Of a stretch of DNA of 64,000 bases, positions 1 through 64,000 are shown one piece after another. A model generated the notes under the pieces. The model ran no database searches and was not told the origin of the DNA. It was given only the letters and a program-made list of their open reading frames with translations. Position numbers and translations under genes: made by a program. The stretch is from Solidesulfovibrio aerotolerans (lineage in GTDB: Bacteria; Desulfobacterota; Desulfovibrionia; Desulfovibrionales; Desulfovibrionaceae). Each line of letters starts with the position of its first letter. Position 1 is the first letter of the stretch. The DNA is taken from contig NZ_WVUD01000009.1 in NCBI RefSeq assembly GCF_009856865.1, positions 1 to 64,000 of the forward strand, read 5' to 3'.

Positions 1-570
1 TTCGCTTGCGGAGGTGAGCTTCTACGCTTCCCCGCCAGCACCGTCAACACTTTTTTTCAACTTCGTTTCGCTTTCCAGCGACCCGTCCGTTTCCGGTTTC
101 CCGAAGCGGAGGTGAGCTTCTACGCTCGCCCGCCCGGCCCGTCAACGTTTTTTTTCACTCAACTCGAAGTGCCGTTGCCCTTCGATCCGCGTTGCGGCTT
201 TCCGCAGCGGGCTGAACTAAATAGCCGCACTTGCGTCGCCTGTCAACCGTTTTTTCAATGTCCCTTGCTGCCACTAATCTGTCACACAGATCTGCACAGC
301 GCGGACTTTCAGAAATACCTATTCGGCCTGACCCTGTCAATACACTTTTTGCGTCTGCCCAGCCCCAGCCCTACGCCCTGCTTGGCCCAAGTCCTGCACA
401 CCCCTACGGCAAGCGGCAAAGTTTGCCCTGCCCCCACTTCTTCTGGCTTTTGCCCGAACGAGCCGGCGGGCCATCCTGCCGCTGCCGCTCACGACAGGCC
501 GCCCTTTGGGGACAGGCCGAGACGGCTTGGCAGGCAATTCCTGCCGCCCAGGCGACAAGGAAGGTGGAGC
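1..570. repeat. Upstream region of flgE with degenerate repeats
   Basis: This stretch has no convincing gene. The 20-base string GCGGAGGTGAGCTTCTACGC occurs exactly at 8-27 and again at 106-125, a period of 98 bases. Each copy is followed by a C-rich spacer and a block of the form GTCAAC then a T-run (about 47-58 and 141-156). The GTCAA plus T-run block recurs in weaker form near 240-255 and 334-350. A frame open from 112 runs into flgE, but its first 153 codons are low-complexity and look non-coding. No sigma-54 or sigma-28 promoter for flgE was recognised here. Confidence 0.6.
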
Positions 571-2127
571 ATGAGCTCAATATGGACCGGGGTCTCAGGA
601 CTCCTCAGCTACAGTCAGGGCATCGCCACGACCGGAAACAACCTGGCCAACGTCAACACCGTTGGCTTCAAGTCGGCCCGAATGCTCTTTGCCGACACCA
701 TGAGTGCCATGGCCGGCGGCACATCAGACGGCAGCCAGATTGGCACCGGCGTGCAGGTCGGGTCAACGGCTATGCAGACATCGGTCGGCAGCCTGAATGA
801 GTCCAGTAACGCTACCGATATGGCCATAGATGGTGAGCATGGCTATTTTGTCGTCAAGGACACAGCCAACGACAAGACATATTGTACACGGGCAGGTGAT
901 TTTAACTTTGACAAAGGTGGTGATCTTCTTACTTCTACCGGCTTAAACGTACAGGGATGGGCGGTAGATAATGATGCTATTTTAGCAGCCAAGCGCAGCA
1001 ATACTATTCTTTCACAGGTGCCAACGACTGGCGATGTTACCGATATCAAAATTACAGATTTTACAATTGATCCTCAAGCTACGGGAACAATAGAAGTCGT
1101 TACCAACCTTGACAGCCAAGTAACTACGGGAACACTCGACTCCACTGATCCCTACTTTACTATGTTCAAGAGCTACGATGCCAACAGTGATACACCCGTG
1201 GCTGATTCTGATTATTCCGCCACAGTAAAGATCTACGACTCCGAAGGCACGGGCCACACTGCCACTGTCTATTATTCCAAGACCAACGACGAATCCGGCA
1301 AAGAGTATTGGGAATATATGGTAACCGTCCCCCCCTCCGAGGACGGCAGCGACGTCACCGGCGACACGACCAAGGCCGGCGTCCTCATGATCGGCACGAT
1401 GACCTTTTCCGCTCAGGGCGTTATGGAAAATCAGACGGCCTTTACGCCCGGCGGCACTGACCCGACAAGCCTCTCCTCCTGGACCCAGGCCAGCCTGACC
1501 TCTTCGGGGGTGCCCGAGTTTTCAGCCACCTTCATGTCGGCCTCCAACGGTACTTCCCTAAGCGCCCAGAGCGTCGCCTTCAAGACGGGCCTGTCCACCA
1601 CGGGAGGCAGCTGGTCCGCCACCAGCGCCGCCACTGCTGCGGATATCGGAACCAGCACCGCAGCCAATGCCGGTTATGACTCCTCTGCGACCAGCAATGC
1701 CGTCTCCTGCACCACCAACTACGCCACTTCATCCTATACGCAGGCGACTTCCCAGGACGGGTACGCTGCGGGCGAAATGACTGCCACCAACGTGGACGAA
1801 GACGGGGTGCTGTGGGGGACATTCACCAACGGCCAGAGCAAAGCCCTCTATGTCGTGGCCTTGGCCAGCTTCGTCAATCCCACGGACCTGCGCCGCGACG
1901 GCAACAACCTGCTCTCAGCCACCACAGAATCCGGCAAAGCCACCGTGGCCCGGGCCAATACCGGCGTTCTCGACGGCATTTCCGGCAGCACCCTGGAATC
2001 TTCCAACGTGGACATGGCCAGTGAAATGGTCAACCTTATCGTCAACCAGCGGGCCTTTCAGGCCAACTCCAAGGTGGTGACCACGGCCGAGGACATGATG
2101 GCCAAGGCGTTGGAGATCAAAAAGTAG
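571..2127 (+). CDS. flgE: Flagellar hook protein FlgE
   Basis: Structural subunit of the flagellar hook, exported by the flagellar type III system and assembled outside the cell. The 518-residue product begins MSSIWTGVSGLLSYSQG and carries the rod/hook N-terminal signature with GNNLANVNTVGFK near residues 25-37. The C-terminus has the matching basal-body motif (SSNVDMASEMVNLIVNQRAF, then AEDMMAKALEIKK), so both coiled-coil ends are present. The ATG at 571 is chosen over an upstream in-frame start because AGGTGGAG precedes it at good spacing and homology begins there. The middle third (about 840-1330) is visibly more AT-rich than the ends, as expected for the variable, surface-exposed domain. 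No other hook genes (flgD, fliK) adjoin it here. Confidence 0.95.
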   Translation: MSSIWTGVSGLLSYSQGIATTGNNLANVNTVGFKSARMLFADTMSAMAGGTSDGSQIGTGVQVGSTAMQTSVGSLNESSNATDMAIDGEHGYFVVKDTANDKTYCTRAGDFNFDKGGDLLTSTGLNVQGWAVDNDAILAAKRSNTILSQVPTTGDVTDIKITDFTIDPQATGTIEVVTNLDSQVTTGTLDSTDPYFTMFKSYDANSDTPVADSDYSATVKIYDSEGTGHTATVYYSKTNDESGKEYWEYMVTVPPSEDGSDVTGDTTKAGVLMIGTMTFSAQGVMENQTAFTPGGTDPTSLSSWTQASLTSSGVPEFSATFMSASNGTSLSAQSVAFKTGLSTTGGSWSATSAATAADIGTSTAANAGYDSSATSNAVSCTTNYATSSYTQATSQDGYAAGEMTATNVDEDGVLWGTFTNGQSKALYVVALASFVNPTDLRRDGNNLLSATTESGKATVARANTGVLDGISGSTLESSNVDMASEMVNLIVNQRAFQANSKVVTTAEDMMAKALEIKK

Positions 2128-2130
2128 GCT

Positions 2131-2146
2131 GGCGGCCTTAGCCGCC
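2131..2146. terminator. Small hairpin between convergent genes
   Basis: GGCGGC-CTTA-GCCGCC forms a 6-bp stem with a 4-base loop in the 10-base gap between the flgE stop and the glycosyltransferase stop, overlapping the latter. There is no T-run, so termination is only inferred from position. Confidence 0.35.
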
Positions 2147-3412
2147 GTACTGCCGCTGCCATTCATCTAAAAAGAGCAGCGACGTTTCCAGAGGTGTCAG
2201 CCGGCCCTGCCGGCCCCGCACGGCCGCGATCAGATCGGGAAAGGTCACATCGGCCGGCAGCGAGAGGTCGCGCAAAAGCTGCGCCGTCTCATCGCGCAGG
2301 GGCTGGGGAAGGCCGGCCAGGGCCGCCTGCTCCTCCTCGCGCCCCCCCGGCCACTCCGGGAAACGCTCGGCCACAAAGGCCAACAGCCGCTCCATGCGAT
2401 GGGCGTAGGTGTGCTCGGCCAAGGCCCGCGCCCGCGCCCGCGCCGCATAGTCGGCCCGCTCCTCGGGATGGGCCAGGAAATAGGCCAGTTTTTCCCGCAA
2501 CGCCTCCATGCTCCCAAACCGGGCCAGCTCGTCGTCGGCAAAAAGCTCCGGCAGATACGTCCTGTCGCTCACAAGCTGGAACGCCCCGCACATGGCCAGT
2601 TCAAAGGTGCGCGGGTTGACGAAATCCCCGGCTGGTACGCACTCCCGGGCCGATATGCTGGAATGCAGATTGAGATTGATGGTGGCGGCATTAAAGATCC
2701 TGACCGCTTCTTCGGTGGTGATCCGTCGCCCGCTGAAACGCACCCGGCCGGCCAGGGCCGCGTCGCCGTCCCAGTCGCTGCCGAAAATCCCCAAACCAAA
2801 ATCCAGCAGTTGGGCAAAGGCCGCCCGCCGGTTGGGATAGCCCGCGCCCATAAACGAGACCTCGGCCCCGTAGGTGCGCCGTTCCACGGCCGACAGTTCC
2901 AGGGGCCGGTGGACGGCCGGATCGGCGGCCATGGGCAGATACAGGGCGTTTGGCTGCCCGACGGCCGCCAGCCGGTCCGGGAATGGGTCTTTCTGGATGA
3001 CGGCAAAGACATCATAATAAGGCGCGAAGGCTTGCCAGTAGGTGAAGAGCCTAAAATCCTCCACAAACCACATGGCCGTTTTCACCCCGTCCCGGCGCAG
3101 GCGCTTTAAGGCCTGGCGCGACAACGGGGCCTGGGCCAGGGCCAGAACCAGATCCGGGCCAAAGGTCTCGACCTTGGCGCAAATGGCCTGGGAAATGACT
3201 TGCAGGAAGCTGTTCTCCAGATATTCCAGCCGATCCGACGTCACCCGCAGGGTTTTTAAGGCCTCAAAGGCCCCGTAAAACTCCGGCGCTTCAAAGATTT
3301 CGACCACATGGCCAAGCTGGGCCAAGGCCGAAGCGCAGTACCGGCCCACCGGCAGCGAGCCGCCGTACATGGGCAACACCACCAACACCCGCAAGGTTGT
3401 CTTTCCCGCCAT
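2138..3412 (-). CDS. CgeB-like glycosyltransferase
   Basis: 424-residue GT-B type protein of the CgeB/DUF3880 class. It opens with a Rossmann-like strand (LRVLVVLPMYGGSLPVG) and has the family's middle and C-terminal pattern: WFVEDFRLFTYW near residue 115, FMGAGYPNRRAAF near 190, FGSDWDG, then a LNLHSSISARECVPAGDFVNPRTFELAMCG segment that typically binds the sugar nucleotide. Substrate and acceptor are unknown. It follows the GT9-type gene by 3 bases on the same strand, so the two are very likely co-transcribed. Being next to flgE makes flagellar or surface glycosylation an attractive guess, but the sequence does not prove it. Confidence 0.8.
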   Translation of the reverse strand: MAGKTTLRVLVVLPMYGGSLPVGRYCASALAQLGHVVEIFEAPEFYGAFEALKTLRVTSDRLEYLENSFLQVISQAICAKVETFGPDLVLALAQAPLSRQALKRLRRDGVKTAMWFVEDFRLFTYWQAFAPYYDVFAVIQKDPFPDRLAAVGQPNALYLPMAADPAVHRPLELSAVERRTYGAEVSFMGAGYPNRRAAFAQLLDFGLGIFGSDWDGDAALAGRVRFSGRRITTEEAVRIFNAATINLNLHSSISARECVPAGDFVNPRTFELAMCGAFQLVSDRTYLPELFADDELARFGSMEALREKLAYFLAHPEERADYAARARARALAEHTYAHRMERLLAFVAERFPEWPGGREEEQAALAGLPQPLRDETAQLLRDLSLPADVTFPDLIAAVRGRQGRLTPLETSLLFLDEWQRQYGG

Positions 3413-3415
3413 CGT

Positions 3416-4684
3416 CTAGCCCTCCCCGCGTAGCGGCCGCCCCGGTGGCGGCAAGATCCAGTCGGTTTCCAGATACAGGCGCTCGGCCAGCTCCCGCTCC
3501 CGGGCCAGGTCCGTCCCGTCCCCATCCGCGCCGACCAGCCTTCGGGCCGCAAAGGCCCGAAACGCCTGCCGGTCCGGCGCAGAGGCGTCTTCGCCGCCAA
3601 CCAGTCGGCACGCGGCCCCAAGGGCGTCGCAGTCCGTGGCGAAACGGGCCAGCCCCGGCGGCAGGATCGCCTTGGCCGAGCCGGCCAGAGCGCGCAGAAA
3701 GCCGGGATCGGCAAAGGGCAGGCGGCAGACGTGCCCTCGCTCGCAGGGGGCCGATTCCAGGCAGGGAGAGCATGGGAGCGTTGCCTGCCAGACCTCGTGG
3801 CCAAGGCCGTAGGGGCCGGTTTCGTGGCACCAGGCCGACGACAGAAAAAACGCCGTGACCGGCACACCATAATAAGCCGCCAGATGCATGGCCCCGGTGT
3901 CCGGGGTGAGCAGCCGGTCCAGGCCGGCGACTGCCTCACACAGCCCAAACAGATCGGTCTTGCCGGTGGCATCCACGCAGGAAGCGGCCACGGCCGGGTC
4001 GAGCTTTCGTACCAGCGCCCGGGCCTCGCCGGCCTGCCCGGCCGTGCCGAGCAGCACCAGCCGGGTTACTCCGCTGCGGCGAAAGACCGTGCGCACGATG
4101 GGGGCCAGGATTTCCGGCGGCAGCGAACGCCGGGCCGCCCGGCCGGCCAGGGCCACGCCCAGGCCCCCGCCGCGCGGTGCGGCCTCGGGATTGACCTGGG
4201 CGGGCGCAAGCGGCTCATCGTCGAGATGGGCCCAGATGTCGGCCAGATTGAGCCCGCTGCCGCGACGGTCCCGGGCGATGCGGAACACAAGCCGCAACAG
4301 CGTGTCCTTGTCGGTCTGGCCGGCGAACTGGCGGTAGCCGCGCTGGACCTCGGGCGGGAACATGGCCGCAATGGCCATGCCAAGGGGCGAAAAATTGAGC
4401 GTATAGACCCGGTCAAAGGCCAGGGCCGCCAGCTCGCCCAAAACGGCCCGGGCCTGGGACGCGGCCGCACCGGCATCAAGCCCGGCCGCGCCGTGGGCCG
4501 GCAGGCCGTGGATCTGGGCAAAGGGGTAGAGCCGGGCGGCCAGACCGGCAAGCGAGCAGTCCACGGCCAGATGCACCTCGCCGCCGCCGGCGGCTGCCGC
4601 CTTGGCATTAAGGCCGGCGAGCAACCGACGGGTCTGGACCAGATCGCCCAGCCGGGCCAGTTGCAAAACCAGAAATCGAGCCAT
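3416..4684 (-). CDS. Glycosyltransferase family 9 (heptosyltransferase-like)
   Basis: 422-residue protein with the GT9 fold. It starts MARFLVLQLARLGDLVQTRRLL, the usual N-terminal strand and helix of ADP-heptose:LPS heptosyltransferases. It has the family's donor-site motif LTPDTGAMHLAAYYGVP at about 260-276. A cysteine-rich segment follows (CSPC, then CERGHVC, about residues 305-320), common in Desulfovibrio members of this family. The last ~100 residues are a less conserved tail. The acceptor could be lipopolysaccharide core or a protein glycan. First gene of a two-gene minus-strand unit; its start lies 91 bases from the divergently read tetrapyrrole operon. Confidence 0.82.
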   Translation of the reverse strand: MARFLVLQLARLGDLVQTRRLLAGLNAKAAAAGGGEVHLAVDCSLAGLAARLYPFAQIHGLPAHGAAGLDAGAAASQARAVLGELAALAFDRVYTLNFSPLGMAIAAMFPPEVQRGYRQFAGQTDKDTLLRLVFRIARDRRGSGLNLADIWAHLDDEPLAPAQVNPEAAPRGGGLGVALAGRAARRSLPPEILAPIVRTVFRRSGVTRLVLLGTAGQAGEARALVRKLDPAVAASCVDATGKTDLFGLCEAVAGLDRLLTPDTGAMHLAAYYGVPVTAFFLSSAWCHETGPYGLGHEVWQATLPCSPCLESAPCERGHVCRLPFADPGFLRALAGSAKAILPPGLARFATDCDALGAACRLVGGEDASAPDRQAFRAFAARRLVGADGDGTDLARERELAERLYLETDWILPPPGRPLRGEG

Positions 4685-4775
4685 TGCCGTACCGTCCCGC
4701 GGTCAGGAAACCGAATGATTCATGTGAAAAAAAGCCCTTTCCGGCCCAAGCGTTCTTCTGCTATAGGAGGCTTCC

Positions 4776-5468
4776 ATGCGGTATTATCCAATTTACGTCA
4801 ATCTGCACGGCAAGCGTTGCCTGGTCGTCGGCGCAGGTCAGGTCGGACGTCGCAAGATCGCCACCCTGGCCGATTGCGGCGCCGCCGAGATCCTGGTCAT
4901 CGACCTGGCCCCGGCCGACGATTCCTGTACCGAGCTGCTCTCGCATCCGGCGGTGGTCTTTGCCTGTCGGCCCTATGAGACCGCCGATCTCGACGGCCGG
5001 TTCCTGGTCATCGCCTCCACCGACGACGAGGCGCTTAACTGGCGCATCAGCCGGGAATGCGCCGAGCGCGGCATCCCCTGCAACATCGTGGACCAGCCGG
5101 AAAAGTGCAGCTTCATCGTGCCGGCCCTTTTCACCCAGGGCGATTTGACCGTGGCCATCTCCACCGGCGGCGGCTCGCCGGCCCTGGCCCGAAAGATCCG
5201 CCAGGGGCTGGGGGAATTTCTCGGTTCGGAATATGGGGCGCTGTTGCTCCTCATGAGCCAGTTGCGGCCCCTGGTGATGGGGCTCGACCTCGGCACGCCG
5301 GCCAATTCCGCCCTCTTTCGCGATCTGGTCAATTCGCCCCTGCTCGAAGCCCTGGAGCAAGGCGATGCGGCCCGGGCCGAAGCCATCCTCCGGGACATTT
5401 TGCCCGCTTCCCTGCATGGCGAGGCGGCCGGGCTCGTGTCGGGAGCGCTCACCCATGCCGGCGCTTAA
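4776..5468 (+). CDS. Precorrin-2 dehydrogenase / sirohydrochlorin ferrochelatase family
   Basis: 230-residue protein like the N-terminal half of CysG and yeast Met8: NAD-dependent oxidation of precorrin-2 to sirohydrochlorin, with possible iron insertion to give siroheme. The Rossmann motif GAGQVG is at residues 19-24. NIVDQPEKCSFIVPA carries the conserved acidic residue (D106) near the usual catalytic position, and the ISTGGGSPALARKIR motif follows. There is no C-terminal methyltransferase domain. TAGGAGG lies just before the ATG. It overlaps the next gene by 14 bases and heads a tetrapyrrole operon with hemA, fitting the siroheme need of dissimilatory sulfite reductase and the siroheme-based heme route of Desulfovibrio. 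Confidence 0.88.
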   Translation: MRYYPIYVNLHGKRCLVVGAGQVGRRKIATLADCGAAEILVIDLAPADDSCTELLSHPAVVFACRPYETADLDGRFLVIASTDDEALNWRISRECAERGIPCNIVDQPEKCSFIVPALFTQGDLTVAISTGGGSPALARKIRQGLGEFLGSEYGALLLLMSQLRPLVMGLDLGTPANSALFRDLVNSPLLEALEQGDAARAEAILRDILPASLHGEAAGLVSGALTHAGA

Positions 5469-6324
5469 CATTCTCTTTTTGCTCGTGCTCGCCGGGTATT
5501 TCCTGGGAGCGGTCAGCCATTTGCTGGGCGTGGTCACGGGCAAGGCCGGGCTTCGCCGGGCCGGCTGGCTGCTGACCGTTGGCGGCTTTGTCTGCCACAC
5601 CCTGGATCTGGCCGCCCTGCTGGTCCTGGAAGGCGGCATGGCCTTTTTGTCGGGCGAATTCTATTTCAGCCTGCTGGCCTGGAGCCTGCTGCTGATCTGC
5701 CTCTTTTTGTGGTGGCGGCTGCGCCTGGGCATGCTGGGGCTGCTCGCCTCGCCACTGGCCTTGTTCCTGTTTTTGTCTTCTCAGGCCGTGACCGCAGCCC
5801 GGATGCCCTTGCCCAAAGCGCTGGGCGGCTTATTTTTCGGTTTGCACATCGGGGCGCTGTTTCTGGCCATCAGCCTCCTGGCCATGGCCTGCGGGGCCGG
5901 GGTGGCCTATCTGTACCTGGAACGCAAGATCAAGACCAAGGAGAAGCTCGGCGGTTTCGCCAAGGCCCTGCCCGCCCTGTCCACCTGCGATACGGTCAAC
6001 CGGTGGGCCGTGGCAGCCGGATTTCCGCTCTATACCCTGGGACTGCTCTCGGGCTTTATCTGGGCCAAGCTCACCTGGAACCGCATCTTTTCCTATGATC
6101 CCAAGGAAATTACAGCCATCTGCATCTGGATGCTGTTCGCCTTCCTGTTCCATCAGCGTCTGGTGCTGGGCTGGCAGGGACGCAAACCCGCCCGTATGGC
6201 CATCTGGCTGTTCGGGCTGACCCTTGTGTCCATGCTGGTCATCAATTTCTACATGCCCACACACCATAGTTTCGCACGATATATCGATGGAGCATCAGAT
6301 TTACCTGTTTGGCCTCAACCATAA
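5455..6324 (+). CDS. CcsA/HemX-like membrane protein
   Basis: 289-residue integral membrane protein with about eight hydrophobic helices, of the cytochrome c assembly (CcsA/CcmC/HemX) family. The family's tryptophan-rich heme-handling segment is seen in modified form as WAKLTWNRIFSYDPKE near residue 200, followed by a helix with FLFHQRL. The ATG at 5455 begins inside the end of the upstream gene and is the first start giving a normal N-terminal membrane helix. Its position directly before hemA resembles hemX in hemAXCDBL operons, where HemX tunes glutamyl-tRNA reductase level. A role in c-type cytochrome maturation is the alternative; the sequence does not decide between them. Confidence 0.8.
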   Translation: MPALNILFLLVLAGYFLGAVSHLLGVVTGKAGLRRAGWLLTVGGFVCHTLDLAALLVLEGGMAFLSGEFYFSLLAWSLLLICLFLWWRLRLGMLGLLASPLALFLFLSSQAVTAARMPLPKALGGLFFGLHIGALFLAISLLAMACGAGVAYLYLERKIKTKEKLGGFAKALPALSTCDTVNRWAVAAGFPLYTLGLLSGFIWAKLTWNRIFSYDPKEITAICIWMLFAFLFHQRLVLGWQGRKPARMAIWLFGLTLVSMLVINFYMPTHHSFARYIDGASDLPVWPQP

Positions 6325-7648
6325 GACCGCCGGAGTGGAAATTCGGGAAGCGTTCGCCCTGGGCGAGCGTCCGAAACTCGGTGAGCTTTTGGTGCATGGC
6401 GACGCCCGTCTGCGTGAAGTCCTGGTCCTTTCCACCTGTAACCGGGTGGAAGTGCTGGTGGCCGATGCCGTGGGGCGCGATCCCAAATCCGCCGTCCTGG
6501 CCGCCTGGGCCGAGCAGTGTGGCCAAAATCCAGCCACCCTGGCCCCCCATCTCTATGCCCACCAAGGCCTGGCCGCCGTGGACCACCTTTTTTGCGTGGC
6601 CTCGGGACTGGATTCGCTGGTCTTAGGCGAACCGCAGATTCTCGGGCAGCTCAAAGCCGCCTATCGCCATGCCGTGGCCAGCCGTACCGCCGGAGTCATC
6701 ACCAACCGGCTGTGCCACAAGGCTTTTTCCGTGGCCAAAAAGGTGCGTACGGCGACTGGCATCGGGGCCAGCGCCGTGTCTATCAGCTACGCCGCCGTGG
6801 AACTGGCCAAGCGCATCTTCGGCGAGATGGCCGGGAAAAAAGCCATGCTGGTCGGGGCCGGCGAAATGGCCGAGCTGGCCGCCATCCATCTGCTCAATGC
6901 CGGCGTGTCGGAAATACTCGTGGCCAACCGCACCTATGCCCGGGCCGAAGAACTGGCCGGACGCTTCAAGGGCCGGGCCGTGGCCTTTGAGGAGTTCCTC
7001 ACGCGGCTGCACGAGGTGGACATCGTCATCAGCTCCACCGGCGCGCCCCATGTGGTCATAAAAGCCCGGGACGTGCGCGCCGTGCTCAAGGCCAGACGGC
7101 ACAAACCCATGTTTTTTATCGATATCGCCGTTCCCCGCGACATCGACCCGGATATCAACAGTTTGGACAACGTCTACCTCTACGACATCGACGACCTGCA
7201 AGAGGTCGTGGAGGAGAATCTGGCCCAGCGTCGCGAAGAAGCGGCCCGGGCCAAGGACATCATCGGCTTGCAGGTGGAACGCTTTGGCGAGTGGCTCAAA
7301 TCGCTGGCCGTCAAGCCCACCATCGTGGACATGCTGGAAGCCAGCGAAGCGCTCGCCCGCCGGGAGCTGCAAAAGACCCTGCGCCGCCTTGGTCCCGACA
7401 TTTCCGAGGAGATCCGCCAGGCTGTCGAGACCCTGTCCCTGTCCATCAGCCGCAAAGCGCTCCACGAACCCATCGCCTTTCTCAAGCGGCGGGCCAAGGA
7501 AGACCACGGCGACAGGTTTATCGACCTCACCCGCCGCATGTACAATCTGGACCGCGAAAAAGTCCCCCAGGACGCCCACGCGGACCGTAAACCGCCGAAG
7601 GACGAGGCCGAGACAACGGACTTCGACGCGACGGATCCAAGCGAGTAA
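6287..7648 (+). CDS. hemA: Glutamyl-tRNA reductase
   Basis: 453-residue HemA, which reduces glutamyl-tRNA(Glu) to glutamate-1-semialdehyde with NADPH, the first committed step of C5 tetrapyrrole synthesis. It shows GLNHKTAGVEIREAFAL near the N-terminus, the catalytic cysteine in STCNRVE (C51), the LVLGEPQILGQ stretch, an NADPH-binding GAGEMAELAA motif and the C-terminal dimerisation helix. The ATG at 6287 matches the family start; it lies 38 bases inside the end of the ccsA/hemX-like gene, so translation is probably coupled. The final ~35 residues are a charged, likely disordered tail. A conserved small gene follows after 3 bases. Confidence 0.95.
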   Translation: MEHQIYLFGLNHKTAGVEIREAFALGERPKLGELLVHGDARLREVLVLSTCNRVEVLVADAVGRDPKSAVLAAWAEQCGQNPATLAPHLYAHQGLAAVDHLFCVASGLDSLVLGEPQILGQLKAAYRHAVASRTAGVITNRLCHKAFSVAKKVRTATGIGASAVSISYAAVELAKRIFGEMAGKKAMLVGAGEMAELAAIHLLNAGVSEILVANRTYARAEELAGRFKGRAVAFEEFLTRLHEVDIVISSTGAPHVVIKARDVRAVLKARRHKPMFFIDIAVPRDIDPDINSLDNVYLYDIDDLQEVVEENLAQRREEAARAKDIIGLQVERFGEWLKSLAVKPTIVDMLEASEALARRELQKTLRRLGPDISEEIRQAVETLSLSISRKALHEPIAFLKRRAKEDHGDRFIDLTRRMYNLDREKVPQDAHADRKPPKDEAETTDFDATDPSE

Positions 7649-7651
7649 ACC

Positions 7652-7987
7652 ATGCGATCCTATTTGATCGATGAAGTATCCGCCGATAACATGGAGCAGA
7701 TCGAACGAAACCTGACCGAAAAAGGCTTCAAAGGTCCGCTTGACCATATCTTTTATATTCCGTTCCCCCAGGAAATGCTCAACGACGAGCAACAGCAGCA
7801 CTACGCCGAGTGCGGCCCGTACATGCTGGTCCTGGAGACCGGGCGCAACTGGCTCAAACTCGAACTGCTGGTGCGCGGCCGCGGCAAACTGCGCTGCTCC
7901 TGCATCAGCTACTGTTCACCCGAACAGCGCCAGCAGATGATGGATTTCCTGGACAACTTCATCCGGGAACTGGACATCGCGGTCTAG
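7652..7987 (+). CDS. Conserved small protein of unknown function after hemA
   Basis: 111-residue soluble protein beginning MRSYLIDEVSADNMEQIER. No known motif was recognised. The sequence is balanced in composition, rich in charged residues and well behaved in codon use. It contains CSCISYC, a cluster of three cysteines, near residue 86. The start is 3 bases after the hemA stop, so it is almost certainly part of the tetrapyrrole operon. A strong hairpin follows 7 bases after the stop. Function cannot be assigned from sequence; association with hemA is the only clue. Confidence 0.75.
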   Translation: MRSYLIDEVSADNMEQIERNLTEKGFKGPLDHIFYIPFPQEMLNDEQQQHYAECGPYMLVLETGRNWLKLELLVRGRGKLRCSCISYCSPEQRQQMMDFLDNFIRELDIAV

Positions 7988-7994
7988 TGTCGTG

Positions 7995-8025
7995 GCCCTG
8001 GGCACGCCAATGGTGTGCCCAGGGC
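7995..8025 (+). terminator. Hairpin after tetrapyrrole operon
   Basis: GCCCTGGGCACGCC (7995-8008) pairs with GGTGTGCCCAGGGC (8012-8025) over 14 positions with one mismatch and a 3-base loop. It lies 7 bases after a stop codon and before tilS. No T-run follows, so it may act as an mRNA 3' stabiliser or a rho-assisted terminator. Confidence 0.5.
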
Positions 8026-8090
8026 GTGGCCTTGCCCGAGTCCACACGTTCCGCTCCCGGGCCACACGCCGACCGCCACGGGCAGCGCCT

Positions 8091-9356
8091 ATGCAAACCA
8101 TCCCGCCCCCCGGTTCCGACCAGCCGCCAGACCGTCGGCTGACCCTGGCTGCGTTGCCGCGCCGGCAGGCCCGACTGTGCCTGGGCGTGGCCGAGTTCCT
8201 GACCGACGAATGCGGCCATGACCCGGTCGGCGCAACCTGGATTGTGGGGCTTTCGGGCGGACCGGATTCCGTAACCTTGCTCGCCCTGGCCACCGTCCTG
8301 GCACCCCGCCTGGGGGTTGCCCGCCTGGAAGCCGCCCATCTCGACCACGCCCTGCGGCCCGAATCCGGCACCGAAGCCGAGGCTGTGCTTGCCCTGTGCC
8401 GCCGGTTGGCCGTGCCCTGCCACACCCGCCGCGTCGATGTGGCCGCCCTGGCCCGGGACGGGAAAACCGGCTGGGAAGACGCCGGACGCCAGGCCCGCTA
8501 CGCCTTTTTTGCCGAACTGGCCGCCGGACGCCCCGACGCCTGGACCCTGACCGGCCATCAGCTCAATGATTTGGCCGAGGATCAGTTCATGCGCCTGACG
8601 CGCGGCGCGGGCTGGCCGGCCCTTGGCGGCATGGCGGCCCTTGATCCCGCCCGCCGCATCCTGCGCCCGCTGCTGCTCACCCCGCGCCATGCCATCGAGG
8701 CCTTTATCGCCGCCCTCGATCTGCCGGTCGTTTGCGACCCGTCCAATGCGCAGCCGGTCTGTGTGCGCAACCGTATCCGCCAGACCATGCTGCCGGCGGC
8801 CCTGGCCGAAAACCCCCGCTACCTCGACGCGGCCGCCCGGTTGTGGCGGCAAGCCCGGCTGGACACGGACTATTTTGCCGCAGTGGTGCCCGATCTGCCC
8901 ACCGCCCCCGGCCGCCCCGCTTCGCTCGCCCGGCCGGCACCATCCGGCAACCCCACCGGTCCAGCCCCGGCCACACCGTCGCAACCATCCGCTCTGTGCG
9001 GCCAATCCGCTCCAGACAGCCTGCCCGGCGCGCCCGCCGTAGTCCGGCTGTCCCGGGCCGCCCTGGCCGGGACGCATCCAGCCCTGCGCCTGCGCCTCTA
9101 TCGCCGCGCCCTGGCCGCCCTGGGACCGGGGCAAGCCCTGGCCGACGCCCTTTTTGCCCTGGACCAGGCCGTAACCCGCCGCAACACCGGCCGGGTCTTT
9201 CAGTTCCCGGGCGGCAAATCGGCCCGTATCGCGTCCCGGGAAATCGTCTTTGCCCACACACCGGACGGTCGGACAAAACAGGAAACGCCATTGACAGCGC
9301 TTGCGGGCGGGGGTAATGAGGCCGATTGTGAAAAATCAAACATGGAGGCAGTCCCG
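8091..9356 (+). CDS. tilS: tRNA(Ile)-lysidine synthase TilS; reading frame does not stop before adk
   Basis: Forms lysidine at C34 of the AUA-reading tRNA(Ile). The ATP-pyrophosphatase P-loop SGGPDS is at residues 55-60, followed by HLDHALR, ARYAFF, TGHQLNDLAEDQFMRLTRGAGW, and the C-terminal VRNRIRQTMLPAL pattern. The region after ~300 is proline/alanine-rich and weakly conserved. The ATG at 8091 is preferred over a GTG at 7992, which lies in the hairpin. No stop occurs in this frame: it runs on through the adk start and ends only at 10028. The end given is the last base before adk and is arbitrary. One extra base in the G-run at 9309-9313 would give TAATGA straight after it, so a base deletion (real or a sequencing error) is the simplest explanation. 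Confidence 0.8.
9291..9319 (+). promoter_or_regulatory. Possible adk promoter inside the tilS end
   Basis: A perfect -35 hexamer TTGACA (9291-9296) is followed after 17 bases by a weak TAATGA, with the adk GTG 37 bases further on. Suggestive only, because the -10 match is poor. Confidence 0.3.
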
Positions 9357-10028
9357 GTGAATATCCTCACTTTTGGTCCCAATGGCAGCGGCAAGGGCAC
9401 CCAGGGTTCCCTGGTGAAAAAGAAGTACAATCTGGCCCACATCGAGTCCGGGGCTATCTTCCGCGAGCACATCGGCGGCGGCACCGAACTCGGCATGAAG
9501 GCCAAGGCCTTTATCGACAAGGGCGAGCTGGTTCCCGACGACATCACCATCCCCATGATCCTTGCGACCCTGAAGGCCAAGGGCGCGAACGGCTGGCTGC
9601 TCGACGGCTTCCCCCGCAACATGGTTCAGGCCGAAAAGCTGTGGGAAGCCCTGCAGAAAGAAGGCATGAAGCTCGATTACGTCATCGAGATCCTCCTGCC
9701 CCGCGAAATCGCCAAGAACCGCATCATGGGACGTCGTCTGTGCGCCAACGACCCCAACCATCCCAACAACATCTTTATTGACGCCATCAAGCCCAACGGC
9801 GATGTCTGCCGGGTGTGCGGCGGCGCGCTGACGGCCCGCTCCGACGACCAGGACGAGGGCGCCATCGGCAAGCGTCACGACATCTACTACGATACCACCA
9901 CCGGCACCCTGGCCGCCGCCTACTTCTACAAGGATCTGGCTGCCAAAGGCCAGACCAAGTACATTGAACTCAACGGCGAAGGCTCCATCGACTCCATCAA
10001 GGAAACCTTGCTGGCCCAGCTCGATTAG
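9357..10028 (+). CDS. adk: Adenylate kinase
   Basis: 223-residue adenylate kinase (ATP + AMP = 2 ADP), cytoplasmic. The P-loop GPNGSGKGTQ is at residues 7-16, with the AMP-site and lid elements ESGAIFREHI, LLDGFPRNMVQAE and GRRLCANDP. The lid region holds CANDPNHPN and CRVCGG, a cysteine pattern that could bind zinc. The GTG at 9357 has GGAGG 8 bases upstream and gives the family start (V/M)NILTFGPNG; the ATG at 9342 overlaps that ribosome site and is unlikely. It is in the same frame as tilS with no stop between them. A clear terminator follows. Confidence 0.93.
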   Translation: MNILTFGPNGSGKGTQGSLVKKKYNLAHIESGAIFREHIGGGTELGMKAKAFIDKGELVPDDITIPMILATLKAKGANGWLLDGFPRNMVQAEKLWEALQKEGMKLDYVIEILLPREIAKNRIMGRRLCANDPNHPNNIFIDAIKPNGDVCRVCGGALTARSDDQDEGAIGKRHDIYYDTTTGTLAAAYFYKDLAAKGQTKYIELNGEGSIDSIKETLLAQLD

Positions 10029-10051
10029 TCACCGGGATTTGCCTTGCACCA

Positions 10052-10088
10052 CGGCCCCGGGGGGAATACCCTCGGGGCCGCGTTTTTT
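10052..10088 (+). terminator. Rho-independent terminator after adk
   Basis: CGGCCCCGGGGGG pairs with CCCTCGGGGCCG around a short AATA loop, immediately followed by CGTTTTTT. Classical intrinsic terminator 23 bases past the adk stop. Confidence 0.85.
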
Positions 10089-10104
10089 CGCCCAAGGAGC
10101 CTTC

Positions 10105-10959
10105 ATGGCACACGCCCCCCTGACACTTGGCCGCATCGCCTACTTAAACGTCTGGCCGCTCTACGAGGCCCTGACCCCGGCCTTTCCCCAAGGCCCGGAT
10201 ATCGCCTACGTGCCCGGGCATCCGGCCGAACTCAACGCCGCCCTGATTGCCGGCACCATCGACGCCGCCCCGGCCTCGGCCTTTGCCTATCTGGCCAATC
10301 CGGCTGCTTTTTCCCTGCTGCCCGACCTGTGCATCCGGGCGACCGCCGGTCCGATCCAAAGCGTGCTGCTGCTTACGCCCGTGCCCCTGCCCGAACTGCC
10401 CGATTATCTGGCCCGCACCGGGGCAGCCGTCCAACTGTCCGGGGCCTCGGCCAGTTCCAATGCCCTCTTGCAAGTGCTGTGGCGCTTTGCCTGGGGTTTT
10501 CCCGAGCCGCTGTACGCGACAGTGGCCCCGGGGACCGGTTTTGACCGGGGCATGCCCTTTGTCGAAATCGGCGATCTGGCCCTGCGCCGCCGGCTCGCCC
10601 CGCCGCCGGGCTGGCACATAACGGACCTCGGCCAGGCCTGGCAGGATTTCGCCGGCACGCCCTTCGTCTTTGCCCTGTGGCTCGTGCGCGAAGGCCTGGC
10701 CGGCCAGCGGTTGGTCACCCTGGACCGGGTGCGCCGCTTTCTGGTGGACGTCAACCGCGCCCTGCCCCAGCGACTGCCCGCCCTGCTGCGTGCGCCGTCC
10801 CGGCCGGACTGGCTGTCCGACGCGGCGCTGCTCGATTACTTCTCGGTGGTCAACTACGATTTCGACGCAGCTGCAGCAGCATCGCTGGTGCTGTTTGCCC
10901 ACCACTGCCGCGAACTGGGACTCATCCCGGCCGTGCCCGGCCTGCGCTATGCCCTGTAA
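10105..10959 (+). CDS. mqnA: Menaquinone biosynthesis protein MqnA (chorismate dehydratase family)
   Basis: 284-residue MqnA/MqnD-family protein with a periplasmic-binding-protein-like fold; MqnA dehydrates chorismate to 3-enolpyruvylbenzoate, the first step of the futalosine route to menaquinone. It begins RIAYLNVWPLYEAL and has VPGHPAELNAALIAGTIDAAPASAFAY and the substrate-pocket segment LSGASASSNALLQVLWRF, with FVFALWLVREG later. AAGGAG precedes the ATG. The N-terminal pattern favours MqnA over MqnD. It stands alone between the adk terminator and a repeat-rich intergenic region, so other mqn genes lie elsewhere. Confidence 0.85.
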   Translation: MAHAPLTLGRIAYLNVWPLYEALTPAFPQGPDIAYVPGHPAELNAALIAGTIDAAPASAFAYLANPAAFSLLPDLCIRATAGPIQSVLLLTPVPLPELPDYLARTGAAVQLSGASASSNALLQVLWRFAWGFPEPLYATVAPGTGFDRGMPFVEIGDLALRRRLAPPPGWHITDLGQAWQDFAGTPFVFALWLVREGLAGQRLVTLDRVRRFLVDVNRALPQRLPALLRAPSRPDWLSDAALLDYFSVVNYDFDAAAAASLVLFAHHCRELGLIPAVPGLRYAL

Positions 10960-10993
10960 GGGAGAAGAAGAAGAAAAGGCAGAAGATGAAGAT

Positions 10994-11259
10994 GCCTCCG
11001 GCGGCCAAAGGGCTGAGCCCTTTGGAATCCCACCTCAAGGCAAGGGGTTAAGGGGGAACGGTGTTGCGCGATGGTGGCAGGGGCAAAGGGACGGAGAAGA
11101 AGAGAAGGCAGAAGAGGCCTCCGGCGGCCGGGGGGATGATCCCCCCGGACCCCTGCAACTGGAGAAGTTTATAAGGGGGGTGTGGCACTGGTTGCTACGG
11201 TGAGCGGCTCAAGAACGGGACAGCCGCAGGAGGCGCTTGGCGGGAACCACCGTTGCTCC
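10994..11259 (+). repeat. Dispersed repeat copy 1 (modules A+, B+, C)
   Basis: Tandem direct modules: A (10994-11049) with core CCAAAGGGCTGAGCCCTTTGG, B (11117-11180) with core CCGGGGGGATGATCCCCCCGG, and C (11241-11259) CGGGAACCACCGTTGCTCC. Each of A and B starts with GCCTCCGGCGGCC and is preceded by a GA-rich tract. The repeat fills the gap downstream of mqnA; the remaining bases to 11376 show no gene. Confidence 0.85.
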
Positions 11260-11376
11260 AGGATCGTCAAAGACTGCGACCAGCGGGAACTGCGGTTCTC
11301 GTTGTCAGATACGCCTTAAGACCAGAAACAGCGCCGCATCCCCAAAAGAATGGCCCTACCTGGGAGCGGGAAACCG

Positions 11377-11814
11377 TCAGCAGCAGGGCAGGCCGAGAAT
11401 CTCTGAACGCCGGGACTGAACCATCAGATCGGCCAGCCGGATGGCGTCGAGTTCGCGAAAAATGCTCTCCGTGGCCCTGGCCCAGATCTGGCGGGTGACG
11501 CAGTCCGCGGAAATCAGGCAGACGTCGGGGTTGCCCACGCATTCCGTCAGCTCAGGACGGCTCTCCAGCGCCCGCACCACATCGCCCACCTTGATCTCGT
11601 CGGCTCCCACGGCCAGCACATGCCCGCCCTTGGGGCCGCGCTTGCTCGTGATAAACCCGGCCTTCTTGAGCGCCCGGATCAGTTGTTCCAAATATTTTAC
11701 AGAGATATTGCGCCGCTTGGCGATATCCTGGATGCGGACCGGCCCGTCTTCGCCGTGCAGGGCGATATCCAAAAGCATGCGCAAGCCGTAACGGCTACGC
11801 GTGGTGAGCTGCAT
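11377..11814 (-). CDS. Rrf2-family transcriptional regulator (IscR-like)
   Basis: 145-residue winged-helix DNA-binding protein of the Rrf2 family. It begins MQLTTRSRYGLRMLLDIALH and has the recognition region ISVKYLEQLIRALKKAGFITSKRGPKGGH. Three cysteines, C92, C99 and C105, match the spacing class of the Fe-S ligands of IscR, so it probably carries an iron-sulfur cluster and responds to iron, oxygen or redox state. The ATG at 11814 is the family start; 11 more codons upstream are open but not conserved. No isc/suf genes are adjacent. The nearest upstream gene on this strand encodes a small zinc-ribbon protein. Confidence 0.88.
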   Translation of the reverse strand: MQLTTRSRYGLRMLLDIALHGEDGPVRIQDIAKRRNISVKYLEQLIRALKKAGFITSKRGPKGGHVLAVGADEIKVGDVVRALESRPELTECVGNPDVCLISADCVTRQIWARATESIFRELDAIRLADLMVQSRRSEILGLPCC

Positions 11815-11914
11815 GGGTCGCTTTCCCCTTGTCCCGATTTTGTGCAAAAACGAACAAGACGGACTCTAGCAAATTCATTTGCGAATGGCAAAACCGGTTT
11901 TCCAAAGCGACAAA

Positions 11915-12118
11915 TCAGCCCGCAACCAGCGTAAACCGTGGCCGGACAGGCAGTTCCCGGCAATTGCCACGATGCAGCGTCTCCCGGGAAATCCGCCCGG
12001 ATACCGGAATTCCCCGGGACAGCACGCACCGGCTGCAGATTTTGCCCTGCGCCCGAACAATATACACATCCAAAACTTCCAGCTCCTGGCTGCAGATGGC
12101 GCAATGCCTGCTGTCCAT
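11915..12118 (-). CDS. Putative small zinc-ribbon protein
   Basis: 67-residue candidate starting MDSRHCAICSQELEVLDVY. Two CxxC pairs (CAIC near residue 6 and CSRC near residue 28) give a treble-clef or zinc-ribbon arrangement, followed by a basic tail. On the minus strand GGGGAG lies 8 bases before the ATG. It is read in the same direction as the 1381-residue membrane protein upstream and the Rrf2 gene downstream. No family was recognised; overlapping longer frames give no sensible protein. It may be a real microprotein. Confidence 0.5.
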   Translation of the reverse strand: MDSRHCAICSQELEVLDVYIVRAQGKICSRCVLSRGIPVSGRISRETLHRGNCRELPVRPRFTLVAG

Positions 12119-12186
12119 ATTCCTGCTCCCCGCGACAATTCTGCCGACGGGGAGCACACTTCAAGAACCATGCCACCATATTGAAA

Positions 12187-15100
12187 CTACTTTCCCCCCT
12201 CCTTGCCCGCCGCAGCGGGACCAGCCGCCGGGCGGCTACGACTCGGCAACCGCAGCGCCACCGTCGTCTTGCGCCAGCCGCCGCCAACCGTCAGACTGTC
12301 AAAACCCCAGCGCAACCAACGCAACAGCGACCAGGCCAGCCACAAGGCCCACAGCAGCATCAGCCCCCGAAAGACCAGCATCGGCGCAGTGTGCGCCCCG
12401 CAAAGAGGCACAGCCCCGGCCACCCGGTCAAAGGTCCAGCGCAGCATGGTCACTGTGGAGCCGTTCCCGGCCACCTGCATGCGCGGCAAGCCGAGAAGCC
12501 CCGCCCCCAGGGTCTCGTAGAGGGCCTCGAAACCGGCCAGGGCCAGCAGCACCAGCAGCACCTGGACGATGTTAAAGACCACCGCCCCCTGTTCGATGGG
12601 ATGGCGTCTGCGCCAGGCCAGGGCGGCAATCCAGGCCACGGCCAGGACGCAATTTGCCGGCGTGGCCTGGCTTAAGCCCAGGGCATAGGCCAGCCAGCCC
12701 AGGCGGGTCAGCGGCGTGTCCTTTTGACAGGAGAGTCCAAGCCCCAAGGCCACGACAGCCGCCAGCCAGCCCCAGTAAAGGACCGCCGGCCCAAGGGGCG
12801 TGGCTCCGTGGACGGCCAGGAGCCAGCGGTCGGCCGGCAGTTCCAAGGCCACGTCCACATTGGTCCCGGCCAGCCCCAGATCAACGGCCGGGGTCTGGAC
12901 GCCAAAGCCCAGGGGGATGCGTTCCCGGAAGTTGAGCACCACTTCGGTCACCCCGGGCGGCAGGGCGAAGCCGACCTCGTTTGGTCCGCCGGTGGGCAGG
13001 GTTTCGCGCCCGGACACGGCGAGCCGGGTGATTTCCGCCCCGGCCGGGAGGGTGACGACATGGCGGCCGCCCTTGGCCGCCCGAAAGGACATGGTCAGGG
13101 TGGTATCGCGGGATTGAAGCCCCTGGCGCACCACCAGCCCGGCCCGCTCCAGGGTGAGGTATTCGCCAGGGGCGATCTCGGGCCGGCTGATGCCGACGAT
13201 CAGGCGTTCCCCGGGCCAGGGAACGAACCGGGGGGCATAGCGGCCCTGGGCAGACAGCCAGGCCACCGGCGGCGGCCCGTCAAAGGTGATGTCGTAAAGG
13301 GCTGCGGCCGAGACGGTCCAGGTTTCGGCCAGGGCCGGATCGTTTGGCGCGGTAAGCGTCAGCTGCGGCGCAGCCGGCAGTTTGGAACGCCAGGACACGC
13401 GCTCCTGGCCCGGGGCGAAACTGACCACGGCCTGGCCGCCTGCAACCGAAACCCCGGCCGCGTCGGGCAATTCCCCGGCCAGCAGCGGCACCGTGGCCAC
13501 CGCCGCAGTCGCAACCGGCGAGCGGCGCACCACTTCGGTTGCCACCTCAAAAGTCAGGCCGAAATCCAGACTGCGCCGGACCGCGAAAAAGGGCGGCACG
13601 TCCGCGCCGATGTTCCCCACTTTGGCCGGTCCGGCAGCGGCCGTCTCGGCCCGGGTCAGTTCCAGGGGACCGGTCATCACACCCCGCGCATCCAGCCCCT
13701 GTACGCGGTAGCCCGGTGCCGCCACCCGCACCCGACCCGGGGCCAGGGGCGCGGCAATAGTAAAGGAGACACCCTGGGGGGCCGCACCGGACACCACCAC
13801 GCTGTGGCTGCCGGGTTCGAGCAAAACGGCCAGTTCGCCGCCCTGGCGGACCAGCCCCGCCGCAGGCTTGCCGTCAACCGTGGCCGTTAACGGCCGCCAG
13901 CCGTCGGAAACCACCGGCAGCGGCGCAACGGTGCGGGCAGCGGCGTCAAGGGAATAGGCCAGTGTCAGGACATCGCCCTTAAGGCTCACGTCCAGACCCG
14001 GGCTGCCCAGGCACTGGGGCAGGCAGCGCGGCGGTTCCACAAGCCGTTCGCGCAGGGCATCGAGCAGTTCCCGAGGCGGGAAATCAGCGGCAACGGCCAG
14101 GGCCGGACCGCCGGCCAGGACCAGCAGCAGCGCGCCCACCCCGACCATCGTCGGTCCTGCCCCAGGGCCAGACGAGGCCGTCGGGGGTGCCGGGACCACC
14201 GGGGCCGCCAGCCGGCGCACCCGCTCGCGATCAAATAACAGCAACAAGGCCATCCCCAACAGAAGCACCCGGGCAAAGCCCAGGCCCCTCGTGACCAGCG
14301 GCGGGACCAGGGTCAGGCGAAAGGTTTCGCCAACAGCCACCGGTCCGCGCCAGGACAACCCCACCGAGGCAAAATTCCAGGTCGGCATGGCCGGTCCGGT
14401 CTGCATCAGCGCGTTGGGATCGAATTCCAGGCGCTCGGCATCGGCTGCCGGAGCGGCTGCCAGCATGGGCATGGCGCGCCCGGCGGCCGCGTCCTTGCCC
14501 CGGGCCACCGACACTTCCGGGACCGGCATGGCTTCCTTGGCGGCCATGGGCTGCACGAAACCGGCCGACGGGGCCGGTGCCGGCATCCCGATCTGCGGGG
14601 CCACGGCCAATCGCAGTTCCCGGGCCACAAAGGGCACGGCCAGCACAGCCAGCGTCGCCAGGGATAGGAAATAGAGCGTCAAAGCCAACCGCCGAAAGGC
14701 CGGATGGCCGGCCAGCCGTCCCACATCCCCGGCCGCCCGCAGCAGGCCCAAACCGGCCAGAACAAAAATCCAAATTGTTGTCGGCGCGTCCGGCGCATGC
14801 CAGGACAGGAGCAAAAAAAGCCCCAGCCCCGCCCCGGCCAGCGGGCCACGCAAGGAAAAAGCCGCTACGGCCAAAAGAAAAACCAGAAATAAATCCAGCA
14901 ACGTCCACCGGGACAGCAGACCGCCGGTCACCGTGTCCGGCCCGCTGGCGGAAAAAAGCGACCAGCCCGGCGGCAGATGCAGCGTGGCGTGCACGCGCTC
15001 GAATTCCCGGTCAAACCCGCCGGCCGGCAGCGCCGCAGACACCTCGGGATAGCGCGAGCGGGCCACGACATTAAGGTGGGACTGGCGCAGTTCGATGCCG

Positions 15101-16332
15101 GCCGGCCCATCCTGGCCCAAAAGCACCACCGGCTGGTCCTGGCCCGAAGCCGTCACCCGGCCCAATATCCCCGGGGCCAGCAGGGCCAGCCGCCAACTGC
15201 GGCGGTTTTCCCCGGCCAGCGTATCGCGCACGGACAGGCCCTGGCCGGAAAAATCGAGCCAGATTTCCCGGGAAAGGGTCAGGGCGTCACGGCCAGGGGG
15301 CGCGCCCCGGCCCAGTTCGGCCAGGGTAAGCGTATTGCCGGCCGTGACCGCAAAGGCCGGCCAACCCTGCCAGGGGGCCGGCACCTCGGAGGTCTTGGGA
15401 TCGATGCCGGGCACGCCCTCGGGCCGCACCTCGCGCCCCTCCCCGGCCGCAAAGGACCAGATTTCCCGGCCATACGGGCAGGCCGCCGGCCCCACCGAGG
15501 CCACCTTGCCCGGATAGCGGGCCACCACCTCGATTTCGTAGCGCCCCGGTCCGGCATCCAAAACCAGGGAACCGTCCGGCCCAAGCCCGGCCGGCACCGG
15601 CGCGCGCACGGCCAAGGGCACGCTGCCCGCCGGCACGGCCCCGGCGAGAGTCACCGACCGGGCCAGCCCGGACACCTCCAGACGATACAGCGTGGTCACG
15701 GTCAGGGGCACGCCGTCGGTGAGCAATCGAAACACCCGCACCGTCTCGCGGTTTTGCACGGGTTTGGGGGCAACAGGCGGGGCCAGACGCAGTTCGCCGG
15801 CCGGGGAGACCTCCACCGGGGCCGCAACGCCCTGCCGGGTCAGGCCCACCAGACCGATATCGGGCGGCAGGGTCAGGCTGGCCGGCGCGGCATTCCAGCC
15901 GAGGCGACCGGTCAACACATGCTCCCCGGCCTCCAGCCAGACATGGGGGCCGCCCGGACCGGCCAGCACCGGCACGGCTGTCCCGCCTTGGCGCACCTCC
16001 TCAATCCAGACCCCGTTGCCCGACGGCAGGGGCACCGGACCTTCGGTGTAACGGCGGGCTTCCAGGGTAAAACGCGCCCCGGTGTCGGCGATGTCCAGGC
16101 CAAGCCGGCTGGGAAACAGGCAAACGCGCACATCGGGCTGGTTGCCCTGGGGCGGGCACAGCTTTTCCCCGGCCCCGTGCAGGACAAAGTCCGTCCAGGG
16201 AACCAGGGCGGGCGGCAGGCCCGACGTATCCGGCATCTGGGGCGTTTGCGACACGGCCAGGGCCAAAGGAGCCTGTCCGCAGACAAGGCAGAAAAGGATC
16301 AACCGCAGCAGGCGGCGCGACAGACTGGACAT
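12187..16332 (-). CDS. Very large membrane protein of unknown function (1381 residues)
   Basis: Not assigned to a named family. MSSLSRRLLRLILFCLVCGQAPLALA is a signal peptide, followed by ~450 residues of beta-rich, presumably periplasmic sequence. A first membrane block lies at roughly 475-590 (LLDLFLVFLLAVAAFSL, FLLLSWHAPDAP, LTLYFLSLATLAVLAV), then a helix near 680 (VLLLGMALLLLF), another near 720, and a second beta-rich domain. A second membrane block follows from about 1175 to 1350. The junctions of both halves look alike: LHLPPGWSLFSASGPD and LELPADRWLLAVHGAT each precede a membrane helix. GGGAGG sits 7 bases before the ATG at 16332. The N-terminal domains could bind a ligand or cell-wall component, but that is only a guess. 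Confidence 0.8.
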   Translation of the reverse strand: MSSLSRRLLRLILFCLVCGQAPLALAVSQTPQMPDTSGLPPALVPWTDFVLHGAGEKLCPPQGNQPDVRVCLFPSRLGLDIADTGARFTLEARRYTEGPVPLPSGNGVWIEEVRQGGTAVPVLAGPGGPHVWLEAGEHVLTGRLGWNAAPASLTLPPDIGLVGLTRQGVAAPVEVSPAGELRLAPPVAPKPVQNRETVRVFRLLTDGVPLTVTTLYRLEVSGLARSVTLAGAVPAGSVPLAVRAPVPAGLGPDGSLVLDAGPGRYEIEVVARYPGKVASVGPAACPYGREIWSFAAGEGREVRPEGVPGIDPKTSEVPAPWQGWPAFAVTAGNTLTLAELGRGAPPGRDALTLSREIWLDFSGQGLSVRDTLAGENRRSWRLALLAPGILGRVTASGQDQPVVLLGQDGPAGIELRQSHLNVVARSRYPEVSAALPAGGFDREFERVHATLHLPPGWSLFSASGPDTVTGGLLSRWTLLDLFLVFLLAVAAFSLRGPLAGAGLGLFLLLSWHAPDAPTTIWIFVLAGLGLLRAAGDVGRLAGHPAFRRLALTLYFLSLATLAVLAVPFVARELRLAVAPQIGMPAPAPSAGFVQPMAAKEAMPVPEVSVARGKDAAAGRAMPMLAAAPAADAERLEFDPNALMQTGPAMPTWNFASVGLSWRGPVAVGETFRLTLVPPLVTRGLGFARVLLLGMALLLLFDRERVRRLAAPVVPAPPTASSGPGAGPTMVGVGALLLVLAGGPALAVAADFPPRELLDALRERLVEPPRCLPQCLGSPGLDVSLKGDVLTLAYSLDAAARTVAPLPVVSDGWRPLTATVDGKPAAGLVRQGGELAVLLEPGSHSVVVSGAAPQGVSFTIAAPLAPGRVRVAAPGYRVQGLDARGVMTGPLELTRAETAAAGPAKVGNIGADVPPFFAVRRSLDFGLTFEVATEVVRRSPVATAAVATVPLLAGELPDAAGVSVAGGQAVVSFAPGQERVSWRSKLPAAPQLTLTAPNDPALAETWTVSAAALYDITFDGPPPVAWLSAQGRYAPRFVPWPGERLIVGISRPEIAPGEYLTLERAGLVVRQGLQSRDTTLTMSFRAAKGGRHVVTLPAGAEITRLAVSGRETLPTGGPNEVGFALPPGVTEVVLNFRERIPLGFGVQTPAVDLGLAGTNVDVALELPADRWLLAVHGATPLGPAVLYWGWLAAVVALGLGLSCQKDTPLTRLGWLAYALGLSQATPANCVLAVAWIAALAWRRRHPIEQGAVVFNIVQVLLVLLALAGFEALYETLGAGLLGLPRMQVAGNGSTVTMLRWTFDRVAGAVPLCGAHTAPMLVFRGLMLLWALWLAWSLLRWLRWGFDSLTVGGGWRKTTVALRLPSRSRPAAGPAAAGKEGGK

Positions 16333-16491
16333 CGATTTCCTCCCGGGCGGCAATCCCCGCCAGTCTTTCTGCTATGGGCCAAAACCGGCCCGATGGCAAC
16401 GCGTCCGCCCTTCCCTCCCGGTGCAATCGGCATTATCTGACGAGTCGCGACAAAGCGCCGGCAGCCAAGGCACCGGCGCAACGAGGTGTGC

Positions 16492-17592
16492 ATGTCCGAC
16501 AGTTTTGCTTTCGTCCCCCTGCTGCTCGACTGGTTTGCCACGAGCCGCCGCGATCTGCCCTGGCGGCGCGATTACGATCCCTACGCTGTCTGGGTGTCGG
16601 AAATCATGGCCCAGCAAACGCAAATGGACCGGGTGGTTCCCTATTTCACCCGTTTCATGGCCCGCTTCCCCACTCTGGCCGCCTTGGCCGCCGCCGAGGA
16701 GGACGCCGTCCTCAAGGCCTGGGAGGGGCTGGGCTACTACAGCCGGGCCAGAAATCTCCTGGCCGCCGCCCGCAAAATCGCCGCGCAACATGGCGGCCAC
16801 CTGCCGGCCGATTACGAGGCCATTCGCGCCCTGCCCGGCATCGGCGACTACACGGCCGGGGCCGTGGCCAGCATCGCGTTTCGCCAGGATACCGTGGCCG
16901 TGGACGCCAACGTCATGCGGGTGCTTGCCCGGGTGTGCGACATCGACGCGCCGGTCAAGGAACCGGCCGGCAAGGCCCGGGTGGTGGCGCTTGCCCGGGA
17001 GCTTTTGCCACCCGGCCGAGCCAGGGACTACAATCAGGCCCTTATGGAACTGGGGGCGCTTTTGTGCCGCCCGAAAAATCCCGATTGTCCCGGCTGTCCC
17101 GTGGCGGCTGTCTGTCAGGCCAGGCATCTCGACATTGTGGCCGACCGGCCGGTTCTCAGCAAAACCCCGGACATAACGCCCCTGCTGGTGGCCACCGGAG
17201 TGCTGGTCCATGCCGGCAAGGTGTTTATTCAAAAGCGTCTGCCCAAGGGGGCCTGGGCCAATATGTGGGAGTTTCCGGGCGGGCGCATCGAAGACGGCGA
17301 AACCGCCCAAGCGGCCATTGTGCGGGAATTTGCCGAGGAGACCGCCTTTACCGTGGACGTTGCGGCCAAGCTGGCCGTCATCCGCCACGGCTACACCACC
17401 TACCGGGTGACGCTGCACTGCCATTTGCTGCGTCTGGCCGGCAGCTACGATCCTTCCATTCTCCCGGCTCCAGAGCTGACCGCTGCCCAGGAAAGCCTGT
17501 GGGTCGCGCCCGGGGAACTGGCAAACTATGCATTTCCGGCCGGCCACCGCAAACTCATCGACCAGCTCGCCGGCAGTTTGTGGTCTCTTTAA
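16492..17592 (+). CDS. mutY: A/G-specific adenine glycosylase MutY
   Basis: 366-residue base-excision repair enzyme that removes adenine opposite 8-oxoguanine. It has the helix-hairpin-helix segment LPGIGDYTAGAVASIAF, the catalytic aspartate in VDANVMRVLAR, MAQQTQMDRV near the N-terminus, and the [4Fe-4S] ligands CX6CX2CX5C in CRPKNPDCPGCPVAAVC. A C-terminal Nudix-like domain recognises 8-oxoG and contains GRIEDGETAQAAIVREFAEE, an unusually complete Nudix box for MutY. The ATG at 16492 has GAGG 5 bases upstream; GTG at 16486 is less likely. Divergent from the large membrane protein. Confidence 0.93.
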   Translation: MSDSFAFVPLLLDWFATSRRDLPWRRDYDPYAVWVSEIMAQQTQMDRVVPYFTRFMARFPTLAALAAAEEDAVLKAWEGLGYYSRARNLLAAARKIAAQHGGHLPADYEAIRALPGIGDYTAGAVASIAFRQDTVAVDANVMRVLARVCDIDAPVKEPAGKARVVALARELLPPGRARDYNQALMELGALLCRPKNPDCPGCPVAAVCQARHLDIVADRPVLSKTPDITPLLVATGVLVHAGKVFIQKRLPKGAWANMWEFPGGRIEDGETAQAAIVREFAEETAFTVDVAAKLAVIRHGYTTYRVTLHCHLLRLAGSYDPSILPAPELTAAQESLWVAPGELANYAFPAGHRKLIDQLAGSLWSL

Positions 17593-17682
17593 GGCAAGGG
17601 AGTTGCATTTTCCCTTTGTTGCGTCTTGACGCCGGGGCAAAGCCTTGCCATGACCCCAAAACACCTGTCACCCGGGAGCTTC

Positions 17683-18894
17683 ATGAGCGATTCATTACAT
17701 ACTTTGCGGATAGCCAACGACGACAAGGCCGCCTCCGGCGGCCCGCGCCGCCGGAGGCGCCGCTGGCCCTGGATTCTGGCCGTCCTGATCCTTTTGGCCG
17801 GGGCCGGCTGGTTTTTTGCGCCGCGCAGCTTTGTGGTCCAAGCGGCCACCGTCTCGCTGGCCTATCCCTCGCGCACCATTACGACCCTGACCGCCAGCGG
17901 CTACATCGTGGCCCAGCGCAAGGCGGCCCTGGCCACCAAGGCCACGGCCCAGCTCGTCTGGCTGGGCGTCGAGGAAGGCAGCCGGGTTAAAAAAGGCGAC
18001 ATTCTGGCACGCCTGGAAAGCGCTGATGTGGAAGCGAGCCGCAAGCTGGCCGTCAACGAGCAAACCGCCGCCCGGTTCCAGATCGCAGCGGCCGAGGCCG
18101 AACTGGCCGATGCCAAGCTGCTCCATGCCCGCATGAAAAAACTGACCGCCGGCAACTACGTGGCCCGCTCCGACTTCGACACGGCCCAGGCCCGTCTGGA
18201 TAAGGCCGAAGCCGCCCTGTCCCAGGCCAAGGCCACCCTGGCCGCCCGCAACGAAAGCCTGCACAGAGCCGAGGCCGAGCGCGGCTACACCAACCTCGAA
18301 GCCCCCTTCGATGCCGTGGTCCTGACCAAAAACGCCGACATCGGCGACATTATTTCGCCCTTTGGCGCCTCCTCCACCTCCAAGGCCGCCGTGGTCACCA
18401 TCGCCGACATGGGCTCGCTGGCCGCCGAAGTGGACGTATCCGAATCGAGCATCGAAAAAGTCGCCGTGGGCCAGCCCTGCGAGATCATCCTCGACGCCAT
18501 CCCCGGCGAACGCTTCCCGGGCGCGGTCCATATGATCGTGCCCACGGCGGATCGCACCAAGGCAACCGTGCTGGTCAAGGTGCGCTTTACGACGCTGGAC
18601 CCCCGGGTGCTGCCGGAAATGAGCGCAAAAGTGGCCTTCCTGTCCCGCCCCCTGGCCGCTTCCGAGACCACGCCCCGGGTGGCGGTGCCGGCCTCGGCCG
18701 TGACCAACCGCGACGGTGGCGACGCGGTCTTTGTCCTAAAAGACGGCAAGGCCGTGCTCGTGCCCGTAACCCTGGGGGAAACCCTTGGCGACATGCGGGC
18801 CGCTTCGGCCGGCCTGGACGTGGGCCAAAAGGTCATCGTCTCGCCCCCGGCTACGCTGCAAAACGGCGACGCCGTGGCCCTGGCCGAAGGCTAG
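17683..18894 (+). CDS. Periplasmic adaptor subunit of a MacA-type export system
   Basis: 403-residue membrane fusion protein of the HlyD/MacA class. A short basic cytoplasmic start with RRRRRRWPWILAVLILLAG is followed by one membrane helix, a biotinyl-lipoyl-like domain (VAQRKAALATKATAQLVWLGVEEGSRVKKGD), a long coiled-coil hairpin (about residues 120-220), the second lipoyl half (YTNLEAPFDAVVLT) and a beta-barrel domain. GGGAGC precedes the ATG. It is followed after 3 bases by the ATPase gene and then two permease genes, forming a complete export operon. Substrate unknown; lipid, peptide or drug export are all possible. Confidence 0.85.
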   Translation: MSDSLHTLRIANDDKAASGGPRRRRRRWPWILAVLILLAGAGWFFAPRSFVVQAATVSLAYPSRTITTLTASGYIVAQRKAALATKATAQLVWLGVEEGSRVKKGDILARLESADVEASRKLAVNEQTAARFQIAAAEAELADAKLLHARMKKLTAGNYVARSDFDTAQARLDKAEAALSQAKATLAARNESLHRAEAERGYTNLEAPFDAVVLTKNADIGDIISPFGASSTSKAAVVTIADMGSLAAEVDVSESSIEKVAVGQPCEIILDAIPGERFPGAVHMIVPTADRTKATVLVKVRFTTLDPRVLPEMSAKVAFLSRPLAASETTPRVAVPASAVTNRDGGDAVFVLKDGKAVLVPVTLGETLGDMRAASAGLDVGQKVIVSPPATLQNGDAVALAEG

Positions 18895-18897
18895 CGG

Positions 18898-19581
18898 ATG
18901 GAGACGCCGCTTATTGCCATTTCCCACCTGTCCAAAGCCTACCGGCGCGGCGATCAGGTGATCCCGGTTTTAACCGACATCACCTTTGATATCGCTGCCG
19001 GGGAATTTCTGGCCCTTATCGGCCCGTCCGGGTCCGGCAAATCCACCCTGCTCAACTGCCTCGCCGGCATCGATAACGTGGACTCGGGCAGCATCGTCGT
19101 TGCCGGCACAGACATCGCCACAATGACCGAAAGCGAACTGGCCACCTGGCGCAGCCGGCATGTGGGCTTTATTTTCCAGTTTTACAATTTGATCCCGGTG
19201 CTCTCCGCCTTGGAAAACGTGGAGCTGCCGCTGCTTTTGACCACGCTTTCGGCCGGGCAGCGGCGCGAGCACGCCCTGGCCGCCCTTTCCGCCGTGGGCC
19301 TGTCCGATCGCACCGACCACAAGCCCTCCCAGCTCTCCGGCGGCCAGCAGCAGCGCGTGGCCATTGCCCGGGCCATCGTCACCGACCCGGATATTATTGT
19401 GGCCGATGAACCCACCGGCGACCTGGACCGGCAGTCTGCCGCCGACATCATGGCCCTTTTGGGCCGGCTCAATGGCGAACTTGGCAAGACCATCGTCATG
19501 GTCACCCACGACCAGCGGGCCGCCGAGGCCGCCCACCTCGTGCGCGAACTCAACAAGGGCGAACTGCGTGCTGCTCCTTAG
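18898..19581 (+). CDS. ABC transporter ATP-binding protein (MacB/LolD class)
   Basis: 227-residue nucleotide-binding subunit. Walker A is GPSGSGKST (about residues 41-49), the signature [14 protein letters not shown], Walker [13 protein letters not shown] and H-loop [34 protein letters not shown] is typical of the FtsE/LolD/MacB branch. The ATP hydrolysis drives the two adjoining FtsX-like permeases. The start is 3 bases after the adaptor stop, and the end overlaps the next gene by 14 bases. Confidence 0.92.
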
Positions 19582-20725
19582 GCTTATCCTTAAAAACGCC
19601 TTTCGCCACCGCCTGCGTTCGGTCTTAACCATCGTCGGCATCACCGTGGCCCTGCTCGCGTTCGGTCTATTGCGCACGGTCCTCGACGCCTGGCACGCCG
19701 GGGTGGAGGCCTCCTCGGCCAACCGGCTGGTCACCCGCAACGCGGTTTCGCTCACCCAACCCCTGCCCTACGCCTACAAAGGCCGCATCCGGCAAGTGAC
19801 CGGCGTGGACATTGTGGCCGCCGGCAGTTGGTTTGGCGGCGTCTATCTGGATGAAAAAAACTTCTTCGCCAACTTTGCCATCGAGGCCGACGATTTTTTC
19901 CGGCTCTACCCGGAACTGCTCGTCAGCCCCGAGGAGCAAAAGGCCTTTATAAGCGATCGCAAAGGGGCGGTCATCGGGCGCAAGCTGGCGGATCGGTTTC
20001 ATTGGCGCACGGGCGACACCGTCACCCTTCGCGGCACCATTTACCCCGGCCAATGGCCAATGACCATCCGGGCCATCTATAATGGTGCCCGCCCGGACAC
20101 CGACGAGACCGTCCTGTACCTCCACTGGAGCTATCTCGACGAAACCATGAAAAAACGCGCCCCGGACCGGGCCGGACAAGCCGGATTTTTCATGGTCGGC
20201 ATCCACGACGCCACCCGGGCAGCGGAAATTTCCAAGGACATCGACGCGCCGTTCGTCAATTCCCAGGCCGAGACGCTGACCGAAACCGAACGCGCCTTCC
20301 AGCTCGGCTTCGTGTCCATGAGCGAGGCCATCCTTTTGGCCATTACAGCCGTCTCCTACGTGGTCATCCTGATCATTCTGGCCGTTGCCGCCAACACCAT
20401 GGCCATGTCGGCCCGGGAGCGGCTGGGGGAATTCGCCGTCTTAAAAACCCTGGGCTTTCGGGGGCCAACCCTGGCCGGCATGCTCCTGGCCGAGTCGCTC
20501 ATCCTGTCGCTGACCGGCGCGGCCGTGGCCATGGCCCTGCTGCCGCCCCTGGCCAACGGCTTTGCCACCGGGCTGGCCCAGTATTTCCCCATCTTTATTG
20601 TCTCGCGCCAGACCGTGGCTATTGGGTTCGGCTTCGGCGTCATGGTTGGCGTCCTGGCCGCCGTCATCCCGGCCCAGCGCATTGCTGCGGTGCGCATCGC
20701 CGACGCCTTTCGGAGGATCGGCTGA
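19568..20725 (+). CDS. FtsX-like ABC permease 1
   Basis: 385-residue permease with the MacB/FtsX layout: one N-terminal helix ([19 protein letters not shown]), a ~220-residue periplasmic domain, then three C-terminal helices. The last of these carry [23 protein letters not shown], the standard FtsX-domain coupling motif, and end in [18 protein letters not shown]. The GTG at 19568 is chosen because it is the first start before the conserved [13 protein letters not shown] and overlaps the ATPase gene end, implying coupled translation. Ends in TGATG with the next gene. Confidence 0.85.
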
Positions 20726-21891
20726 TGGCCGTCCCCCTGTCCTATTCCTGGCGCAATCTCAAAACCCGGCGGCTGACCACAGCACTCACCGCCGGCGGCA
20801 TGGGGCTGGTCGTCTTTGTCTTTACGGCAACACTCATGTTGGCCGAGGGCCTGCGCCAAACGCTGGTTTCCACCGGCTCGCCCGGCAACGCCATCGTGCT
20901 GCGCAAAGGCTCGGAAACCGAGGTGCAAAGCGGCATCGAACGCGTGGCTGCCTCAGCCATGACCACACGGCCCGAAATCGCCGTCGGAGGCGACGGCCAG
21001 AGCCTGGCCACCCGGGAATCGGTGGTGCTGATCGGCCTGACCAAAAAATCCACCGGCAAGGCCTCCAACGTGGTCATCCGGGGAACCCAGCCGGCATCCC
21101 TGGCCCTGCGGCCGCAAGTGCGTCTGCTGTCCGGCCGCCTGCCCCAGCCGGGAACGCCGGAAATCATGGTGGGCAAAGCCGTGGCCAAGGGTTTTGTGGG
21201 AGCGCAAATCGGACAGCACCTGCGCTTTGGCAAGCGGGAATGGCCCATCGTCGGTATTTTCGACGCCGGTGCCACCGGCTTTACCTCGGAGATCTGGGGC
21301 GACGCCAACCAGCTCATGCCGGCATTCGGGCGCAACGCCTATTCCATTGTGCTGGTCGGTTTGCGCGAACCCGGCCTTTTTGAGGCCTACAAGGAAGCCA
21401 TCGAAGCCGACCCCAGGCTGCAGGCCGAAGTCTGGCGGGAAACACGCTACTACGAAAAACAATCGGATATGATGCGCAAGTTTTTAACCGTCCTCGGCGT
21501 GTCCCTGACCTTGATCTTTTCCCTTGGGGCCATGATCGGGGCTATGATCACCATGTATTCCTCGGTGGCCGGACGGGTGGCCGAGATCGGAACGCTGCGC
21601 GCCATCGGCTTTACGCGCGGGGCCATCCTGACCGCCTTCCTCCTGGAATCGACCCTGCTGGGGCTTCTCGGCGGCCTGGCCGGGGTAGGGCTGGCGGCGG
21701 GACTGTCGTTTGTGACCTTTTCCACCACCAATTTTCAGACCTTTTCCGAGCTGTCGTTTCAGTTCGCGCTGACCTCCTGGATCATCGGCCTGTCACTGGG
21801 CTTTTCCGTCTTTATGGGCGTGGTCGGCGGCTTCCTGCCCGCCGTGCGGGCAGCGCGCATGAACATCGTCGAGGCCTTGCGCGAAGCGTAG
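20725..21891 (+). CDS. FtsX-like ABC permease 2
   Basis: 388-residue paralogue of the preceding permease: N-terminal helix (TTALTAGGMGLVVFVFTATLM), periplasmic domain of about 220 residues, and three C-terminal helices with EIGTLRAIGFTRGAILTAFLLES and PAVRAARMNIVEALREA. GGAGG lies 8 bases before the ATG, which shares a base with the upstream stop. Two different permeases with one ATPase and one adaptor suggest a heterodimeric transporter rather than a MacB homodimer. Last gene of the operon; a repeat element begins 35 bases after the stop. Confidence 0.87.
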   Translation: MAVPLSYSWRNLKTRRLTTALTAGGMGLVVFVFTATLMLAEGLRQTLVSTGSPGNAIVLRKGSETEVQSGIERVAASAMTTRPEIAVGGDGQSLATRESVVLIGLTKKSTGKASNVVIRGTQPASLALRPQVRLLSGRLPQPGTPEIMVGKAVAKGFVGAQIGQHLRFGKREWPIVGIFDAGATGFTSEIWGDANQLMPAFGRNAYSIVLVGLREPGLFEAYKEAIEADPRLQAEVWRETRYYEKQSDMMRKFLTVLGVSLTLIFSLGAMIGAMITMYSSVAGRVAEIGTLRAIGFTRGAILTAFLLESTLLGLLGGLAGVGLAAGLSFVTFSTTNFQTFSELSFQFALTSWIIGLSLGFSVFMGVVGGFLPAVRAARMNIVEALREA

Positions 21892-21926
21892 AAAGAGAGG
21901 GAGAGAAAAAGAAGAAGATGAAGAGT

Positions 21927-22145
21927 GCCTCCGGCGGCCGGGGGCCTGAGGCCCCCGGACCCCCCACCGGGAAAAGTTTATCAAGGGGTTTTGGACGTTG
22001 GCTGACACACTGGCCGGCTACCGGCCTGGACAGGCAGCGTGTGTGCTTGACGGGAACCACCGTTGCTCCGGCGGCCATAACCCCTTAAAAAACTTCTTCC
22101 TTTCAGGGTGTCCGGGGGGGATGATCCCCCCCGGCCGCCGGAGGC
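21927..22145. repeat. Dispersed repeat copy 2 (B+, C, B-)
   Basis: 219-base element between the permease stop and the amtB stop. It begins with GCCTCCGGCGGCC and a B core variant (CCGGGGGCCTGAGGCCCCCGG), has module C at 22051-22069, and ends with an inverted B core at about 22112-22134 and GGCCGCCGGAGGC. GA-rich and CT-rich tracts lie just outside each end. The convergent position suggests a shared 3'-end role. Confidence 0.85.
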
Positions 22146-22176
22146 TCTTCTGCCTTCTCTTCTCTCTCGCCCCCAG

Positions 22177-23400
22177 TTATTCGCCGTAGGCGGCTTCGGT
22201 GTGTTCGGACAGATCCAGGCCGATGGTTTCGGCTTGCGGCGTCATACGCAGGCCCATGGCCGCTTTGACCGCCGCCAGGAGAAGCCAGCTGCCGGCGAAA
22301 GCGAAGACGCCGACCACGGCGATGGCCAAGAGCTGGATGCCGAGTTGGCCCGGATTGCCGGCCATAAGTCCGTCGGCCCCGGCCGGGTTTATGACCTTGC
22401 TGGCGAAAACGCCGACCAGGATCGAGCCTAACACGCCGCCCACGCCATGGATGCCGACGACGTCCAGGCTGTCGTCAAAACGCAGCCGCGCTTTGAGCAG
22501 CACCGCCCCGTAGCAGATCAATCCTGCCAGAAGGCCGATGGTCACGGCCGAAGCCGGCGAGACAAAGCCCGCCCCCGGGGTGATGGTGGCAAGGCCCGCC
22601 ACCGCGCCCGAGGCCGCGCCGAGAGTCGTTGGCTTGCCGCGATGCCACCATTCGACCCCGCACCACATGGCCATGCCGGCCATGCCGCCGATATGGGTGG
22701 CGGCAAAGGCTCCGGCGGCCACGCCGTCGGCGGCCAGGGCGCTGCCGGCATTAAAGCCGAACCAGCCAAACCACAAAAGGCCCGTGCCAAGCAAGGTCAT
22801 GGGCAGATTATGCGGCACGATCTGGTGCTTGCCGTGGTCCTTGCGCGGGCCGGTGAGCATGACCGCCGCCAGAGCCGCCGCGCCGCAGGTCAGATGGACC
22901 ACGATGCCGCCGGCGAAATCCAGCACGCCCATGGCCTTGAGCCAGCCGCCGTTGCCCCAGACCCAGTGGCAGACCGGATTATAAATTAGGATGGTCCAGG
23001 CCAGGGAGAAAATCAGAAACGGCCCGAAGCGCATGCGCTCGGCCACGGCTCCGGTAATGAGCGCCGGGGTGATGGCCGCGAACATGCACTGGTACATGGC
23101 AAAGGCGATGTGCGGCACCGTCGGAGCGTAGTCGGCATTGGGCGCGGTCCCGACGCCGGCCAGGCCGGCCCAGGCGAGCGAACCTATCCAACCGCCCAGA
23201 TCCGGGCCAAAGGACATGGAATAGCCGAGATAAATCCACTCGAAGGTGACCAGGGAAATGAGGATAAAGCTTTGCATGATGGTGCCGAGCACGTTTTTCT
23301 TGCGCACCATGCCGCCGTAAAAAAGGGCCAGTCCCGGAATCATGAGCAGCACCAGGGCCGCACTTATAAGGACAAAGGCCGTGTCGCCGCTCTGCAGCAT
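22177..23400 (-). CDS. amtB: Ammonium transporter Amt family
   Basis: 407-residue channel-type ammonium transporter with about eleven membrane helices. Family landmarks include DTAFVLISAALVLLMIPGLALFYGGMVRKKNVL at the start (pore-entry phenylalanine and signature), VPHNLPMTLLGTGLLWFGWFGFNAG with the first pore histidine region, and GIHGVGGVLGSILVGVFA with the second pore histidine. GGAGGGG lies 6 bases before the ATG at 23400; a longer frame upstream is not conserved. No glnK/glnB gene adjoins it, so its PII regulator lies elsewhere. Confidence 0.94.
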   Translation of the reverse strand: MLQSGDTAFVLISAALVLLMIPGLALFYGGMVRKKNVLGTIMQSFILISLVTFEWIYLGYSMSFGPDLGGWIGSLAWAGLAGVGTAPNADYAPTVPHIAFAMYQCMFAAITPALITGAVAERMRFGPFLIFSLAWTILIYNPVCHWVWGNGGWLKAMGVLDFAGGIVVHLTCGAAALAAVMLTGPRKDHGKHQIVPHNLPMTLLGTGLLWFGWFGFNAGSALAADGVAAGAFAATHIGGMAGMAMWCGVEWWHRGKPTTLGAASGAVAGLATITPGAGFVSPASAVTIGLLAGLICYGAVLLKARLRFDDSLDVVGIHGVGGVLGSILVGVFASKVINPAGADGLMAGNPGQLGIQLLAIAVVGVFAFAGSWLLLAAVKAAMGLRMTPQAETIGLDLSEHTEAAYGE

Positions 23401-24027
23401 ATCGCCCCTCCAAAAAAGTTTGGCGGGCACTAACACGGGAATGGGGCCTGGGCAAATGAACGGTATTGTAAATTTGACCGCTCTTTGTACCGCCTGTCGT
23501 CCGACACCGGCCGTCCTGCCGGGGTGAGCATCCCCACTGCCCTCGATGGGCCGCCCTACCGGAGGTGCCGCGTAAGCCCGGACGGATGCGGGCTACAATC
23601 CCCCCGCCGGGGTGCCTGACAGTTTCGTGGACAGCGGCCCAGGCTGACCACGAGCGGCAGAGAGAACGGTCCTTGCGTGGCATTCGCCGGGTTGGCTGCG
23701 GCCAAAAACCTTTCAAGTTTGTAATTTTTCTCAGCCGAATCCGGCCCGACAACCGTAGACAGCGGGTGCCGGACAGGCTCGGGGTGAAAAACCGGCCGCA
23801 TAGCATCGGGCTGCCCGGCCCGCCCCAAGCCTGTAGGGGGTAGGTCAGGGCAATTTGCCCAAAAATGGAAAATATGCGCTGTATGCCGCAACCGCCCAAA
23901 GCCGCTGTGCATCGGAAAACGCCATAGCCACTTGAAATTCTGCAAAAAAGAGGTGGTGGACCCAACTCCGGCCCCCAACTCCGGAATATCGGCTGGCCAA
24001 GCTGCAACGCACTCCCCGCCGCCCCAG
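23401..24027. other. Long intergenic region, unassigned, possibly structured
   Basis: About 630 bases between the amtB start and the pyr terminator. Small open frames here give no recognisable protein. Several local inverted repeats are visible, for example CCGGCCGTCCTGCCGG-type pairing around 23508-23523 and GTAAGCCCG/CGGGCTAC around 23573-23597. I checked by eye for RNase P, tmRNA, SRP and cobalamin-riboswitch consensus blocks and found none. The part nearest 23400 must hold the amtB promoter, but no clear sigma-54 or sigma-70 site was seen. Confidence 0.4.
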
Positions 24028-24072
24028 GCTTAAAATCGAAAGGGCGGCGGGGCTAACCAGCCCCGCCGCCCT
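24028..24072 (-). terminator. Intrinsic terminator of the pyrKD unit
   Basis: AGGGCGGCGGGGCT (24041-24054) and AGCCCCGCCGCCCT (24059-24072) form a perfect 14-bp stem with a 4-base loop. Read on the minus strand it is followed by TTTCGATTTTAAG, placing a T-rich tail after the stem, 29 bases beyond the pyrD stop. Confidence 0.8.
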
Positions 24073-24100
24073 GAAAAGCGGTCCCAAAAGCGCCGCCCGG

Positions 24101-25021
24101 CTAGCCGGCCAGCAGCGTGCCCCGGTACTCGTCCAGATCCTTGATTCCCAACTCGTCCATAAGCTGCGGCAACCGCTCGGCGATGCGAAAGGCCATGTCC
24201 GGGCGCATGAAATTGGCTGTGCCGATCTGCACCGCGTGCGCCCCGACCAGAATAAATTCCAGCACGTCCTCGGCCGAACTCACGCCGCCAACTCCTATGA
24301 CCGGGGCCGAGACCGCCTGACAGACCTGCCAGACGCAGCGCAGGGCCACGGGCTTTATGGCCGGGCCGGACAGGCCGCCGATGACGTTGGCCAGACGCGG
24401 CTTTCGCGAGCGGATATCCACCGCCATGCCTGTCAGCGTATTGATGCAGGTCAGGACATCCGCCCCGCCCAGGACCGCCGCCCGGGCAATGCCCACGATG
24501 TCCGTGACGTTGGGCGAGAGCTTGACCCACACGGGTTTGTTTCCGGCGCGCTTTTTAACCGCCTCGGTGAGCTTCCCGGCCATGGCCGGGTCTTGTCCAA
24601 AGGCGATGCCGCCGGCCTTGACGTTGGGACAGGAAATATTGACCTCAAGGGCGGCCACGCCCTCTTCGGCTGCAAGGACGCCAGCCAGTTCGGCGAATTC
24701 ATCGGCGTCGCAGGCATAGAGGTTGGCGATAATGGGCGTGTCCTTAAACGGCAGGCGCGGCAGTTTGTCGCGTAAAAACGCCTCCACGCCGCAGTTTTGC
24801 AGCCCGATGGCGTTTAACATGCCGCACGGCGTCTCGGCGATGCGCGGCATGGCGTTGCCGGTGCGGGGCTTTAGCGACAGGCCCTTGACCACGATGCCGC
24901 CAAGCCTGCGCAAATCGCCGTAGGGGGCGAATTCCATGCCGTAGCCAAAGGTGCCCGAGGCGGTCATGACCGGATTTTTGGCGCGCATGCCCGGCAGGCG
25001 CACTGCGGTATCGGCGCTCAT
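24101..25021 (-). CDS. pyrD: Dihydroorotate dehydrogenase B, catalytic subunit
   Basis: 306-residue class 1B enzyme oxidising dihydroorotate to orotate in pyrimidine synthesis, a cytosolic FMN protein. It shows NPVMTASGTFGYG near the N-terminus, the catalytic cysteine in NISCPNVKAGG, KLSPNVTDI, and the FMN phosphate-binding motif GVGGVSSAEDVLEF. The class 1B cysteine base, and the PyrK partner immediately upstream, show that it passes electrons to NAD through PyrK. The start overlaps the pyrK stop by 4 bases (ATGA). Confidence 0.95.
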   Translation of the reverse strand: MSADTAVRLPGMRAKNPVMTASGTFGYGMEFAPYGDLRRLGGIVVKGLSLKPRTGNAMPRIAETPCGMLNAIGLQNCGVEAFLRDKLPRLPFKDTPIIANLYACDADEFAELAGVLAAEEGVAALEVNISCPNVKAGGIAFGQDPAMAGKLTEAVKKRAGNKPVWVKLSPNVTDIVGIARAAVLGGADVLTCINTLTGMAVDIRSRKPRLANVIGGLSGPAIKPVALRCVWQVCQAVSAPVIGVGGVSSAEDVLEFILVGAHAVQIGTANFMRPDMAFRIAERLPQLMDELGIKDLDEYRGTLLAG

Positions 25022-25812
25022 GCGTCCTCCGAAAGCGACAGTTCATCAACCCAAAATACCGGCCCCTCGGTGCAGGTCTGGACATACTGGCCCAGGGCGT
25101 TTTTTTCCACGCAGCCCAGACACCCGCCCACGCCGCAGGCCATGCGGTTTTCCAGCGACACCTGCGCCCGTGCGCCGTACCGCCGGGCCAGCCGGGCCAC
25201 GGTGAGCAGCAACGGCCGGGGGCCGCAGGCCAGAATCAACCCGCCGGCAAACTCGGCCACGGTCTTTTCCAGCCGCGAAATAAAGCGCGGCAGATCGTCC
25301 GGCGTCTTTTCCTCGAAGGCTTCGGCCCGCACCAGCTGGGACAGCTCGGCAAAAGGATAGCAGGACAGCGGCTGGCGATGCCCAAAGACCAGGGACAAAT
25401 TGCCCGGCGCGGGATGGGTGGCGGCGTATTCCATAAAGGGCGCGATGCCGACACCCCCGGCCAGCATGACCGTGGGCACAGCCGGTTCCAGGGCAAAGCC
25501 CTGGCCCAGCGGCCCCCAGACCGTCACCGGGTCGCCGGGTGCAAGCCGGCACAGGATATCCGTCCCCCGGCCGCAGGCCTGGATAAAAAGTGTCAGCCGA
25601 TCCGGGGTCAGCCGGCAGATGGAAAACGGACGCGGCCAGACCGGGTCCGAGCCGAAAGCGGCCGGCCGCACCATGACGAACTGTCCGGCCACGGCCGGGT
25701 CCAGGCCCGGGTTGTCCATCTCCAGATAATAGCAACCAAACTGTGCGCCCACCGGCCCGGCCGGAGTCACGGACAGGATGGTCAGGTCGCGGCATGCGCC
25801 GGAAATACCCAC
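25018..25812 (-). CDS. pyrK: Dihydroorotate dehydrogenase electron-transfer subunit
   Basis: 264-residue ferredoxin-reductase-like subunit that carries FAD and a [2Fe-2S] cluster and links PyrD to NAD. The FAD-binding motif is RPFSICRL, the NAD-domain motif MLAGGVGIAPF, and the C-terminal cluster cysteines appear in ACGVGGCLGCVEK plus a later C in YVQTCTEGPVF. It is the first gene of a two-gene unit with pyrD. The intergenic space to the divergent CNBD gene is about 170 bases. Confidence 0.93.
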   Translation of the reverse strand: MGISGACRDLTILSVTPAGPVGAQFGCYYLEMDNPGLDPAVAGQFVMVRPAAFGSDPVWPRPFSICRLTPDRLTLFIQACGRGTDILCRLAPGDPVTVWGPLGQGFALEPAVPTVMLAGGVGIAPFMEYAATHPAPGNLSLVFGHRQPLSCYPFAELSQLVRAEAFEEKTPDDLPRFISRLEKTVAEFAGGLILACGPRPLLLTVARLARRYGARAQVSLENRMACGVGGCLGCVEKNALGQYVQTCTEGPVFWVDELSLSEDA

Positions 25813-25980
25813 GATCCACCTCGTTTAAGCAGGATGCGGCCGTATACCGCCTTTGCCGTTTCTTGTAAAACGGCCCCACGCGCCCAAAGATGGCTCCAAA
25901 CGGCCACAGTCCTTGAATTCGGCCGGTCTTGGCCGTAGTGTGGACGCAACCGGCGCAGCGCCGCCACCACGAGGATGTGC

Positions 25981-27183
25981 ATGGCCCAGGATATCGACCG
26001 CTTCGACGATGCCGACGACTCCGCCATTCGGACCTTCCCCAAGGGAACCACCATCTTCCGGGAAGGCCAGGTCAGCGATGTGGCCTACATCATTAAGATT
26101 GGCCGGGTGTCGATTTATCGCATCCTCAACAACAAACGGGTGCGCCTGGGCGAACGCGGGCCGGGCGAGATGGTCGGGGAAATGGGCGTTATGACCGCCG
26201 ATCCCCGGGGCAGCAACGCCGAAGCCCTGGAATACACCGAAGCCCTGGTGTGCGATAAGCGCCTGCTTCAGACCATGCTGCTCAAAAGCCCGCGTCCGGT
26301 GCAACTGCTCACCGGCTATCTCGTGGACCGCGTCCGGGCTCTGGCAGGCCAGATCACCGACCGCCCTTCGGGCGATCCGTTCCTGTCGGTGTGCCGGGTC
26401 ACCCTGCTCGCCTGGCAGGGCGTGGCCCGCAGCGAAAATCCGCATCTCGTCTACGCCGACTTGTCGCGCACCATCAAAGACATTTTGCTGTTAAGCCAGA
26501 TCGAGATCGACGCCATTTTCGAGCGGCTCAAAAACATGCATCTGCTGGCTGTCACCGACATCAAGGGCAGCTTTCCCCGGACCAATATCCTTGGCTCGAC
26601 CAAACCCGGGCCGGCCTTTGTCAAAGACCGCATCGTGCGCCTGCCCGACCCCGACAAGTTCATGGCCGTGGCCAAGAATCTGGCCCGCGACGACCGGGGC
26701 CGCCAGGAGTTCGGCGTGGACCTGGAATTCTGCGATCTTGGCGACTTTGCCCGGGAGGCCGGCTCCACGCCGGAAATCATCACCAAAAAAATCGGCTACG
26801 GCGAAATCCCCGAGAAGATCTTTTTCTTCCACAAATCCGCCAGCCGGGAATACATCGACGCCATGGGGCCGGATTTTTTCAAGCAGGCCCGCCGGCCGCG
26901 CCTGACCGCCGCCGACCTCGAACACATCGACGACATCACCGCTGTCGATAACGCCACCCTCCAGGAAGTCTTTTCCAACCTGGGCTTTCACAAGGTGGCC
27001 GTGCTGGCCGCCATGGCCGGCGACGCCGCCCGCGACAAGATTTATAAAAACCTCTCCAAAAAGATCGCCGGAATCGTGCGCGACGAAGCCACAGCCCTGG
27101 CCAACCTTGACGACGACGAGGCCGCCGCCGTGGAACAGGAACTGCTCGAGCGCGTCAAAACCATCAAGGGACTCGTCTCGTGA
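25981..27183 (+). CDS. Cyclic-nucleotide-binding protein with FliG-like C-terminal domain
   Basis: 400-residue protein with no signal peptide or membrane helix. Residues ~15-125 form a cNMP-binding domain: FPKGTTIFREGQVSDVAYIIKIGRVSIYR, then GERGPGEMVGEMGVM, where the phosphate-binding region is visible. A helical middle follows. The last ~85 residues resemble the FliG C-terminal motor domain: IDDITAVDNATLQEVFSNLG, then KIYKNLSKKIAGIV and a final helix. No CRP-type DNA-binding helix was recognised. It overlaps motA by 4 bases (GTGA), pointing to a stator- or switch-related job. GAGG lies 6 bases before the ATG at 25981; the ATG at 25975 is too close to it. Function is inferred. Confidence 0.75.
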   Translation: MAQDIDRFDDADDSAIRTFPKGTTIFREGQVSDVAYIIKIGRVSIYRILNNKRVRLGERGPGEMVGEMGVMTADPRGSNAEALEYTEALVCDKRLLQTMLLKSPRPVQLLTGYLVDRVRALAGQITDRPSGDPFLSVCRVTLLAWQGVARSENPHLVYADLSRTIKDILLLSQIEIDAIFERLKNMHLLAVTDIKGSFPRTNILGSTKPGPAFVKDRIVRLPDPDKFMAVAKNLARDDRGRQEFGVDLEFCDLGDFAREAGSTPEIITKKIGYGEIPEKIFFFHKSASREYIDAMGPDFFKQARRPRLTAADLEHIDDITAVDNATLQEVFSNLGFHKVAVLAAMAGDAARDKIYKNLSKKIAGIVRDEATALANLDDDEAAAVEQELLERVKTIKGLVS

Positions 27184-27977
27184 ATATCGCCACCGTCATC
27201 GGCATCGTCTTCGGCATCGTCATCCTTGGCCTTGCCACCTACTTCTCCACCGACAGCGCCGGGGTGTTCGTCAACTTCCCGGGATTGGCCATTGTCCTTG
27301 GCGGCACGCTGGCTTCCACCTTTATCTGCTTTCCGCTTAAGGAAGTCATGCGGGTGTTTAACACCTTCCTCTTAGCGCTCAAACGCGAAGAGCTTCCCAC
27401 CGACCACTATATCGAGGAAATCGTCGATATCGCCCGCGAAGCCTCCAGCCGGGGCAAAATCCATCTGGAAAAATCCCTGCCCGGCATCGAAAACGAATTT
27501 CTGCAAAGCGCCATCCAGATGCTGGTGGACGGCTATTCGCGCGAAGAAATCAAGGAAATCCTCGAAACCCGCATCGAACAGACCTACCAACAGGAACTCT
27601 CCTCGGCCGGCATCTACCGCACCATGGCCAAACTCGCCCCGGCCTACGGCATCATCGGCACGCTGATCGGCCTCATCGGCATGATGCAGTCCATGAGCGT
27701 GGGCCTGGGCAACCTCGGGGCGCACATGGCCGTGGCACTGACCACCACCCTCTACGGCATCTTGCTGTCCAACCTCATCTTCCTGCCCATCGCCATCAAA
27801 GTCGAAAAACGCATCGAGGAACGCGTCATCCTCATGTGCGTCATCCGCGACGGCACGTTGTTTATCAAAGACAAAACCCCGGCCGCCATCGTGCTCGACA
27901 AGCTAAAGGCCTACCTGCCGCCGCGCCGCTGGGCCTCCATCGACCGCCGCGAAGCCCAGGACGCCGACGAGGTTTAG
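27180..27977 (+). CDS. motA: Flagellar stator protein MotA
   Basis: 265-residue inner-membrane stator subunit of the flagellar motor; with MotB it conducts ions to power rotation. Four hydrophobic segments are present: two near the N-terminus (ATVIGIVFGIVILGLATYF and NFPGLAIVLGGTLASTFI), then a cytoplasmic loop with charged residues, and two more containing the conserved prolines (LAPAYGIIGTLIGLIGMM and LLSNLIFLPIAIKVEKR). The GTG start overlaps the upstream CNBD-FliG-like gene. Its usual partner motB is not next door but at 45273-46232 on the other strand. Confidence 0.93.
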   Translation: MNIATVIGIVFGIVILGLATYFSTDSAGVFVNFPGLAIVLGGTLASTFICFPLKEVMRVFNTFLLALKREELPTDHYIEEIVDIAREASSRGKIHLEKSLPGIENEFLQSAIQMLVDGYSREEIKEILETRIEQTYQQELSSAGIYRTMAKLAPAYGIIGTLIGLIGMMQSMSVGLGNLGAHMAVALTTTLYGILLSNLIFLPIAIKVEKRIEERVILMCVIRDGTLFIKDKTPAAIVLDKLKAYLPPRRWASIDRREAQDADEV

Positions 27978-27997
27978 GCGGGAATAAAAACGAGGAA

Positions 27998-28146
27998 GCC
28001 TCCGGCGGCCGGGGGGATGATCCCCCCTGACCCCCCAACGCGAGAAAGTTTAAGGGGAATGAGGTGCAGCGGCCGACGTTGCCCCTATAAACCCCTTGCC
28101 TTTCAGGTGGGATTCCAAAGGGGCCACCCCTTTGGCCGCCGGAGGC
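27998..28146. repeat. Dispersed repeat copy 3 (B+, A-), short form
   Basis: 149-base element: GCCTCCGGCGGCC and B core at the left, an inner segment with GCAGCGGCCGACGTTGCCCC, and an inverted A core (CCAAAGGGGCCACCCCTTTGG) ending GGCCGCCGGAGGC. It is one of three near-equal short copies (149-156 bases). It lies between motA and the iron-sulfur gene; its right end supplies a GGAGG near a possible upstream start of that gene. Confidence 0.85.
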
Positions 28147-28175
28147 ATTCCTCCATGCGAAGGGAGTACGCGGAC

Positions 28176-28697
28176 ATGGATGACGGGAAGACGCTTTATA
28201 TTGATTATTCCAAGTGCATTGGCTGCGAGACGTGCGAATACGTCTGCCGGTTCGTCAGCGACACGCCGCGCATCCATATGATCCGGGCCGCGTCCGGGTT
28301 TATGGCCCCGCTGTATTGCCGCCACTGCGCCGAACCCAACTGCGCCAAGGTTTGCAAGCGCGGGGCCATTGGGCGCGACCGGGACGGGGCCATGGTCCTT
28401 GATCCCATGCTATGCCGGGGGTGCGAGTCGCGCCAATGCATGCTGGCCTGCCCGTACATGGCCATTTTCGAGACGGACAAGGGCGTGACGGTCGTGAAGT
28501 GCGATTTGTGCGCTTCGCGCCGCCAACGTGGCAAACGGCCGGCCTGCGCCGAGATGTGCCCTTGCGGGGCCATCCACTATGTTTCCCGCGACGAGGCCCA
28601 GGCCCTGGTCGATGCCCCGGCCGAAGAGGCCGAGAAGCGCGTGCTCGACTTTCTGCGTCCGCCCAAGGCCAAACCGGAACCGGGCGGGGGCGCGTAA
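28176..28697 (+). CDS. 4Fe-4S ferredoxin-type electron-transfer protein
   Basis: 173-residue cytoplasmic iron-sulfur protein of the CooF/HycB/DmsB class, expected to hold four [4Fe-4S] clusters and to shuttle electrons for a dehydrogenase or hydrogenase. Four cysteine groups are seen: CIGCETCEYVC, CRHCAEPNCAKVC, CRGCESRQCMLAC and CDLCASRRQRGKRPACAEMC. No twin-arginine signal is present. The ATG at 28176 has AGGGAG 9 bases upstream; an ATG at 28155 is also possible, with its ribosome site donated by the repeat. No catalytic partner is adjacent, so its donor and acceptor are unknown. Confidence 0.85.
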   Translation: MDDGKTLYIDYSKCIGCETCEYVCRFVSDTPRIHMIRAASGFMAPLYCRHCAEPNCAKVCKRGAIGRDRDGAMVLDPMLCRGCESRQCMLACPYMAIFETDKGVTVVKCDLCASRRQRGKRPACAEMCPCGAIHYVSRDEAQALVDAPAEEAEKRVLDFLRPPKAKPEPGGGA

Positions 28698-28815
28698 AAA
28701 GGCTTGACCGGACAGGGCGCTACGGGTCACCAGAGCGGTCAGCCAAGACAGCAATAAAAAACCCGGCCGGCCGCCCGGCGCGTCAAAGCCGCACCTGACC
28801 GGCAAGGAGGATACC

Positions 28816-29430
28816 TTGAACAGCACCAACGAGAGCCCCGCAATCGACGCAGCCCAGGCCGAGGCCGTGCACCAAAACGCTCTGGAAGCCCTGGAGCGCA
28901 AGGAACTGGAGCCGGCCCGTGAAGGATTTATGCAAGCACTTGAGGCTTTTACCGCCCTTGGCGACGATGTCGGCGTGGCCATGGCCTGCCACAACCTGGG
29001 GCTGACCAACCAGGAAACCGGCGATCTGACCATGGCCCGGCAGTGGCTGGAACAATCCCTGGCGATCAGCGAGCGGGAAGGCCTGGACGGCGGCATGACC
29101 GTGACCAGCCACCAGCTCGGCGTGGTGGCCCAGATGGCCGAGCAATACGAAGTCGCCCGGGACTGGTTTCTGCGGGCGCTGGCCTTGGAAGAAAAAAGCA
29201 GCAACAAGATTGGCGAAGCCAAGACCTGCCATCAGCTTGGCATCGTGTGTCATGTGCTGGGCGACCTGGAAGCGGCCAAGGACTGGTACGACCGGGCCAT
29301 TGCCGGCTTCGAGGAAATCGGCGACGAGCAAAACGCCGGCACCACCAAGAAATTACTGGATTTCTTGACGGATTATGAACGCCAGGGCAGCCACGAAGGG
29401 CACGAAGGGCCGTGCAACCGGCAGCAATAA
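28816..29430 (+). CDS. TPR-repeat protein
   Basis: 204-residue soluble protein made of about four tetratricopeptide-like repeats, for example GDDVGVAMACHNLGLTNQETGDLTMARQWLEQSL and KTCHQLGIVCHVLGDLEAAKDWYDRAI. Probably a protein-interaction scaffold. It starts with TTG, supported by AAGGAGG 5 bases upstream. The end (SHEGHEGPCNRQQ) is low-complexity and lies against a repeat element, suggesting a C-terminus altered by repeat insertion. Partner unknown. Confidence 0.75.
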   Translation: MNSTNESPAIDAAQAEAVHQNALEALERKELEPAREGFMQALEAFTALGDDVGVAMACHNLGLTNQETGDLTMARQWLEQSLAISEREGLDGGMTVTSHQLGVVAQMAEQYEVARDWFLRALALEEKSSNKIGEAKTCHQLGIVCHVLGDLEAAKDWYDRAIAGFEEIGDEQNAGTTKKLLDFLTDYERQGSHEGHEGPCNRQQ

Positions 29431-29464
29431 GGCGAGAGCGGCAGGAGGCAAGAAGGCAGAAGAG

Positions 29465-29630
29465 GCCTCCGGCGGCCAAAGGGGTGGCCCCTTTGGAATC
29501 CCTCCTGGAAGGCAAAGGGTTAAGGGGGGGACGGCGTTGCAGTGACGGTGGGTGGGAGCGGGAAAGGCATTTCCGTCGGGCGAGCAATGCCGCAGGGCAA
29601 GCTTGACGGGAACCACCGTTGCTCCGGCGG
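29465..29630 (+). repeat. Dispersed repeat copy 4 (A+, C)
   Basis: Module A at the left (core CCAAAGGGGTGGCCCCTTTGG) with the inner AATCCCTCCTGGAAGGC stretch, then a central segment with GCAATGCCGCAGGGCAAGC and module C at 29607-29625. The inverted right-hand B module seen in copies 2 and 6 is missing, so this copy looks truncated. The remaining ~100 bases to the terminator hold only a small hairpin (CGAGGC-GCAA-GCCTCG, 29703-29718). Confidence 0.8.
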
Positions 29631-29730
29631 TTGGGAAAGGCGACGGTGACGTCGCCCCCATTGAACCCGCGCCCCACGGCGCGACCCGCCCTGCTTCTCC
29701 CCCGAGGCGCAAGCCTCGCTTTCGGAAAAT

Positions 29731-29767
29731 AAAAAAAGCCGCCCGGTTTCTCCCAGGGCGGCTTTTT
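29731..29767. terminator. Bidirectional intrinsic terminator
   Basis: GCCGCCC (29738-29744) and GGGCGGC (29756-29762) form a stem with AAAAAAA on the left and TTTTT on the right, so it can terminate transcription in both directions. It lies just past the stop of the minus-strand ABC operon. Confidence 0.85.
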
Positions 29768-29789
29768 CACGTCTGGCGCGGGCTGCGGC

Positions 29790-30530
29790 CTAGAGAATCT
29801 GTTCCAGAAACTTTTGCGTGCGCGGGTGCTGGGGGTTGGTATAAAACTGCGCCGGGGTGGCGATTTCGAGAATCTGCCCCTCGTCCATAAAGACGATGCG
29901 GTCGGCCACTTCCCGGGCGAAACCCATTTCATGGGTGACGCAAACCATGGTCATGCCTTCCCGAGCCAGCTTGACCATGACATCGAGGACTTCACCGATC
30001 ATTTCCGGGTCCAGGGCCGAGGTCGGCTCGTCAAAGAGCATGATCTTGGGGCTCATGGCCAAGGCGCGGGCAATGGCCACGCGCTGCTGCTGTCCGCCTG
30101 AGAGCTTGGCCGGAAATACGTCGGCCTTTTCCAGAATCCCCACCTTGTCGAGCAGTTGCCGGGCCATGACGTCGGCCTCTTTCTCGGACATGCCCTTAAG
30201 CTTAATGGGGGCAAGCGTCAGGTTTTGCAGCACGGTCTTGTGCGGGAAGAGGTTAAAGCTCTGAAAGACCATGCCCACTTCCATGCGCACTTTGTTGATG
30301 TCCACGGTCTTGTCGTCGAGGTCGAAACCGTCCACCACAATGCGTCCGGTGCTGATGTCTTCCAGCCGGTTGATGGTGCGCAGCAGCGTCGATTTCCCCG
30401 AGCCACTCGGCCCGATGATGACGACTTTTTCTCCCTGCCCAATGTCCAGGCTGACGTGGGTCAGGGCGGCCACAGTATCGAAATACTTGCTGACGTCCGT
30501 TATGCGGATGATCGGATTATCGTTTGACAT
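29790..30530 (-). CDS. Polar amino acid ABC transporter, ATP-binding subunit
   Basis: 246-residue GlnQ-class ATPase. Walker [10 protein letters not shown], signature [15 protein letters not shown], Walker [16 protein letters not shown] and H-loop [11 protein letters not shown] are all present, and [21 protein letters not shown] is typical of polar amino acid importers. It overlaps the permease gene by 14 bases, and the operon order is binding protein, permease, ATPase. Substrate cannot be fixed from sequence; acidic or neutral polar amino acids are likely. Confidence 0.93.
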
Positions 30531-31326
30531 GGTGCGACAACCGTTCCTCCATGATGCTCACAAGCTTGGACAGGACCAGGGTGATGATCAGGTAGACCAC
30601 AGCCACCATGGTAAACGTCTCGAAATACAGAAACGACTCGGAAGCGAATTCGCGGCCCCGCCGCAGCAGATCGGCCACGCCAAGGATCGAAACCAGGGAG
30701 GTGTCTTTGAGCAAGGCAATAAATTCATTGCCGACCGGCGGCAGGATGGTGCGCCAGGCCTGGGGCAGGACGACGTAGTACATGGTCTGGGTGCGGCTAA
30801 AGCCCAGGGATCGGGCGGCCTCGGTCTGGCCCGTGGGGATGGCCAGGATGCCGGCCCGAAACACCTCGCCCATATACGCCCCGTAGCACACGCTCATGGA
30901 CAGGACGGCGGCCAGCAGATCGGGCACGTGCACAATGCGGCCAAGGGCATAGTAGATGTAAAAGAGTTGGACGAGAAGCGGCACGCCGCGCACGATCTCG
31001 ACATAGGTCGAGGCCACGAGGTTGACGTATTTATTGCGCGAGATGCGGCCAAGGCCGGTAATAAGCCCAAACACCAGGGCCAAAGCGATGGAGCAGACAG
31101 TGACCTGAAAGGTGATCAGGATGCCGTCGGGGATGAATTTAAAGATCCGCAGATACGGATCGGGATGGAAAACGAGCAGATAGCCCAGTACCAGGAGCGC
31201 GCCGGCAAACGACAACCGCCAGGCCGAGACGAGCCCTTTGTCAGAAGGTTTGGGGATGGCGGCCCCGTCGCCGACATCGATGATGATTTGCGGTTCTTCC
31301 ACAGCGCACTTGCCTTGGTGTTTCAT
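30517..31326 (-). CDS. Polar amino acid ABC transporter, permease subunit
   Basis: 269-residue HisM/GlnP-class permease with about five helices. It carries the cytoplasmic coupling motif [43 protein letters not shown], whose EAA loop docks on the ATPase. An N-terminal ~40-residue hydrophilic extension precedes the first helix. A strong hairpin separates it from the binding-protein gene upstream. Only one permease gene is present, so the channel is presumably a homodimer. Confidence 0.92.
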
Positions 31327-31348
31327 GAGCCTTGTCCACTCCAGCGCG

Positions 31349-31380
31349 TGCGCTGGACCGGGATACCCCGGTCCGGCGCA
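31349..31380 (-). promoter_or_regulatory. Intercistronic hairpin after the binding-protein gene
   Basis: TGCGCTGGACCGGG (31349-31362) and CCCGGTCCGGCGCA (31367-31380) pair over 14 positions with one mismatch and a 4-base loop. It lies in the 77-base gap between the binding protein and the permease. No T-run follows, so it probably stabilises the upstream message or partly attenuates read-through. The second ABC operon has the same design. Confidence 0.6.
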
Positions 31381-31403
31381 CGGTGTTCGGCTTCGCCGGT
31401 TTG

Positions 31404-32144
31404 CTACTCAGCCGTGCCGAGCCACTTGGTGAGGATTTCCTTCTCGATGCCCTTTTTCTTCACGGCTTCGAGGCCCTTGTTGATCAGGGCCAGGGTTTCC
31501 TTGTCGCCCTTTTTCACAGCCACGCCGTACATCTCGTCGTCAGCCGGGATGATGCAGGCAATCTTCATGGCGTCTTTGTAGTTATCTTTCTTGAGCGCAT
31601 AGAGCTTGGCGACCGGATCGTCGCAGACAACGCCGTCAATGCGGCCGTTGAAGAGGTCTTCAAAGGCCAGACCGACTTCGTCATAGGACTTGTCTTTGAC
31701 ACCTTCGGACTTTTTGACGGCAAAGTGACCGGTGGTGCTGATCTGGGCACCCAGCGTCTTGCCCTTCATGTTCTCAATGCACTTGGCGTCGGACTTTTTG
31801 GGGATGACCAGCGCCTGCTTGACCTGCATGTAGGGCGTGGAGAAATCCATGGCCGCTTTGCGCTCGTCGGTGATGGTGACCGAGGAGCAGATGGCGTCGT
31901 ACTTGCCAGAGGCCAGACCGGCGAAGATGCCGTCCCAGGCAACAGCCTTGAATTCCGGGGTAAATCCCGCTTCCTTGCCGGCGGCTTCCATCAGATCAAC
32001 GGCCAGGCCGGTGATCTTTTTGTCGGGGCCAACGAACTCCATGGGCGGCCAGGTGGCGTCGGTGGCGAAGACGATGGTTTTGGCCAGGGTCGGAGAGGCG
32101 GTCATGGCAACAAGCATGAGGGCCAGGACAAAGTTTTTGACCAT
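31404..32144 (-). CDS. Polar amino acid ABC transporter, periplasmic binding protein
   Basis: 246-residue family 3 solute-binding protein with a signal peptide (MVKNFVLALMLVAMTASPTLA). It has the family pattern TIVFATDATWPPMEFVGPDKKITGLAVDLMEA, then GLASGKYDAICSSVTITDERKAAMDFSTPYM and IDGVVCDDPVAKLYA. The residues that normally bind the ligand carboxylate and amino group lie in these stretches. AGGAG precedes the ATG. It is followed by a hairpin and then the permease and ATPase genes; an aminotransferase gene lies 127 bases upstream on the same strand. Confidence 0.92.
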   Translation of the reverse strand: MVKNFVLALMLVAMTASPTLAKTIVFATDATWPPMEFVGPDKKITGLAVDLMEAAGKEAGFTPEFKAVAWDGIFAGLASGKYDAICSSVTITDERKAAMDFSTPYMQVKQALVIPKKSDAKCIENMKGKTLGAQISTTGHFAVKKSEGVKDKSYDEVGLAFEDLFNGRIDGVVCDDPVAKLYALKKDNYKDAMKIACIIPADDEMYGVAVKKGDKETLALINKGLEAVKKKGIEKEILTKWLGTAE

Positions 32145-32271
32145 GGAAGGCTCCTGTGGTTGGAGGTGACAACAAAGAAGGGAACGTCCCCTTTACGCGC
32201 AAAAGGTGTCACGCCCTTGTGGCCGAATTGTCAGCAAAATTCAAGATGGAACGCGCTGCAATCCTCGTGTC

Positions 32272-33411
32272 TCAGGCAGATTGGTTGCCGGGTCCGGGCA
32301 GCCAATTTTGGCAAAACACCGCCAGTCGTTCGAGGTTTTCGGCGAAATCGGCTCGGCCAAAGCCGATGCGAAAATGTTTCGCCCAGGTTTCGCCATAAAG
32401 GCTTCCCGGCAGGAGCAGCACGCCGGCGGCGGCAAGCAGGGCTTGGCAGAAGTCGTCAGCCGTGCCGTGGCGCAGCCCCGGAAAAGCAGTCAATCCCCCG
32501 CGCGGAGCCGCGAAATGGAACAGATCCGAGCGCGCCAGGAAAAAATCAGACAGCAGCCGGCGGTTCTGGGCCAACAGCCGGTTCAAGCGGTCCAAGATGG
32601 CCTCCCGGGCGGTAAGCGCGCAGACAGCCAGATATTCCGAGGGAGCCGAACCGCAGATGGACAGATAGTCTTTGACCGAGGCCATGCGCGCCAAGAACTC
32701 CCGGTCCCGGCAGCACACCCAGCCCACCCGCAAGCCGGGCAGGCCAAACGATTTGGACAGGACGCCAAGGGATACGGCCCGGGGATCGAGGTCGCAGGCC
32801 GCCGGCAGGGTGGCCACACCCTCGGCCTCCGAAAAACGGTAGACCTCGTCGGAAAAAACCCGCACCCCCTGTTCGGCGGCCAGCCCCACCATGGCGGCAA
32901 AGGTCTCGGGCGTTGGCAGATAACCGGTCGGATTATGGGGAAAATTGACCGTCAAGGCCTTGGCCGGGCCGGACAGCAGGGCCGGTAGTTCGGCCATGTC
33001 CGGGGCAAAGCCCCAGGCCGGATCGCAGCCCCACGGCGACACCCGGCAACCCACGGACCGGGCCACATCGGACAGGGACTGGTAGCACGGCGTGGTGACG
33101 ACCAGGGTATCGCCCGGGGCCAGGGCGGCGGTCATGAAAGTGAAAATGGCCTCTTCAGCCCCCACATGGACCAGCACGTCCTCGGGTTCGATGGTTGTAT
33201 AGAGCGAAGCGATGGCTTGGCGCAGGGCCGACGCGCCCTTGGAGTCGGTGTAGCCCAGGTGGACGTGCCCCAGCCCCTCGGCGGCCCCGGGCACGAGGGC
33301 GAGCAGTTCGCCCACGGACAGCGATTGGCCGTCGGAGGCGCACAACAAATGCGGGGCGGTGAACTCGTGGCGGGCGAAATAGCGCTCCAGGCGAAACGGA
33401 GGGAGTTGCAC
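32272..33411 (-). CDS. PLP-dependent class I/II aminotransferase
   Basis: 379-residue fold-type I aminotransferase. It starts VQLPPFRLERYFARHEFTAP and includes VGAEEAIFTFMTAAL, the substrate/PLP stretch NFPHNPTGYLP, FSDEVYRF and the PLP-lysine segment VSLGVLSKSFGLPGLRVGW. The substrate is not clear. The GTG at 33411 is chosen because homology begins there and longer starts would run into the promoter region of the divergent gene; the ribosome site (AAGGA) is 11 bases off, so the start is uncertain. Upstream of an amino-acid ABC operon, it may act on the imported amino acid. Confidence 0.82.
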   Translation of the reverse strand: MQLPPFRLERYFARHEFTAPHLLCASDGQSLSVGELLALVPGAAEGLGHVHLGYTDSKGASALRQAIASLYTTIEPEDVLVHVGAEEAIFTFMTAALAPGDTLVVTTPCYQSLSDVARSVGCRVSPWGCDPAWGFAPDMAELPALLSGPAKALTVNFPHNPTGYLPTPETFAAMVGLAAEQGVRVFSDEVYRFSEAEGVATLPAACDLDPRAVSLGVLSKSFGLPGLRVGWVCCRDREFLARMASVKDYLSICGSAPSEYLAVCALTAREAILDRLNRLLAQNRRLLSDFFLARSDLFHFAAPRGGLTAFPGLRHGTADDFCQALLAAAGVLLLPGSLYGETWAKHFRIGFGRADFAENLERLAVFCQNWLPGPGNQSA

Positions 33412-33598
33412 GATGTTTGCGATCCTTTCTCGTAAGGGATAGCGTCCCGGAAAAAAGGGACAAGGGGACATACCCATGATCGGGACGAGCGGCAAGATGC
33501 TTTTGTAGGGATGGTCCGGCCGGCGTCGCCGACTTGGCGCATCCCTGGCAAGAGGCTGCGATTGTCCCTTGATCCGGGTTGTGCTATTGCCTGACGCT

Positions 33599-34711
33599 AT
33601 GCCATTCGACATCGCCCAGCTTTTGCGCACCAACAAGACCATGGCCATTTGGGCAGCCTTTTTCGGGTTGGTGTGGCTGACCAGTTATTACGGCCTGTTC
33701 GGGCTGGTCTTTATCACCTATATCCTGTGCTTTTTGTTTAACAGCCCCATCGAGCGGCTGGCCGCCAAGACCCGATGGCCCCGGGTGCTCTGGGCCGTGG
33801 TCGTCTATGTGGTTTTTCTGGCAGTGGTGCTCACCATCATCTCCTCGGTGGTGCCCCGGATCGGGGCCGAATCCTCGGCGTTTCTCAAAAAACTGCCCGA
33901 CACCCTGGAAACCCTGCGCAAGCATCTCGACAACTGGGCCTGGCTGGCCCCGGACATGGCCGCGCCCATTGCCAAGGTCAAAGACTATTTGACCCTTGAG
34001 GCGTTGGTCGGGGTCAAGACCGAGACGCTTTTCTCCCTGGCTGTCAATTCGCTCAATCAGATCTCCATTTACGTCTCGACCTTTCTGCTCGGCACGCTGT
34101 TTAGCTTCCTCATCATGCTTGATTTCCCCAATCTGCGCGCCAAAACCATTGCACTGCGCGACTCCCGGCTGCGCGACATTTACGATGTCACGGCCCGCAG
34201 CGTGGTGCGGTTTGCCGTCGTGGTCGGCATGGGGTTTCGGGCGCAGATGCTCATTGCGGCCCTGAACACCCTGCTCACGGCGCTTGGCCTGTATATCCTC
34301 GGCATCCAGCCTGTCGGGCTGTTGTCCACGGTGGTCTTTTTTTGCGGTCTTATCCCGGTGCTGGGCACGTTCATTTCTTCCGCGCCCATCGTGTTGGTGG
34401 CCGTCAACACCGCCGGCCCCAATCACGCCCTGTGGGCCATCGTCATGATCATCATTGTGCACACCATTGAGACCTATATTTTAAACCCGCGCATCGTGGC
34501 CGCCATGTTCAAGATCAGCCCGCTGATCACCTTGATGATCCTCTATGTCGGGCACAAGCTGTTCGGATTGTGGGGCATGGTGCTCGGCGTGCCGGTGACG
34601 GTGTTTATTCTGCGCCACGTCATCCTTGGCGTGGATATGGATAGCCCGAAGAGCGAAGCCGCCTCCCCGTATCTTCCCCAAAACGGGGGAAAAGGCGGCG
34701 GCAATGGCTAA
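33599..34711 (+). CDS. AI-2E family (PerM-like) membrane protein
   Basis: 370-residue protein with about seven or eight membrane helices of the AI-2E/PerM transporter family, whose members export or take up small molecules or act as Na+/H+ antiporters. Recognisable parts are YGLFGLVFITYILCFLFNSPIERL near the start, the soluble mid-loop, and GIQPVGLLSTVVFFCGLIPVLGTFIS followed by the IVHTIETYILNPRIVA motif and GHKLFGLWGMVLGVPVTVFI. The ATG at 33599 is preferred over a TTG at 33569; no strong ribosome site is visible. The last codons overlap the next gene by 8 bases. Confidence 0.85.
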   Translation: MPFDIAQLLRTNKTMAIWAAFFGLVWLTSYYGLFGLVFITYILCFLFNSPIERLAAKTRWPRVLWAVVVYVVFLAVVLTIISSVVPRIGAESSAFLKKLPDTLETLRKHLDNWAWLAPDMAAPIAKVKDYLTLEALVGVKTETLFSLAVNSLNQISIYVSTFLLGTLFSFLIMLDFPNLRAKTIALRDSRLRDIYDVTARSVVRFAVVVGMGFRAQMLIAALNTLLTALGLYILGIQPVGLLSTVVFFCGLIPVLGTFISSAPIVLVAVNTAGPNHALWAIVMIIIVHTIETYILNPRIVAAMFKISPLITLMILYVGHKLFGLWGMVLGVPVTVFILRHVILGVDMDSPKSEAASPYLPQNGGKGGGNG

Positions 34712-35366
34712 GGGCTGGCGACGACTGACGGGGTTTTTCGCAATGGCTTTGACGGTTGCGGCGCTGCCGGTCATCACAAGCCGGCCGGCCCGGGCCGGGC
34801 TGGAGGAAGGCCGCACCGCCTGGCGCGATGGCGATTTCGCCAAGGCCTTTGAGGAATTCCTGCCCCTGGCTGCAGCCGGGGACATCACGCTGCAAAACCA
34901 GATTGCAGCCATGTACTACACCGGCCAGGGCGTGCCCCAGGATTTCGTCAAGGCGGCCGAATGGTTTAAAAAGGCCGCTACCGCCGGCAGTCCCGAGGCC
35001 CAGTACTGTCTGGGCAAGTTATATTACTACGGCCAGGGCGTGCCCCAGAACTTCGAGGAAGCCGTCAAATGGCTCACCGATGCAGCCCTTGGCGGCAAAG
35101 GCGGGGCGCAATTTCTGCTGGCCACGTTGCAACTGTACGGCAAGGGCACCCAAGCCAACCCGGTCAAAGCCTATTTCTGGACGCTGCTGGCGGTTGCCGC
35201 CCCGGATCTGCCGGCCGAAGACAAGACCGGGGCTGTGGCCCTGCGTGATCAGATTGCAGCCAGCCTGTCCAAACGCCAGATGGAATCCATGCAAACCATG
35301 GTGCGCAACTGGTCGCCACGAAAGACCACCCCGGCCCCGGCCGCCCCCCGCCGAGGACTCCCGTAA
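34704..35366 (+). CDS. Secreted Sel1-repeat (TPR-like) protein
   Basis: 220-residue protein with a signal peptide (MAKGWRRLTGFFAMALTVAALPVITSRPARA) and three or more Sel1-like repeats, e.g. LQNQIAAMYYTGQGVPQDFVKAAEWFKKAA and AQYCLGKLYYYGQGVPQNFEEAVKWL. Such repeats bind partner proteins in the periplasm. Its start overlaps the AI-2E-type gene end, so it is translated from the same message. The final ~20 residues are proline/alanine-rich. Role unknown. Confidence 0.82.
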   Translation: MAKGWRRLTGFFAMALTVAALPVITSRPARAGLEEGRTAWRDGDFAKAFEEFLPLAAAGDITLQNQIAAMYYTGQGVPQDFVKAAEWFKKAATAGSPEAQYCLGKLYYYGQGVPQNFEEAVKWLTDAALGGKGGAQFLLATLQLYGKGTQANPVKAYFWTLLAVAAPDLPAEDKTGAVALRDQIAASLSKRQMESMQTMVRNWSPRKTTPAPAAPRRGLP

Positions 35367-35370
35367 GAGT

Positions 35371-35525
35371 GCCTCCGGCGGCCGGGGGGGATAATCCCCC
35401 CCGGACCCCCTTGCCAGAAGAAATTTTATAAGGGGGACTATGTTGCAGCGGCGGACGTTGCCCCCCTAAACCCCTTGCCTTTCAGGTGGGATTCCAAAGG
35501 GCTCAGCCCTTTGGCCGCCGGAGGC
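35371..35525. repeat. Dispersed repeat copy 5 (B+, A-), short form
   Basis: 155-base element starting 5 bases after the Sel1-protein stop and ending just before the Smr stop. Left GCCTCCGGCGGCC with B core (CCGGGGGGGATAATCCCCCCCGG), middle GCAGCGGCGGACGTTGCCC and right inverted A core ending GGCCGCCGGAGGC. A CT-rich tract with repeated TTCTGCC follows to about 35550. Convergent-gene position as in copy 2. Confidence 0.85.
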
Positions 35526-35566
35526 CTCTTCCGCCTTCTGCCTTCTGCCTTCCTCTCGCTCCTCAC

Positions 35567-36301
35567 CTACCCGAAATCCGGCCAATCCTTTTCAAAGCGC
35601 ACTTTCCCTTTGGTTTTCTTGAATTTGCGCAACAGCACGTAGAGCGCACCAGCGCCGCCGTGGCGCGGTTGCGCGGTGCTAAAGGCCAGGACGGCGCGTT
35701 TGAGGGGATCGTGGGTGAGCCAGGATTTGAGTTCTTCCTTGAGCACCGGCAGCCCGCCCGGCGAGTTCGACCCCCGGCCGGGTATGACGAGCAGGCAGCG
35801 TTTGCCGGCCATATAGTGTTCGCGCACGAAATGAAGCAGGGTCAGCTTGGCTTGGTCGACAGTAAACCCGTGCAGATCGAGGTGGGCTTCGGGTGAGAAC
35901 TGGCCGGCCCGCAGTTGGCGATAGATTTTGGGATCGAGGTCGGTGATGAACCCCTGCACGTATTCATCGCTGTATTCCAGGGTGAATTCCACCCGCCCTT
36001 CCACCAGTTCGCGCAGGGCCTCCAGGGCTTTTTGCTCCTCGTCGGCGGCCGACGGAGCTGTTGGCGGGGGTGGTGTCGGGCGCACGTCGCGGCCGCCGGT
36101 TTTGTCCCGGTCAAAGCGGGAGACGCCGTTCATGGCCCGCAGGAAGTCCGATTCGGCGGTTTCGCCGGGCGTATCCGGTTTGGAGGCGGCGCTGAGCGCC
36201 TTGGCCACAGCCGGCGGCACGTCTTTTTTCCTGGCCACCTTGACGCCTTTGAGGACGCCGGAAAAGGGCCGAAACGCGGTTGGATCTTCTTTTTTCGCCA
36301 T
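35567..36301 (-). CDS. Smr-domain protein
   Basis: 244-residue protein with a charged, low-complexity N-terminus and a C-terminal Smr (small MutS-related) domain at about 150-240. Domain motifs are HLDLHGFTVDQAKLTLLHFV and LLVIPGRGSNSPGGLPVLKEEL, then VLAFSTAQPRHGGAGALYVLLRK. The domain is an endonuclease/nucleic-acid-binding module in MutS2 and YdaL/SmrA-like proteins; here it is free-standing, and its substrate is not known. The ATG at 36301 begins the first plausible protein; longer upstream frames are low-quality. Confidence 0.85.
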   Translation of the reverse strand: MAKKEDPTAFRPFSGVLKGVKVARKKDVPPAVAKALSAASKPDTPGETAESDFLRAMNGVSRFDRDKTGGRDVRPTPPPPTAPSAADEEQKALEALRELVEGRVEFTLEYSDEYVQGFITDLDPKIYRQLRAGQFSPEAHLDLHGFTVDQAKLTLLHFVREHYMAGKRCLLVIPGRGSNSPGGLPVLKEELKSWLTHDPLKRAVLAFSTAQPRHGGAGALYVLLRKFKKTKGKVRFEKDWPDFG

Positions 36302-36472
36302 GGCCCGGGAAGCTACCGGCAACCACCGGCCTTGGCAAGCCGGGATCAGCCGGGCCGGGCCGGCCTGACAGTTGGTGGAGCCGGCACAGTTTTTGGCCAG
36401 CGGCCACCTTCTGTCGGTATGGGCCGTTCCAGGACCGCCTGCGGCGGCCCGGGGCAATGGATCGCTGGCTGC

Positions 36473-37426
36473 CTACGATTTGAAAAGTTTATCGATCAAA
36501 CTACTTTTTGAAACTTGGAAAATGGCATGGCTTGCGCCCATGAGAATGAGAAAGGACCCACCGATGTCGGGAAGGCTTGGAAAAAATGCCTGTTTATTAA
36601 TGGCAACGCTGAACGCAGTTGCATCGATAATGCAGACACGTTGCGAAAGAAACGCCAAATAGCAGGTTGCCAGAACGATGGTCATAAGAACGCACTGCAT
36701 CCTTGAAATGGTGAGTGACGGCGTACTCCCTGCGGCATCGTCCGAGAACAACTGTGCAAAGCGGGTAAAAAAGCCTTGAATTCCAACCACCTTGGGACAG
36801 TTGATCCCGGGCGTGGATTTGGAAATGAAGGTGGCGGCCACGGGACTGGCGGCGACGATGCCAAGCAGGACCAGCAAGTCGGTGTCCAGCCCCGGGTAGA
36901 GGTCAATGGGCTTGGCTGCTGCAGCGGCATAATTGACCCCGAAGAACAGATTGAACAGGGTCATGACGGTGTAGCCGCCCATGACAATGGCCGTCCACAA
37001 AAAGGCCTGGGCCCGGGACAGGCTGGCGCAGCCGGAGTTCAGATCGAGGACCATGCCAAAGGCGTCGTCGTGCAGGATCAGGCCGACGCCGACACCTAAA
37101 AGGAGCAGCGCCGCAACGACGCACAGCAATGGGATGCGAAGGGAAATATGGCTGTCCTGCGTCACGACCAGCCCAAGGGCCGACGTGGCAACCGGCATGG
37201 CAAGCGACGGGATGCTGTTGGGGACCGCTGGGTTGGTCTTGGCGCGGGTTGTTGCAATGGCGGTTGCGAAACACGGGTTTGCAGGTTTATCGCTGCACAT
37301 GCCGGTGGCGTTCAAGGCCAGTTCTGCGGCCGCATTGGTCAGGACCGCACCCGCAGTAAAGAGGATAAAGGTTGCAACAATCAGGATCGAGCCGAAAAAC
37401 TTTGGGTTTTTAAGCTGTTCGAACAC
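36473..37426 (-). CDS. Unfamiliar membrane protein with an internally repeated motif
   Basis: 317-residue integral membrane protein, not assigned to a named family. About six or seven helices are predicted by eye. Two segments look like copies: SLSRAQAFLWTAIVMGGYTV ending in PGLDTDLLVLLGIVAASPVAATFISKS, and SLTISRMQCVLMTIVLATCYL ending in PDIGGSFLILMGASHAIFQVSKS. The pattern is S-x-S/T-R-x-Q plus helix, then L-x-L-G/MG before a helix and K-S. A GTG start has GGAGG 8 bases upstream. Codon use is less GC-biased than its neighbours and a very AT-rich stretch follows upstream, consistent with acquisition. Confidence 0.7.
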   Translation of the reverse strand: MFEQLKNPKFFGSILIVATFILFTAGAVLTNAAAELALNATGMCSDKPANPCFATAIATTRAKTNPAVPNSIPSLAMPVATSALGLVVTQDSHISLRIPLLCVVAALLLLGVGVGLILHDDAFGMVLDLNSGCASLSRAQAFLWTAIVMGGYTVMTLFNLFFGVNYAAAAAKPIDLYPGLDTDLLVLLGIVAASPVAATFISKSTPGINCPKVVGIQGFFTRFAQLFSDDAAGSTPSLTISRMQCVLMTIVLATCYLAFLSQRVCIIDATAFSVAINKQAFFPSLPDIGGSFLILMGASHAIFQVSKSSLIDKLFKS

Positions 37427-37939
37427 GATTGCCCTCCACGGTTTGCCTTTCCGGTCGGGGGTGACAATGCTCTTTACGATGTGTAGTCCTTTTTTATTAT
37501 TTTATGATAAATATGCAAGTGCAAGTTGGTCTTTTCTGCCCTGCGAGTGCCTCGCTCGGTCCTTTTCAGAAGGGCTTGCCACATAACAGCATAATGCCCT
37601 TATGGTTTTATGTGCAAAAACACAGGGAACGCTTTTGGAAATCCGACACACGGCACTTCCTGTCGGGCGTTAGGAGCCAAATCGTTCCAGCCGTTTGCCG
37701 CTGGTGGGTGGCTGGGACTGCGTGGTTTGGGATCGCCTGAATGCGGCGGGCTGGCTGGGAGGAGGAGCATATCCAGCGCCGGGCTCCGGCCGGCTCTGGC
37801 CTTTGGGACCGCCCTGTTGTAATGCTGGCAGGGCCGGGGTTTACGCGGAGGATTCACCGGGTGGTTGACGCAATCCGAAGCTGCCTTATTATGTAAACTT
37901 GCCGGACAACCAGCCGGAAAACCGGGAGATAAAGCCCAT
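37427..37939. other. Intergenic region before dnaJ, with AT-rich segment
   Basis: About 510 bases. The part at 37485-37515 is strikingly AT-rich for this genome (TTTTTTATTATTTTATGATAAAT). Small open frames here show no recognisable protein. The right end carries the chaperone-operon promoter. No heat-shock CIRCE palindrome (TTAGCACTC-type) was found. Confidence 0.5.
37865..37892 (+). promoter_or_regulatory. Sigma-70-type promoter of the chaperone operon
   Basis: TTGACG (37865-37870, 5 of 6 match) and TATTAT (37887-37892, 5 of 6 match) are separated by 16 bases and lie about 48 bases before the DnaJ-type ATG. Best-looking promoter in the window. Confidence 0.65.
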
Positions 37940-38965
37940 ATGAGCGTTGAATACAAGGATTATTACAAAGTCCTGGGGGTGACCAAGGCCGCCAGCCAGG
38001 AGGAAATATCCAAGGCGTTTAAGAAAAAGGCCCGTAAGCACCATCCCGACCTCAATCAAAACGATCCCGAGGCCGAGAAAAAGTTCAAGGAATGCAACGA
38101 GGCCTATGAAGTCTTAAAAGACCCGGAAAAGCGCAAGCTTTTTGATTCGTTGGGTGCCAACTGGCAGCATGGCCAGAATTTCCAGCGTCCGCCGGGTTTT
38201 GAAAACGCACAGTACAATTTCGGCGGCCAGGGCGGCCAGCAGTTTGATGCCGGGGCGTTTTCCGACTTCTTTGAGACCGTCTTTGGCGGCGTCGGCGGCA
38301 GTGGCGGCGGCCGGGGGCGGCCGGGGGGCGCTTCGTTTGGCGACTTCGGCGGTTTCGGCGGGGCTGGCGGCTTTGGCGGTGCCGCCGGCTATTCCCGTGG
38401 CCCCACGCGCGGTTCCGACGCCAACGCCACCCTGGAACTCACCCTGGAGGAAGCCTACCGGGGCGGAGCCAAGGAAGTGGCCTTCCAGGAGCAGACCATC
38501 GGCCCCGACGGCGCGCCGCGCCTGGGGTCCAAGCGCCTCAATGTCTCCATCCCGGCCGGGGTGCGCGACGGGGCGAAAATCCGCCTGTCCGGCCAGGGCA
38601 ATGCCGGTCGGGCCGGGGGCAAGGCCGGGGATTTGTATTTGAAGGTCAGGATCATGCCCCATGCCCTTTTCAAGCTGGAAGAGAGCAACGTCATCCTCGA
38701 TTTGCCGCTGGCCCCCTGGGAGGCCGCACTCGGGGCCAAGGTCCGGGTGCCTACCTTGGACGGGGCCGTGGAAATGTCGATTCCGGCCGGCTCGTCGTCG
38801 GGGCGCAAGCTGCGTCTGACCGGCAAGGGCCTGGGCGGCCAAGGCAAACGCGGCGACCAGTTGGTGCGGCTTATGGTGCAGGTTCCGGGCAGCCTCACGG
38901 ATGCGGACCGGGAGTTGTGGGAAAAGTTGGCCGCGTCGTCGGATTTTAACCCCCGGCCGTTTTAG
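37940..38965 (+). CDS. DnaJ-type co-chaperone without zinc finger (CbpA class)
   Basis: 341-residue Hsp40 co-chaperone that stimulates DnaK ATPase. The J-domain (residues 1-70) has KDYYKVLGVTKAASQEEISKAFKKK and the HPD motif in KHHPDLN. A Gly/Phe-rich linker (GGFGGAGGFGGAAGY) follows at about 105-160. Two C-terminal substrate-binding beta domains are seen (VSIPAGVRDGAKIRLSGQGN and APWEAALGAKVRVPTLDG). The four CxxCxGxG zinc motifs of DnaJ are missing, so it is a type II (CbpA-like) protein. GGGAG precedes the ATG; CbpM and ClpB genes follow. Confidence 0.9.
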   Translation: MSVEYKDYYKVLGVTKAASQEEISKAFKKKARKHHPDLNQNDPEAEKKFKECNEAYEVLKDPEKRKLFDSLGANWQHGQNFQRPPGFENAQYNFGGQGGQQFDAGAFSDFFETVFGGVGGSGGGRGRPGGASFGDFGGFGGAGGFGGAAGYSRGPTRGSDANATLELTLEEAYRGGAKEVAFQEQTIGPDGAPRLGSKRLNVSIPAGVRDGAKIRLSGQGNAGRAGGKAGDLYLKVRIMPHALFKLEESNVILDLPLAPWEAALGAKVRVPTLDGAVEMSIPAGSSSGRKLRLTGKGLGGQGKRGDQLVRLMVQVPGSLTDADRELWEKLAASSDFNPRPF

Positions 38966-38982
38966 GTCCAAGCGAGGTCGCC

Positions 38983-39300
38983 ATGGAGATCAAGCATATT
39001 GTCATTGCCGGCAGCGTCCCGGCCCGGTCCGAACGCTTAAGCTTTTCCCAGGTGCAGGAGCTGACCGGGTTGCACCCTACTGTTGTGGGGGAGCTGATCG
39101 AGCTTGGCTGGATCAGCCCGGAACATACGACGGCCGACGCCTACCTGTTTCGCACCCGGGATGTCTACCGGCTGCGTAAACTTGACCGCATCCAGCGGGA
39201 TTTTGAGCTGCCGCTCTTGGGCGCAAGCATTGTGGTCGATCTGCTGGAACGCATCGAGTACCTGGAAGGCAAGGTTTCCGAGCTGAATCGGCTTTTGTAG
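38983..39300 (+). CDS. CbpM-like chaperone modulator
   Basis: 105-residue protein with a MerR-like helix-turn-helix region (FSQVQELTGLHPTVVGELIELGWISP) followed by a dimerising coiled coil (IVVDLLERIEYLEGKVSELNRLL). CbpM inhibits CbpA's J-domain in E. coli, and the same pairing occurs here 17 bases after the dnaJ-type gene. Some homologues are annotated as MerR-family regulators, but the N-terminus (MEIKHIVIAG) and the context favour CbpM. Confidence 0.8.
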   Translation: MEIKHIVIAGSVPARSERLSFSQVQELTGLHPTVVGELIELGWISPEHTTADAYLFRTRDVYRLRKLDRIQRDFELPLLGASIVVDLLERIEYLEGKVSELNRLL

Positions 39301-39315
39301 CGCACATATTGAGCT

Positions 39316-39345
39316 TTGAAGCAGCCAGTGCTGCATCAATATTTT
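39316..39345 (+). promoter_or_regulatory. Possible separate clpB promoter
   Basis: TTGAAG (39316-39321) and TATTTT (39340-39345) at 18-base spacing, each a 4 of 6 match, in the 140-base gap before clpB. It may give extra clpB expression. Confidence 0.3.
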
Positions 39346-39440
39346 TTACACGACATGTTGTTTGCATGATTTCTGATGGGTGGTATTGCCAAATTCGCAT
39401 ACGTTCTTATCTCTGATGCAGCCACGGAGGAGGACATTGT

Positions 39441-42041
39441 ATGGATCTCAATAAATTCACGCAGAAATCCCAGCAGGCCATCGGCGAAGCCCAGACTGTT
39501 GCTGTGCGCATGGGCCAGCAGCAAGTGGAAGCCGAACATCTGCTCTATGCGCTTTTGGCCCAGGAGCAAGGGCTGGTGCCGCGCATCCTGGACAAGGCCG
39601 GCTACAATACCCAGACCTATCTGGCCGAACTCGAACGCGGCCTTGGCCGGCTCCCCCGGGTCAGCGGACCTGGGGCTGCCCCGGGCAATATCTACGTCAC
39701 GCCGCGGCTTAACGAAATCCTGGTCAAGGCCCAGGATCTGGCCCGGCATTTAAAGGACGAATACGTCAGCGTCGAACATCTGTTCCTGGCCTTTTGCGAC
39801 GAGCCGCCTTCGACCCTGGCCGGACAGGTCAATGCCTCCCTTGGCGTCACCAAGGACCGCATCCTGGCCGCCTTGAACGAAATACGGGGCGGCCAGCGCG
39901 TCACCTCGGCCGATCCCGAGGCCACCTACGAGGCCCTGTCCAAGTACGGCCGCGATCTGGTCGAGGACGCCAAGAAGGGCCGGCTTGATCCGGTCATCGG
40001 GCGCGATGAGGAGATTCGGCGCGTCATCCGTATTCTGTCGCGGCGCACCAAGAACAATCCCGTGGTCATCGGCGAGGCCGGCGTTGGCAAGACAGCCATC
40101 GTCGAAGGCCTGGCCATGCGAATCGTCAATAAGGACGTGCCCGAGGGCCTCAAAGACAAGACCATCTTTGCTCTGGACATGGGCGCGCTTATTGCCGGCG
40201 CAAAATACCGGGGTGAGTTCGAGGAACGGCTCAAGGCCGTGCTCAAAGATGTCCAGACGTCGGAAGGCCGCATCCTGTTATTTATCGATGAGCTGCACAC
40301 CATCGTCGGCGCGGGCAAGACCGAAGGCTCCATGGACGCGGGCAATCTGCTCAAGCCCATGCTGGCCCGGGGCGAACTCCACTGCATCGGGGCCACGACT
40401 CTGGACGAGTACCGCAAGTACATCGAAAAAGATCCGGCCCTGGAGCGGCGGTTCCAGCCGGTCATGGTGGACGAGCCGACGGTCGAGGACACCATTTCCA
40501 TCCTGCGCGGGCTGCGCGAGCGTTTCGAGGTGCACCACGGCGTGCGCATCAGCGACTCCTCGCTGGTGGAGGCGGCCGTCCTGTCCCAGCGCTACATCGC
40601 CGACCGCCAGTTGCCGGACAAGGCCATCGACCTCATCGACGAGGCCGCGGCCATGATCCGCACCGAAATCGATTCCCTGCCGGCCGAGCTGGATCTGATA
40701 AACCGCAAGGTCATGCAGTTGGAAATTGAGCGCGAGGCGCTTCGCCGGGAAACCGACAAGGCCTCGCGGGAACGGCTGGAAAAGCTTGAAGAGGAGTTGG
40801 CCAATCTCAAGGAAGACCAGGGCGTGTTTGTGGCCCAGTGGGAGCGCGAGAAGGCCGTGGTGGACGTCCTGCGCCGGCTCAAGGAAGATATCGAAAAGAC
40901 GCGCCAAGCCATCGAAGTGGCCGAGCGCGACTACGACCTCAACCGGGCGGCCGAATTGCGCTACGGGCGCCTGGCCACCCTGGAGCGCGATCTGGCCGGC
41001 CAGGAAGAGGCCATTGCCAAGTCCTCGGGCGGCACGCGCATGATTCGCGAGGAAGTGACCCCGGACGACATCGCCATGGTCATTTCCCGCTGGACCGGCA
41101 TTCCGGTCACGCGCCTGCTTGAAAGCGAGCGCGAGAAGCTCTTGCGTCTGGGCGATGTGCTCCACGACCGGGTCGTGGGACAGGACGAGGCCGTGACGGC
41201 CGTGGCCGATGCCGTGCTGCGCGCCCGGGCCGGGCTCAAAGATCCCGGCCGGCCCATCGGCTCCTTTATTTTCCTGGGACCAACGGGTGTTGGCAAGACC
41301 GAACTGTGCAAGACCCTGGCTGCGGCGCTGTTTGACACCGAAGACAACATGGTGCGCCTGGACATGTCGGAATACATGGAACGCCACACCGTGGCCCGGC
41401 TCATCGGCGCGCCTCCGGGCTACATCGGCTACGACGAGGGCGGCCAGTTGACCGAAGCCGTGCGCCGCAAGCCCTACAGCGTGGTGCTCTTTGACGAGAT
41501 CGAAAAGGCGCACAGCGATGTGTTCAATACGCTGTTGCAAATCCTCGACGACGGCCGGCTCACCGACAGCCACGGCCGGACCGTGGATTTTAAAAACACC
41601 ATCATCATCATGACCTCCAACATCGGTGCCCAGTATCTGCTCGACGGCATCCTGCCCTCCGGGGAATTCAAGGAAGGCGTGTCCGAGGCGGTCATGAACA
41701 CGTTGCGCGGGCATTTCAGGCCGGAGTTTTTAAACCGCGTGGACGAAACAGTGCTGTTTAAGCCGCTGTTGCGCGCACAAATCGCGTCCATTGTGGAATT
41801 GATGCTGGGCGGGCTGCGGGCCAGGCTTGCCGACCGCAAGATCGGGCTGACTCTTAGCGACGCGGCCAAGGCCTTTATCGCCGAGACGGCCTACGATCCG
41901 GTCTACGGCGCGCGGCCGCTGCGGCGTTACCTGCAAGCCCATGTGGAGACGCCGCTGGCCAAGGCGCTCATTGGTGGTCAGGTGGTCGATGGCCAGACCG
42001 TCACTGTGGACGTGACCGACGGTTCACTGGTTTTCGTCTAA
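39441..42041 (+). CDS. clpB: ATP-dependent chaperone ClpB
   Basis: 866-residue Hsp100 disaggregase. It contains the N-domain ([20 protein letters not shown]), the first AAA+ with Walker A GEAGVGKT and [13 protein letters not shown], the coiled-coil M-domain (about 400-530, rich in E, K and R) and the second AAA+ with Walker A GPTGVGKT and [11 protein letters not shown]. The length is normal. It works with DnaK and the upstream J-protein to rescue aggregates. ClpP-binding loops (IGF/L) are not apparent, which agrees with a ClpB rather than a ClpA/C identity. GGAGGAGG lies upstream of the ATG. Confidence 0.96.
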
Positions 42042-42066
42042 GGAATGACTGCACCGGCAACGCACA

Positions 42067-42100
42067 ACGGGCCGCCTCCCCTCGGGGAAGCGGCCCGTTT
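42067..42100 (+). terminator. Intrinsic terminator after clpB
   Basis: ACGGGCCGC and GCGGCCCGT form a stem with an internal CTCCCCTCGGGGAA hairpin, followed by TTTG. Lies 25 bases past the clpB stop. Confidence 0.75.
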
Positions 42101-42138
42101 GCTGTGGCGCGCGGACTGTTCGGGAAACAACGGCGGCG

Positions 42139-42537
42139 CTACTCGATAAGTCCGAGGGTCTTTATCAGATGCAGCAGCATGTGCTTGTCAATGGGCTTTG
42201 GCACATAGGAGGTGGCACCGCCCTTGTAATAGGCTTCCACCACGTTTTTCGGATCATCCAGGGCTGTGGTCATGATGATCTTGACTTCGTTTGACGGAGC
42301 GATGCCCCGGTCCTTTTCCAAAGCCCGAATGCGTTTGAGCGCAGTCTGGCCGTCCATCTCCGGCATCATGATGTCCATGCAGATCAGGTCGTAACAGTGC
42401 TCATCGTCCAGGGATTGGGTTACTGCCTCCACTGCTTCAAGACCGTTGACCGCAATATGGACTTCGCCATAGGGGGCGAGAATCTTCTGCAGAATTTTGC
42501 GACTGGTAAAGTCGTCTTCCACGACGAGAACACGCAT
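42139..42537 (-). CDS. CheY-like single-domain response regulator
   Basis: 132-residue receiver domain alone. Acidic pocket VVEDD near residues 5-9, phospho-acceptor Asp in MDIMMPEMDG, conserved Thr in IMTTALDD and Lys in VPKPID are all present, so it should be phosphorylatable. No output domain, so it acts by protein-protein contact. GGGAGG lies 5-6 bases before the ATG at 42537; open frame upstream does not encode conserved sequence. No histidine kinase gene is adjacent. Confidence 0.9.
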   Translation of the reverse strand: MRVLVVEDDFTSRKILQKILAPYGEVHIAVNGLEAVEAVTQSLDDEHCYDLICMDIMMPEMDGQTALKRIRALEKDRGIAPSNEVKIIMTTALDDPKNVVEAYYKGGATSYVPKPIDKHMLLHLIKTLGLIE

Positions 42538-42733
42538 AGGAGCCTCCCGGGCGCAGGGTTGCCGGCGGGTCGGGATTCCCGCTTGGCGGCGGCTGTGAAA
42601 ACACACCTTTCCCCTATTTCTAAGAGATCGTGTAAAAAAAGGCAATCGCTCCAGGCCCGGCGGTGTCTTGCCTGCGGTTGCAATCCCGAGTAAGCCTTCA
42701 AAGGATGCGCGCACCGCGCACATGGAGCAAATG

Positions 42734-43036
42734 ATGGGTTTTTGGAATACGTTGACGTTTTTTGTCGCAACCGCCGTGGAACCGAGCTGGCATAAGACCT
42801 GGCCGTTTGGTCCGGGTCTGGATGAAGGTTTTTTGTCCGTTTTTTTAAAGGGCGTTTTCATCGCCGCCATCCTTGGCGGCATGGCCTGGCTGTTGCGCTG
42901 GCTCTTTGGGCCGAGCGGGCCGCTGCGGGAGAAGGAGTTTGACGAACCTGATCCGGAAGCTCCGGTTGAGACCGCCCACAAACCCTTGTCCCGTAATGGA
43001 GACGCCGACGGCGATGGCCATGACCGAAACCATTGA
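42734..43036 (+). CDS. Small membrane protein of unknown function
   Basis: 100-residue candidate with one clear membrane helix (FLSVFLKGVFIAAILGGMAWLLRWLFG) and an acidic, disordered C-terminus. Begins MGFWNTLTFFVATAVEPSWHK. GGAG lies 6 bases before the ATG at 42734; 42722 and 42731 are alternative starts. It overlaps the HD-domain gene, suggesting translational coupling. No function is recognised. Confidence 0.6.
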   Translation: MGFWNTLTFFVATAVEPSWHKTWPFGPGLDEGFLSVFLKGVFIAAILGGMAWLLRWLFGPSGPLREKEFDEPDPEAPVETAHKPLSRNGDADGDGHDRNH

Positions 43037-43814
43037 GACCGCCCAGCACTGGTTCGCAGCCTTTGTCGCGGCCCATCCCGGAGCAACGCCCCTGGACGCC
43101 TCCCGGGTGGAACTCAAACGCCGCCACTGCGAACTGGTCAGGGACGAAGCCCTGGCCCTGGCCCAAAGCCTCGACCTGACCCCGCGCCAGATCACCCTGG
43201 CCGCCGTGGCCGGGCTGTGCCACGATGTCGGCCGGTTTCCGCAATACCAGCGTTACAAGACCTTTAGCGACCCGCAAAGTGCCAACCACGGCCTGCTTGG
43301 GTCGCGCGCCCTGGTCCGTCGCGGCGGTTTCCTGCCTGGTCTCACGGACCGCGAGCGCGCCCTGGTGCGGCTGGCCGTGGTCGTCCATAACCGCCGCAGC
43401 CTGCCGCCTGTGCTGGCTGCCGGCCGCGATCTCCAGGCCCTTGTCCTGGCGCAGATCATTCGCGACGCCGACAAGCTCGATATCCTGCGGATCATGATCG
43501 AGCACTTTAACGATCCGGCCGACAAGGACGACGTGGTGTTTCTGGGCCTGCCCGATCTGCCCGGGCAGTTCAATCCGGCCATTCTGGACGACATCGAAGC
43601 CGGGCGCAGCAGCCGCTACGACTATATGCATTCGGCCACCGATTTCGCCCTGCTCCTTTTGAGCTGGATCAACGATCTGGCCTTTCCCCTAACCCGGGAG
43701 TTGTTTTTTTCGCGCGGCCACGTCCAGCAACTTTTTGCCCAGTTGCCTGATGTGCCACGTCTTGCCGCCTTCAAGATCCGCTATTATGAGCGTTTCGCGC
43801 CCACGGGGGCGTGA
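43014..43814 (+). CDS. HD-domain phosphohydrolase
   Basis: 266-residue metal-dependent phosphohydrolase of the HD superfamily. The HD pair is in LCHDVGRFPQYQRYKTF with a preceding histidine in RRHCELVRDEAL, then NHGLLGSRALV, AVVVHNRRSLPP and the second Asp in IIRDADKLDILR. Substrate unknown (nucleotide or cyclic nucleotide are typical). The start is uncertain among ATGs at 42996, 43014 and 43020. It overlaps the upstream small membrane protein gene by ~20 bases. Confidence 0.82.
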   Translation: MAMTETIETAQHWFAAFVAAHPGATPLDASRVELKRRHCELVRDEALALAQSLDLTPRQITLAAVAGLCHDVGRFPQYQRYKTFSDPQSANHGLLGSRALVRRGGFLPGLTDRERALVRLAVVVHNRRSLPPVLAAGRDLQALVLAQIIRDADKLDILRIMIEHFNDPADKDDVVFLGLPDLPGQFNPAILDDIEAGRSSRYDYMHSATDFALLLLSWINDLAFPLTRELFFSRGHVQQLFAQLPDVPRLAAFKIRYYERFAPTGA

Positions 43815-43835
43815 CGCGACCGAGGGGCGTCCAAC

Positions 43836-44912
43836 ATGGACTTTTCGCCGATCTTATTTGACACCGTTGTCATCGTTGCCAAAAACGAAGACAACGCCCG
43901 CCGCGACCGGCGTTCCCTGGCTTCGTTTCGACCACAGCGGGTGGAACACTTCGTTTCCGGGGCCAAAGCCCTGGCCTTTTTGCTGGCCAACCGGGTGGAC
44001 ATGGTGCTGCTCGACAGCCAGCTTGAGGACATGGACGCCACGCAGTTTTTGCGGGCCACCCGGCGGGACATGCGCCTCAAAGATGTGCCCATCGTCATGG
44101 TCACGGCCGCAAGCAGCCGCGAGAAAGTCCTGGACGCCATCGCCCAGGGCTGCGCCGGCTATATTCTGCGGCCGTATTCGGAAGATACCTTCGCCAAACA
44201 CGTCCTGCGCGGCTGTCAGGTGGAACGGGTCACGGAAATCGAACGGCAGCAGATCGAAGACGCCCGGGAAATGATCGCCGCCGGCAATTTCGACGACGCC
44301 ATCGAAGCCTTTGAAGAGATCATCTCCGAACAGAACATGGCCCAGAAATACTACGACATGGGCTGCCGGTGTCTGGTGCGGCAAAAATTCGGCCAGGCCA
44401 TCATCGCCTTTAAAAAGGCCATCAAGTTCAACGATCTGTTCGCCGAGGCCTATAAGGGGCTGGCCGACGCCTACAAGGCCAAGGGCGAGATCGACGAATT
44501 CAAGCGCTATCTGCAAAAAGCCGCCGAGGTCCATGCCCAGTTCAACCGGCTGGAAGAGACCAAGGAACTGTTTATCGAGATCCTCAAATACGATGCGCTC
44601 TCACCCAACCCCTTTAACTCCCTGGGGGTCAAGCTGCGCAAGAGCGGCGATCTGGCCGGGGCGCTGCACGCCTACAGTCAGGCGCTCACGCTGACCCCGG
44701 ATGACGAAAATATCCACTTCAACATGTCCAAGGCCTACTATTTCATGGGCAATGTCGAAGCGGCCAAAGGCAGCGTGGAAAAAGCCCTGGAAATAACACC
44801 CTCCTTTGAGGAAGGGCGCAAACTCTATCGCAAGCTCGCCAACCGCGAGTATCCCCGCCCGGCCACAGCCGGCGAGCATCGCCCGGCCAAAGACATGGCG
44901 CGCGACGAATAG
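43836..44912 (+). CDS. Response-regulator-like protein with TPR domain
   Basis: 358-residue protein: receiver-like domain (residues ~8-125) then TPR repeats to the end (e.g. GQAIIAFKKAIKFNDLFAEAYKGLADAYKAKG and NPFNSLGVKLRKSGDLAGALHAYSQAL). The receiver keeps the phospho-acceptor position (LLDSQLEDMD) but the acidic pocket reads AKNED and the usual Lys is Arg in ILRPYS, so phosphorylation may be altered or absent. Such RR-TPR proteins act as adaptors in motility, secretion or signalling. No DNA-binding domain. Starts 21 bases after the HD gene; a dispersed repeat copy follows. Confidence 0.85.
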   Translation: MDFSPILFDTVVIVAKNEDNARRDRRSLASFRPQRVEHFVSGAKALAFLLANRVDMVLLDSQLEDMDATQFLRATRRDMRLKDVPIVMVTAASSREKVLDAIAQGCAGYILRPYSEDTFAKHVLRGCQVERVTEIERQQIEDAREMIAAGNFDDAIEAFEEIISEQNMAQKYYDMGCRCLVRQKFGQAIIAFKKAIKFNDLFAEAYKGLADAYKAKGEIDEFKRYLQKAAEVHAQFNRLEETKELFIEILKYDALSPNPFNSLGVKLRKSGDLAGALHAYSQALTLTPDDENIHFNMSKAYYFMGNVEAAKGSVEKALEITPSFEEGRKLYRKLANREYPRPATAGEHRPAKDMARDE

Positions 44913-44944
44913 GGGAAGCGCAAGAGGCCGGGGAAGGCAGAAGA

Positions 44945-45233
44945 GGCCTCCGGCGGCCAAAGGGGTGGCCCCTTTGGAATCCCTCCTGGAAGGCAAAGGG
45001 TTAAGGGGGATGGCGTTGCCGCGATGGGTGGGTGGGATCAAAATGCACTTGCGTCGGGCGGGCAATGCCGCAAGGCAAGCATGACGGGAACCACCGTTGC
45101 TCCCGTCACGCGCTTCTTTCGGCTTTCCTGGCCCCCAGCCGGCCCGTTCGCCAGGAAACGCCCATATCCCCTTGAAAAAACTTCTCCCATTCAGGGGGTC
45201 CGGGGGGGATGATCCCCCCCGGCCGCCGGAGGC
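44945..45233. repeat. Dispersed repeat copy 6 (A+, C, B-), longest form
   Basis: 289-base element starting 33 bases after the RR-TPR stop and ending 40 bases before the motB stop. It has left GCCTCCGGCGGCC with A core, central GCAATGCCGCAAGGCAAGC and module C at 45085-45103, and right B core inverted, ending GGCCGCCGGAGGC. GA-rich tract outside the left end, CT-rich outside the right. Confidence 0.85.
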
Positions 45234-45272
45234 CTCTTCTGTCTTCTCCTCTCTTGCACTCCCCCACTCCCG

Positions 45273-46232
45273 CTACGGGCTGACCAAAATCACGACGCGT
45301 CGATTTTTCGCCTGGTTTTCCGGGATGCTGCGTCCTGCCGGGTCGGTGTTGGGCGCGACCGGCAGGGTGTCGGCCAGTCCTTCGACGCGCATGTGGTCGC
45401 GGGGCACGCCGTTGTCGATGAGAAAGCGGGCCACCCGGCTGGCCCGGGCCGAGGACAGTTCCCAGTTGGAGGGATAGAGCCAGGATTCCATGGGCAGATT
45501 GTCGGTGTGGCCTTCCACGGTGATTTTATACGGCGTGCCGGCCAGGGTGGCGGCGATGTCGCGCAACAGCGGCACACCGCCGGGTTTGACCTCGGCGCTG
45601 GCCAGATCAAAAAAGGCCGCGCCGCGCAGATTGAGCTCCACGCCGTTTTCCCGAGGCTTCACTTCCACGTTGCCTGACGCAATATCGAGCTTGGCCGAAA
45701 GCTCTTTGCGAATGTCGTCGAGGCTCTTTTTGGTCGGCCCGGTGCGTTCATTGGCGGCTTTATCCGCCGGCGTTTCGGGTTTGGCCGGCTGTTGGGCCTC
45801 GGCTGGCTGGCCTTCTCCCGGCGTTTTGGCCAACTCGGGCGTTTTGGCCGGCTCGGGCTGGACCGGTTTGGGCGCAGGCGGTTCCAGCGGCGGGGTAGGT
45901 TCGCTGGCCAGGGTGGTGTGGGTGACTTTGGAGCGCACCATGGGTTTTTCGACCGGCGGTTGGGCGGGGGCTGGAGCCGGAGCCGGAGCCGGGGCGGTCC
46001 TGCCGACAACGGGCGGGGATACCCCGGGGTTTTTGCGGGGCGCGGGCTTGTCCTGGACCATGGCCTGCTGCATGGAATCGGCCACGCGCTCGTAGCGGTT
46101 GAGATCCACATGGGACACGGCCACGAGCAGCAGGAAAAAGCACAGCAACAGCGTCATCATGTCGGCCAGGGAAATAGGCCAGAGGTCTTCGTCGTCGTGG
46201 TGGCGTTTGCGCAGATCCGACAATTTGAGCAC
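45273..46232 (-). CDS. motB: Flagellar stator protein MotB
   Basis: 319-residue stator partner of MotA. Single membrane helix with the ion-binding aspartate in LWPISLADMMTLLLCFF (about D24), a long proline/alanine-rich linker (residues ~70-165) and a C-terminal OmpA-like peptidoglycan-binding domain (ITVEGHTDNLPMESWLYPSNWELSSARA). The linker is longer and more low-complexity than in many MotB proteins. It is separated from motA by 17 kb and is on the opposite strand, flanked on both sides by repeat copies. Confidence 0.93.
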   Translation of the reverse strand: MLKLSDLRKRHHDDEDLWPISLADMMTLLLCFFLLLVAVSHVDLNRYERVADSMQQAMVQDKPAPRKNPGVSPPVVGRTAPAPAPAPAPAQPPVEKPMVRSKVTHTTLASEPTPPLEPPAPKPVQPEPAKTPELAKTPGEGQPAEAQQPAKPETPADKAANERTGPTKKSLDDIRKELSAKLDIASGNVEVKPRENGVELNLRGAAFFDLASAEVKPGGVPLLRDIAATLAGTPYKITVEGHTDNLPMESWLYPSNWELSSARASRVARFLIDNGVPRDHMRVEGLADTLPVAPNTDPAGRSIPENQAKNRRVVILVSP

Positions 46233-46273
46233 GGCAGTATGGTCCTTTTATTTCTTGCGCGGGGGCACGGAAT

Positions 46274-46429
46274 GCCTCCGGCGGCCAAAGGGGTGACCCC
46301 TTTGGAATCCCACCGGGAAGGCAAGGGGTTTATAGGGACAACGTCTGCCGCTGCAACCCAATCCCCCCTTGAAAAACTTCTCCCATTCAGGGGGGCCGGG
46401 GGGGATGATCCCCCCCGGCCGCCGGAGGC
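46274..46429. repeat. Dispersed repeat copy 7 (A+, B-), short form
   Basis: 156-base element 42 bases upstream of motB. Left A core (CCAAAGGGGTGACCCCTTTGG), middle CAACGTCTGCCGCTGC, right inverted B core, ends GGCCGCCGGAGGC. The mirror order of copies 3 and 5, confirming that the unit can be inverted. Confidence 0.85.
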
Positions 46430-46451
46430 CTCTTCGCTTTATCTTCTTCGC

Positions 46452-47555
46452 CTACCTGCTGCGCAGGCGGGGCGCGTCGCGGAACTCGCCGCCGGGGAAG
46501 CGGTCGGCTTCGCGGCTGATCAGTTCATCGCCGGCAAATTCCGTCTGGCGGTTCTGGGCTTTGAGATCCAGCCACTGGGCCAGGGATCGGGCAGCGCGCA
46601 GCCCGGAATAGATGGCCTTGCCGATCTTGCTTGGGCCGGTGAGTGCATCGCCGGCCACGAACACGTTTTCGATGGCCGTCATATTGAGCCAGCGCACTTC
46701 GCCCTTGCGCACGGATTCAAGCCCGAGTTCCTTGGCAAAGGGTGGCGTGGCCACTTCGCCGATGGCGGCCACGATGACCTCGGCGGCCAAGGTTTTTTCG
46801 CTGCCGTCCTGGCGGTAGGAAAAGCCGGTGACCGCCTGCTCGCCGCTAACGGCCACGGGCAGACAGCGCTCGTGCCACACGACCCCGGCCGCCTCCAGCC
46901 GTTCGATCTCCAGGGCACCGCACGGGGCCTCGGCCCGGGTGCGGCGATAGAGCATGGCCACCGAGGCCGCGCCCAGGGCCACGGCTCCATGGGCCACGTC
47001 CACGGCCGCATGGCCGGCGCCGATGACCACGACCCGTTTGCCGGCCACATCCGGCGCTTTGACCCCCGGGGCGCAGTAGTGGGCGGCCCGGATGGGAAAG
47101 AGAAATTGCAGCCCGGAGAGCACGCCGGGCAATTCCTCGCCCGGGATGCCCAGCCGGCGGGATTTCCAGGAGCCGGTGGCGATCATGATGGCCTCGTGCT
47201 TGGTGATCATGTCGCCAAGGCCCTTGACCTCGTTGCAGAAATGGTCGCCCTCTTCCTCGAAAAGCGGCGCGCTGCAACAGATTTTGGTGTGGGTGTGAAA
47301 GTTGACGCCGTAGCGCCGGGCCATGCGCAACGTGCCGGCCTCGATGCGCTCGCGTGGAATGCGGTGGCCGGGGATGCCAAAGAGCATAAGCCCCCCCGGG
47401 CGCGGCATCTTGTCGTAGACTTCCACGGCATGGCCCAGGCACGACAGGTAGCCGGCGGCAGCCAGCCCCGACGGCCCGGCACCGATGATGCCGACCGAGA
47501 CGCCGCTGGCCGGCGGGGGATCGCCGCACAGAAAATTGAAATTCATGGGGTCCAT
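46452..47555 (-). CDS. FAD/NAD(P)-dependent oxidoreductase (GltD-like)
   Basis: 367-residue flavoprotein resembling the small subunit of glutamate synthase without its iron-sulfur cysteines. FAD motif GIIGAGPSGLAAAGYLS (~22-38), GGLMLFGIPGHRIPRERIEAG, second dinucleotide motif VIGAGHAAVDVAHGAVALGA and a C-terminal FAD motif VFVAGDALTGPSKIGKAIYSG. Such proteins oxidise NAD(P)H and feed electrons to partner proteins; the partner is not seen here. A repeat copy lies between it and motB. Confidence 0.83.
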   Translation of the reverse strand: MDPMNFNFLCGDPPPASGVSVGIIGAGPSGLAAAGYLSCLGHAVEVYDKMPRPGGLMLFGIPGHRIPRERIEAGTLRMARRYGVNFHTHTKICCSAPLFEEEGDHFCNEVKGLGDMITKHEAIMIATGSWKSRRLGIPGEELPGVLSGLQFLFPIRAAHYCAPGVKAPDVAGKRVVVIGAGHAAVDVAHGAVALGAASVAMLYRRTRAEAPCGALEIERLEAAGVVWHERCLPVAVSGEQAVTGFSYRQDGSEKTLAAEVIVAAIGEVATPPFAKELGLESVRKGEVRWLNMTAIENVFVAGDALTGPSKIGKAIYSGLRAARSLAQWLDLKAQNRQTEFAGDELISREADRFPGGEFRDAPRLRSR

Positions 47556-47674
47556 GGCTGCTCCGGGTTTAGGACAGCCTACGCCAAAGCGCCGGCCGGT
47601 TCAACGCCGGAAGGTGTGACTTTTACTCGTGAATATGCGAACAAACCCGCCCTGCCGGAAGAGGGAAAGGGGCC

Positions 47675-48583
47675 ATGACACACATCTATTGCAAACTCAT
47701 CGGCTCTGCCGTGCTCTGGGGCGGCACCTGGGTGGCCGGGCGGCTGCTGGCTGCGTCCATGGGGCCTTTTTCAGCGGCCTTTCTGCGTTTTGCCCTGGCC
47801 TCGGTGTTTCTTTTCTTTCTCACCGCCCGCGTCGAGGGGCGCTTTCCCCGGCTGTCCCGCCGGGAGCTGCCCTGGCTGCTCACCCTCGCCGCAACCGGCA
47901 TCTTCGCTTATAATGCCTTGTTTTTCGCCGGTCTGCGCACGGTCCCGGCCGGGCGGGCGGCGCTGATTGTGGCCTGCATCCCGTCGGTGGTGGCTCTTTT
48001 TTCCGGCCTGCTCTTCCGGGAAGCCTTCCCACCGCGCAAACTCGCCGGCATCGCCCTGTCGTTTGGCGGCGTGGGCGTTATCGTCTCGGGCGGCGACGTT
48101 GCGGCGCTTTTTGCAAAGGGTCTGTCCACCGGCGATCTGTGCATCTTCGGCTGCGTGGCCGCCTGGGCCGCCTATACCCTGGCCGGCAAAAAGGCCATGG
48201 AGCGCATCGCTCCCTACAGCGCCGTGACCTGGTCGTGCATTCTGGGGGCGCTCATGCTGTTGCCGCCGGCCCTGGCCATGGGACTAACCCGCGACGTGGC
48301 CGCTGCCCCCCCCACGGCCTGGGGGCTGGTCGCCTTTTTCGGCATCCTGGCCACGGGCTTCGGTTTCTCCTGGTATTACGAAGGAGTCAAAGCCCTTGGG
48401 CCGACCAAGGCCGGCGTTTTCATCAACCTCGTGCCGGTGGTGGCCGTATTTCTCGGCTGGCTGCTCCTGGGCGAACCCTTGTCACCGACCCTGGCCCTGG
48501 GCGGCGGACTCGTCCTTGCCGGGGTGTGGCTCACCAACCGGCAGGGGCAAAAAGGGCAGCGCGCGGCTTTGAAAACGCGATAA
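47675..48583 (+). CDS. EamA-type drug/metabolite (DMT) transporter
   Basis: 302-residue protein with ten membrane helices arranged as two EamA repeats, e.g. WGGTWVAGRLLAASMGPFSAAFLRFALASVFLF and the second beginning GDLCIFGCVAAWAAYTLAGKKAM. Conserved elements RTVPAGRAALIVACIPSVVALFS and LGPTKAGVFINLVPVVAVFLGWLLLGEPLSP are seen. Likely exports amino acids or other metabolites. The C-terminus is basic. It is read divergently from the GltD-like gene. Confidence 0.88.
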   Translation: MTHIYCKLIGSAVLWGGTWVAGRLLAASMGPFSAAFLRFALASVFLFFLTARVEGRFPRLSRRELPWLLTLAATGIFAYNALFFAGLRTVPAGRAALIVACIPSVVALFSGLLFREAFPPRKLAGIALSFGGVGVIVSGGDVAALFAKGLSTGDLCIFGCVAAWAAYTLAGKKAMERIAPYSAVTWSCILGALMLLPPALAMGLTRDVAAAPPTAWGLVAFFGILATGFGFSWYYEGVKALGPTKAGVFINLVPVVAVFLGWLLLGEPLSPTLALGGGLVLAGVWLTNRQGQKGQRAALKTR

Positions 48584-48652
48584 CGGCCTTGTGTTCAGAC
48601 CGGCGAGGCGCTAGTGGAGCCAAATCATACGCTCGCACGGAGTGCCCCTCGA

Positions 48653-49570
48653 ATGGAAATGCAAACCGCCCCGGCCAGGGTTCTCATCGTTGACGACGCC
48701 CCGTCCAACCTGGCCATCCTCACCGAGACGCTGCGGGCGCACTACGATATCCGCATTGCCAGCGGTGGCTATGAGGCCTTGCGGCTGGTGGACGAGAGCC
48801 CGCCGGACCTGATTCTGCTCGATATCGTCATGCCGGACCTGGACGGTTACGAAGTCTGCCGTCGGCTCAAAGAGCGGGCCGCCACCCGCAACATCCCCAT
48901 TATCTTTCTCACGTCCAAGGGTGAAGTCGCCGATGAAACCCTCGGGCTGGCTCTTGGAGCCGTGGACTACATCATAAAGCCCATCAGCGTCCCCATCGTT
49001 CAGGCCAGGGTGCGCACCCATGTGGAACTCAAGCGCCGGGGCGATCTGCTGGAAACACTCTCCATGCGCGACGGCTTGACCGGCATCCCCAACCGCCGCT
49101 TCTTTGACGACTGCCTGGACCGGGCGTGGCGGCAGGGCCTGCGCACCGCCAAACCGCTCAGTCTGCTTATGGCCGACATCGACTATTTCAAGGACTACAA
49201 CGATACCTACGGCCACATGGCCGGGGACGAGTGCTTAAAGCTGGTGGCCTGCGCCCTGACCGGCGTGCTCAATCGGCCGTGCGATCTGGCGGCGCGCTTT
49301 GGCGGGGAAGAATTCACCGTCGTGCTCGAAGACACCGATATTGCCGGCGCGCTGCATGTGGCCGAAACCATGCGTGCCGCCGTACAGGATATGGGCCTGC
49401 CCCACACCGGCTCCCATATCGCCCCGATAGTGACCATCTCCCTTGGCGCGGCCTGCACCGTCCCGACCAACGCGTCCACACCCGAGGAACTGCTGTGCCT
49501 GGCCGACCGCAAGCTCTATGAAGCCAAACAGGCTGGTCGCAACCGGGCCTTTGGCGTCCAGACCTTGTAG
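48653..49570 (+). CDS. Response regulator with GGDEF diguanylate cyclase domain
   Basis: 305-residue PleD-like protein. Receiver domain (residues ~7-125): acidic VDDA, phospho-acceptor in LLDIVMPDLDG, conserved Thr/Lys in FLTSKGE and IKPIS. GGDEF domain (~145-300): DGLTGIPNRRFFDD, active-site motif FGGEEF, and DRKLYEAKQAGRNR. The active site is the catalytically competent GGEEF form, so it should make c-di-GMP when phosphorylated. No RxxD product-inhibition site was confirmed. The ATG at 48653 is chosen; a GTG at 48614 is a possible alternative. Confidence 0.9.
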   Translation: MEMQTAPARVLIVDDAPSNLAILTETLRAHYDIRIASGGYEALRLVDESPPDLILLDIVMPDLDGYEVCRRLKERAATRNIPIIFLTSKGEVADETLGLALGAVDYIIKPISVPIVQARVRTHVELKRRGDLLETLSMRDGLTGIPNRRFFDDCLDRAWRQGLRTAKPLSLLMADIDYFKDYNDTYGHMAGDECLKLVACALTGVLNRPCDLAARFGGEEFTVVLEDTDIAGALHVAETMRAAVQDMGLPHTGSHIAPIVTISLGAACTVPTNASTPEELLCLADRKLYEAKQAGRNRAFGVQTL

Positions 49571-49770
49571 AAGGCCCCGGCGTCTGGCTCCCGGCGCTCG
49601 CCGCACGCCAAGCTTTCCCTGGCCGGATAGGCACGCGCGCCCGCACGACCGGCGTCAGGCCGGGGCGCGCGGCGCACCCCGATCTTCGGCGTAAAAGACC
49701 GCTTGCGTGCCGTCTGTCCGCGGCCTGGGGGGCAGCCGGCACCGTGCCGCCGCTCTTGATCGTTAAAGCC

Positions 49771-49798
49771 TTGTCTGTTAGTTCTTTTCGGTTACAAA
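49771..49798 (+). promoter_or_regulatory. Possible promoter of the second amino-acid ABC operon
   Basis: TTGTCT and TACAAA (4 of 6 each) at 16-base spacing, about 90 bases before the binding-protein start. Reasonable but unproven. Confidence 0.35.
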
Positions 49799-49888
49799 TC
49801 GATGCTGCGGTTCTTCGCGCCGGTCCATCCGGCGTCGTCGGATACGGCTTTTGCCCAAACCTGCCACCTTCAACCCCGGGAGCGACCC

Positions 49889-50641
49889 ATGCGCAAACGT
49901 TTTGGCCTTCTGCTGGCTGCTCTGGCCGCCTTTGTCCTGTGTTTCGGCGGCTTGGCCCAGGCTGAGGAAAAAGTGTACGTCAATGGCATCGATTTCGGCT
50001 TTCCGCCGTTCGGTTTCGTGGACAAGGCCGGCAATCCCACCGGCTTTGACGTCGAATCCCTGGACTGGATCGCCAAGAAGATGGGCTTTAAAGTCAAGCA
50101 TCAGCCCATGGACTGGGACGGCATCATCCCGGCCCTGCTCGCCAAAAAAATCGACATCATCGCCTCGGGCATGAGCGCCACGGCCGAGCGTGCCCAGAAG
50201 GTCGATTTCTCCATCCCCTACTACGAAGTCACCCAGGTGCTCGTGGTCGGCGACAAGGAAAAGGGCACCCTGCCCGAGCTGCTCAAGTCCGGCAAAAAGA
50301 TCGGCATCCAGCGCGGCACCGTCACGGCCAAGCTGCTGGAAGGTCTGGTCACCCAGCCCGGCTACAAGTTTGAACTGGTGCCCTACGACTCCACCGACCT
50401 GTCCATGGAAGACGTGAAGATCGGCCGCATCGCCGGTTCCGGCATGGACAGCACCATTGCCCAGGAGACCATGAAGAACCCGGGCTTCAAAGTCGCCGGC
50501 ACCTTCGATGCCGCGCCCGAGAAGTACGGCTATGCCATGCGCAAGGAAGACAAGGAATTCCAGGACAAGGTCAATAAGGGCTTGAAGCTGCTGATGGCCG
50601 ACCCCTACTGGAAAGAGCTTAAGGCCAAGTACGGCCTGTAA
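49889..50641 (+). CDS. Amino acid ABC transporter, periplasmic binding protein
   Basis: 250-residue family 3 binding protein with signal peptide MRKRFGLLLAALAAFVLCFGG ending near LAQA. Ligand-site segments include GIDFGFPPFGFVDKAGNPTGFDVES, then LAKKIDIIASGMSATAERAQKVDFSIPYYE and GRIAGSGMDSTIAQ. GGGAG lies 6 bases before the ATG. It heads a second polar amino acid transporter operon with two permease genes and one ATPase. A perfect 14-bp hairpin follows its stop. Confidence 0.92.
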   Translation: MRKRFGLLLAALAAFVLCFGGLAQAEEKVYVNGIDFGFPPFGFVDKAGNPTGFDVESLDWIAKKMGFKVKHQPMDWDGIIPALLAKKIDIIASGMSATAERAQKVDFSIPYYEVTQVLVVGDKEKGTLPELLKSGKKIGIQRGTVTAKLLEGLVTQPGYKFELVPYDSTDLSMEDVKIGRIAGSGMDSTIAQETMKNPGFKVAGTFDAAPEKYGYAMRKEDKEFQDKVNKGLKLLMADPYWKELKAKYGL

Positions 50642-50658
50642 ACCACTGCCTGATGTTG

Positions 50659-50691
50659 CCGGGTCCGCAGTGCTGCGCACTGCGGACCCGG
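50659..50691 (+). promoter_or_regulatory. Intercistronic hairpin after the binding-protein gene
   Basis: CCGGGTCCGCAGTG (50659-50672) and CACTGCGGACCCGG (50678-50691) form a perfect 14-bp stem with a 5-base loop, 17 bases after the stop and before the permease. No T-run, so likely a stabiliser or partial terminator that raises binding protein over membrane subunits. Confidence 0.65.
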
Positions 50692-50713
50692 GCGACTCCC
50701 CCGGACGTTTTTC

Positions 50714-51427
50714 ATGGAAGGATTTCTCAAAGCCGCCCAAGCCAGTTGGGACGCCCTGCCCTATATCCTCGGCGGCCTGTGGTGGACGGCGGGGCTTATC
50801 ATCGGGGCCATGCTCGTGGGTTTTCTCCTCGGCGTGCCCCTGGCTGTGGCCCATGTCTACGGCCGCCCGCTTTCCCGAAAGCTCGTCGCCGGCTATGTCT
50901 GGCTCTTTCGCGGCGTGCCCATCCTGGTCCAGCTCTACCTCTTTTATTTCGGCATCATGGCCTATCTAAGCGAAATCCCGGCCCTGTCCTTTCTGCCCCT
51001 GTCTTCCGGGTTCGTCTCGGCCGTCATCGTCCTGGGGCTGACCAGCGCCGCCTATCAGTCGCAAATTTTTCGCGGGGCCATGAACAGCCTGCCCGCCGGC
51101 CAGCTCAAGGCTGCCCGGGCGTTGGGCATGAGCGACGCCGTGGCCATCCGCACCATCGTCCTGCCGCAAGCCCTGCGGCTGGCCATACCGGCCTGGTCCA
51201 ACGAATATTCCATTTTGCTCAAGGACTCGGCCCTGGCCTTTACCATCGGCGTCCTGGAAGTCATGGCCCGCACCCGGGCCGTGGCCGCCACCACCCACCA
51301 GCCGCTGCCCCTGTCGCTGCTCGCCGGCGGACTGTTTTTTTTCCTGACCTGGGCCGGCATCAAGGCCCTCAAACGGCTTGAAGCCACGGTGCGCATCCCC
51401 GGATACGCGCACCAGGGAAGTCTGTAG
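50714..51427 (+). CDS. Amino acid ABC transporter permease 1
   Basis: 237-residue HisM/GlnP-type permease with about five helices; FRGVPILVQLYLFYFGIM near residue 70 and the EAA-loop stretch LKAARALGMSDAVAIRTIVLPQALRLAIPAWSNEYSILLKDSAL. Pairs with a second permease encoded at 52232, so the channel is probably a heterodimer. It is separated from the ATPase gene by one base. Confidence 0.9.
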   Translation: MEGFLKAAQASWDALPYILGGLWWTAGLIIGAMLVGFLLGVPLAVAHVYGRPLSRKLVAGYVWLFRGVPILVQLYLFYFGIMAYLSEIPALSFLPLSSGFVSAVIVLGLTSAAYQSQIFRGAMNSLPAGQLKAARALGMSDAVAIRTIVLPQALRLAIPAWSNEYSILLKDSALAFTIGVLEVMARTRAVAATTHQPLPLSLLAGGLFFFLTWAGIKALKRLEATVRIPGYAHQGSL

Positions 51428-51428
51428 C

Positions 51429-52217
51429 ATGGATGATCCGGTCATTTTGCGCGTGGAAAACGTCGTTAAGACCATCGGCGGGCAGCGTATCCTCGACGAC
51501 GTGTCCCTGTCTGTCAAAAAGGGACGCCTGAAGGTGCTCATTGGCCCCTCCGGCGCAGGCAAGTCCACGCTATTGGCCTGCATCAACTTCCTGTCGCCCC
51601 CGGATTCGGGCACGATTTCCCTGGACGGCGTCCCGGTCAACGGCAAGTCGAAAAAAGAGCTGCTGGCCCTTCGCCAGCAGGTCGGCATGATCTTTCAGGA
51701 TTTTAACCTGTTCGACCACTTGAGCACGCTTGATAACGTCCGGGTGGCGCTTGTCAAAGTCAAGGGCCTGGACAAGCGCGCCGCCACCAACCGGGCCATG
51801 GAAGAGCTTGCCCGGGTCGGTCTGGCCGACAAGGCCGCGCTCTATCCGGCCCAGCTTTCCGGCGGCCAGAAACAGCGCGTCTCCGTGGCCCGGGCCTTGG
51901 CCATGGACCCCAAGGTGCTGCTCCTGGACGAGCCCACCTCGGCCCTGGACCCGGAACTGATCGGCGAAGTGCTCACCGTCATCCGCGATCTGGCCGATGA
52001 AGGCATGACCATGGTCATGGCCACCCACCAGATCAGTTTTTCGGCCTCGCTGGCCGATGAATTCCTGTTTATGGAAAAGGGCCGCATCGTGGAGCGCGGC
52101 ACGCCGACCACGCTGCTCGCCCGGGATTCCGGCAGCCGCACCCAGTCGTTTTGCGCCAAACTCAGCGAACTGGCCGGAGACGGCCACTGCGAGCTCGCCC
52201 CACCTAGCGGGGCGTAA
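51429..52217 (+). CDS. Amino acid ABC transporter, ATP-binding subunit
   Basis: 262-residue GlnQ-class ATPase. Walker A GPSGAGKST, signature LSGGQKQRVSVARAL, Walker [17 protein letters not shown]-loop MATHQISFSAS. FQDFNLFDHLSTLDNV is the typical polar amino acid importer pattern. The H-loop glutamine/histidine context is slightly unusual but intact. The gene sits between its two permease genes. Confidence 0.92.
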   Translation: MDDPVILRVENVVKTIGGQRILDDVSLSVKKGRLKVLIGPSGAGKSTLLACINFLSPPDSGTISLDGVPVNGKSKKELLALRQQVGMIFQDFNLFDHLSTLDNVRVALVKVKGLDKRAATNRAMEELARVGLADKAALYPAQLSGGQKQRVSVARALAMDPKVLLLDEPTSALDPELIGEVLTVIRDLADEGMTMVMATHQISFSASLADEFLFMEKGRIVERGTPTTLLARDSGSRTQSFCAKLSELAGDGHCELAPPSGA

Positions 52218-52231
52218 GGACGCGCCGCCCC

Positions 52232-52924
52232 ATGGATGGTTTTTTCTCTTTCGCCCTGGACCGCATCATCCCGGCCCTGGATGCCGGGTTGTGGACGAGC
52301 ATCCTGCTCATTGTTCCGGCTGCGCTGCTGGGGGTTTTTATCGGTGTCAGCGTCGGTGCCGTGCGGGTCTACGGCCCGCGCCCCCTAGCCCGGTTCTGCG
52401 ACGGCTATGTTTCGCTGTTTCGCGGCACGCCGCTCGTGGTGCAGCTCTATTTCTGGTATTTCGCCCTGCCAAACATCCAGATCGGTGACGTGGCCCTGGT
52501 GCTCTCGCCCATGTGGGCCTCCATCGTGGGCTTTGGCCTGTGCAGCGGGGCGTATCAGTCCGAGTACATCCGGGGCGGGCTGCTCTCGATCAAGCGCGGC
52601 CAGTTGCGCGCCGCCCAGGCCCTTGGCCTCACACCACTGCAAACCATCAGTTCCATCGTCATGCCCCAGGCCTTTCGCCGGGCGCTCCCGGGCTGTGGCA
52701 ACGAAATCATCTATCTCGTCAAATATTCCTCCCTGGCCTCCATCATCACGGTCAACGACCTGACCGGCATGGGCCGCAGCCTGGCCAAATCGTCGTTTCG
52801 CAACACCGAAGTCTTTGTGGTGGTCGGGCTGTATTATCTGGCGCTGGTGACCGTTGCCGCCTTTGTCCTGCGCATAGTGGAAAAAAAGCTCGAAATCCCG
52901 GGCTTTGAAAGCAAGCGGGACTAG
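52232..52924 (+). CDS. Amino acid ABC transporter permease 2
   Basis: 230-residue partner permease. Contains FRGTPLVVQLYFWYFALP, the EAA loop LRAAQALGLTPLQTISSIVMPQAFRRALPGCGNEIIYLVKYSSLA, and ends in a short basic tail. Starts 14 bases after the ATPase stop. With the 50714 permease it should form the membrane channel. The next gene, a FAD dehydrogenase, follows after 5 bases. Confidence 0.9.
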   Translation: MDGFFSFALDRIIPALDAGLWTSILLIVPAALLGVFIGVSVGAVRVYGPRPLARFCDGYVSLFRGTPLVVQLYFWYFALPNIQIGDVALVLSPMWASIVGFGLCSGAYQSEYIRGGLLSIKRGQLRAAQALGLTPLQTISSIVMPQAFRRALPGCGNEIIYLVKYSSLASIITVNDLTGMGRSLAKSSFRNTEVFVVVGLYYLALVTVAAFVLRIVEKKLEIPGFESKRD

Positions 52925-52929
52925 CCGCC

Positions 52930-54297
52930 ATGCCCCTTGATGCCTCCCTGGCTGCCCTGCTTGGGCGCGAACTCGGCCCCGGGTTTACGACCGCGCCCGC
53001 AGCCTTAACAGCTGCGGCAACCGACGATTCCGGCCTTGTCCTGCCGCCCGAGGCGGTCTTTTTTCCCAAGAGTGCCGACGAAATCAGCCGGCTGATGGTC
53101 CTGGCCGGCCGGCACGGCTTTCCCGTGACCCCGCGCGGGGCCGGTACGGGTCTGGCGGGCGGCGCTCTGGCTGTTTCGGGCGGCGTGGTGCTCGATACCA
53201 CCGCCATGAACCGTATTGTGGCCGTGGACGCGGCCAACCTGTGCGCCGTGGTCGAACCCGGGGTGGTGACCAAAACCCTGCGCGACGCCGCTGCCGCTGC
53301 CGGCCTTTTTTATCCGCCCGATCCGGCCAGCCTTGCCACCTGCACGCTTGGCGGCAACGCCGCCACCAATGCCGGCGGTCCGGCCTGCGTCAAATACGGC
53401 GTCACCCGGGATTACGTGCTGGGCCTGACCGTGGTGCTGCCCGACGGCGAAGTGGTCAAAACCGGCACCGCCACCCGCAAGGGCGTGGTCGGCTACGACC
53501 TGACCGGGTTGCTCGTGGGCTCGGAAGGCACCCTTGGCGTCATCACCGAACTGACACTCAAGCTCATCCCCCATCCCCGGGAGGTGCGGGCCGTAGCCGC
53601 CCTTTTCCCCGATGCGCGCTCCGCCGTGGCCACGGTGGCGGCCATCATGGCCGGCGGCGTATCTCCCTGCGCCCTGGAACTCATGGACCGGGCCTGCCTG
53701 GGGATTGTGGAAGAACTGTTGCCCTTTGCCCTGCCCGGCGGCGAGGTGGCGCTTCTGCTCCTTGAAGCCGACGGCGACCCGGATCAGGCCGCCCGGGACA
53801 TCGGGCGCATGGAAGCCCTGTGCCGCGACCGGGGTGCCCTGGCCGTGCTGCCGGCGGCCGACGCCGCCCGGCGCGAGGCCCTGTGGGACATCCGCCGCCA
53901 GATTTCGACGCGCATCCATGAAAGCGCGCCAGTCTATCTTTCCGAAGACGTGGCCGTGCCCATCGCCCGCATCCCGGACCTCATCGCCGCCCTGCCGGCC
54001 CTTGGCCGGCGCCACAATCTCTCGCTCTACGCCTTCGGCCACGCCGGCGACGGCAACATCCACGTCAACATCACCGGCGACACCGAGTGCCGCCCGCGCA
54101 CCCTGGCCCTGGCCCGGGAACTGATTGCCCTGGTCCTGGACCTTGGCGGCACCATGTCCGGCGAACACGGCATCGGCCTGGCCAAACGCTCCTTTATCGA
54201 CATGGAATTGTCGCCGCGCTCCATCAGTGTGCAACGCAGCCTCAAAGCGGTTTTCGATCCGGCCGGCCTGATGAATCCGGGCAAAGTCCTGCCCTGA
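52930..54297 (+). CDS. GlcD-type FAD-linked 2-hydroxyacid dehydrogenase
   Basis: 455-residue FAD-binding (PCMH-type) oxidase of the glycolate/D-lactate dehydrogenase subunit D family. FAD-domain motif TPRGAGTGLAGGALAVSGGVVLDT, then GGNAATNAGGP and the C-terminal catalytic-domain motif GHAGDGNIHVNI plus MSGEHGIGLAKR. Lactate is the classical substrate in these sulfate reducers, but glycolate or another 2-hydroxyacid is equally possible. Its partner iron-sulfur subunit is not nearby. Five bases separate it from the ABC operon, so co-transcription is likely. Confidence 0.88.
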   Translation: MPLDASLAALLGRELGPGFTTAPAALTAAATDDSGLVLPPEAVFFPKSADEISRLMVLAGRHGFPVTPRGAGTGLAGGALAVSGGVVLDTTAMNRIVAVDAANLCAVVEPGVVTKTLRDAAAAAGLFYPPDPASLATCTLGGNAATNAGGPACVKYGVTRDYVLGLTVVLPDGEVVKTGTATRKGVVGYDLTGLLVGSEGTLGVITELTLKLIPHPREVRAVAALFPDARSAVATVAAIMAGGVSPCALELMDRACLGIVEELLPFALPGGEVALLLLEADGDPDQAARDIGRMEALCRDRGALAVLPAADAARREALWDIRRQISTRIHESAPVYLSEDVAVPIARIPDLIAALPALGRRHNLSLYAFGHAGDGNIHVNITGDTECRPRTLALARELIALVLDLGGTMSGEHGIGLAKRSFIDMELSPRSISVQRSLKAVFDPAGLMNPGKVLP

Positions 54298-54474
54298 CCC
54301 GCTTGCAGGGAGTGGGGCAATGCGCCGTGTACGCTTGAAACAGCCTCACCCTCCCGCACCCCTTTGGCCGCCCCAGGCCGCAGGCGCGTCAGGCAGCGGA
54401 CACACCATGACACGTGGCACCGGCGGCCTTGAAGTTCCCGACCGCACCGGCCGCTGCCGGGCACAGGATTCCCC

Positions 54475-55704
54475 ATGACACAGGGCACTGCCTCCTACAC
54501 CACCGCGAAAGATGATTATCTCCAAGAAAATTATACTCTTGAAATAGACGAAACACAGGTAGGGAAAAGCCGGCTCAACGTTTTCGTACCGCACGTGTTT
54601 CGCGAATACGAATTCGGCGGCCTTTCTTCCGTCTTGGAATTGGCGAAATATCTCTCGGCCTTTTACGATGCAGTGCGCTTTGTCTCGCTCTTCCCGATCC
54701 CGGCACCCGAAGACTCCGTAGCCATCGCGGACTACACCCGCGGCCCGGCCAAAGAAACCGTCTCGCTGACGTCTTTGGCAGGGAACACACCACTGCCTTG
54801 CCACGACGGCGATATTTTTCTGTGCTCCTATTGGCCGAGCGTCTTCGCCTGGGATATTTTTGCGGCCAAACTTCGCGACAAGGGAAGAAAACCAAATCCC
54901 TTCTACTATTTTATTCAAGATTGGGAGCCTGGATTTTATCCCATGGGCTACAAGCACATGCTCGCTGAAGCCACGTACACATTCAGGGAAGAATGCGTAC
55001 CCATATTTAATTCCATTGAACTGGCAAAGTTTTTTAAAATTAAGAATTATAAATTTAACACGGGGTATGCGATACGTCCGGCGCTGAACAATGCCCTTTA
55101 CAACATCCTCAAGACGATGCACTGGGAATTACCGGCCAAGCCAAGCAATATGACGACTGTTTTAATATACGGACGCCCAAACCAGCCTCGAAACTGCTTT
55201 GATTTTATCATAGAAAGCCTTGAACGATACTTTGCATCGCCTGACGCAATTGATCCTGCACATTTGGCTTTGTTAAGTGTCGGCCTGCCCCATGCCAACA
55301 TACCGTTTGGCAACGGCGCAACGCTCAAATCTCTTGGCAAACTCTCCATCCATGACTATGCCATGCTCTTGCTCAACAGTCATGTCGGCATATCGCTGAT
55401 GGCTTCCCCGCACCCTTCGTATCCACCACTAGAGATGGCAACCTTTGGCCTGCAGGTTATCACCAACAATTACCTTGGCAAAGATTTAAACGGGACGCAT
55501 CCGCATATCGTAGCGCTGCCAACCCTGAGCACGTCTCGTATGGCCGAGGCATTGCAAGAGGCTCTGGCCAAAGCGCACCAGATTACAAAATCACCAACAA
55601 AAGCAACGCTTCCGACTTCTTTATCCAAAGACCCCTGGCTTAGAAATTTTGAACTGTCGCAAATTCCAATACTGCACGCAAAGATCAACACGCCGATGAT
55701 CTGA
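54475..55704 (+). CDS. Glycosyltransferase (WsaF/rhamnosyltransferase-like), atypical composition
   Basis: 409-residue GT-B type protein. FVPHVFREYEFGGLSSVLELAKYL opens the N-terminal Rossmann domain; FYYFIQDWEPGFYPMG, VLIYGRPNQPRNCFDFI and SHVGISLMASPHPSYPPLEMATFGLQVIT match the WsaF-like rhamnosyltransferase pattern. Several stretches (e.g. 54500-54560 and 54980-55270) have clearly lower GC than surrounding genes, a sign of horizontal transfer. It begins a polysaccharide/glycosylation cluster. Acceptor not known. Confidence 0.75.
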   Translation: MTQGTASYTTAKDDYLQENYTLEIDETQVGKSRLNVFVPHVFREYEFGGLSSVLELAKYLSAFYDAVRFVSLFPIPAPEDSVAIADYTRGPAKETVSLTSLAGNTPLPCHDGDIFLCSYWPSVFAWDIFAAKLRDKGRKPNPFYYFIQDWEPGFYPMGYKHMLAEATYTFREECVPIFNSIELAKFFKIKNYKFNTGYAIRPALNNALYNILKTMHWELPAKPSNMTTVLIYGRPNQPRNCFDFIIESLERYFASPDAIDPAHLALLSVGLPHANIPFGNGATLKSLGKLSIHDYAMLLLNSHVGISLMASPHPSYPPLEMATFGLQVITNNYLGKDLNGTHPHIVALPTLSTSRMAEALQEALAKAHQITKSPTKATLPTSLSKDPWLRNFELSQIPILHAKINTPMI

Positions 55705-56162
55705 ATGAAAACGAATACAACGCGGCCATCTCTCATTTTCGATTTATAGCCATACAGCACCCTGGCAGAGGCTTTCCAGGAAGGCGGCTTTTGCAAGACA
55801 ACCCACAGGCCTTGTCGAGCTGGCCCAACGTTCGGCTGGGGGAGGCCGTGTTGCGCCCGCGCTTCGCTGCGGTGCCCCCCCGGCGCGTCATCCCGCTTGT
55901 ATTGTAAGACCGGGTTGCCCGCGCTTCGCTGCGGCCTGCGGTCTGGCATCGCGTCCGGTTCGCACTGGCCGGGCCTGGCGCACAGGGAGCGCTGCCCCTT
56001 GCCGTGCCTGCGGCGCGGGGCGCTTTGACGGGGGCAAACCAAAGGATGTACGATACCGGTTCAAGCGCGTTGCGGCCGGAACCTGCCCCCGACCGGGCGG
56101 CCCGAAACATGCTCCCCCCCTGGCCGTGCGCCTCCACATCTAACCGCCCAAGGCAAAAACGC
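55705..56162. other. Intergenic region with short direct repeats
   Basis: About 460 bases with no gene recognised. The string GCGCTTCGCTGCGG occurs at about 55859 and 55921. The right part holds a promoter-like site. A frame open from 56004 joins the next gene, but its first 53 residues are low-quality, so this stretch is treated as non-coding. Confidence 0.5.
56025..56054 (+). promoter_or_regulatory. Possible promoter before the TPR-glycosyltransferase-like gene
   Basis: TTGACG (56025-56030) and TACGAT (56049-56054) at 18-base spacing; about 108 bases before the ATG. Moderate match. Confidence 0.35.
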
Positions 56163-57533
56163 ATGCCGCAAGATCAAGACGTCCTGAACAGAGAACACGC
56201 CCGACCGGGTTTTCCGGTGCTGGCGGATATCCAGCGCGTTGCGAGCGCCACGCAGAATATCCCTTTCACCGCCTTTGGGAGCGATTTCGACGAACCCGTA
56301 ACGCGCATAACAGCCCAGGGCCGCCTGGAGCCCATGCTGCGCCACCTGCGCCAAGGCGACCAGGAAGGGGCGCTGCGGGCGGTGGAAAGCCTGTGTCGCA
56401 AGTTTCCCGGGTACCATTTCTATCTGGTGGAGAAAGGCGTGCAGTTGGCGGCCCTCAACCGGCTTGACGAGGCAACGGAGGCCTTCGACACGGTCTTGCA
56501 GCGAAATCCCACACACTTCCAGGCACTCAAGTACAAGGCGCTCGTCGCCTTTCTCCAGGGCGACGCCGGCGGGGCGCTGGAACTTTTCAGCCAAAGCCTG
56601 CGCCAACAGCCCGGGGATCTTTTTGCCAACCTCAATTACAGCATGATCAAGCGCGCGATTTTGCCAAGATCCCGCGATCCGCGGCCGGTTATGCCGCGAA
56701 CCGTGCTCTGCACGAGCCTGCCGCCCCGCAATTTCGAACGCTCGCGCCTGGCTGTCTCCTCCTGGCTCGAGCGCGGCTTCACGGTTTTTTCCGTCAACAC
56801 CCAGGCGGAAGCGGACATCCTTGCGCCGCATTTTCCCGAGGTTGCCTTTCACCTGTGCGAGACCACGGCGCGCGAGAAATTCGGCAAAGACTTCCAATAT
56901 TTGTCTACGGCCATGGAGTGTCTGGCGGCAAGCGGCGGCGAGGTGGTGGGCATCGTCAACGCCGACATCGTCATGCGTGGTACACGCGAGGACTGGGCCG
57001 CCATTGCCGCGTCCGGGCGTACGGCCTTCACCTACGGCCCGCGCGTCAACATGCACAACCTTTCCGACAACCACGGCTGGGTGCACGAACCCGGGGCCGA
57101 TATCTTCTTCTTTCCACCGGAATTCGCCCGCCAGGTTCCAGCCTCGGAGTACGCCCTGGGGCTGCCGTGGTGGGACATCTTCCTGCCCAACTGGGCCATG
57201 GCGTCCGGCTTCCCCATCGCCTACATCTATTCCCCCGTGGCCATGCACGAGTACCATCCCATCAACTGGGATTTCAATTTGTATTACGACTTTGGACTCT
57301 ACACCATCCGGCGCTTTTTCGCGCCCATGCTGGGTGAGCTCGTGGCGGCCAATCCGGGCCGCAACCTGTATTTGCGAAAACTTGTGGCCGCCGTCGCCTT
57401 TACGGCCAAGCGCACGCCGCGGGGCGTGGCCACGCCGCTGGTATGCACAAGCGACGTCATGCGCCGGGCCAAGGCACCCATCGACCCCATGCAGTGGATA
57501 CATTTGGAGTACGACACACTGGTCGTGTTTTGA
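56163..57533 (+). CDS. TPR-containing protein, glycan-associated, function unknown
   Basis: 456-residue protein. Residues ~60-170 form two TPR-like units (GDQEGALRAVESLCRKFPGYHFYLVEKG; LDEATEAFDTVLQRNPTHFQALKYKAL). The C-terminal ~280 residues are a separate domain with a glycosyltransferase-like nucleotide-binding look (SWLERGFTVFSVNTQAEA; EVVGIVNADIVMRGTR resembles a GT-A acidic motif). I do not recognise an exact family. The ATG at 56163 follows a weak AAGG; longer starts are rejected. It lies in a run of glycan genes. Confidence 0.65.
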   Translation: MPQDQDVLNREHARPGFPVLADIQRVASATQNIPFTAFGSDFDEPVTRITAQGRLEPMLRHLRQGDQEGALRAVESLCRKFPGYHFYLVEKGVQLAALNRLDEATEAFDTVLQRNPTHFQALKYKALVAFLQGDAGGALELFSQSLRQQPGDLFANLNYSMIKRAILPRSRDPRPVMPRTVLCTSLPPRNFERSRLAVSSWLERGFTVFSVNTQAEADILAPHFPEVAFHLCETTAREKFGKDFQYLSTAMECLAASGGEVVGIVNADIVMRGTREDWAAIAASGRTAFTYGPRVNMHNLSDNHGWVHEPGADIFFFPPEFARQVPASEYALGLPWWDIFLPNWAMASGFPIAYIYSPVAMHEYHPINWDFNLYYDFGLYTIRRFFAPMLGELVAANPGRNLYLRKLVAAVAFTAKRTPRGVATPLVCTSDVMRRAKAPIDPMQWIHLEYDTLVVF

Positions 57534-57608
57534 CATCGCGGGCAGAGCAGGCGGTAGCAACGAGGCGTATTTTTAAACACTGTAAGCTGTTAAACAAATG
57601 ATGACACT

Positions 57609-58552
57609 ATGAACCATAAGAAATGCCCCCTGTGCCACAGCGAATCAGGCACACTGAGCGAGCTTATCCCGAGCGATCTTCTTATTCGCCTGTATCAGGA
57701 CCATTTCAGTATCGACACTGCGAGCCTGTTTGAGGGCAATGCCACCATTCGTTACATGGCCTGCCGGGCATGCAGCTTGCGCTATCTGTCACCCCCCATC
57801 ACCGGAGACGACGCCTTCTATCAGGCGCTCCAAAAATTTGACTGGTACTACATGCCGGATAAGTGGGAATTTCGCGAAACGTCTCCCCATATCCAGCCCC
57901 AGGACCGGGTTCTCGAGGTGGCTGCGGCAAAGGACATTTTTTTGAAGCGTTGACGTGCGCTGCCTATGTCGGCCTGGAGACGAGTGCTACGGCAATCGCC
58001 GCCAACGAGCAGACCCAAAAGCGGCTCTCCCATGAAACCGTCGAGGCGCACGCAGAGACACATGCTGCGGGCTACGACATCGTATGCAGTTTTCAAGTCC
58101 TTGAACACGTGGCCGATCCTGCCAGCTTCATCACGGCATGCCTGAAAGCGCTGCGTCCGGGCGGGCTGCTTTTTTTCTCCACGCCAAACGCCGACAGCTT
58201 TGTCAGCATGGTGGTCAACTACACCCTTGATCTTGCGCCGCACCATGTCACGCATTGGCATGAGTCGACTTGGGAAAATATGCCGCAGTTTTTCCCCATG
58301 ACGCTTGAATGGATCAAAAATGAGCCTTTCCAGGAATACCACCGCGCCCATTACGCCAACACCATGGCCCTTGCCTTAGCCAGACGCGCCGTGGGCCTGC
58401 CGGAAAAACGCGTCGATGCTTCTCCCGGGCACGAGGAGGCGTTGCGCCTCGCCAAGCAGCTCAATGACGCGGCCCTGGCCATCCTGGCCGATCCCCGCGT
58501 GCTGCCGGCGCGCGGCCATACGACACTGGCCTGCTTTCGCAAAAACAGCTGA
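57609..58552 (+). pseudogene. SAM-dependent methyltransferase broken by a one-base deletion
   Basis: The first frame (57609-57953) gives a zinc-ribbon start (CPLCHSESG, CRACSLRYLSPP) and VLEVAAAKDIFLKR. The next frame (to 58552) continues GCGKGHFFEALT with a class I methyltransferase core: IVCSFQVLEHVADPASFI and LKALRPGGLLFFSTPNA. The motif I that should read VLEVGCGKG is split at 57918-57921: adding one G after GTG restores one protein of about 314 residues with all motifs. This is either a real inactivating deletion or a sequencing error in a short G run. It belongs to the glycan cluster; likely substrate is a sugar or sugar-nucleotide. Confidence 0.8.
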
Positions 58553-58564
58553 CGCCCGCCGCTG

Positions 58565-60634
58565 TCAGACCTGCAGGCCGCGCGCCCGCAACACGTCCTC
58601 ATACAGCGTCTTATAAGCCCGGCCCTGGTGCAGCAGGGTAAAGCGCGCCAGGGCGGTCTGGCGGCAGCGCAGGCGCATCTGCTGCATCTCCGGGGCAGGC
58701 AGACCGTGCAGTTCGGCCACGGCCGCAGCCAGCGCCGCCGTGTCGCCGGTCGGGGCCAGCCGCCCGACAGCCGCGTCCACCATGTCCACAATGCCCCCGG
58801 TGGCAAAAGCAGCCAAAGGCAGGCCGCAGGCCAGCGCTTCCAGGGCGACGTTGGGCAGATTATCCTCAAGAGACGGCAGCACCAGGCAGCTTGCGGCATT
58901 ATAGGCCAGGGCCACCTCCCCGGGGGTGCGCAGCGGCCCCAGGTGCAGGCAGCGAAACGGCAGGCTGGCCGGCGCGAGCTGGCCGCCGCCGCCAAAGGTC
59001 AACAGCAGGATCTCGCCGGAATTGCCGGCGGCCCGCAGCAGCTCCAAGGCCGCAAGCAATTCGTGAAAGCCCTTGCGCCGCGTCTCCAGGGAGTCTGACC
59101 CGAACAGCACGACAAAGTCCTTTTCGCCGATGCCAAGGGCCTTGCGGATGGCAGACCGGTTGAGCGGACGGAATACGTCCGTGGGCACGGCATTGGGAAT
59201 GACGTGGACCGCCGCCTTGCCAAGGAGGGAACTGCGGCGGACCTCGCCAGCCAGCCAGCGGCTCGGACAGACCACCGTGATGTCGAGGGTGCGGTAAGCG
59301 GCCTTTTTAAGCGCCCACTGCTCCCGGGAATAGTCCTTTTCCTCGCTGGAGCCCAACTGGGGGCAGCGGCCGCAGTAGCGTTCAAAGCCCCGGCACCCCT
59401 CGGCGTAATGACACCCGCCGGTTATGGGATTCATGTCGTGCAGGGTCCAGACGATGGGCCGGCCCTGCAGGAACGCAAGCTCCCGGGTGATATCCACCGT
59501 GCCGGGAATCCAATGCAGTTGCAGAATGTGCGCCGCCGCGACACCCGGTATGGCGGCAATGTCCGTGCGCGTCCGGCAGTCGCTGAAAATTTCATAGTGC
59601 TGCGGCCGCCCGGGGTAGGCGGCAAGCCGTGTCCGGGTCTCGGCCCAGTAGTCGGGCCAGGCGTTGTGCACCAGTTCCCCGGTTTGCTCGTTGTGCGACA
59701 GCCGGGCCGCGCCAGTGGCGGGGATGACGGCCACGCCCGGCGGGACCGGGGCACTGCTTGAGACCACGTACAAAAAGCTAGCGGCGTCCACGGCCTGCAA
59801 GCCCTGGTGCAGGCGCAGGGCAGCGGAACCGGCCCCGCCCCCGTGCTGCATGCAAAAACTGACCACCCGGGGCGATTTGGTGAAAGGCGTGTCCGGCCGG
59901 CGCGCCTCGATAAACAGCGAATCCGGTTTGCGCACCCCGCCGCCCGGCTCCACGTCCAGGCCATAGCCGGCGAAATCCGGGATGTCCGATTCCCAGGCCG
60001 TGACCGGGCGGACCGCTTCAAAGCCCGCCTCCAGAAGCAGCCTCCCAAGCGAATACCGGTCATACATCCACAGATGGCACTCCCCGGACAGCCGGAAGGC
60101 CCCGACCGCCTCGGCCGTTGGCTCGGCGGCAGGAGCCTGGGGAGGCACAGCCGGGGCGTCCAGCACGGGACGCGCCTCGCCCCCCACCCGGGAAAGCACG
60201 AATTCCCGCGCCGGGACCGGCCGCCTTTGCCAAAACTCCAGCATCTCCCCGCCGCTGCCATGGCGGGTCAACTGGTCGAGCAATTCGACAGTCATCCACT
60301 CGTGGCGCTCCCCGGCCCCGGGTGCATCGTGACACGCCTCGTCCAAGGCCTTGAGATAGGCCCGGGCGGCACCCTCCAGGTCTGGAACCGCCACCCGCAG
60401 GACGCCGCCAGGGACAAGGGCGCGCAGACATTCCCGTAAAAAAAACGCTGCGCCTTTACGGGAGAAATGCTCCAGCACATGGGAATGGTAGACCGCGTCG
60501 AACAGCGCATCGGCAAAGGGCACGCCGCGACGCAGGTTGTATCCAAAAACATGCGGCGGCCGGGGCACCACGTCCACGTTCACCCAATCGGGATGAAAGG
60601 CGTTTCCGCAGCCGAGATTGAGCAAACGGGGCAT
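58565..60634 (-). CDS. Fused SAM-dependent methyltransferase and GT4 glycosyltransferase
   Basis: 689-residue two-domain protein. Residues 1-250: class I methyltransferase with LLNLGCGNAFHPDWVNVD, the acidic ...VDVVP and YHSHVLEHFSRKGAAFFLRECLRALVPGGVLRVAVPD. Residues ~265-689: GT4-type glycosyltransferase with WTLHDMNPITGGCHY, VCPSRWLAGE, HVIPNAVPTDVFRP, then the nucleotide-binding VLPSLEDNLPNVALEALACGLPLAAFATGG. A Cys-rich stretch (CHYAEGCRGFERYCGRCP) is typical of WcaC-like transferases. Convergent with the broken methyltransferase gene. Confidence 0.85.
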   Translation of the reverse strand: MPRLLNLGCGNAFHPDWVNVDVVPRPPHVFGYNLRRGVPFADALFDAVYHSHVLEHFSRKGAAFFLRECLRALVPGGVLRVAVPDLEGAARAYLKALDEACHDAPGAGERHEWMTVELLDQLTRHGSGGEMLEFWQRRPVPAREFVLSRVGGEARPVLDAPAVPPQAPAAEPTAEAVGAFRLSGECHLWMYDRYSLGRLLLEAGFEAVRPVTAWESDIPDFAGYGLDVEPGGGVRKPDSLFIEARRPDTPFTKSPRVVSFCMQHGGGAGSAALRLHQGLQAVDAASFLYVVSSSAPVPPGVAVIPATGAARLSHNEQTGELVHNAWPDYWAETRTRLAAYPGRPQHYEIFSDCRTRTDIAAIPGVAAAHILQLHWIPGTVDITRELAFLQGRPIVWTLHDMNPITGGCHYAEGCRGFERYCGRCPQLGSSEEKDYSREQWALKKAAYRTLDITVVCPSRWLAGEVRRSSLLGKAAVHVIPNAVPTDVFRPLNRSAIRKALGIGEKDFVVLFGSDSLETRRKGFHELLAALELLRAAGNSGEILLLTFGGGGQLAPASLPFRCLHLGPLRTPGEVALAYNAASCLVLPSLEDNLPNVALEALACGLPLAAFATGGIVDMVDAAVGRLAPTGDTAALAAAVAELHGLPAPEMQQMRLRCRQTALARFTLLHQGRAYKTLYEDVLRARGLQV

Positions 60635-60767
60635 GGACTCCTCCTCGGAGAGCTACAACACCTGGGCGGGCATGCCGATTGGAGCGGCTCCAGGCAGACC
60701 CGCCACAGGACCGGAATCGGGTGCGTGTCCTTTTTTCCAAACGCAGGACCAGACGCCGCCCCCCGCC

Positions 60768-61166
60768 CTAATATTCCAGATACGTCGCCTTGCTGGCGTC
60801 TTTTTCCGACACCGACACGCTGACCAACTGCACCGGCTCGTCGGCAATGGCGGCCTCAAGGCGACGGTAAATATGCCGGGCCAGATTCTCCGAGGACGGA
60901 TTTTCCAACGAAAACGCCGGAAGATCGTTTAAATGGCGATGATCCAGTTCGCCCAGAATCTGGCGCAGCCGGCCGCGCAGCACCTTGAAATCGACCAGAT
61001 ATTCCACTTTTGGATCAAGCCGCTCGCCCTCGACCACCGCCTCAACGCCAAAATTGTGGCCGTGCAGATTCTCACACGGCCCCTCATAACCCCGCAAACA
61101 ATGCGAGGCGCAAAAGGCCTCCGTCACCGTCAGCCGCCACCGGCCCTTGCGCGTGTCTGTCGTCAT
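60768..61166 (-). CDS. queD: 6-carboxy-tetrahydropterin synthase QueD family
   Basis: 132-residue member of the PTPS/QueD family, which makes 6-carboxytetrahydropterin on the route to queuosine and 7-deazaguanine. The zinc histidines are in ASHCLRGYEGPCENLHGHNF, where the Cys before ENLHGHNF is the catalytic cysteine. FKVLRGRLRQIL, LDHRHLNDLPAF, ENPSSENLARHIY with the catalytic-triad His/Glu and VSVSEKDASKATY complete the fold. Length is normal. The queCEF genes are not adjacent. Its ATG faces a repeat-rich hairpin region. Confidence 0.9.
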   Translation of the reverse strand: MTTDTRKGRWRLTVTEAFCASHCLRGYEGPCENLHGHNFGVEAVVEGERLDPKVEYLVDFKVLRGRLRQILGELDHRHLNDLPAFSLENPSSENLARHIYRRLEAAIADEPVQLVSVSVSEKDASKATYLEY

Positions 61167-61174
61167 TGCGATGT

Positions 61175-61428
61175 GCCTCCGGCGGCCAGGAGGGACGCTG
61201 TCCCTCCTGGACCTCCCTGCCGGGGGGGATCATCCCCCCCGGACCCCCTGGGGGGGGTGGTTAATGATTGCGGCCCATAACCTCATAAATTCGCCCCCTT
61301 GGGGCGATGGCCTTGTCGGGGCGGCGATTCTGGGGCGGCGGGCTTTGACGCCGCCCCAGAATCGCCGCCCCACAGATGGGGGGTCCGGGGGCTTCAAGCC
61401 CCCGGCGGGGCCTGGGGCAGCGCCCCAG
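61175..61428. repeat. Dispersed repeat copy 8 (atypical) and hairpin cluster
   Basis: Begins with GCCTCCGGCGGCC (61175) then CCAGGAGGGAC/GTCCCTCCTGG (61186-61210) and a B core (CCGGGGGGGATCATCCCCCCCGG). Further inverted repeats follow: TCGCCCC/GGGGCGA (61291-61307), a perfect 23-bp stem with an 8-base loop (61318-61340 with 61349-61371), CCGGGGGCTT/AAGCCCCCGG (~61385-61404) and CTGGGGC/GCCCCAG (61412-61428). It lies between the queD start and the dnaE stop; several could terminate dnaE transcription. Confidence 0.8.
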
Positions 61429-61466
61429 TCTTCGCCTTTGCCTTTGCCTTCAGCCTTGCCGCCCGG

Positions 61467-64000
61467 CTATCGCCCAGTAGCCCCCTGCTCGAACGCGTCC
61501 AATTCGCGGCGCAGTTCGGGGCAGCGTTGCACCTCGTAGTCTGGTCCCAGGCGCAGCCGGCATACGGCTTTGGGGAGACTCAGCACCAGATGCACGGTGC
61601 ATTGTCCGGGGTAGCGTTTGAGGATTTGGGCCAGCGGATCGAGGGGCACAGGCTGGTCTTCGCGGCAGGCGACAAGCACTTCCACGGGTTCGTCGCTGCC
61701 GCCGATGATTTTGGACAAGGGATCGATGCGTACGGCTTGCAGCTTGATGATTTTTTTGCCTTCGCCCTCGGCCTGATCGGAATTGCCGATCTTGGACGTG
61801 ATGAAAAGCGGCGTGTCGGCGTCGAGCTGCTCGCGGGACAGGGCGTAGACATCGGAAAAAACCACTGCTTCCGCCTCGCCGCCAAGATGATCTTCGAGCT
61901 TGCAAAAGGCCATCTTCTGGCCTTTTTTGGTAATGATTTCCTTGGTGGACACACAGATGCAGGCGATTTTTACCTCGACCCCGGGCTCCATGCCGGCGCA
62001 TTGGGCCAGGGTGGTTAAGCGCATGGCCCGCAGATCGCGCTCAAAGGCCAGGAGCGGATGGCTGGTGAGGTAAAAGCCGAGCGCTTCTTTTTCAAAAGCC
62101 ATCATCTCTTCGTGGTGCCATTCGGGCAGGGTGGCTTCGGTGCAGGACAAGCCCAGCCCCACGGTCGGTTTGGGCTTTTCGGGCATAAGCGTCATGAGCG
62201 AAAGGCGGCCGTCGTTTTTATCCGCCGCCCGCTTCTGGCCCAGGGAGGCGGCCTGATCCAGCCCCGCGACCAGGGCGGCCCGCGAGCAGCCGAAGCTGTC
62301 GCAGGCCCCGCATTTGATCAAATACTCGATGACGCGCTTGGTGATCTTTCGCATGTTGACGCGGCTGGTGAAATCAAGCAGCGACGTAAACGGGCCGCCT
62401 TCCTCGCGCGCGGCAACGATTTCGGCCACGGCGTCGCGGCCGACGTTTTTAACGGCCGCCAGTCCGTAGAGGATTTTGTTGTCTTTGACGGAAAAGTGCG
62501 GATGCCCGGCGTTGACGTCCGGGGGCAGCAGTTCCAGTTCGTTGTCGCGGCAGGCGGCGATGTATTGCAGGAGCTTGTCCTGATTTTCCATATCCGAGGT
62601 CATAAGCGCTGCCATGAACGCCACCGGAAAATGGGCCTTTAGATAGGCCGTATGGTAGGAAATAAGGGCGTAGGCGGCGCTGTGGGACTTGTTGAAGCCG
62701 TATTCCGCGAACTTTTCCATCAAATCGAAAATTTCATTGGCCTTTTTGGCCTCGATACCGTTTCCGGCGCAGCCATCCACGAAAAAGCTGCGCTGCTTGG
62801 CCATCTCCTCGGCGTTTTTCTTGCCCATGGCCCGGCGCAGCAAGTCGCCGGCACCAAGCGAAAAGCTGGCCAGCACCTGGGCGATCTTCATGACCTGTTC
62901 CTGATAGACAATGACGCCGTAGGTGGGCCTCAGCGTCTCTTCCAGGAGCGGATGGGGATATTCGACCAGATCTTCGCCGTGTTTGCGCCGGATAAACAGT
63001 TCGACCATGCCCGAACCCAGCGGTCCCGGCCGATAGAGGGCCAGCATGGCGATGATGTCTTCAAAGCAGTTGGGTTTGAGCATGCGCAGGTATTTGCGCA
63101 TACCCTGACTTTCCACCTGGAAGATGCCGTCGGTATCGCCCCGGGCAAACAGTTCGTAGGTGGCCTCGTCGGTAAAGGGCAGCGTGTCCAGGTCAGGTGG
63201 CTCGGCCCCCATCTCTTTGATGATTTTCAGGGCATCGTCGATGACCGTCATGGTTTTAAGGCCCAGGAAGTCGAACTTGACCAACCCAGCCTTCTCCACC
63301 CGCTTCATGTCCCACTGGGTCACGGTTTCGTTGTTTTTGCCCTTATACAGCGGCACATACTCGGTCATGGCCGTGTCGGACACGACCACGCCGGCGGCGT
63401 GGGTGGAGGCATGGCGGGCCAGCCCTTCCAGGCGGCGGGAGACGTCGATGAGCCGGGCCACGCGGGGGTCCTGGGCCATCATGGTCTTTAATTCCGGCTC
63501 CTGGGCCAGGGCCTTGTCGATGGTCATCTTCAAATCTTCGGGGATGAGCTTGGCGATGCGGTCCGTTTCGCCAAAGGTCATGCCGAGAGCGCGCCCGACG
63601 TCGCGCACCACGCCCTTGGCCTTCATGGTGCCAAAGGTGGTGATCTGGGCCACGGCGTGTTCGCCGTAGTGTTCGGTGACGTAGCGGATGACCTCGTGGC
63701 GACGGCGTTCGCAGAAATCCACGTCGATATCGGGCATGCTCACCCGTTCGATATTTAAAAACCGCTCAAAGAGAAGATCATACGGCAAGGGATCGAGGTT
63801 GGTGATGCGCAGGGCATAGGCCACCAGCGATCCGGCGGCCGAACCGCGCCCCGGTCCCACCGGGATGCCGTTATTTTTGGCCCAGTTGATAAAGTCCTGG
63901 ACGATGAGGAAATAGCCCGGAAAGCCCATCTGCTTGATAACGCCCAGTTCCAGTTCCAGGCGGTCCCAGTAGGTTTTCACTTCCACGCCCGGCATCTTGG
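61467..64000 (-). CDS. dnaE: DNA polymerase III alpha subunit (5' part cut by window edge)
   Basis: At least 842 residues of the replicative polymerase are visible; the gene starts beyond base 64000, so the PHP domain is missing only because of the window. Polymerase-domain motifs include GFPGYFLIVQDFINWAKNNGIPVGPGRGSAAGSLVAYAL and the catalytic aspartates in MPDIDVDFCERRR. Then come AALYRPGPLGSGM and FNKSHSAAYALISYHTAYLKAHFP. The beta-clamp and tau-binding C-terminus is present and ends in DAFEQGATGR. The later helix-hairpin-helix/OB region shows EVKIACICVSTKEII. Downstream lies a hairpin cluster. Confidence 0.95.
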   Translation of the reverse strand, partial: KMPGVEVKTYWDRLELELGVIKQMGFPGYFLIVQDFINWAKNNGIPVGPGRGSAAGSLVAYALRITNLDPLPYDLLFERFLNIERVSMPDIDVDFCERRRHEVIRYVTEHYGEHAVAQITTFGTMKAKGVVRDVGRALGMTFGETDRIAKLIPEDLKMTIDKALAQEPELKTMMAQDPRVARLIDVSRRLEGLARHASTHAAGVVVSDTAMTEYVPLYKGKNNETVTQWDMKRVEKAGLVKFDFLGLKTMTVIDDALKIIKEMGAEPPDLDTLPFTDEATYELFARGDTDGIFQVESQGMRKYLRMLKPNCFEDIIAMLALYRPGPLGSGMVELFIRRKHGEDLVEYPHPLLEETLRPTYGVIVYQEQVMKIAQVLASFSLGAGDLLRRAMGKKNAEEMAKQRSFFVDGCAGNGIEAKKANEIFDLMEKFAEYGFNKSHSAAYALISYHTAYLKAHFPVAFMAALMTSDMENQDKLLQYIAACRDNELELLPPDVNAGHPHFSVKDNKILYGLAAVKNVGRDAVAEIVAAREEGGPFTSLLDFTSRVNMRKITKRVIEYLIKCGACDSFGCSRAALVAGLDQAASLGQKRAADKNDGRLSLMTLMPEKPKPTVGLGLSCTEATLPEWHHEEMMAFEKEALGFYLTSHPLLAFERDLRAMRLTTLAQCAGMEPGVEVKIACICVSTKEIITKKGQKMAFCKLEDHLGGEAEAVVFSDVYALSREQLDADTPLFITSKIGNSDQAEGEGKKIIKLQAVRIDPLSKIIGGSDEPVEVLVACREDQPVPLDPLAQILKRYPGQCTVHLVLSLPKAVCRLRLGPDYEVQRCPELRRELDAFEQGATGR

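Follow-up and report, generated by a model that had tools for sequence, protein, structure and literature searches.

A gene standing directly before motA in the window (the whole stretch of DNA analysed here, 64,000 nucleotides in length) encodes a 400-residue protein in which an N-terminal cyclic-nucleotide-binding (CNB) domain is combined with a C-terminal domain resembling part of FliG. This protein is probably a cyclic-nucleotide-responsive cytoplasmic partner of a special MotAB stator, on whose MotA it would dock by means of its FliG mimic, and cyclic nucleotides may directly control one power unit of the flagellar motor. In many genera of the family, the receptor gene is linked to one and the same stator class. 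Table 1 shows the features of the locus and of the displaced motB gene.

Table 1. Features of the CNB-FliG_C cassette and of the inverted segment within the window.
Feature	Position	Strand	Basis
Gene for the CNB, winged-helix-like, HTH-like, FliG_C protein, 400 aa	25981..27183	+	ORF, Pfam, family alignment A2
CNB domain, residues 17-101; pocket Glu67 and Arg76	26029..26283	+	Pfam E 4.5e-18; residue conservation
Segment resembling a winged helix, about residues 134-195, CRP-like in its position behind the CNB domain	26380..26565	+	Weak profile matches; common to the distant homologue
Second HTH-like segment, about residues 248-294, HTH_17-like	26722..26862	+	Weak HTH_17 matches in relatives; profile comparison
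FliG_C-like domain, residues 315-394; K361, D368, E369 and D377 corresponding to E. coli FliG R281, D288, D289 and R297	26923..27162	+	Pfam, hhalign 96.6%, residue tables
Cassette motA, starting with GTG and overlapping the preceding gene by 4 bases	27180..27977	+	Pfam, NCBIfam; clade in 63/199 genomes
Repeat copy, left end of the inverted segment	27987..28151	+	Inverted repeat of 46269-46440 at 85% identity
Displaced motB of the cassette, with MotB_plug and OmpA domains	45273..46232	-	Pfam; best-matching relatives follow motA in 62/62 other loci
Repeat copy, right end of the inverted segment	46269..46440	-	Repeat comparison; synteny with L068

Domains of the 400-residue protein

The reading frame, for which an in-frame ATG at 25975 offers an alternative start that would add two residues, carries at its N-terminus a cNMP_binding domain (PF00027) that scores 65.4 bits by Pfam hmmscan against a cut-off of 27.5, and the cyclic-nucleotide-binding domain proposed in an earlier note on this DNA is thereby borne out. 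The same note had aligned the C-terminus with FliG by eye and named a profile search as the check; this search was positive, with a FliG_C match of 32.5 bits that exceeds the curated cut-off of 23.3 (E 1.1e-7). The same FliG_C coordinates were recovered in a whole-genome family search, in which the true fliG of the genome was found on a different contig (E 6.5e-41). In a family alignment of 27 CNB-FliG_C proteins (A2), cNMP_binding and FliG_C were both matched in every member at a permissive threshold (E <= 10; best FliG_C E 4.8e-12), and the order of CNB domain, putative winged-helix-like part, putative HTH_17-like part and FliG_C is common to the family. A deeper alignment of the family comprised 98 sequences. 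Locus L007, the same place as L067, was omitted from the family and MotA alignments, and over-long frames were trimmed N-terminally, near the aligned start, before residues were counted.

A profile of the C-terminal half, built from 26 members, matched 13 distinct sequences in the PDB (E <= 10): 11 were FliG chains (E 1.9e-10 to 0.05), the best of them ungapped over 80 residues, and the remaining two were latexins (E 0.37 and 1.8). Profile-profile comparison with six FliG sequences placed 85 gapless columns onto residues 234-318 of the genome's own FliG with a probability of 96.6%. Since the C-terminal part alone matched the FliG profile with a probability of 97.5% but the middle region with just 0.3%, the FliG-like part is, as judged from these profiles, the torque subdomain alone; a FliG_N or FliG_M hidden in the middle region is ruled out by the same low figure. 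FliG_M is absent from the Pfam list of the protein, FliG_N reaches 12.9 bits against a cut-off of 25 and is positioned over the C-terminal part, and the fliG equivalog model TIGR00207 (NCBIfam) gives 16 bits against a cut-off of 226.7. The Pfam, PDB-profile and hhalign results rule out a chance match or an artefact of alignment by eye. When modelled with AlphaFold2 from an alignment of two sequences (the window's and that of L007), the full-length protein had a pLDDT of 37.7 and its C-terminal 103 residues one of 64.8; Foldseek, queried with the latter model, returned nothing at E <= 0.001, and FliG is absent from the best 50 of 65 matches.

Pairing with one MotA clade and the MotA-FliG interface

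The TGA stop of the gene (27181-27183) overlaps by four bases the start of motA (MotA_ExbB, E 3.1e-25 in Pfam), whose GTG lies at 27180, exactly where the earlier note had placed both genes and their overlap. With residues 154-400 as the query, a match at E < 1e-12 was obtained in 64 of 199 sampled genomes of the family, including all 14 sampled from the organism's own genus; of the 199 genomes, 50 fall short of 90% completeness or exceed 5% contamination. Over 297 genomes of the class, a C-terminal profile matched 68 at E < 1e-20, all within the same family, and other families of the order gave just FliG-length matches (about 1e-7 to 1e-10). Over 395 genomes of the phylum, a profile of the C-terminal half (E <= 1e-11) matched eight, four of them family members and four others with frames of 327-330 aa that were matched over the FliG_C part only, three of which aligned as FliG; this profile and threshold missed the homologues in another family of the phylum (f6) that are described below. 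A scan of genome contigs with single-sequence patterns found one locus. A local, one-off fusion is ruled out by the matches across family and class genomes.

The distribution of the gene follows that of one type of MotA. Used as a query, the window MotA scored 324-564 bits in 63 of the 199 family genomes, the next-best MotA paralogue reaching 160 bits, and all 63 of these genomes carry the CNB-FliG_C gene; this MotA clade was therefore not seen without the gene among the 199 genomes, with common descent as a caveat. The sole carrier among the 64 without a window-type MotA (G408) holds a divergent, stand-alone copy (L144). Gene context was taken from 78 fetched regions, which yielded 63 loci (window included) with the gene directly before motA, that is, in every sampled genome with a window-type MotA, so the co-conservation that the earlier note had proposed to look for is present. 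The distance between the two genes is -4 in 49 of these loci, -1 in 12, +3 in one and +58 in one, which makes an overlap in 61. Apart from the window, motB follows motA in all 62 loci, at distances that range from -142 to 328 nt; the strongest match to motB at L095 is a frame of just 134 aa.

The earlier note had named homologues broadly away from motA as a finding that would speak against its reading; such copies are present, yet of few kinds. The 32 copies that do not lie upstream of motA comprise 15 tandem pairs, the copy at L144 and a second copy at L104. The tandem paralogues occupy 15 loci of one genus, g253 (L124, L128 and L131-L143), and no motA match was found near them within the fetched regions. 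Since these unlinked paralogues exist, the domain can also be of use where no motA stands next to it. At L124 the tandem pair is flanked by genes for a membrane protein and a biotin-ligase-like protein, both named by eye. The second gene of L104 (5136-7166, minus strand), situated behind motB, lies in a frame of 676 aa whose CNB domain is preceded by about 270 residues, and its FliG_C match of 17.9 bits is below the cut-off. The genome of the window itself holds many stator-like units, with MotA_ExbB and MotB_plug matches near each other on four contigs (C73, C117, C102 and C30) and a strong MotA_ExbB match standing alone on C79.

The neighbours of the gene in the window have the domains of a MotAB stator, namely MotA_ExbB, MotB_plug and OmpA in Pfam; the motB gene, though, is displaced. 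The order at the near relative L068 is motA, motB and then a stretch that matches positions 44878-42139 of the window. An inversion of about 18 kb between inverted repeat copies has apparently separated motB from motA, and this would account for the displacement; alternatively, the split arrangement could be an assembly error. Further copies or parts of the dispersed repeat, which measures about 170 bp, were observed at 10992-11178, 21927-22146, 29465-29529, 35371-35525 and 44946-45239.

The pairing can be followed down to single residues. In PMC6079164, MotA R90 and E98 and FliG R281, D288 and D289 are given as the primary residues, and MotA E150 and FliG K264 and R297 as the secondary ones; the R90-D289 pair serves stator assembly and the E98-R281 pair serves torque. 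Among the 63 copies linked to motA, the R281 site is Lys in 61, the D288 site Asp or Glu in 59 and the D289 site Glu in 61; K264 is kept in one copy, and the R297 site is Asp or Glu in 60. The 63 partner MotAs retain E98, P173 and P222 throughout, and have Arg in place of E150 in 62. R90 is found in none of them (Ser in 42, Ala in 15, a gap in four, Gly in one and Thr in one), which leaves the cassette MotA with one of the two FliG-contact residues R90 and E98, and a basic residue occurs at position 92 in 59. Of the other MotA-like proteins of the genome, on C73, C117, C102 and C30, the two that were aligned (C73 and C117) retain R90 and E98 and are acidic at position 150, and the genome's own FliG is canonical, with K264, R281, E288, D289 and R297. 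The 32 unlinked copies, 30 of which belong to g253, have Lys at the R281 site in 31 cases, but an acid at the D288 site in just six and at the R297 site in 18. The three f6 proteins, counted separately, all keep K264 and an acid at both 288 and 289, and have Gln at the R281 site and Thr at the R297 site. A second count of the interface residues agreed with the first. The opposite reversals at MotA 150 and at the FliG 297 site would fit a matched pair; each charge change, however, is uniform within the clade and could have arisen just once, so that the changes provide no test of covariation.

Proposed role and rival explanations

In the mechanism proposed here, the FliG_C-like domain would present a copy of the charged helix of FliG to the cytoplasmic loops of its own MotA, and the N-terminal domain would bind a cyclic mononucleotide, cAMP or cGMP. 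The FliG mimic would shift its position or its oligomeric state when the ligand binds, and on this shift it would depend whether the stator stays idle, is drawn to the flagellar motor or is set free for it. Of this proposal, we infer the clutch effect, the ligand and the physical contact. Brake, clutch and recruiter are indistinguishable from sequence; we give occlusion, in which a decoy rotor would block the stator for as long as the nucleotide state stays the same, a slight edge over active recruitment, since a FliG mimic within reach of MotA would be a competitor of FliG. The direct input of nucleotide into the stator/switch interface, which the earlier note had suggested as a new kind of motor control, can fairly be inferred. 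A more far-reaching version is put forward tentatively, as a possibility less likely than the simple partnership: this stator class would no longer dock on canonical FliG alone, and a FliG_C mimic gated by cAMP or cGMP would form its obligate clutch or adaptor to the C-ring. The MotA surface (R90 lost, E150 to Arg) would then have been rebuilt to match the mimic (R297 to Asp). In this version, the cell would shift the power unit of the cassette in and out of gear with cAMP or cGMP.

The middle of the protein bears on a different explanation, that of a CRP-kind transcription regulator that would bind both a cyclic nucleotide and DNA and control motAB or other motility genes, with the FliG-like module reading the state of the motor. 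In agreement with this, the CNB domain is followed by winged-helix-like and HTH_17-like segments; a profile of the winged-helix-like region (A7) weakly matched CAP chains (E 0.63-1.6) and a regulator (E 0.09), and with the first half of the middle profile two genomes gave matches (E about 1e-4) in frames of 246 and 260 aa, the same frames that the whole protein had earlier matched from the CNB domain onward. The second HTH-like segment is conserved in profile comparison (E 2.8e-10), and its identity as HTH_17 is suggestive only: the matches in relatives were all below the cut-off (E 0.041 in L144, 0.014 in L011 and L012, and 0.22 in L013), and HTH_17 is not listed by Pfam for the window protein. 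Neither HTH segment, however, reaches a curated cut-off, and the CRP equivalog model NF008732 (cut-off 266 bits) gives 21.8 bits. Read by eye, the stretch that would be the recognition helix in the first HTH is acidic in the window (SQIEIDAIFERL), and both the pairing with a MotA clade and the kept charges of the torque helix would be superfluous for a DNA-binder, so that a regulator of this kind is considered unlikely.

The CNB domain might also be structural only, or serve another ligand, in a protein that acts as a constitutive stator assembly factor or chaperone. The pocket residues Glu67 and Arg76 correspond to the Glu and Arg of the phosphate-binding cassette, which we take to hold the ligand. 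In three of the 63 linked copies Phe replaces the Arg, as such a role would allow. However, Arg76 is kept in the other 60 and Glu67, Gly66 and Ala80 in all 63, the pattern of a pocket under selection. The genome also has two class III cyclase matches, which means that a cyclic-nucleotide ligand can probably be made in the host. An assembly factor indifferent to cyclic nucleotides is quite improbable.

A variant rotor subunit, whose FliG_C-like domain would replace some of the FliG_C in the C-ring and alter switching when nucleotide binds, is very doubtful. The homology over the torque subdomain and the FliG_M match in all 63 carriers would suit it. FliG is seated in the ring by FliG_N and FliG_M, however, and the FliG_C-like domain comes without either of them, its middle region being unlike FliG, which is why a partner of the stator is favoured over a subunit of the switch. 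Moreover, the gene is located with stator genes, and the genome's own FliG remains canonical at all five interface positions.

The cassette is, besides, associated with flagella and its distant homologues with chemotaxis genes. Of the 199 family genomes, 173 have a FliG_M match, including all 63 cassette carriers, and therefore none of the 26 genomes without FliG_M carries the cassette (hypergeometric 2e-5, relatedness not corrected for). In three genomes of the family f6 (L170-L172), a homologue aligns nearly end to end (364 columns, 99.9%), the middle alone reaching 97.2%. It lies near che genes, with cheA and cheB confirmed by Pfam in L170, cheA in L172, and those of L171 recognized by eye; the same contig holds a complete fliG in L170, and a FliG-like frame stands at the contig end in L172. 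No motA match was found near the f6 homologues. A profile of the middle domain matched 12 of 297 phylum genomes, three of the family and three of f6 strongly and six weakly; one of the weak matches (L173, genome G089) has a CNB domain and no FliG_C at E <= 0.05. The least likely explanation of all is an autonomous, non-flagellar rotary machine in which MotAB would turn against, or signal through, a private FliG-like protein: the loss of R90 and reversal of E150 in MotA, the reversal of R297 in its neighbour and the MotA-like and MotB-like genes found together on four further contigs would be in keeping with it, whereas the presence of FliG_M in every carrier, the absence of the cassette from all 26 family genomes without FliG_M and the distant homologue beside che genes argue against it.

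Relation to known systems

No description of a protein joining CNB and FliG_C was found in the open-access literature searched, and one may exist elsewhere. Most known cases of stator control by second messengers involve c-di-GMP and PilZ proteins, and the c-di-GMP brakes of the YcgR/PilZ type are soluble second-messenger receptors that act on MotA/FliG. The 400-residue protein would likewise be a soluble receptor acting on MotA/FliG; unlike YcgR, it has a CNB domain as the receptor and a copy of FliG_C as the effector, its gene stands directly before the stator genes, and no PilZ/YcgR domain appears in its Pfam list. If this is true, a mononucleotide receptor with a copy of the rotor torque domain would represent a new way to gate a rotary motor.

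With the CRP/FNR regulators the protein shares a CNB domain and perhaps a winged-helix-like segment behind it, and differs from them in its extra HTH-like and FliG_C parts. From FliG it has the torque subdomain, 80 residues without a gap, in which the charges at 281, 288 and 289 are mostly kept; on the other hand, it has neither FliG_N nor FliG_M, R297 is reversed and K264 is lost. The cassette MotA resembles PomA/MotA in its MotA_ExbB domain and in keeping E98, P173 and P222, but forms a separate clade in which R90 is lost, E150 has become Arg and the CNB-FliG_C gene precedes motA. This natural second MotA-FliG interface, with its altered charges, would be useful for testing the electrostatic model of torque.
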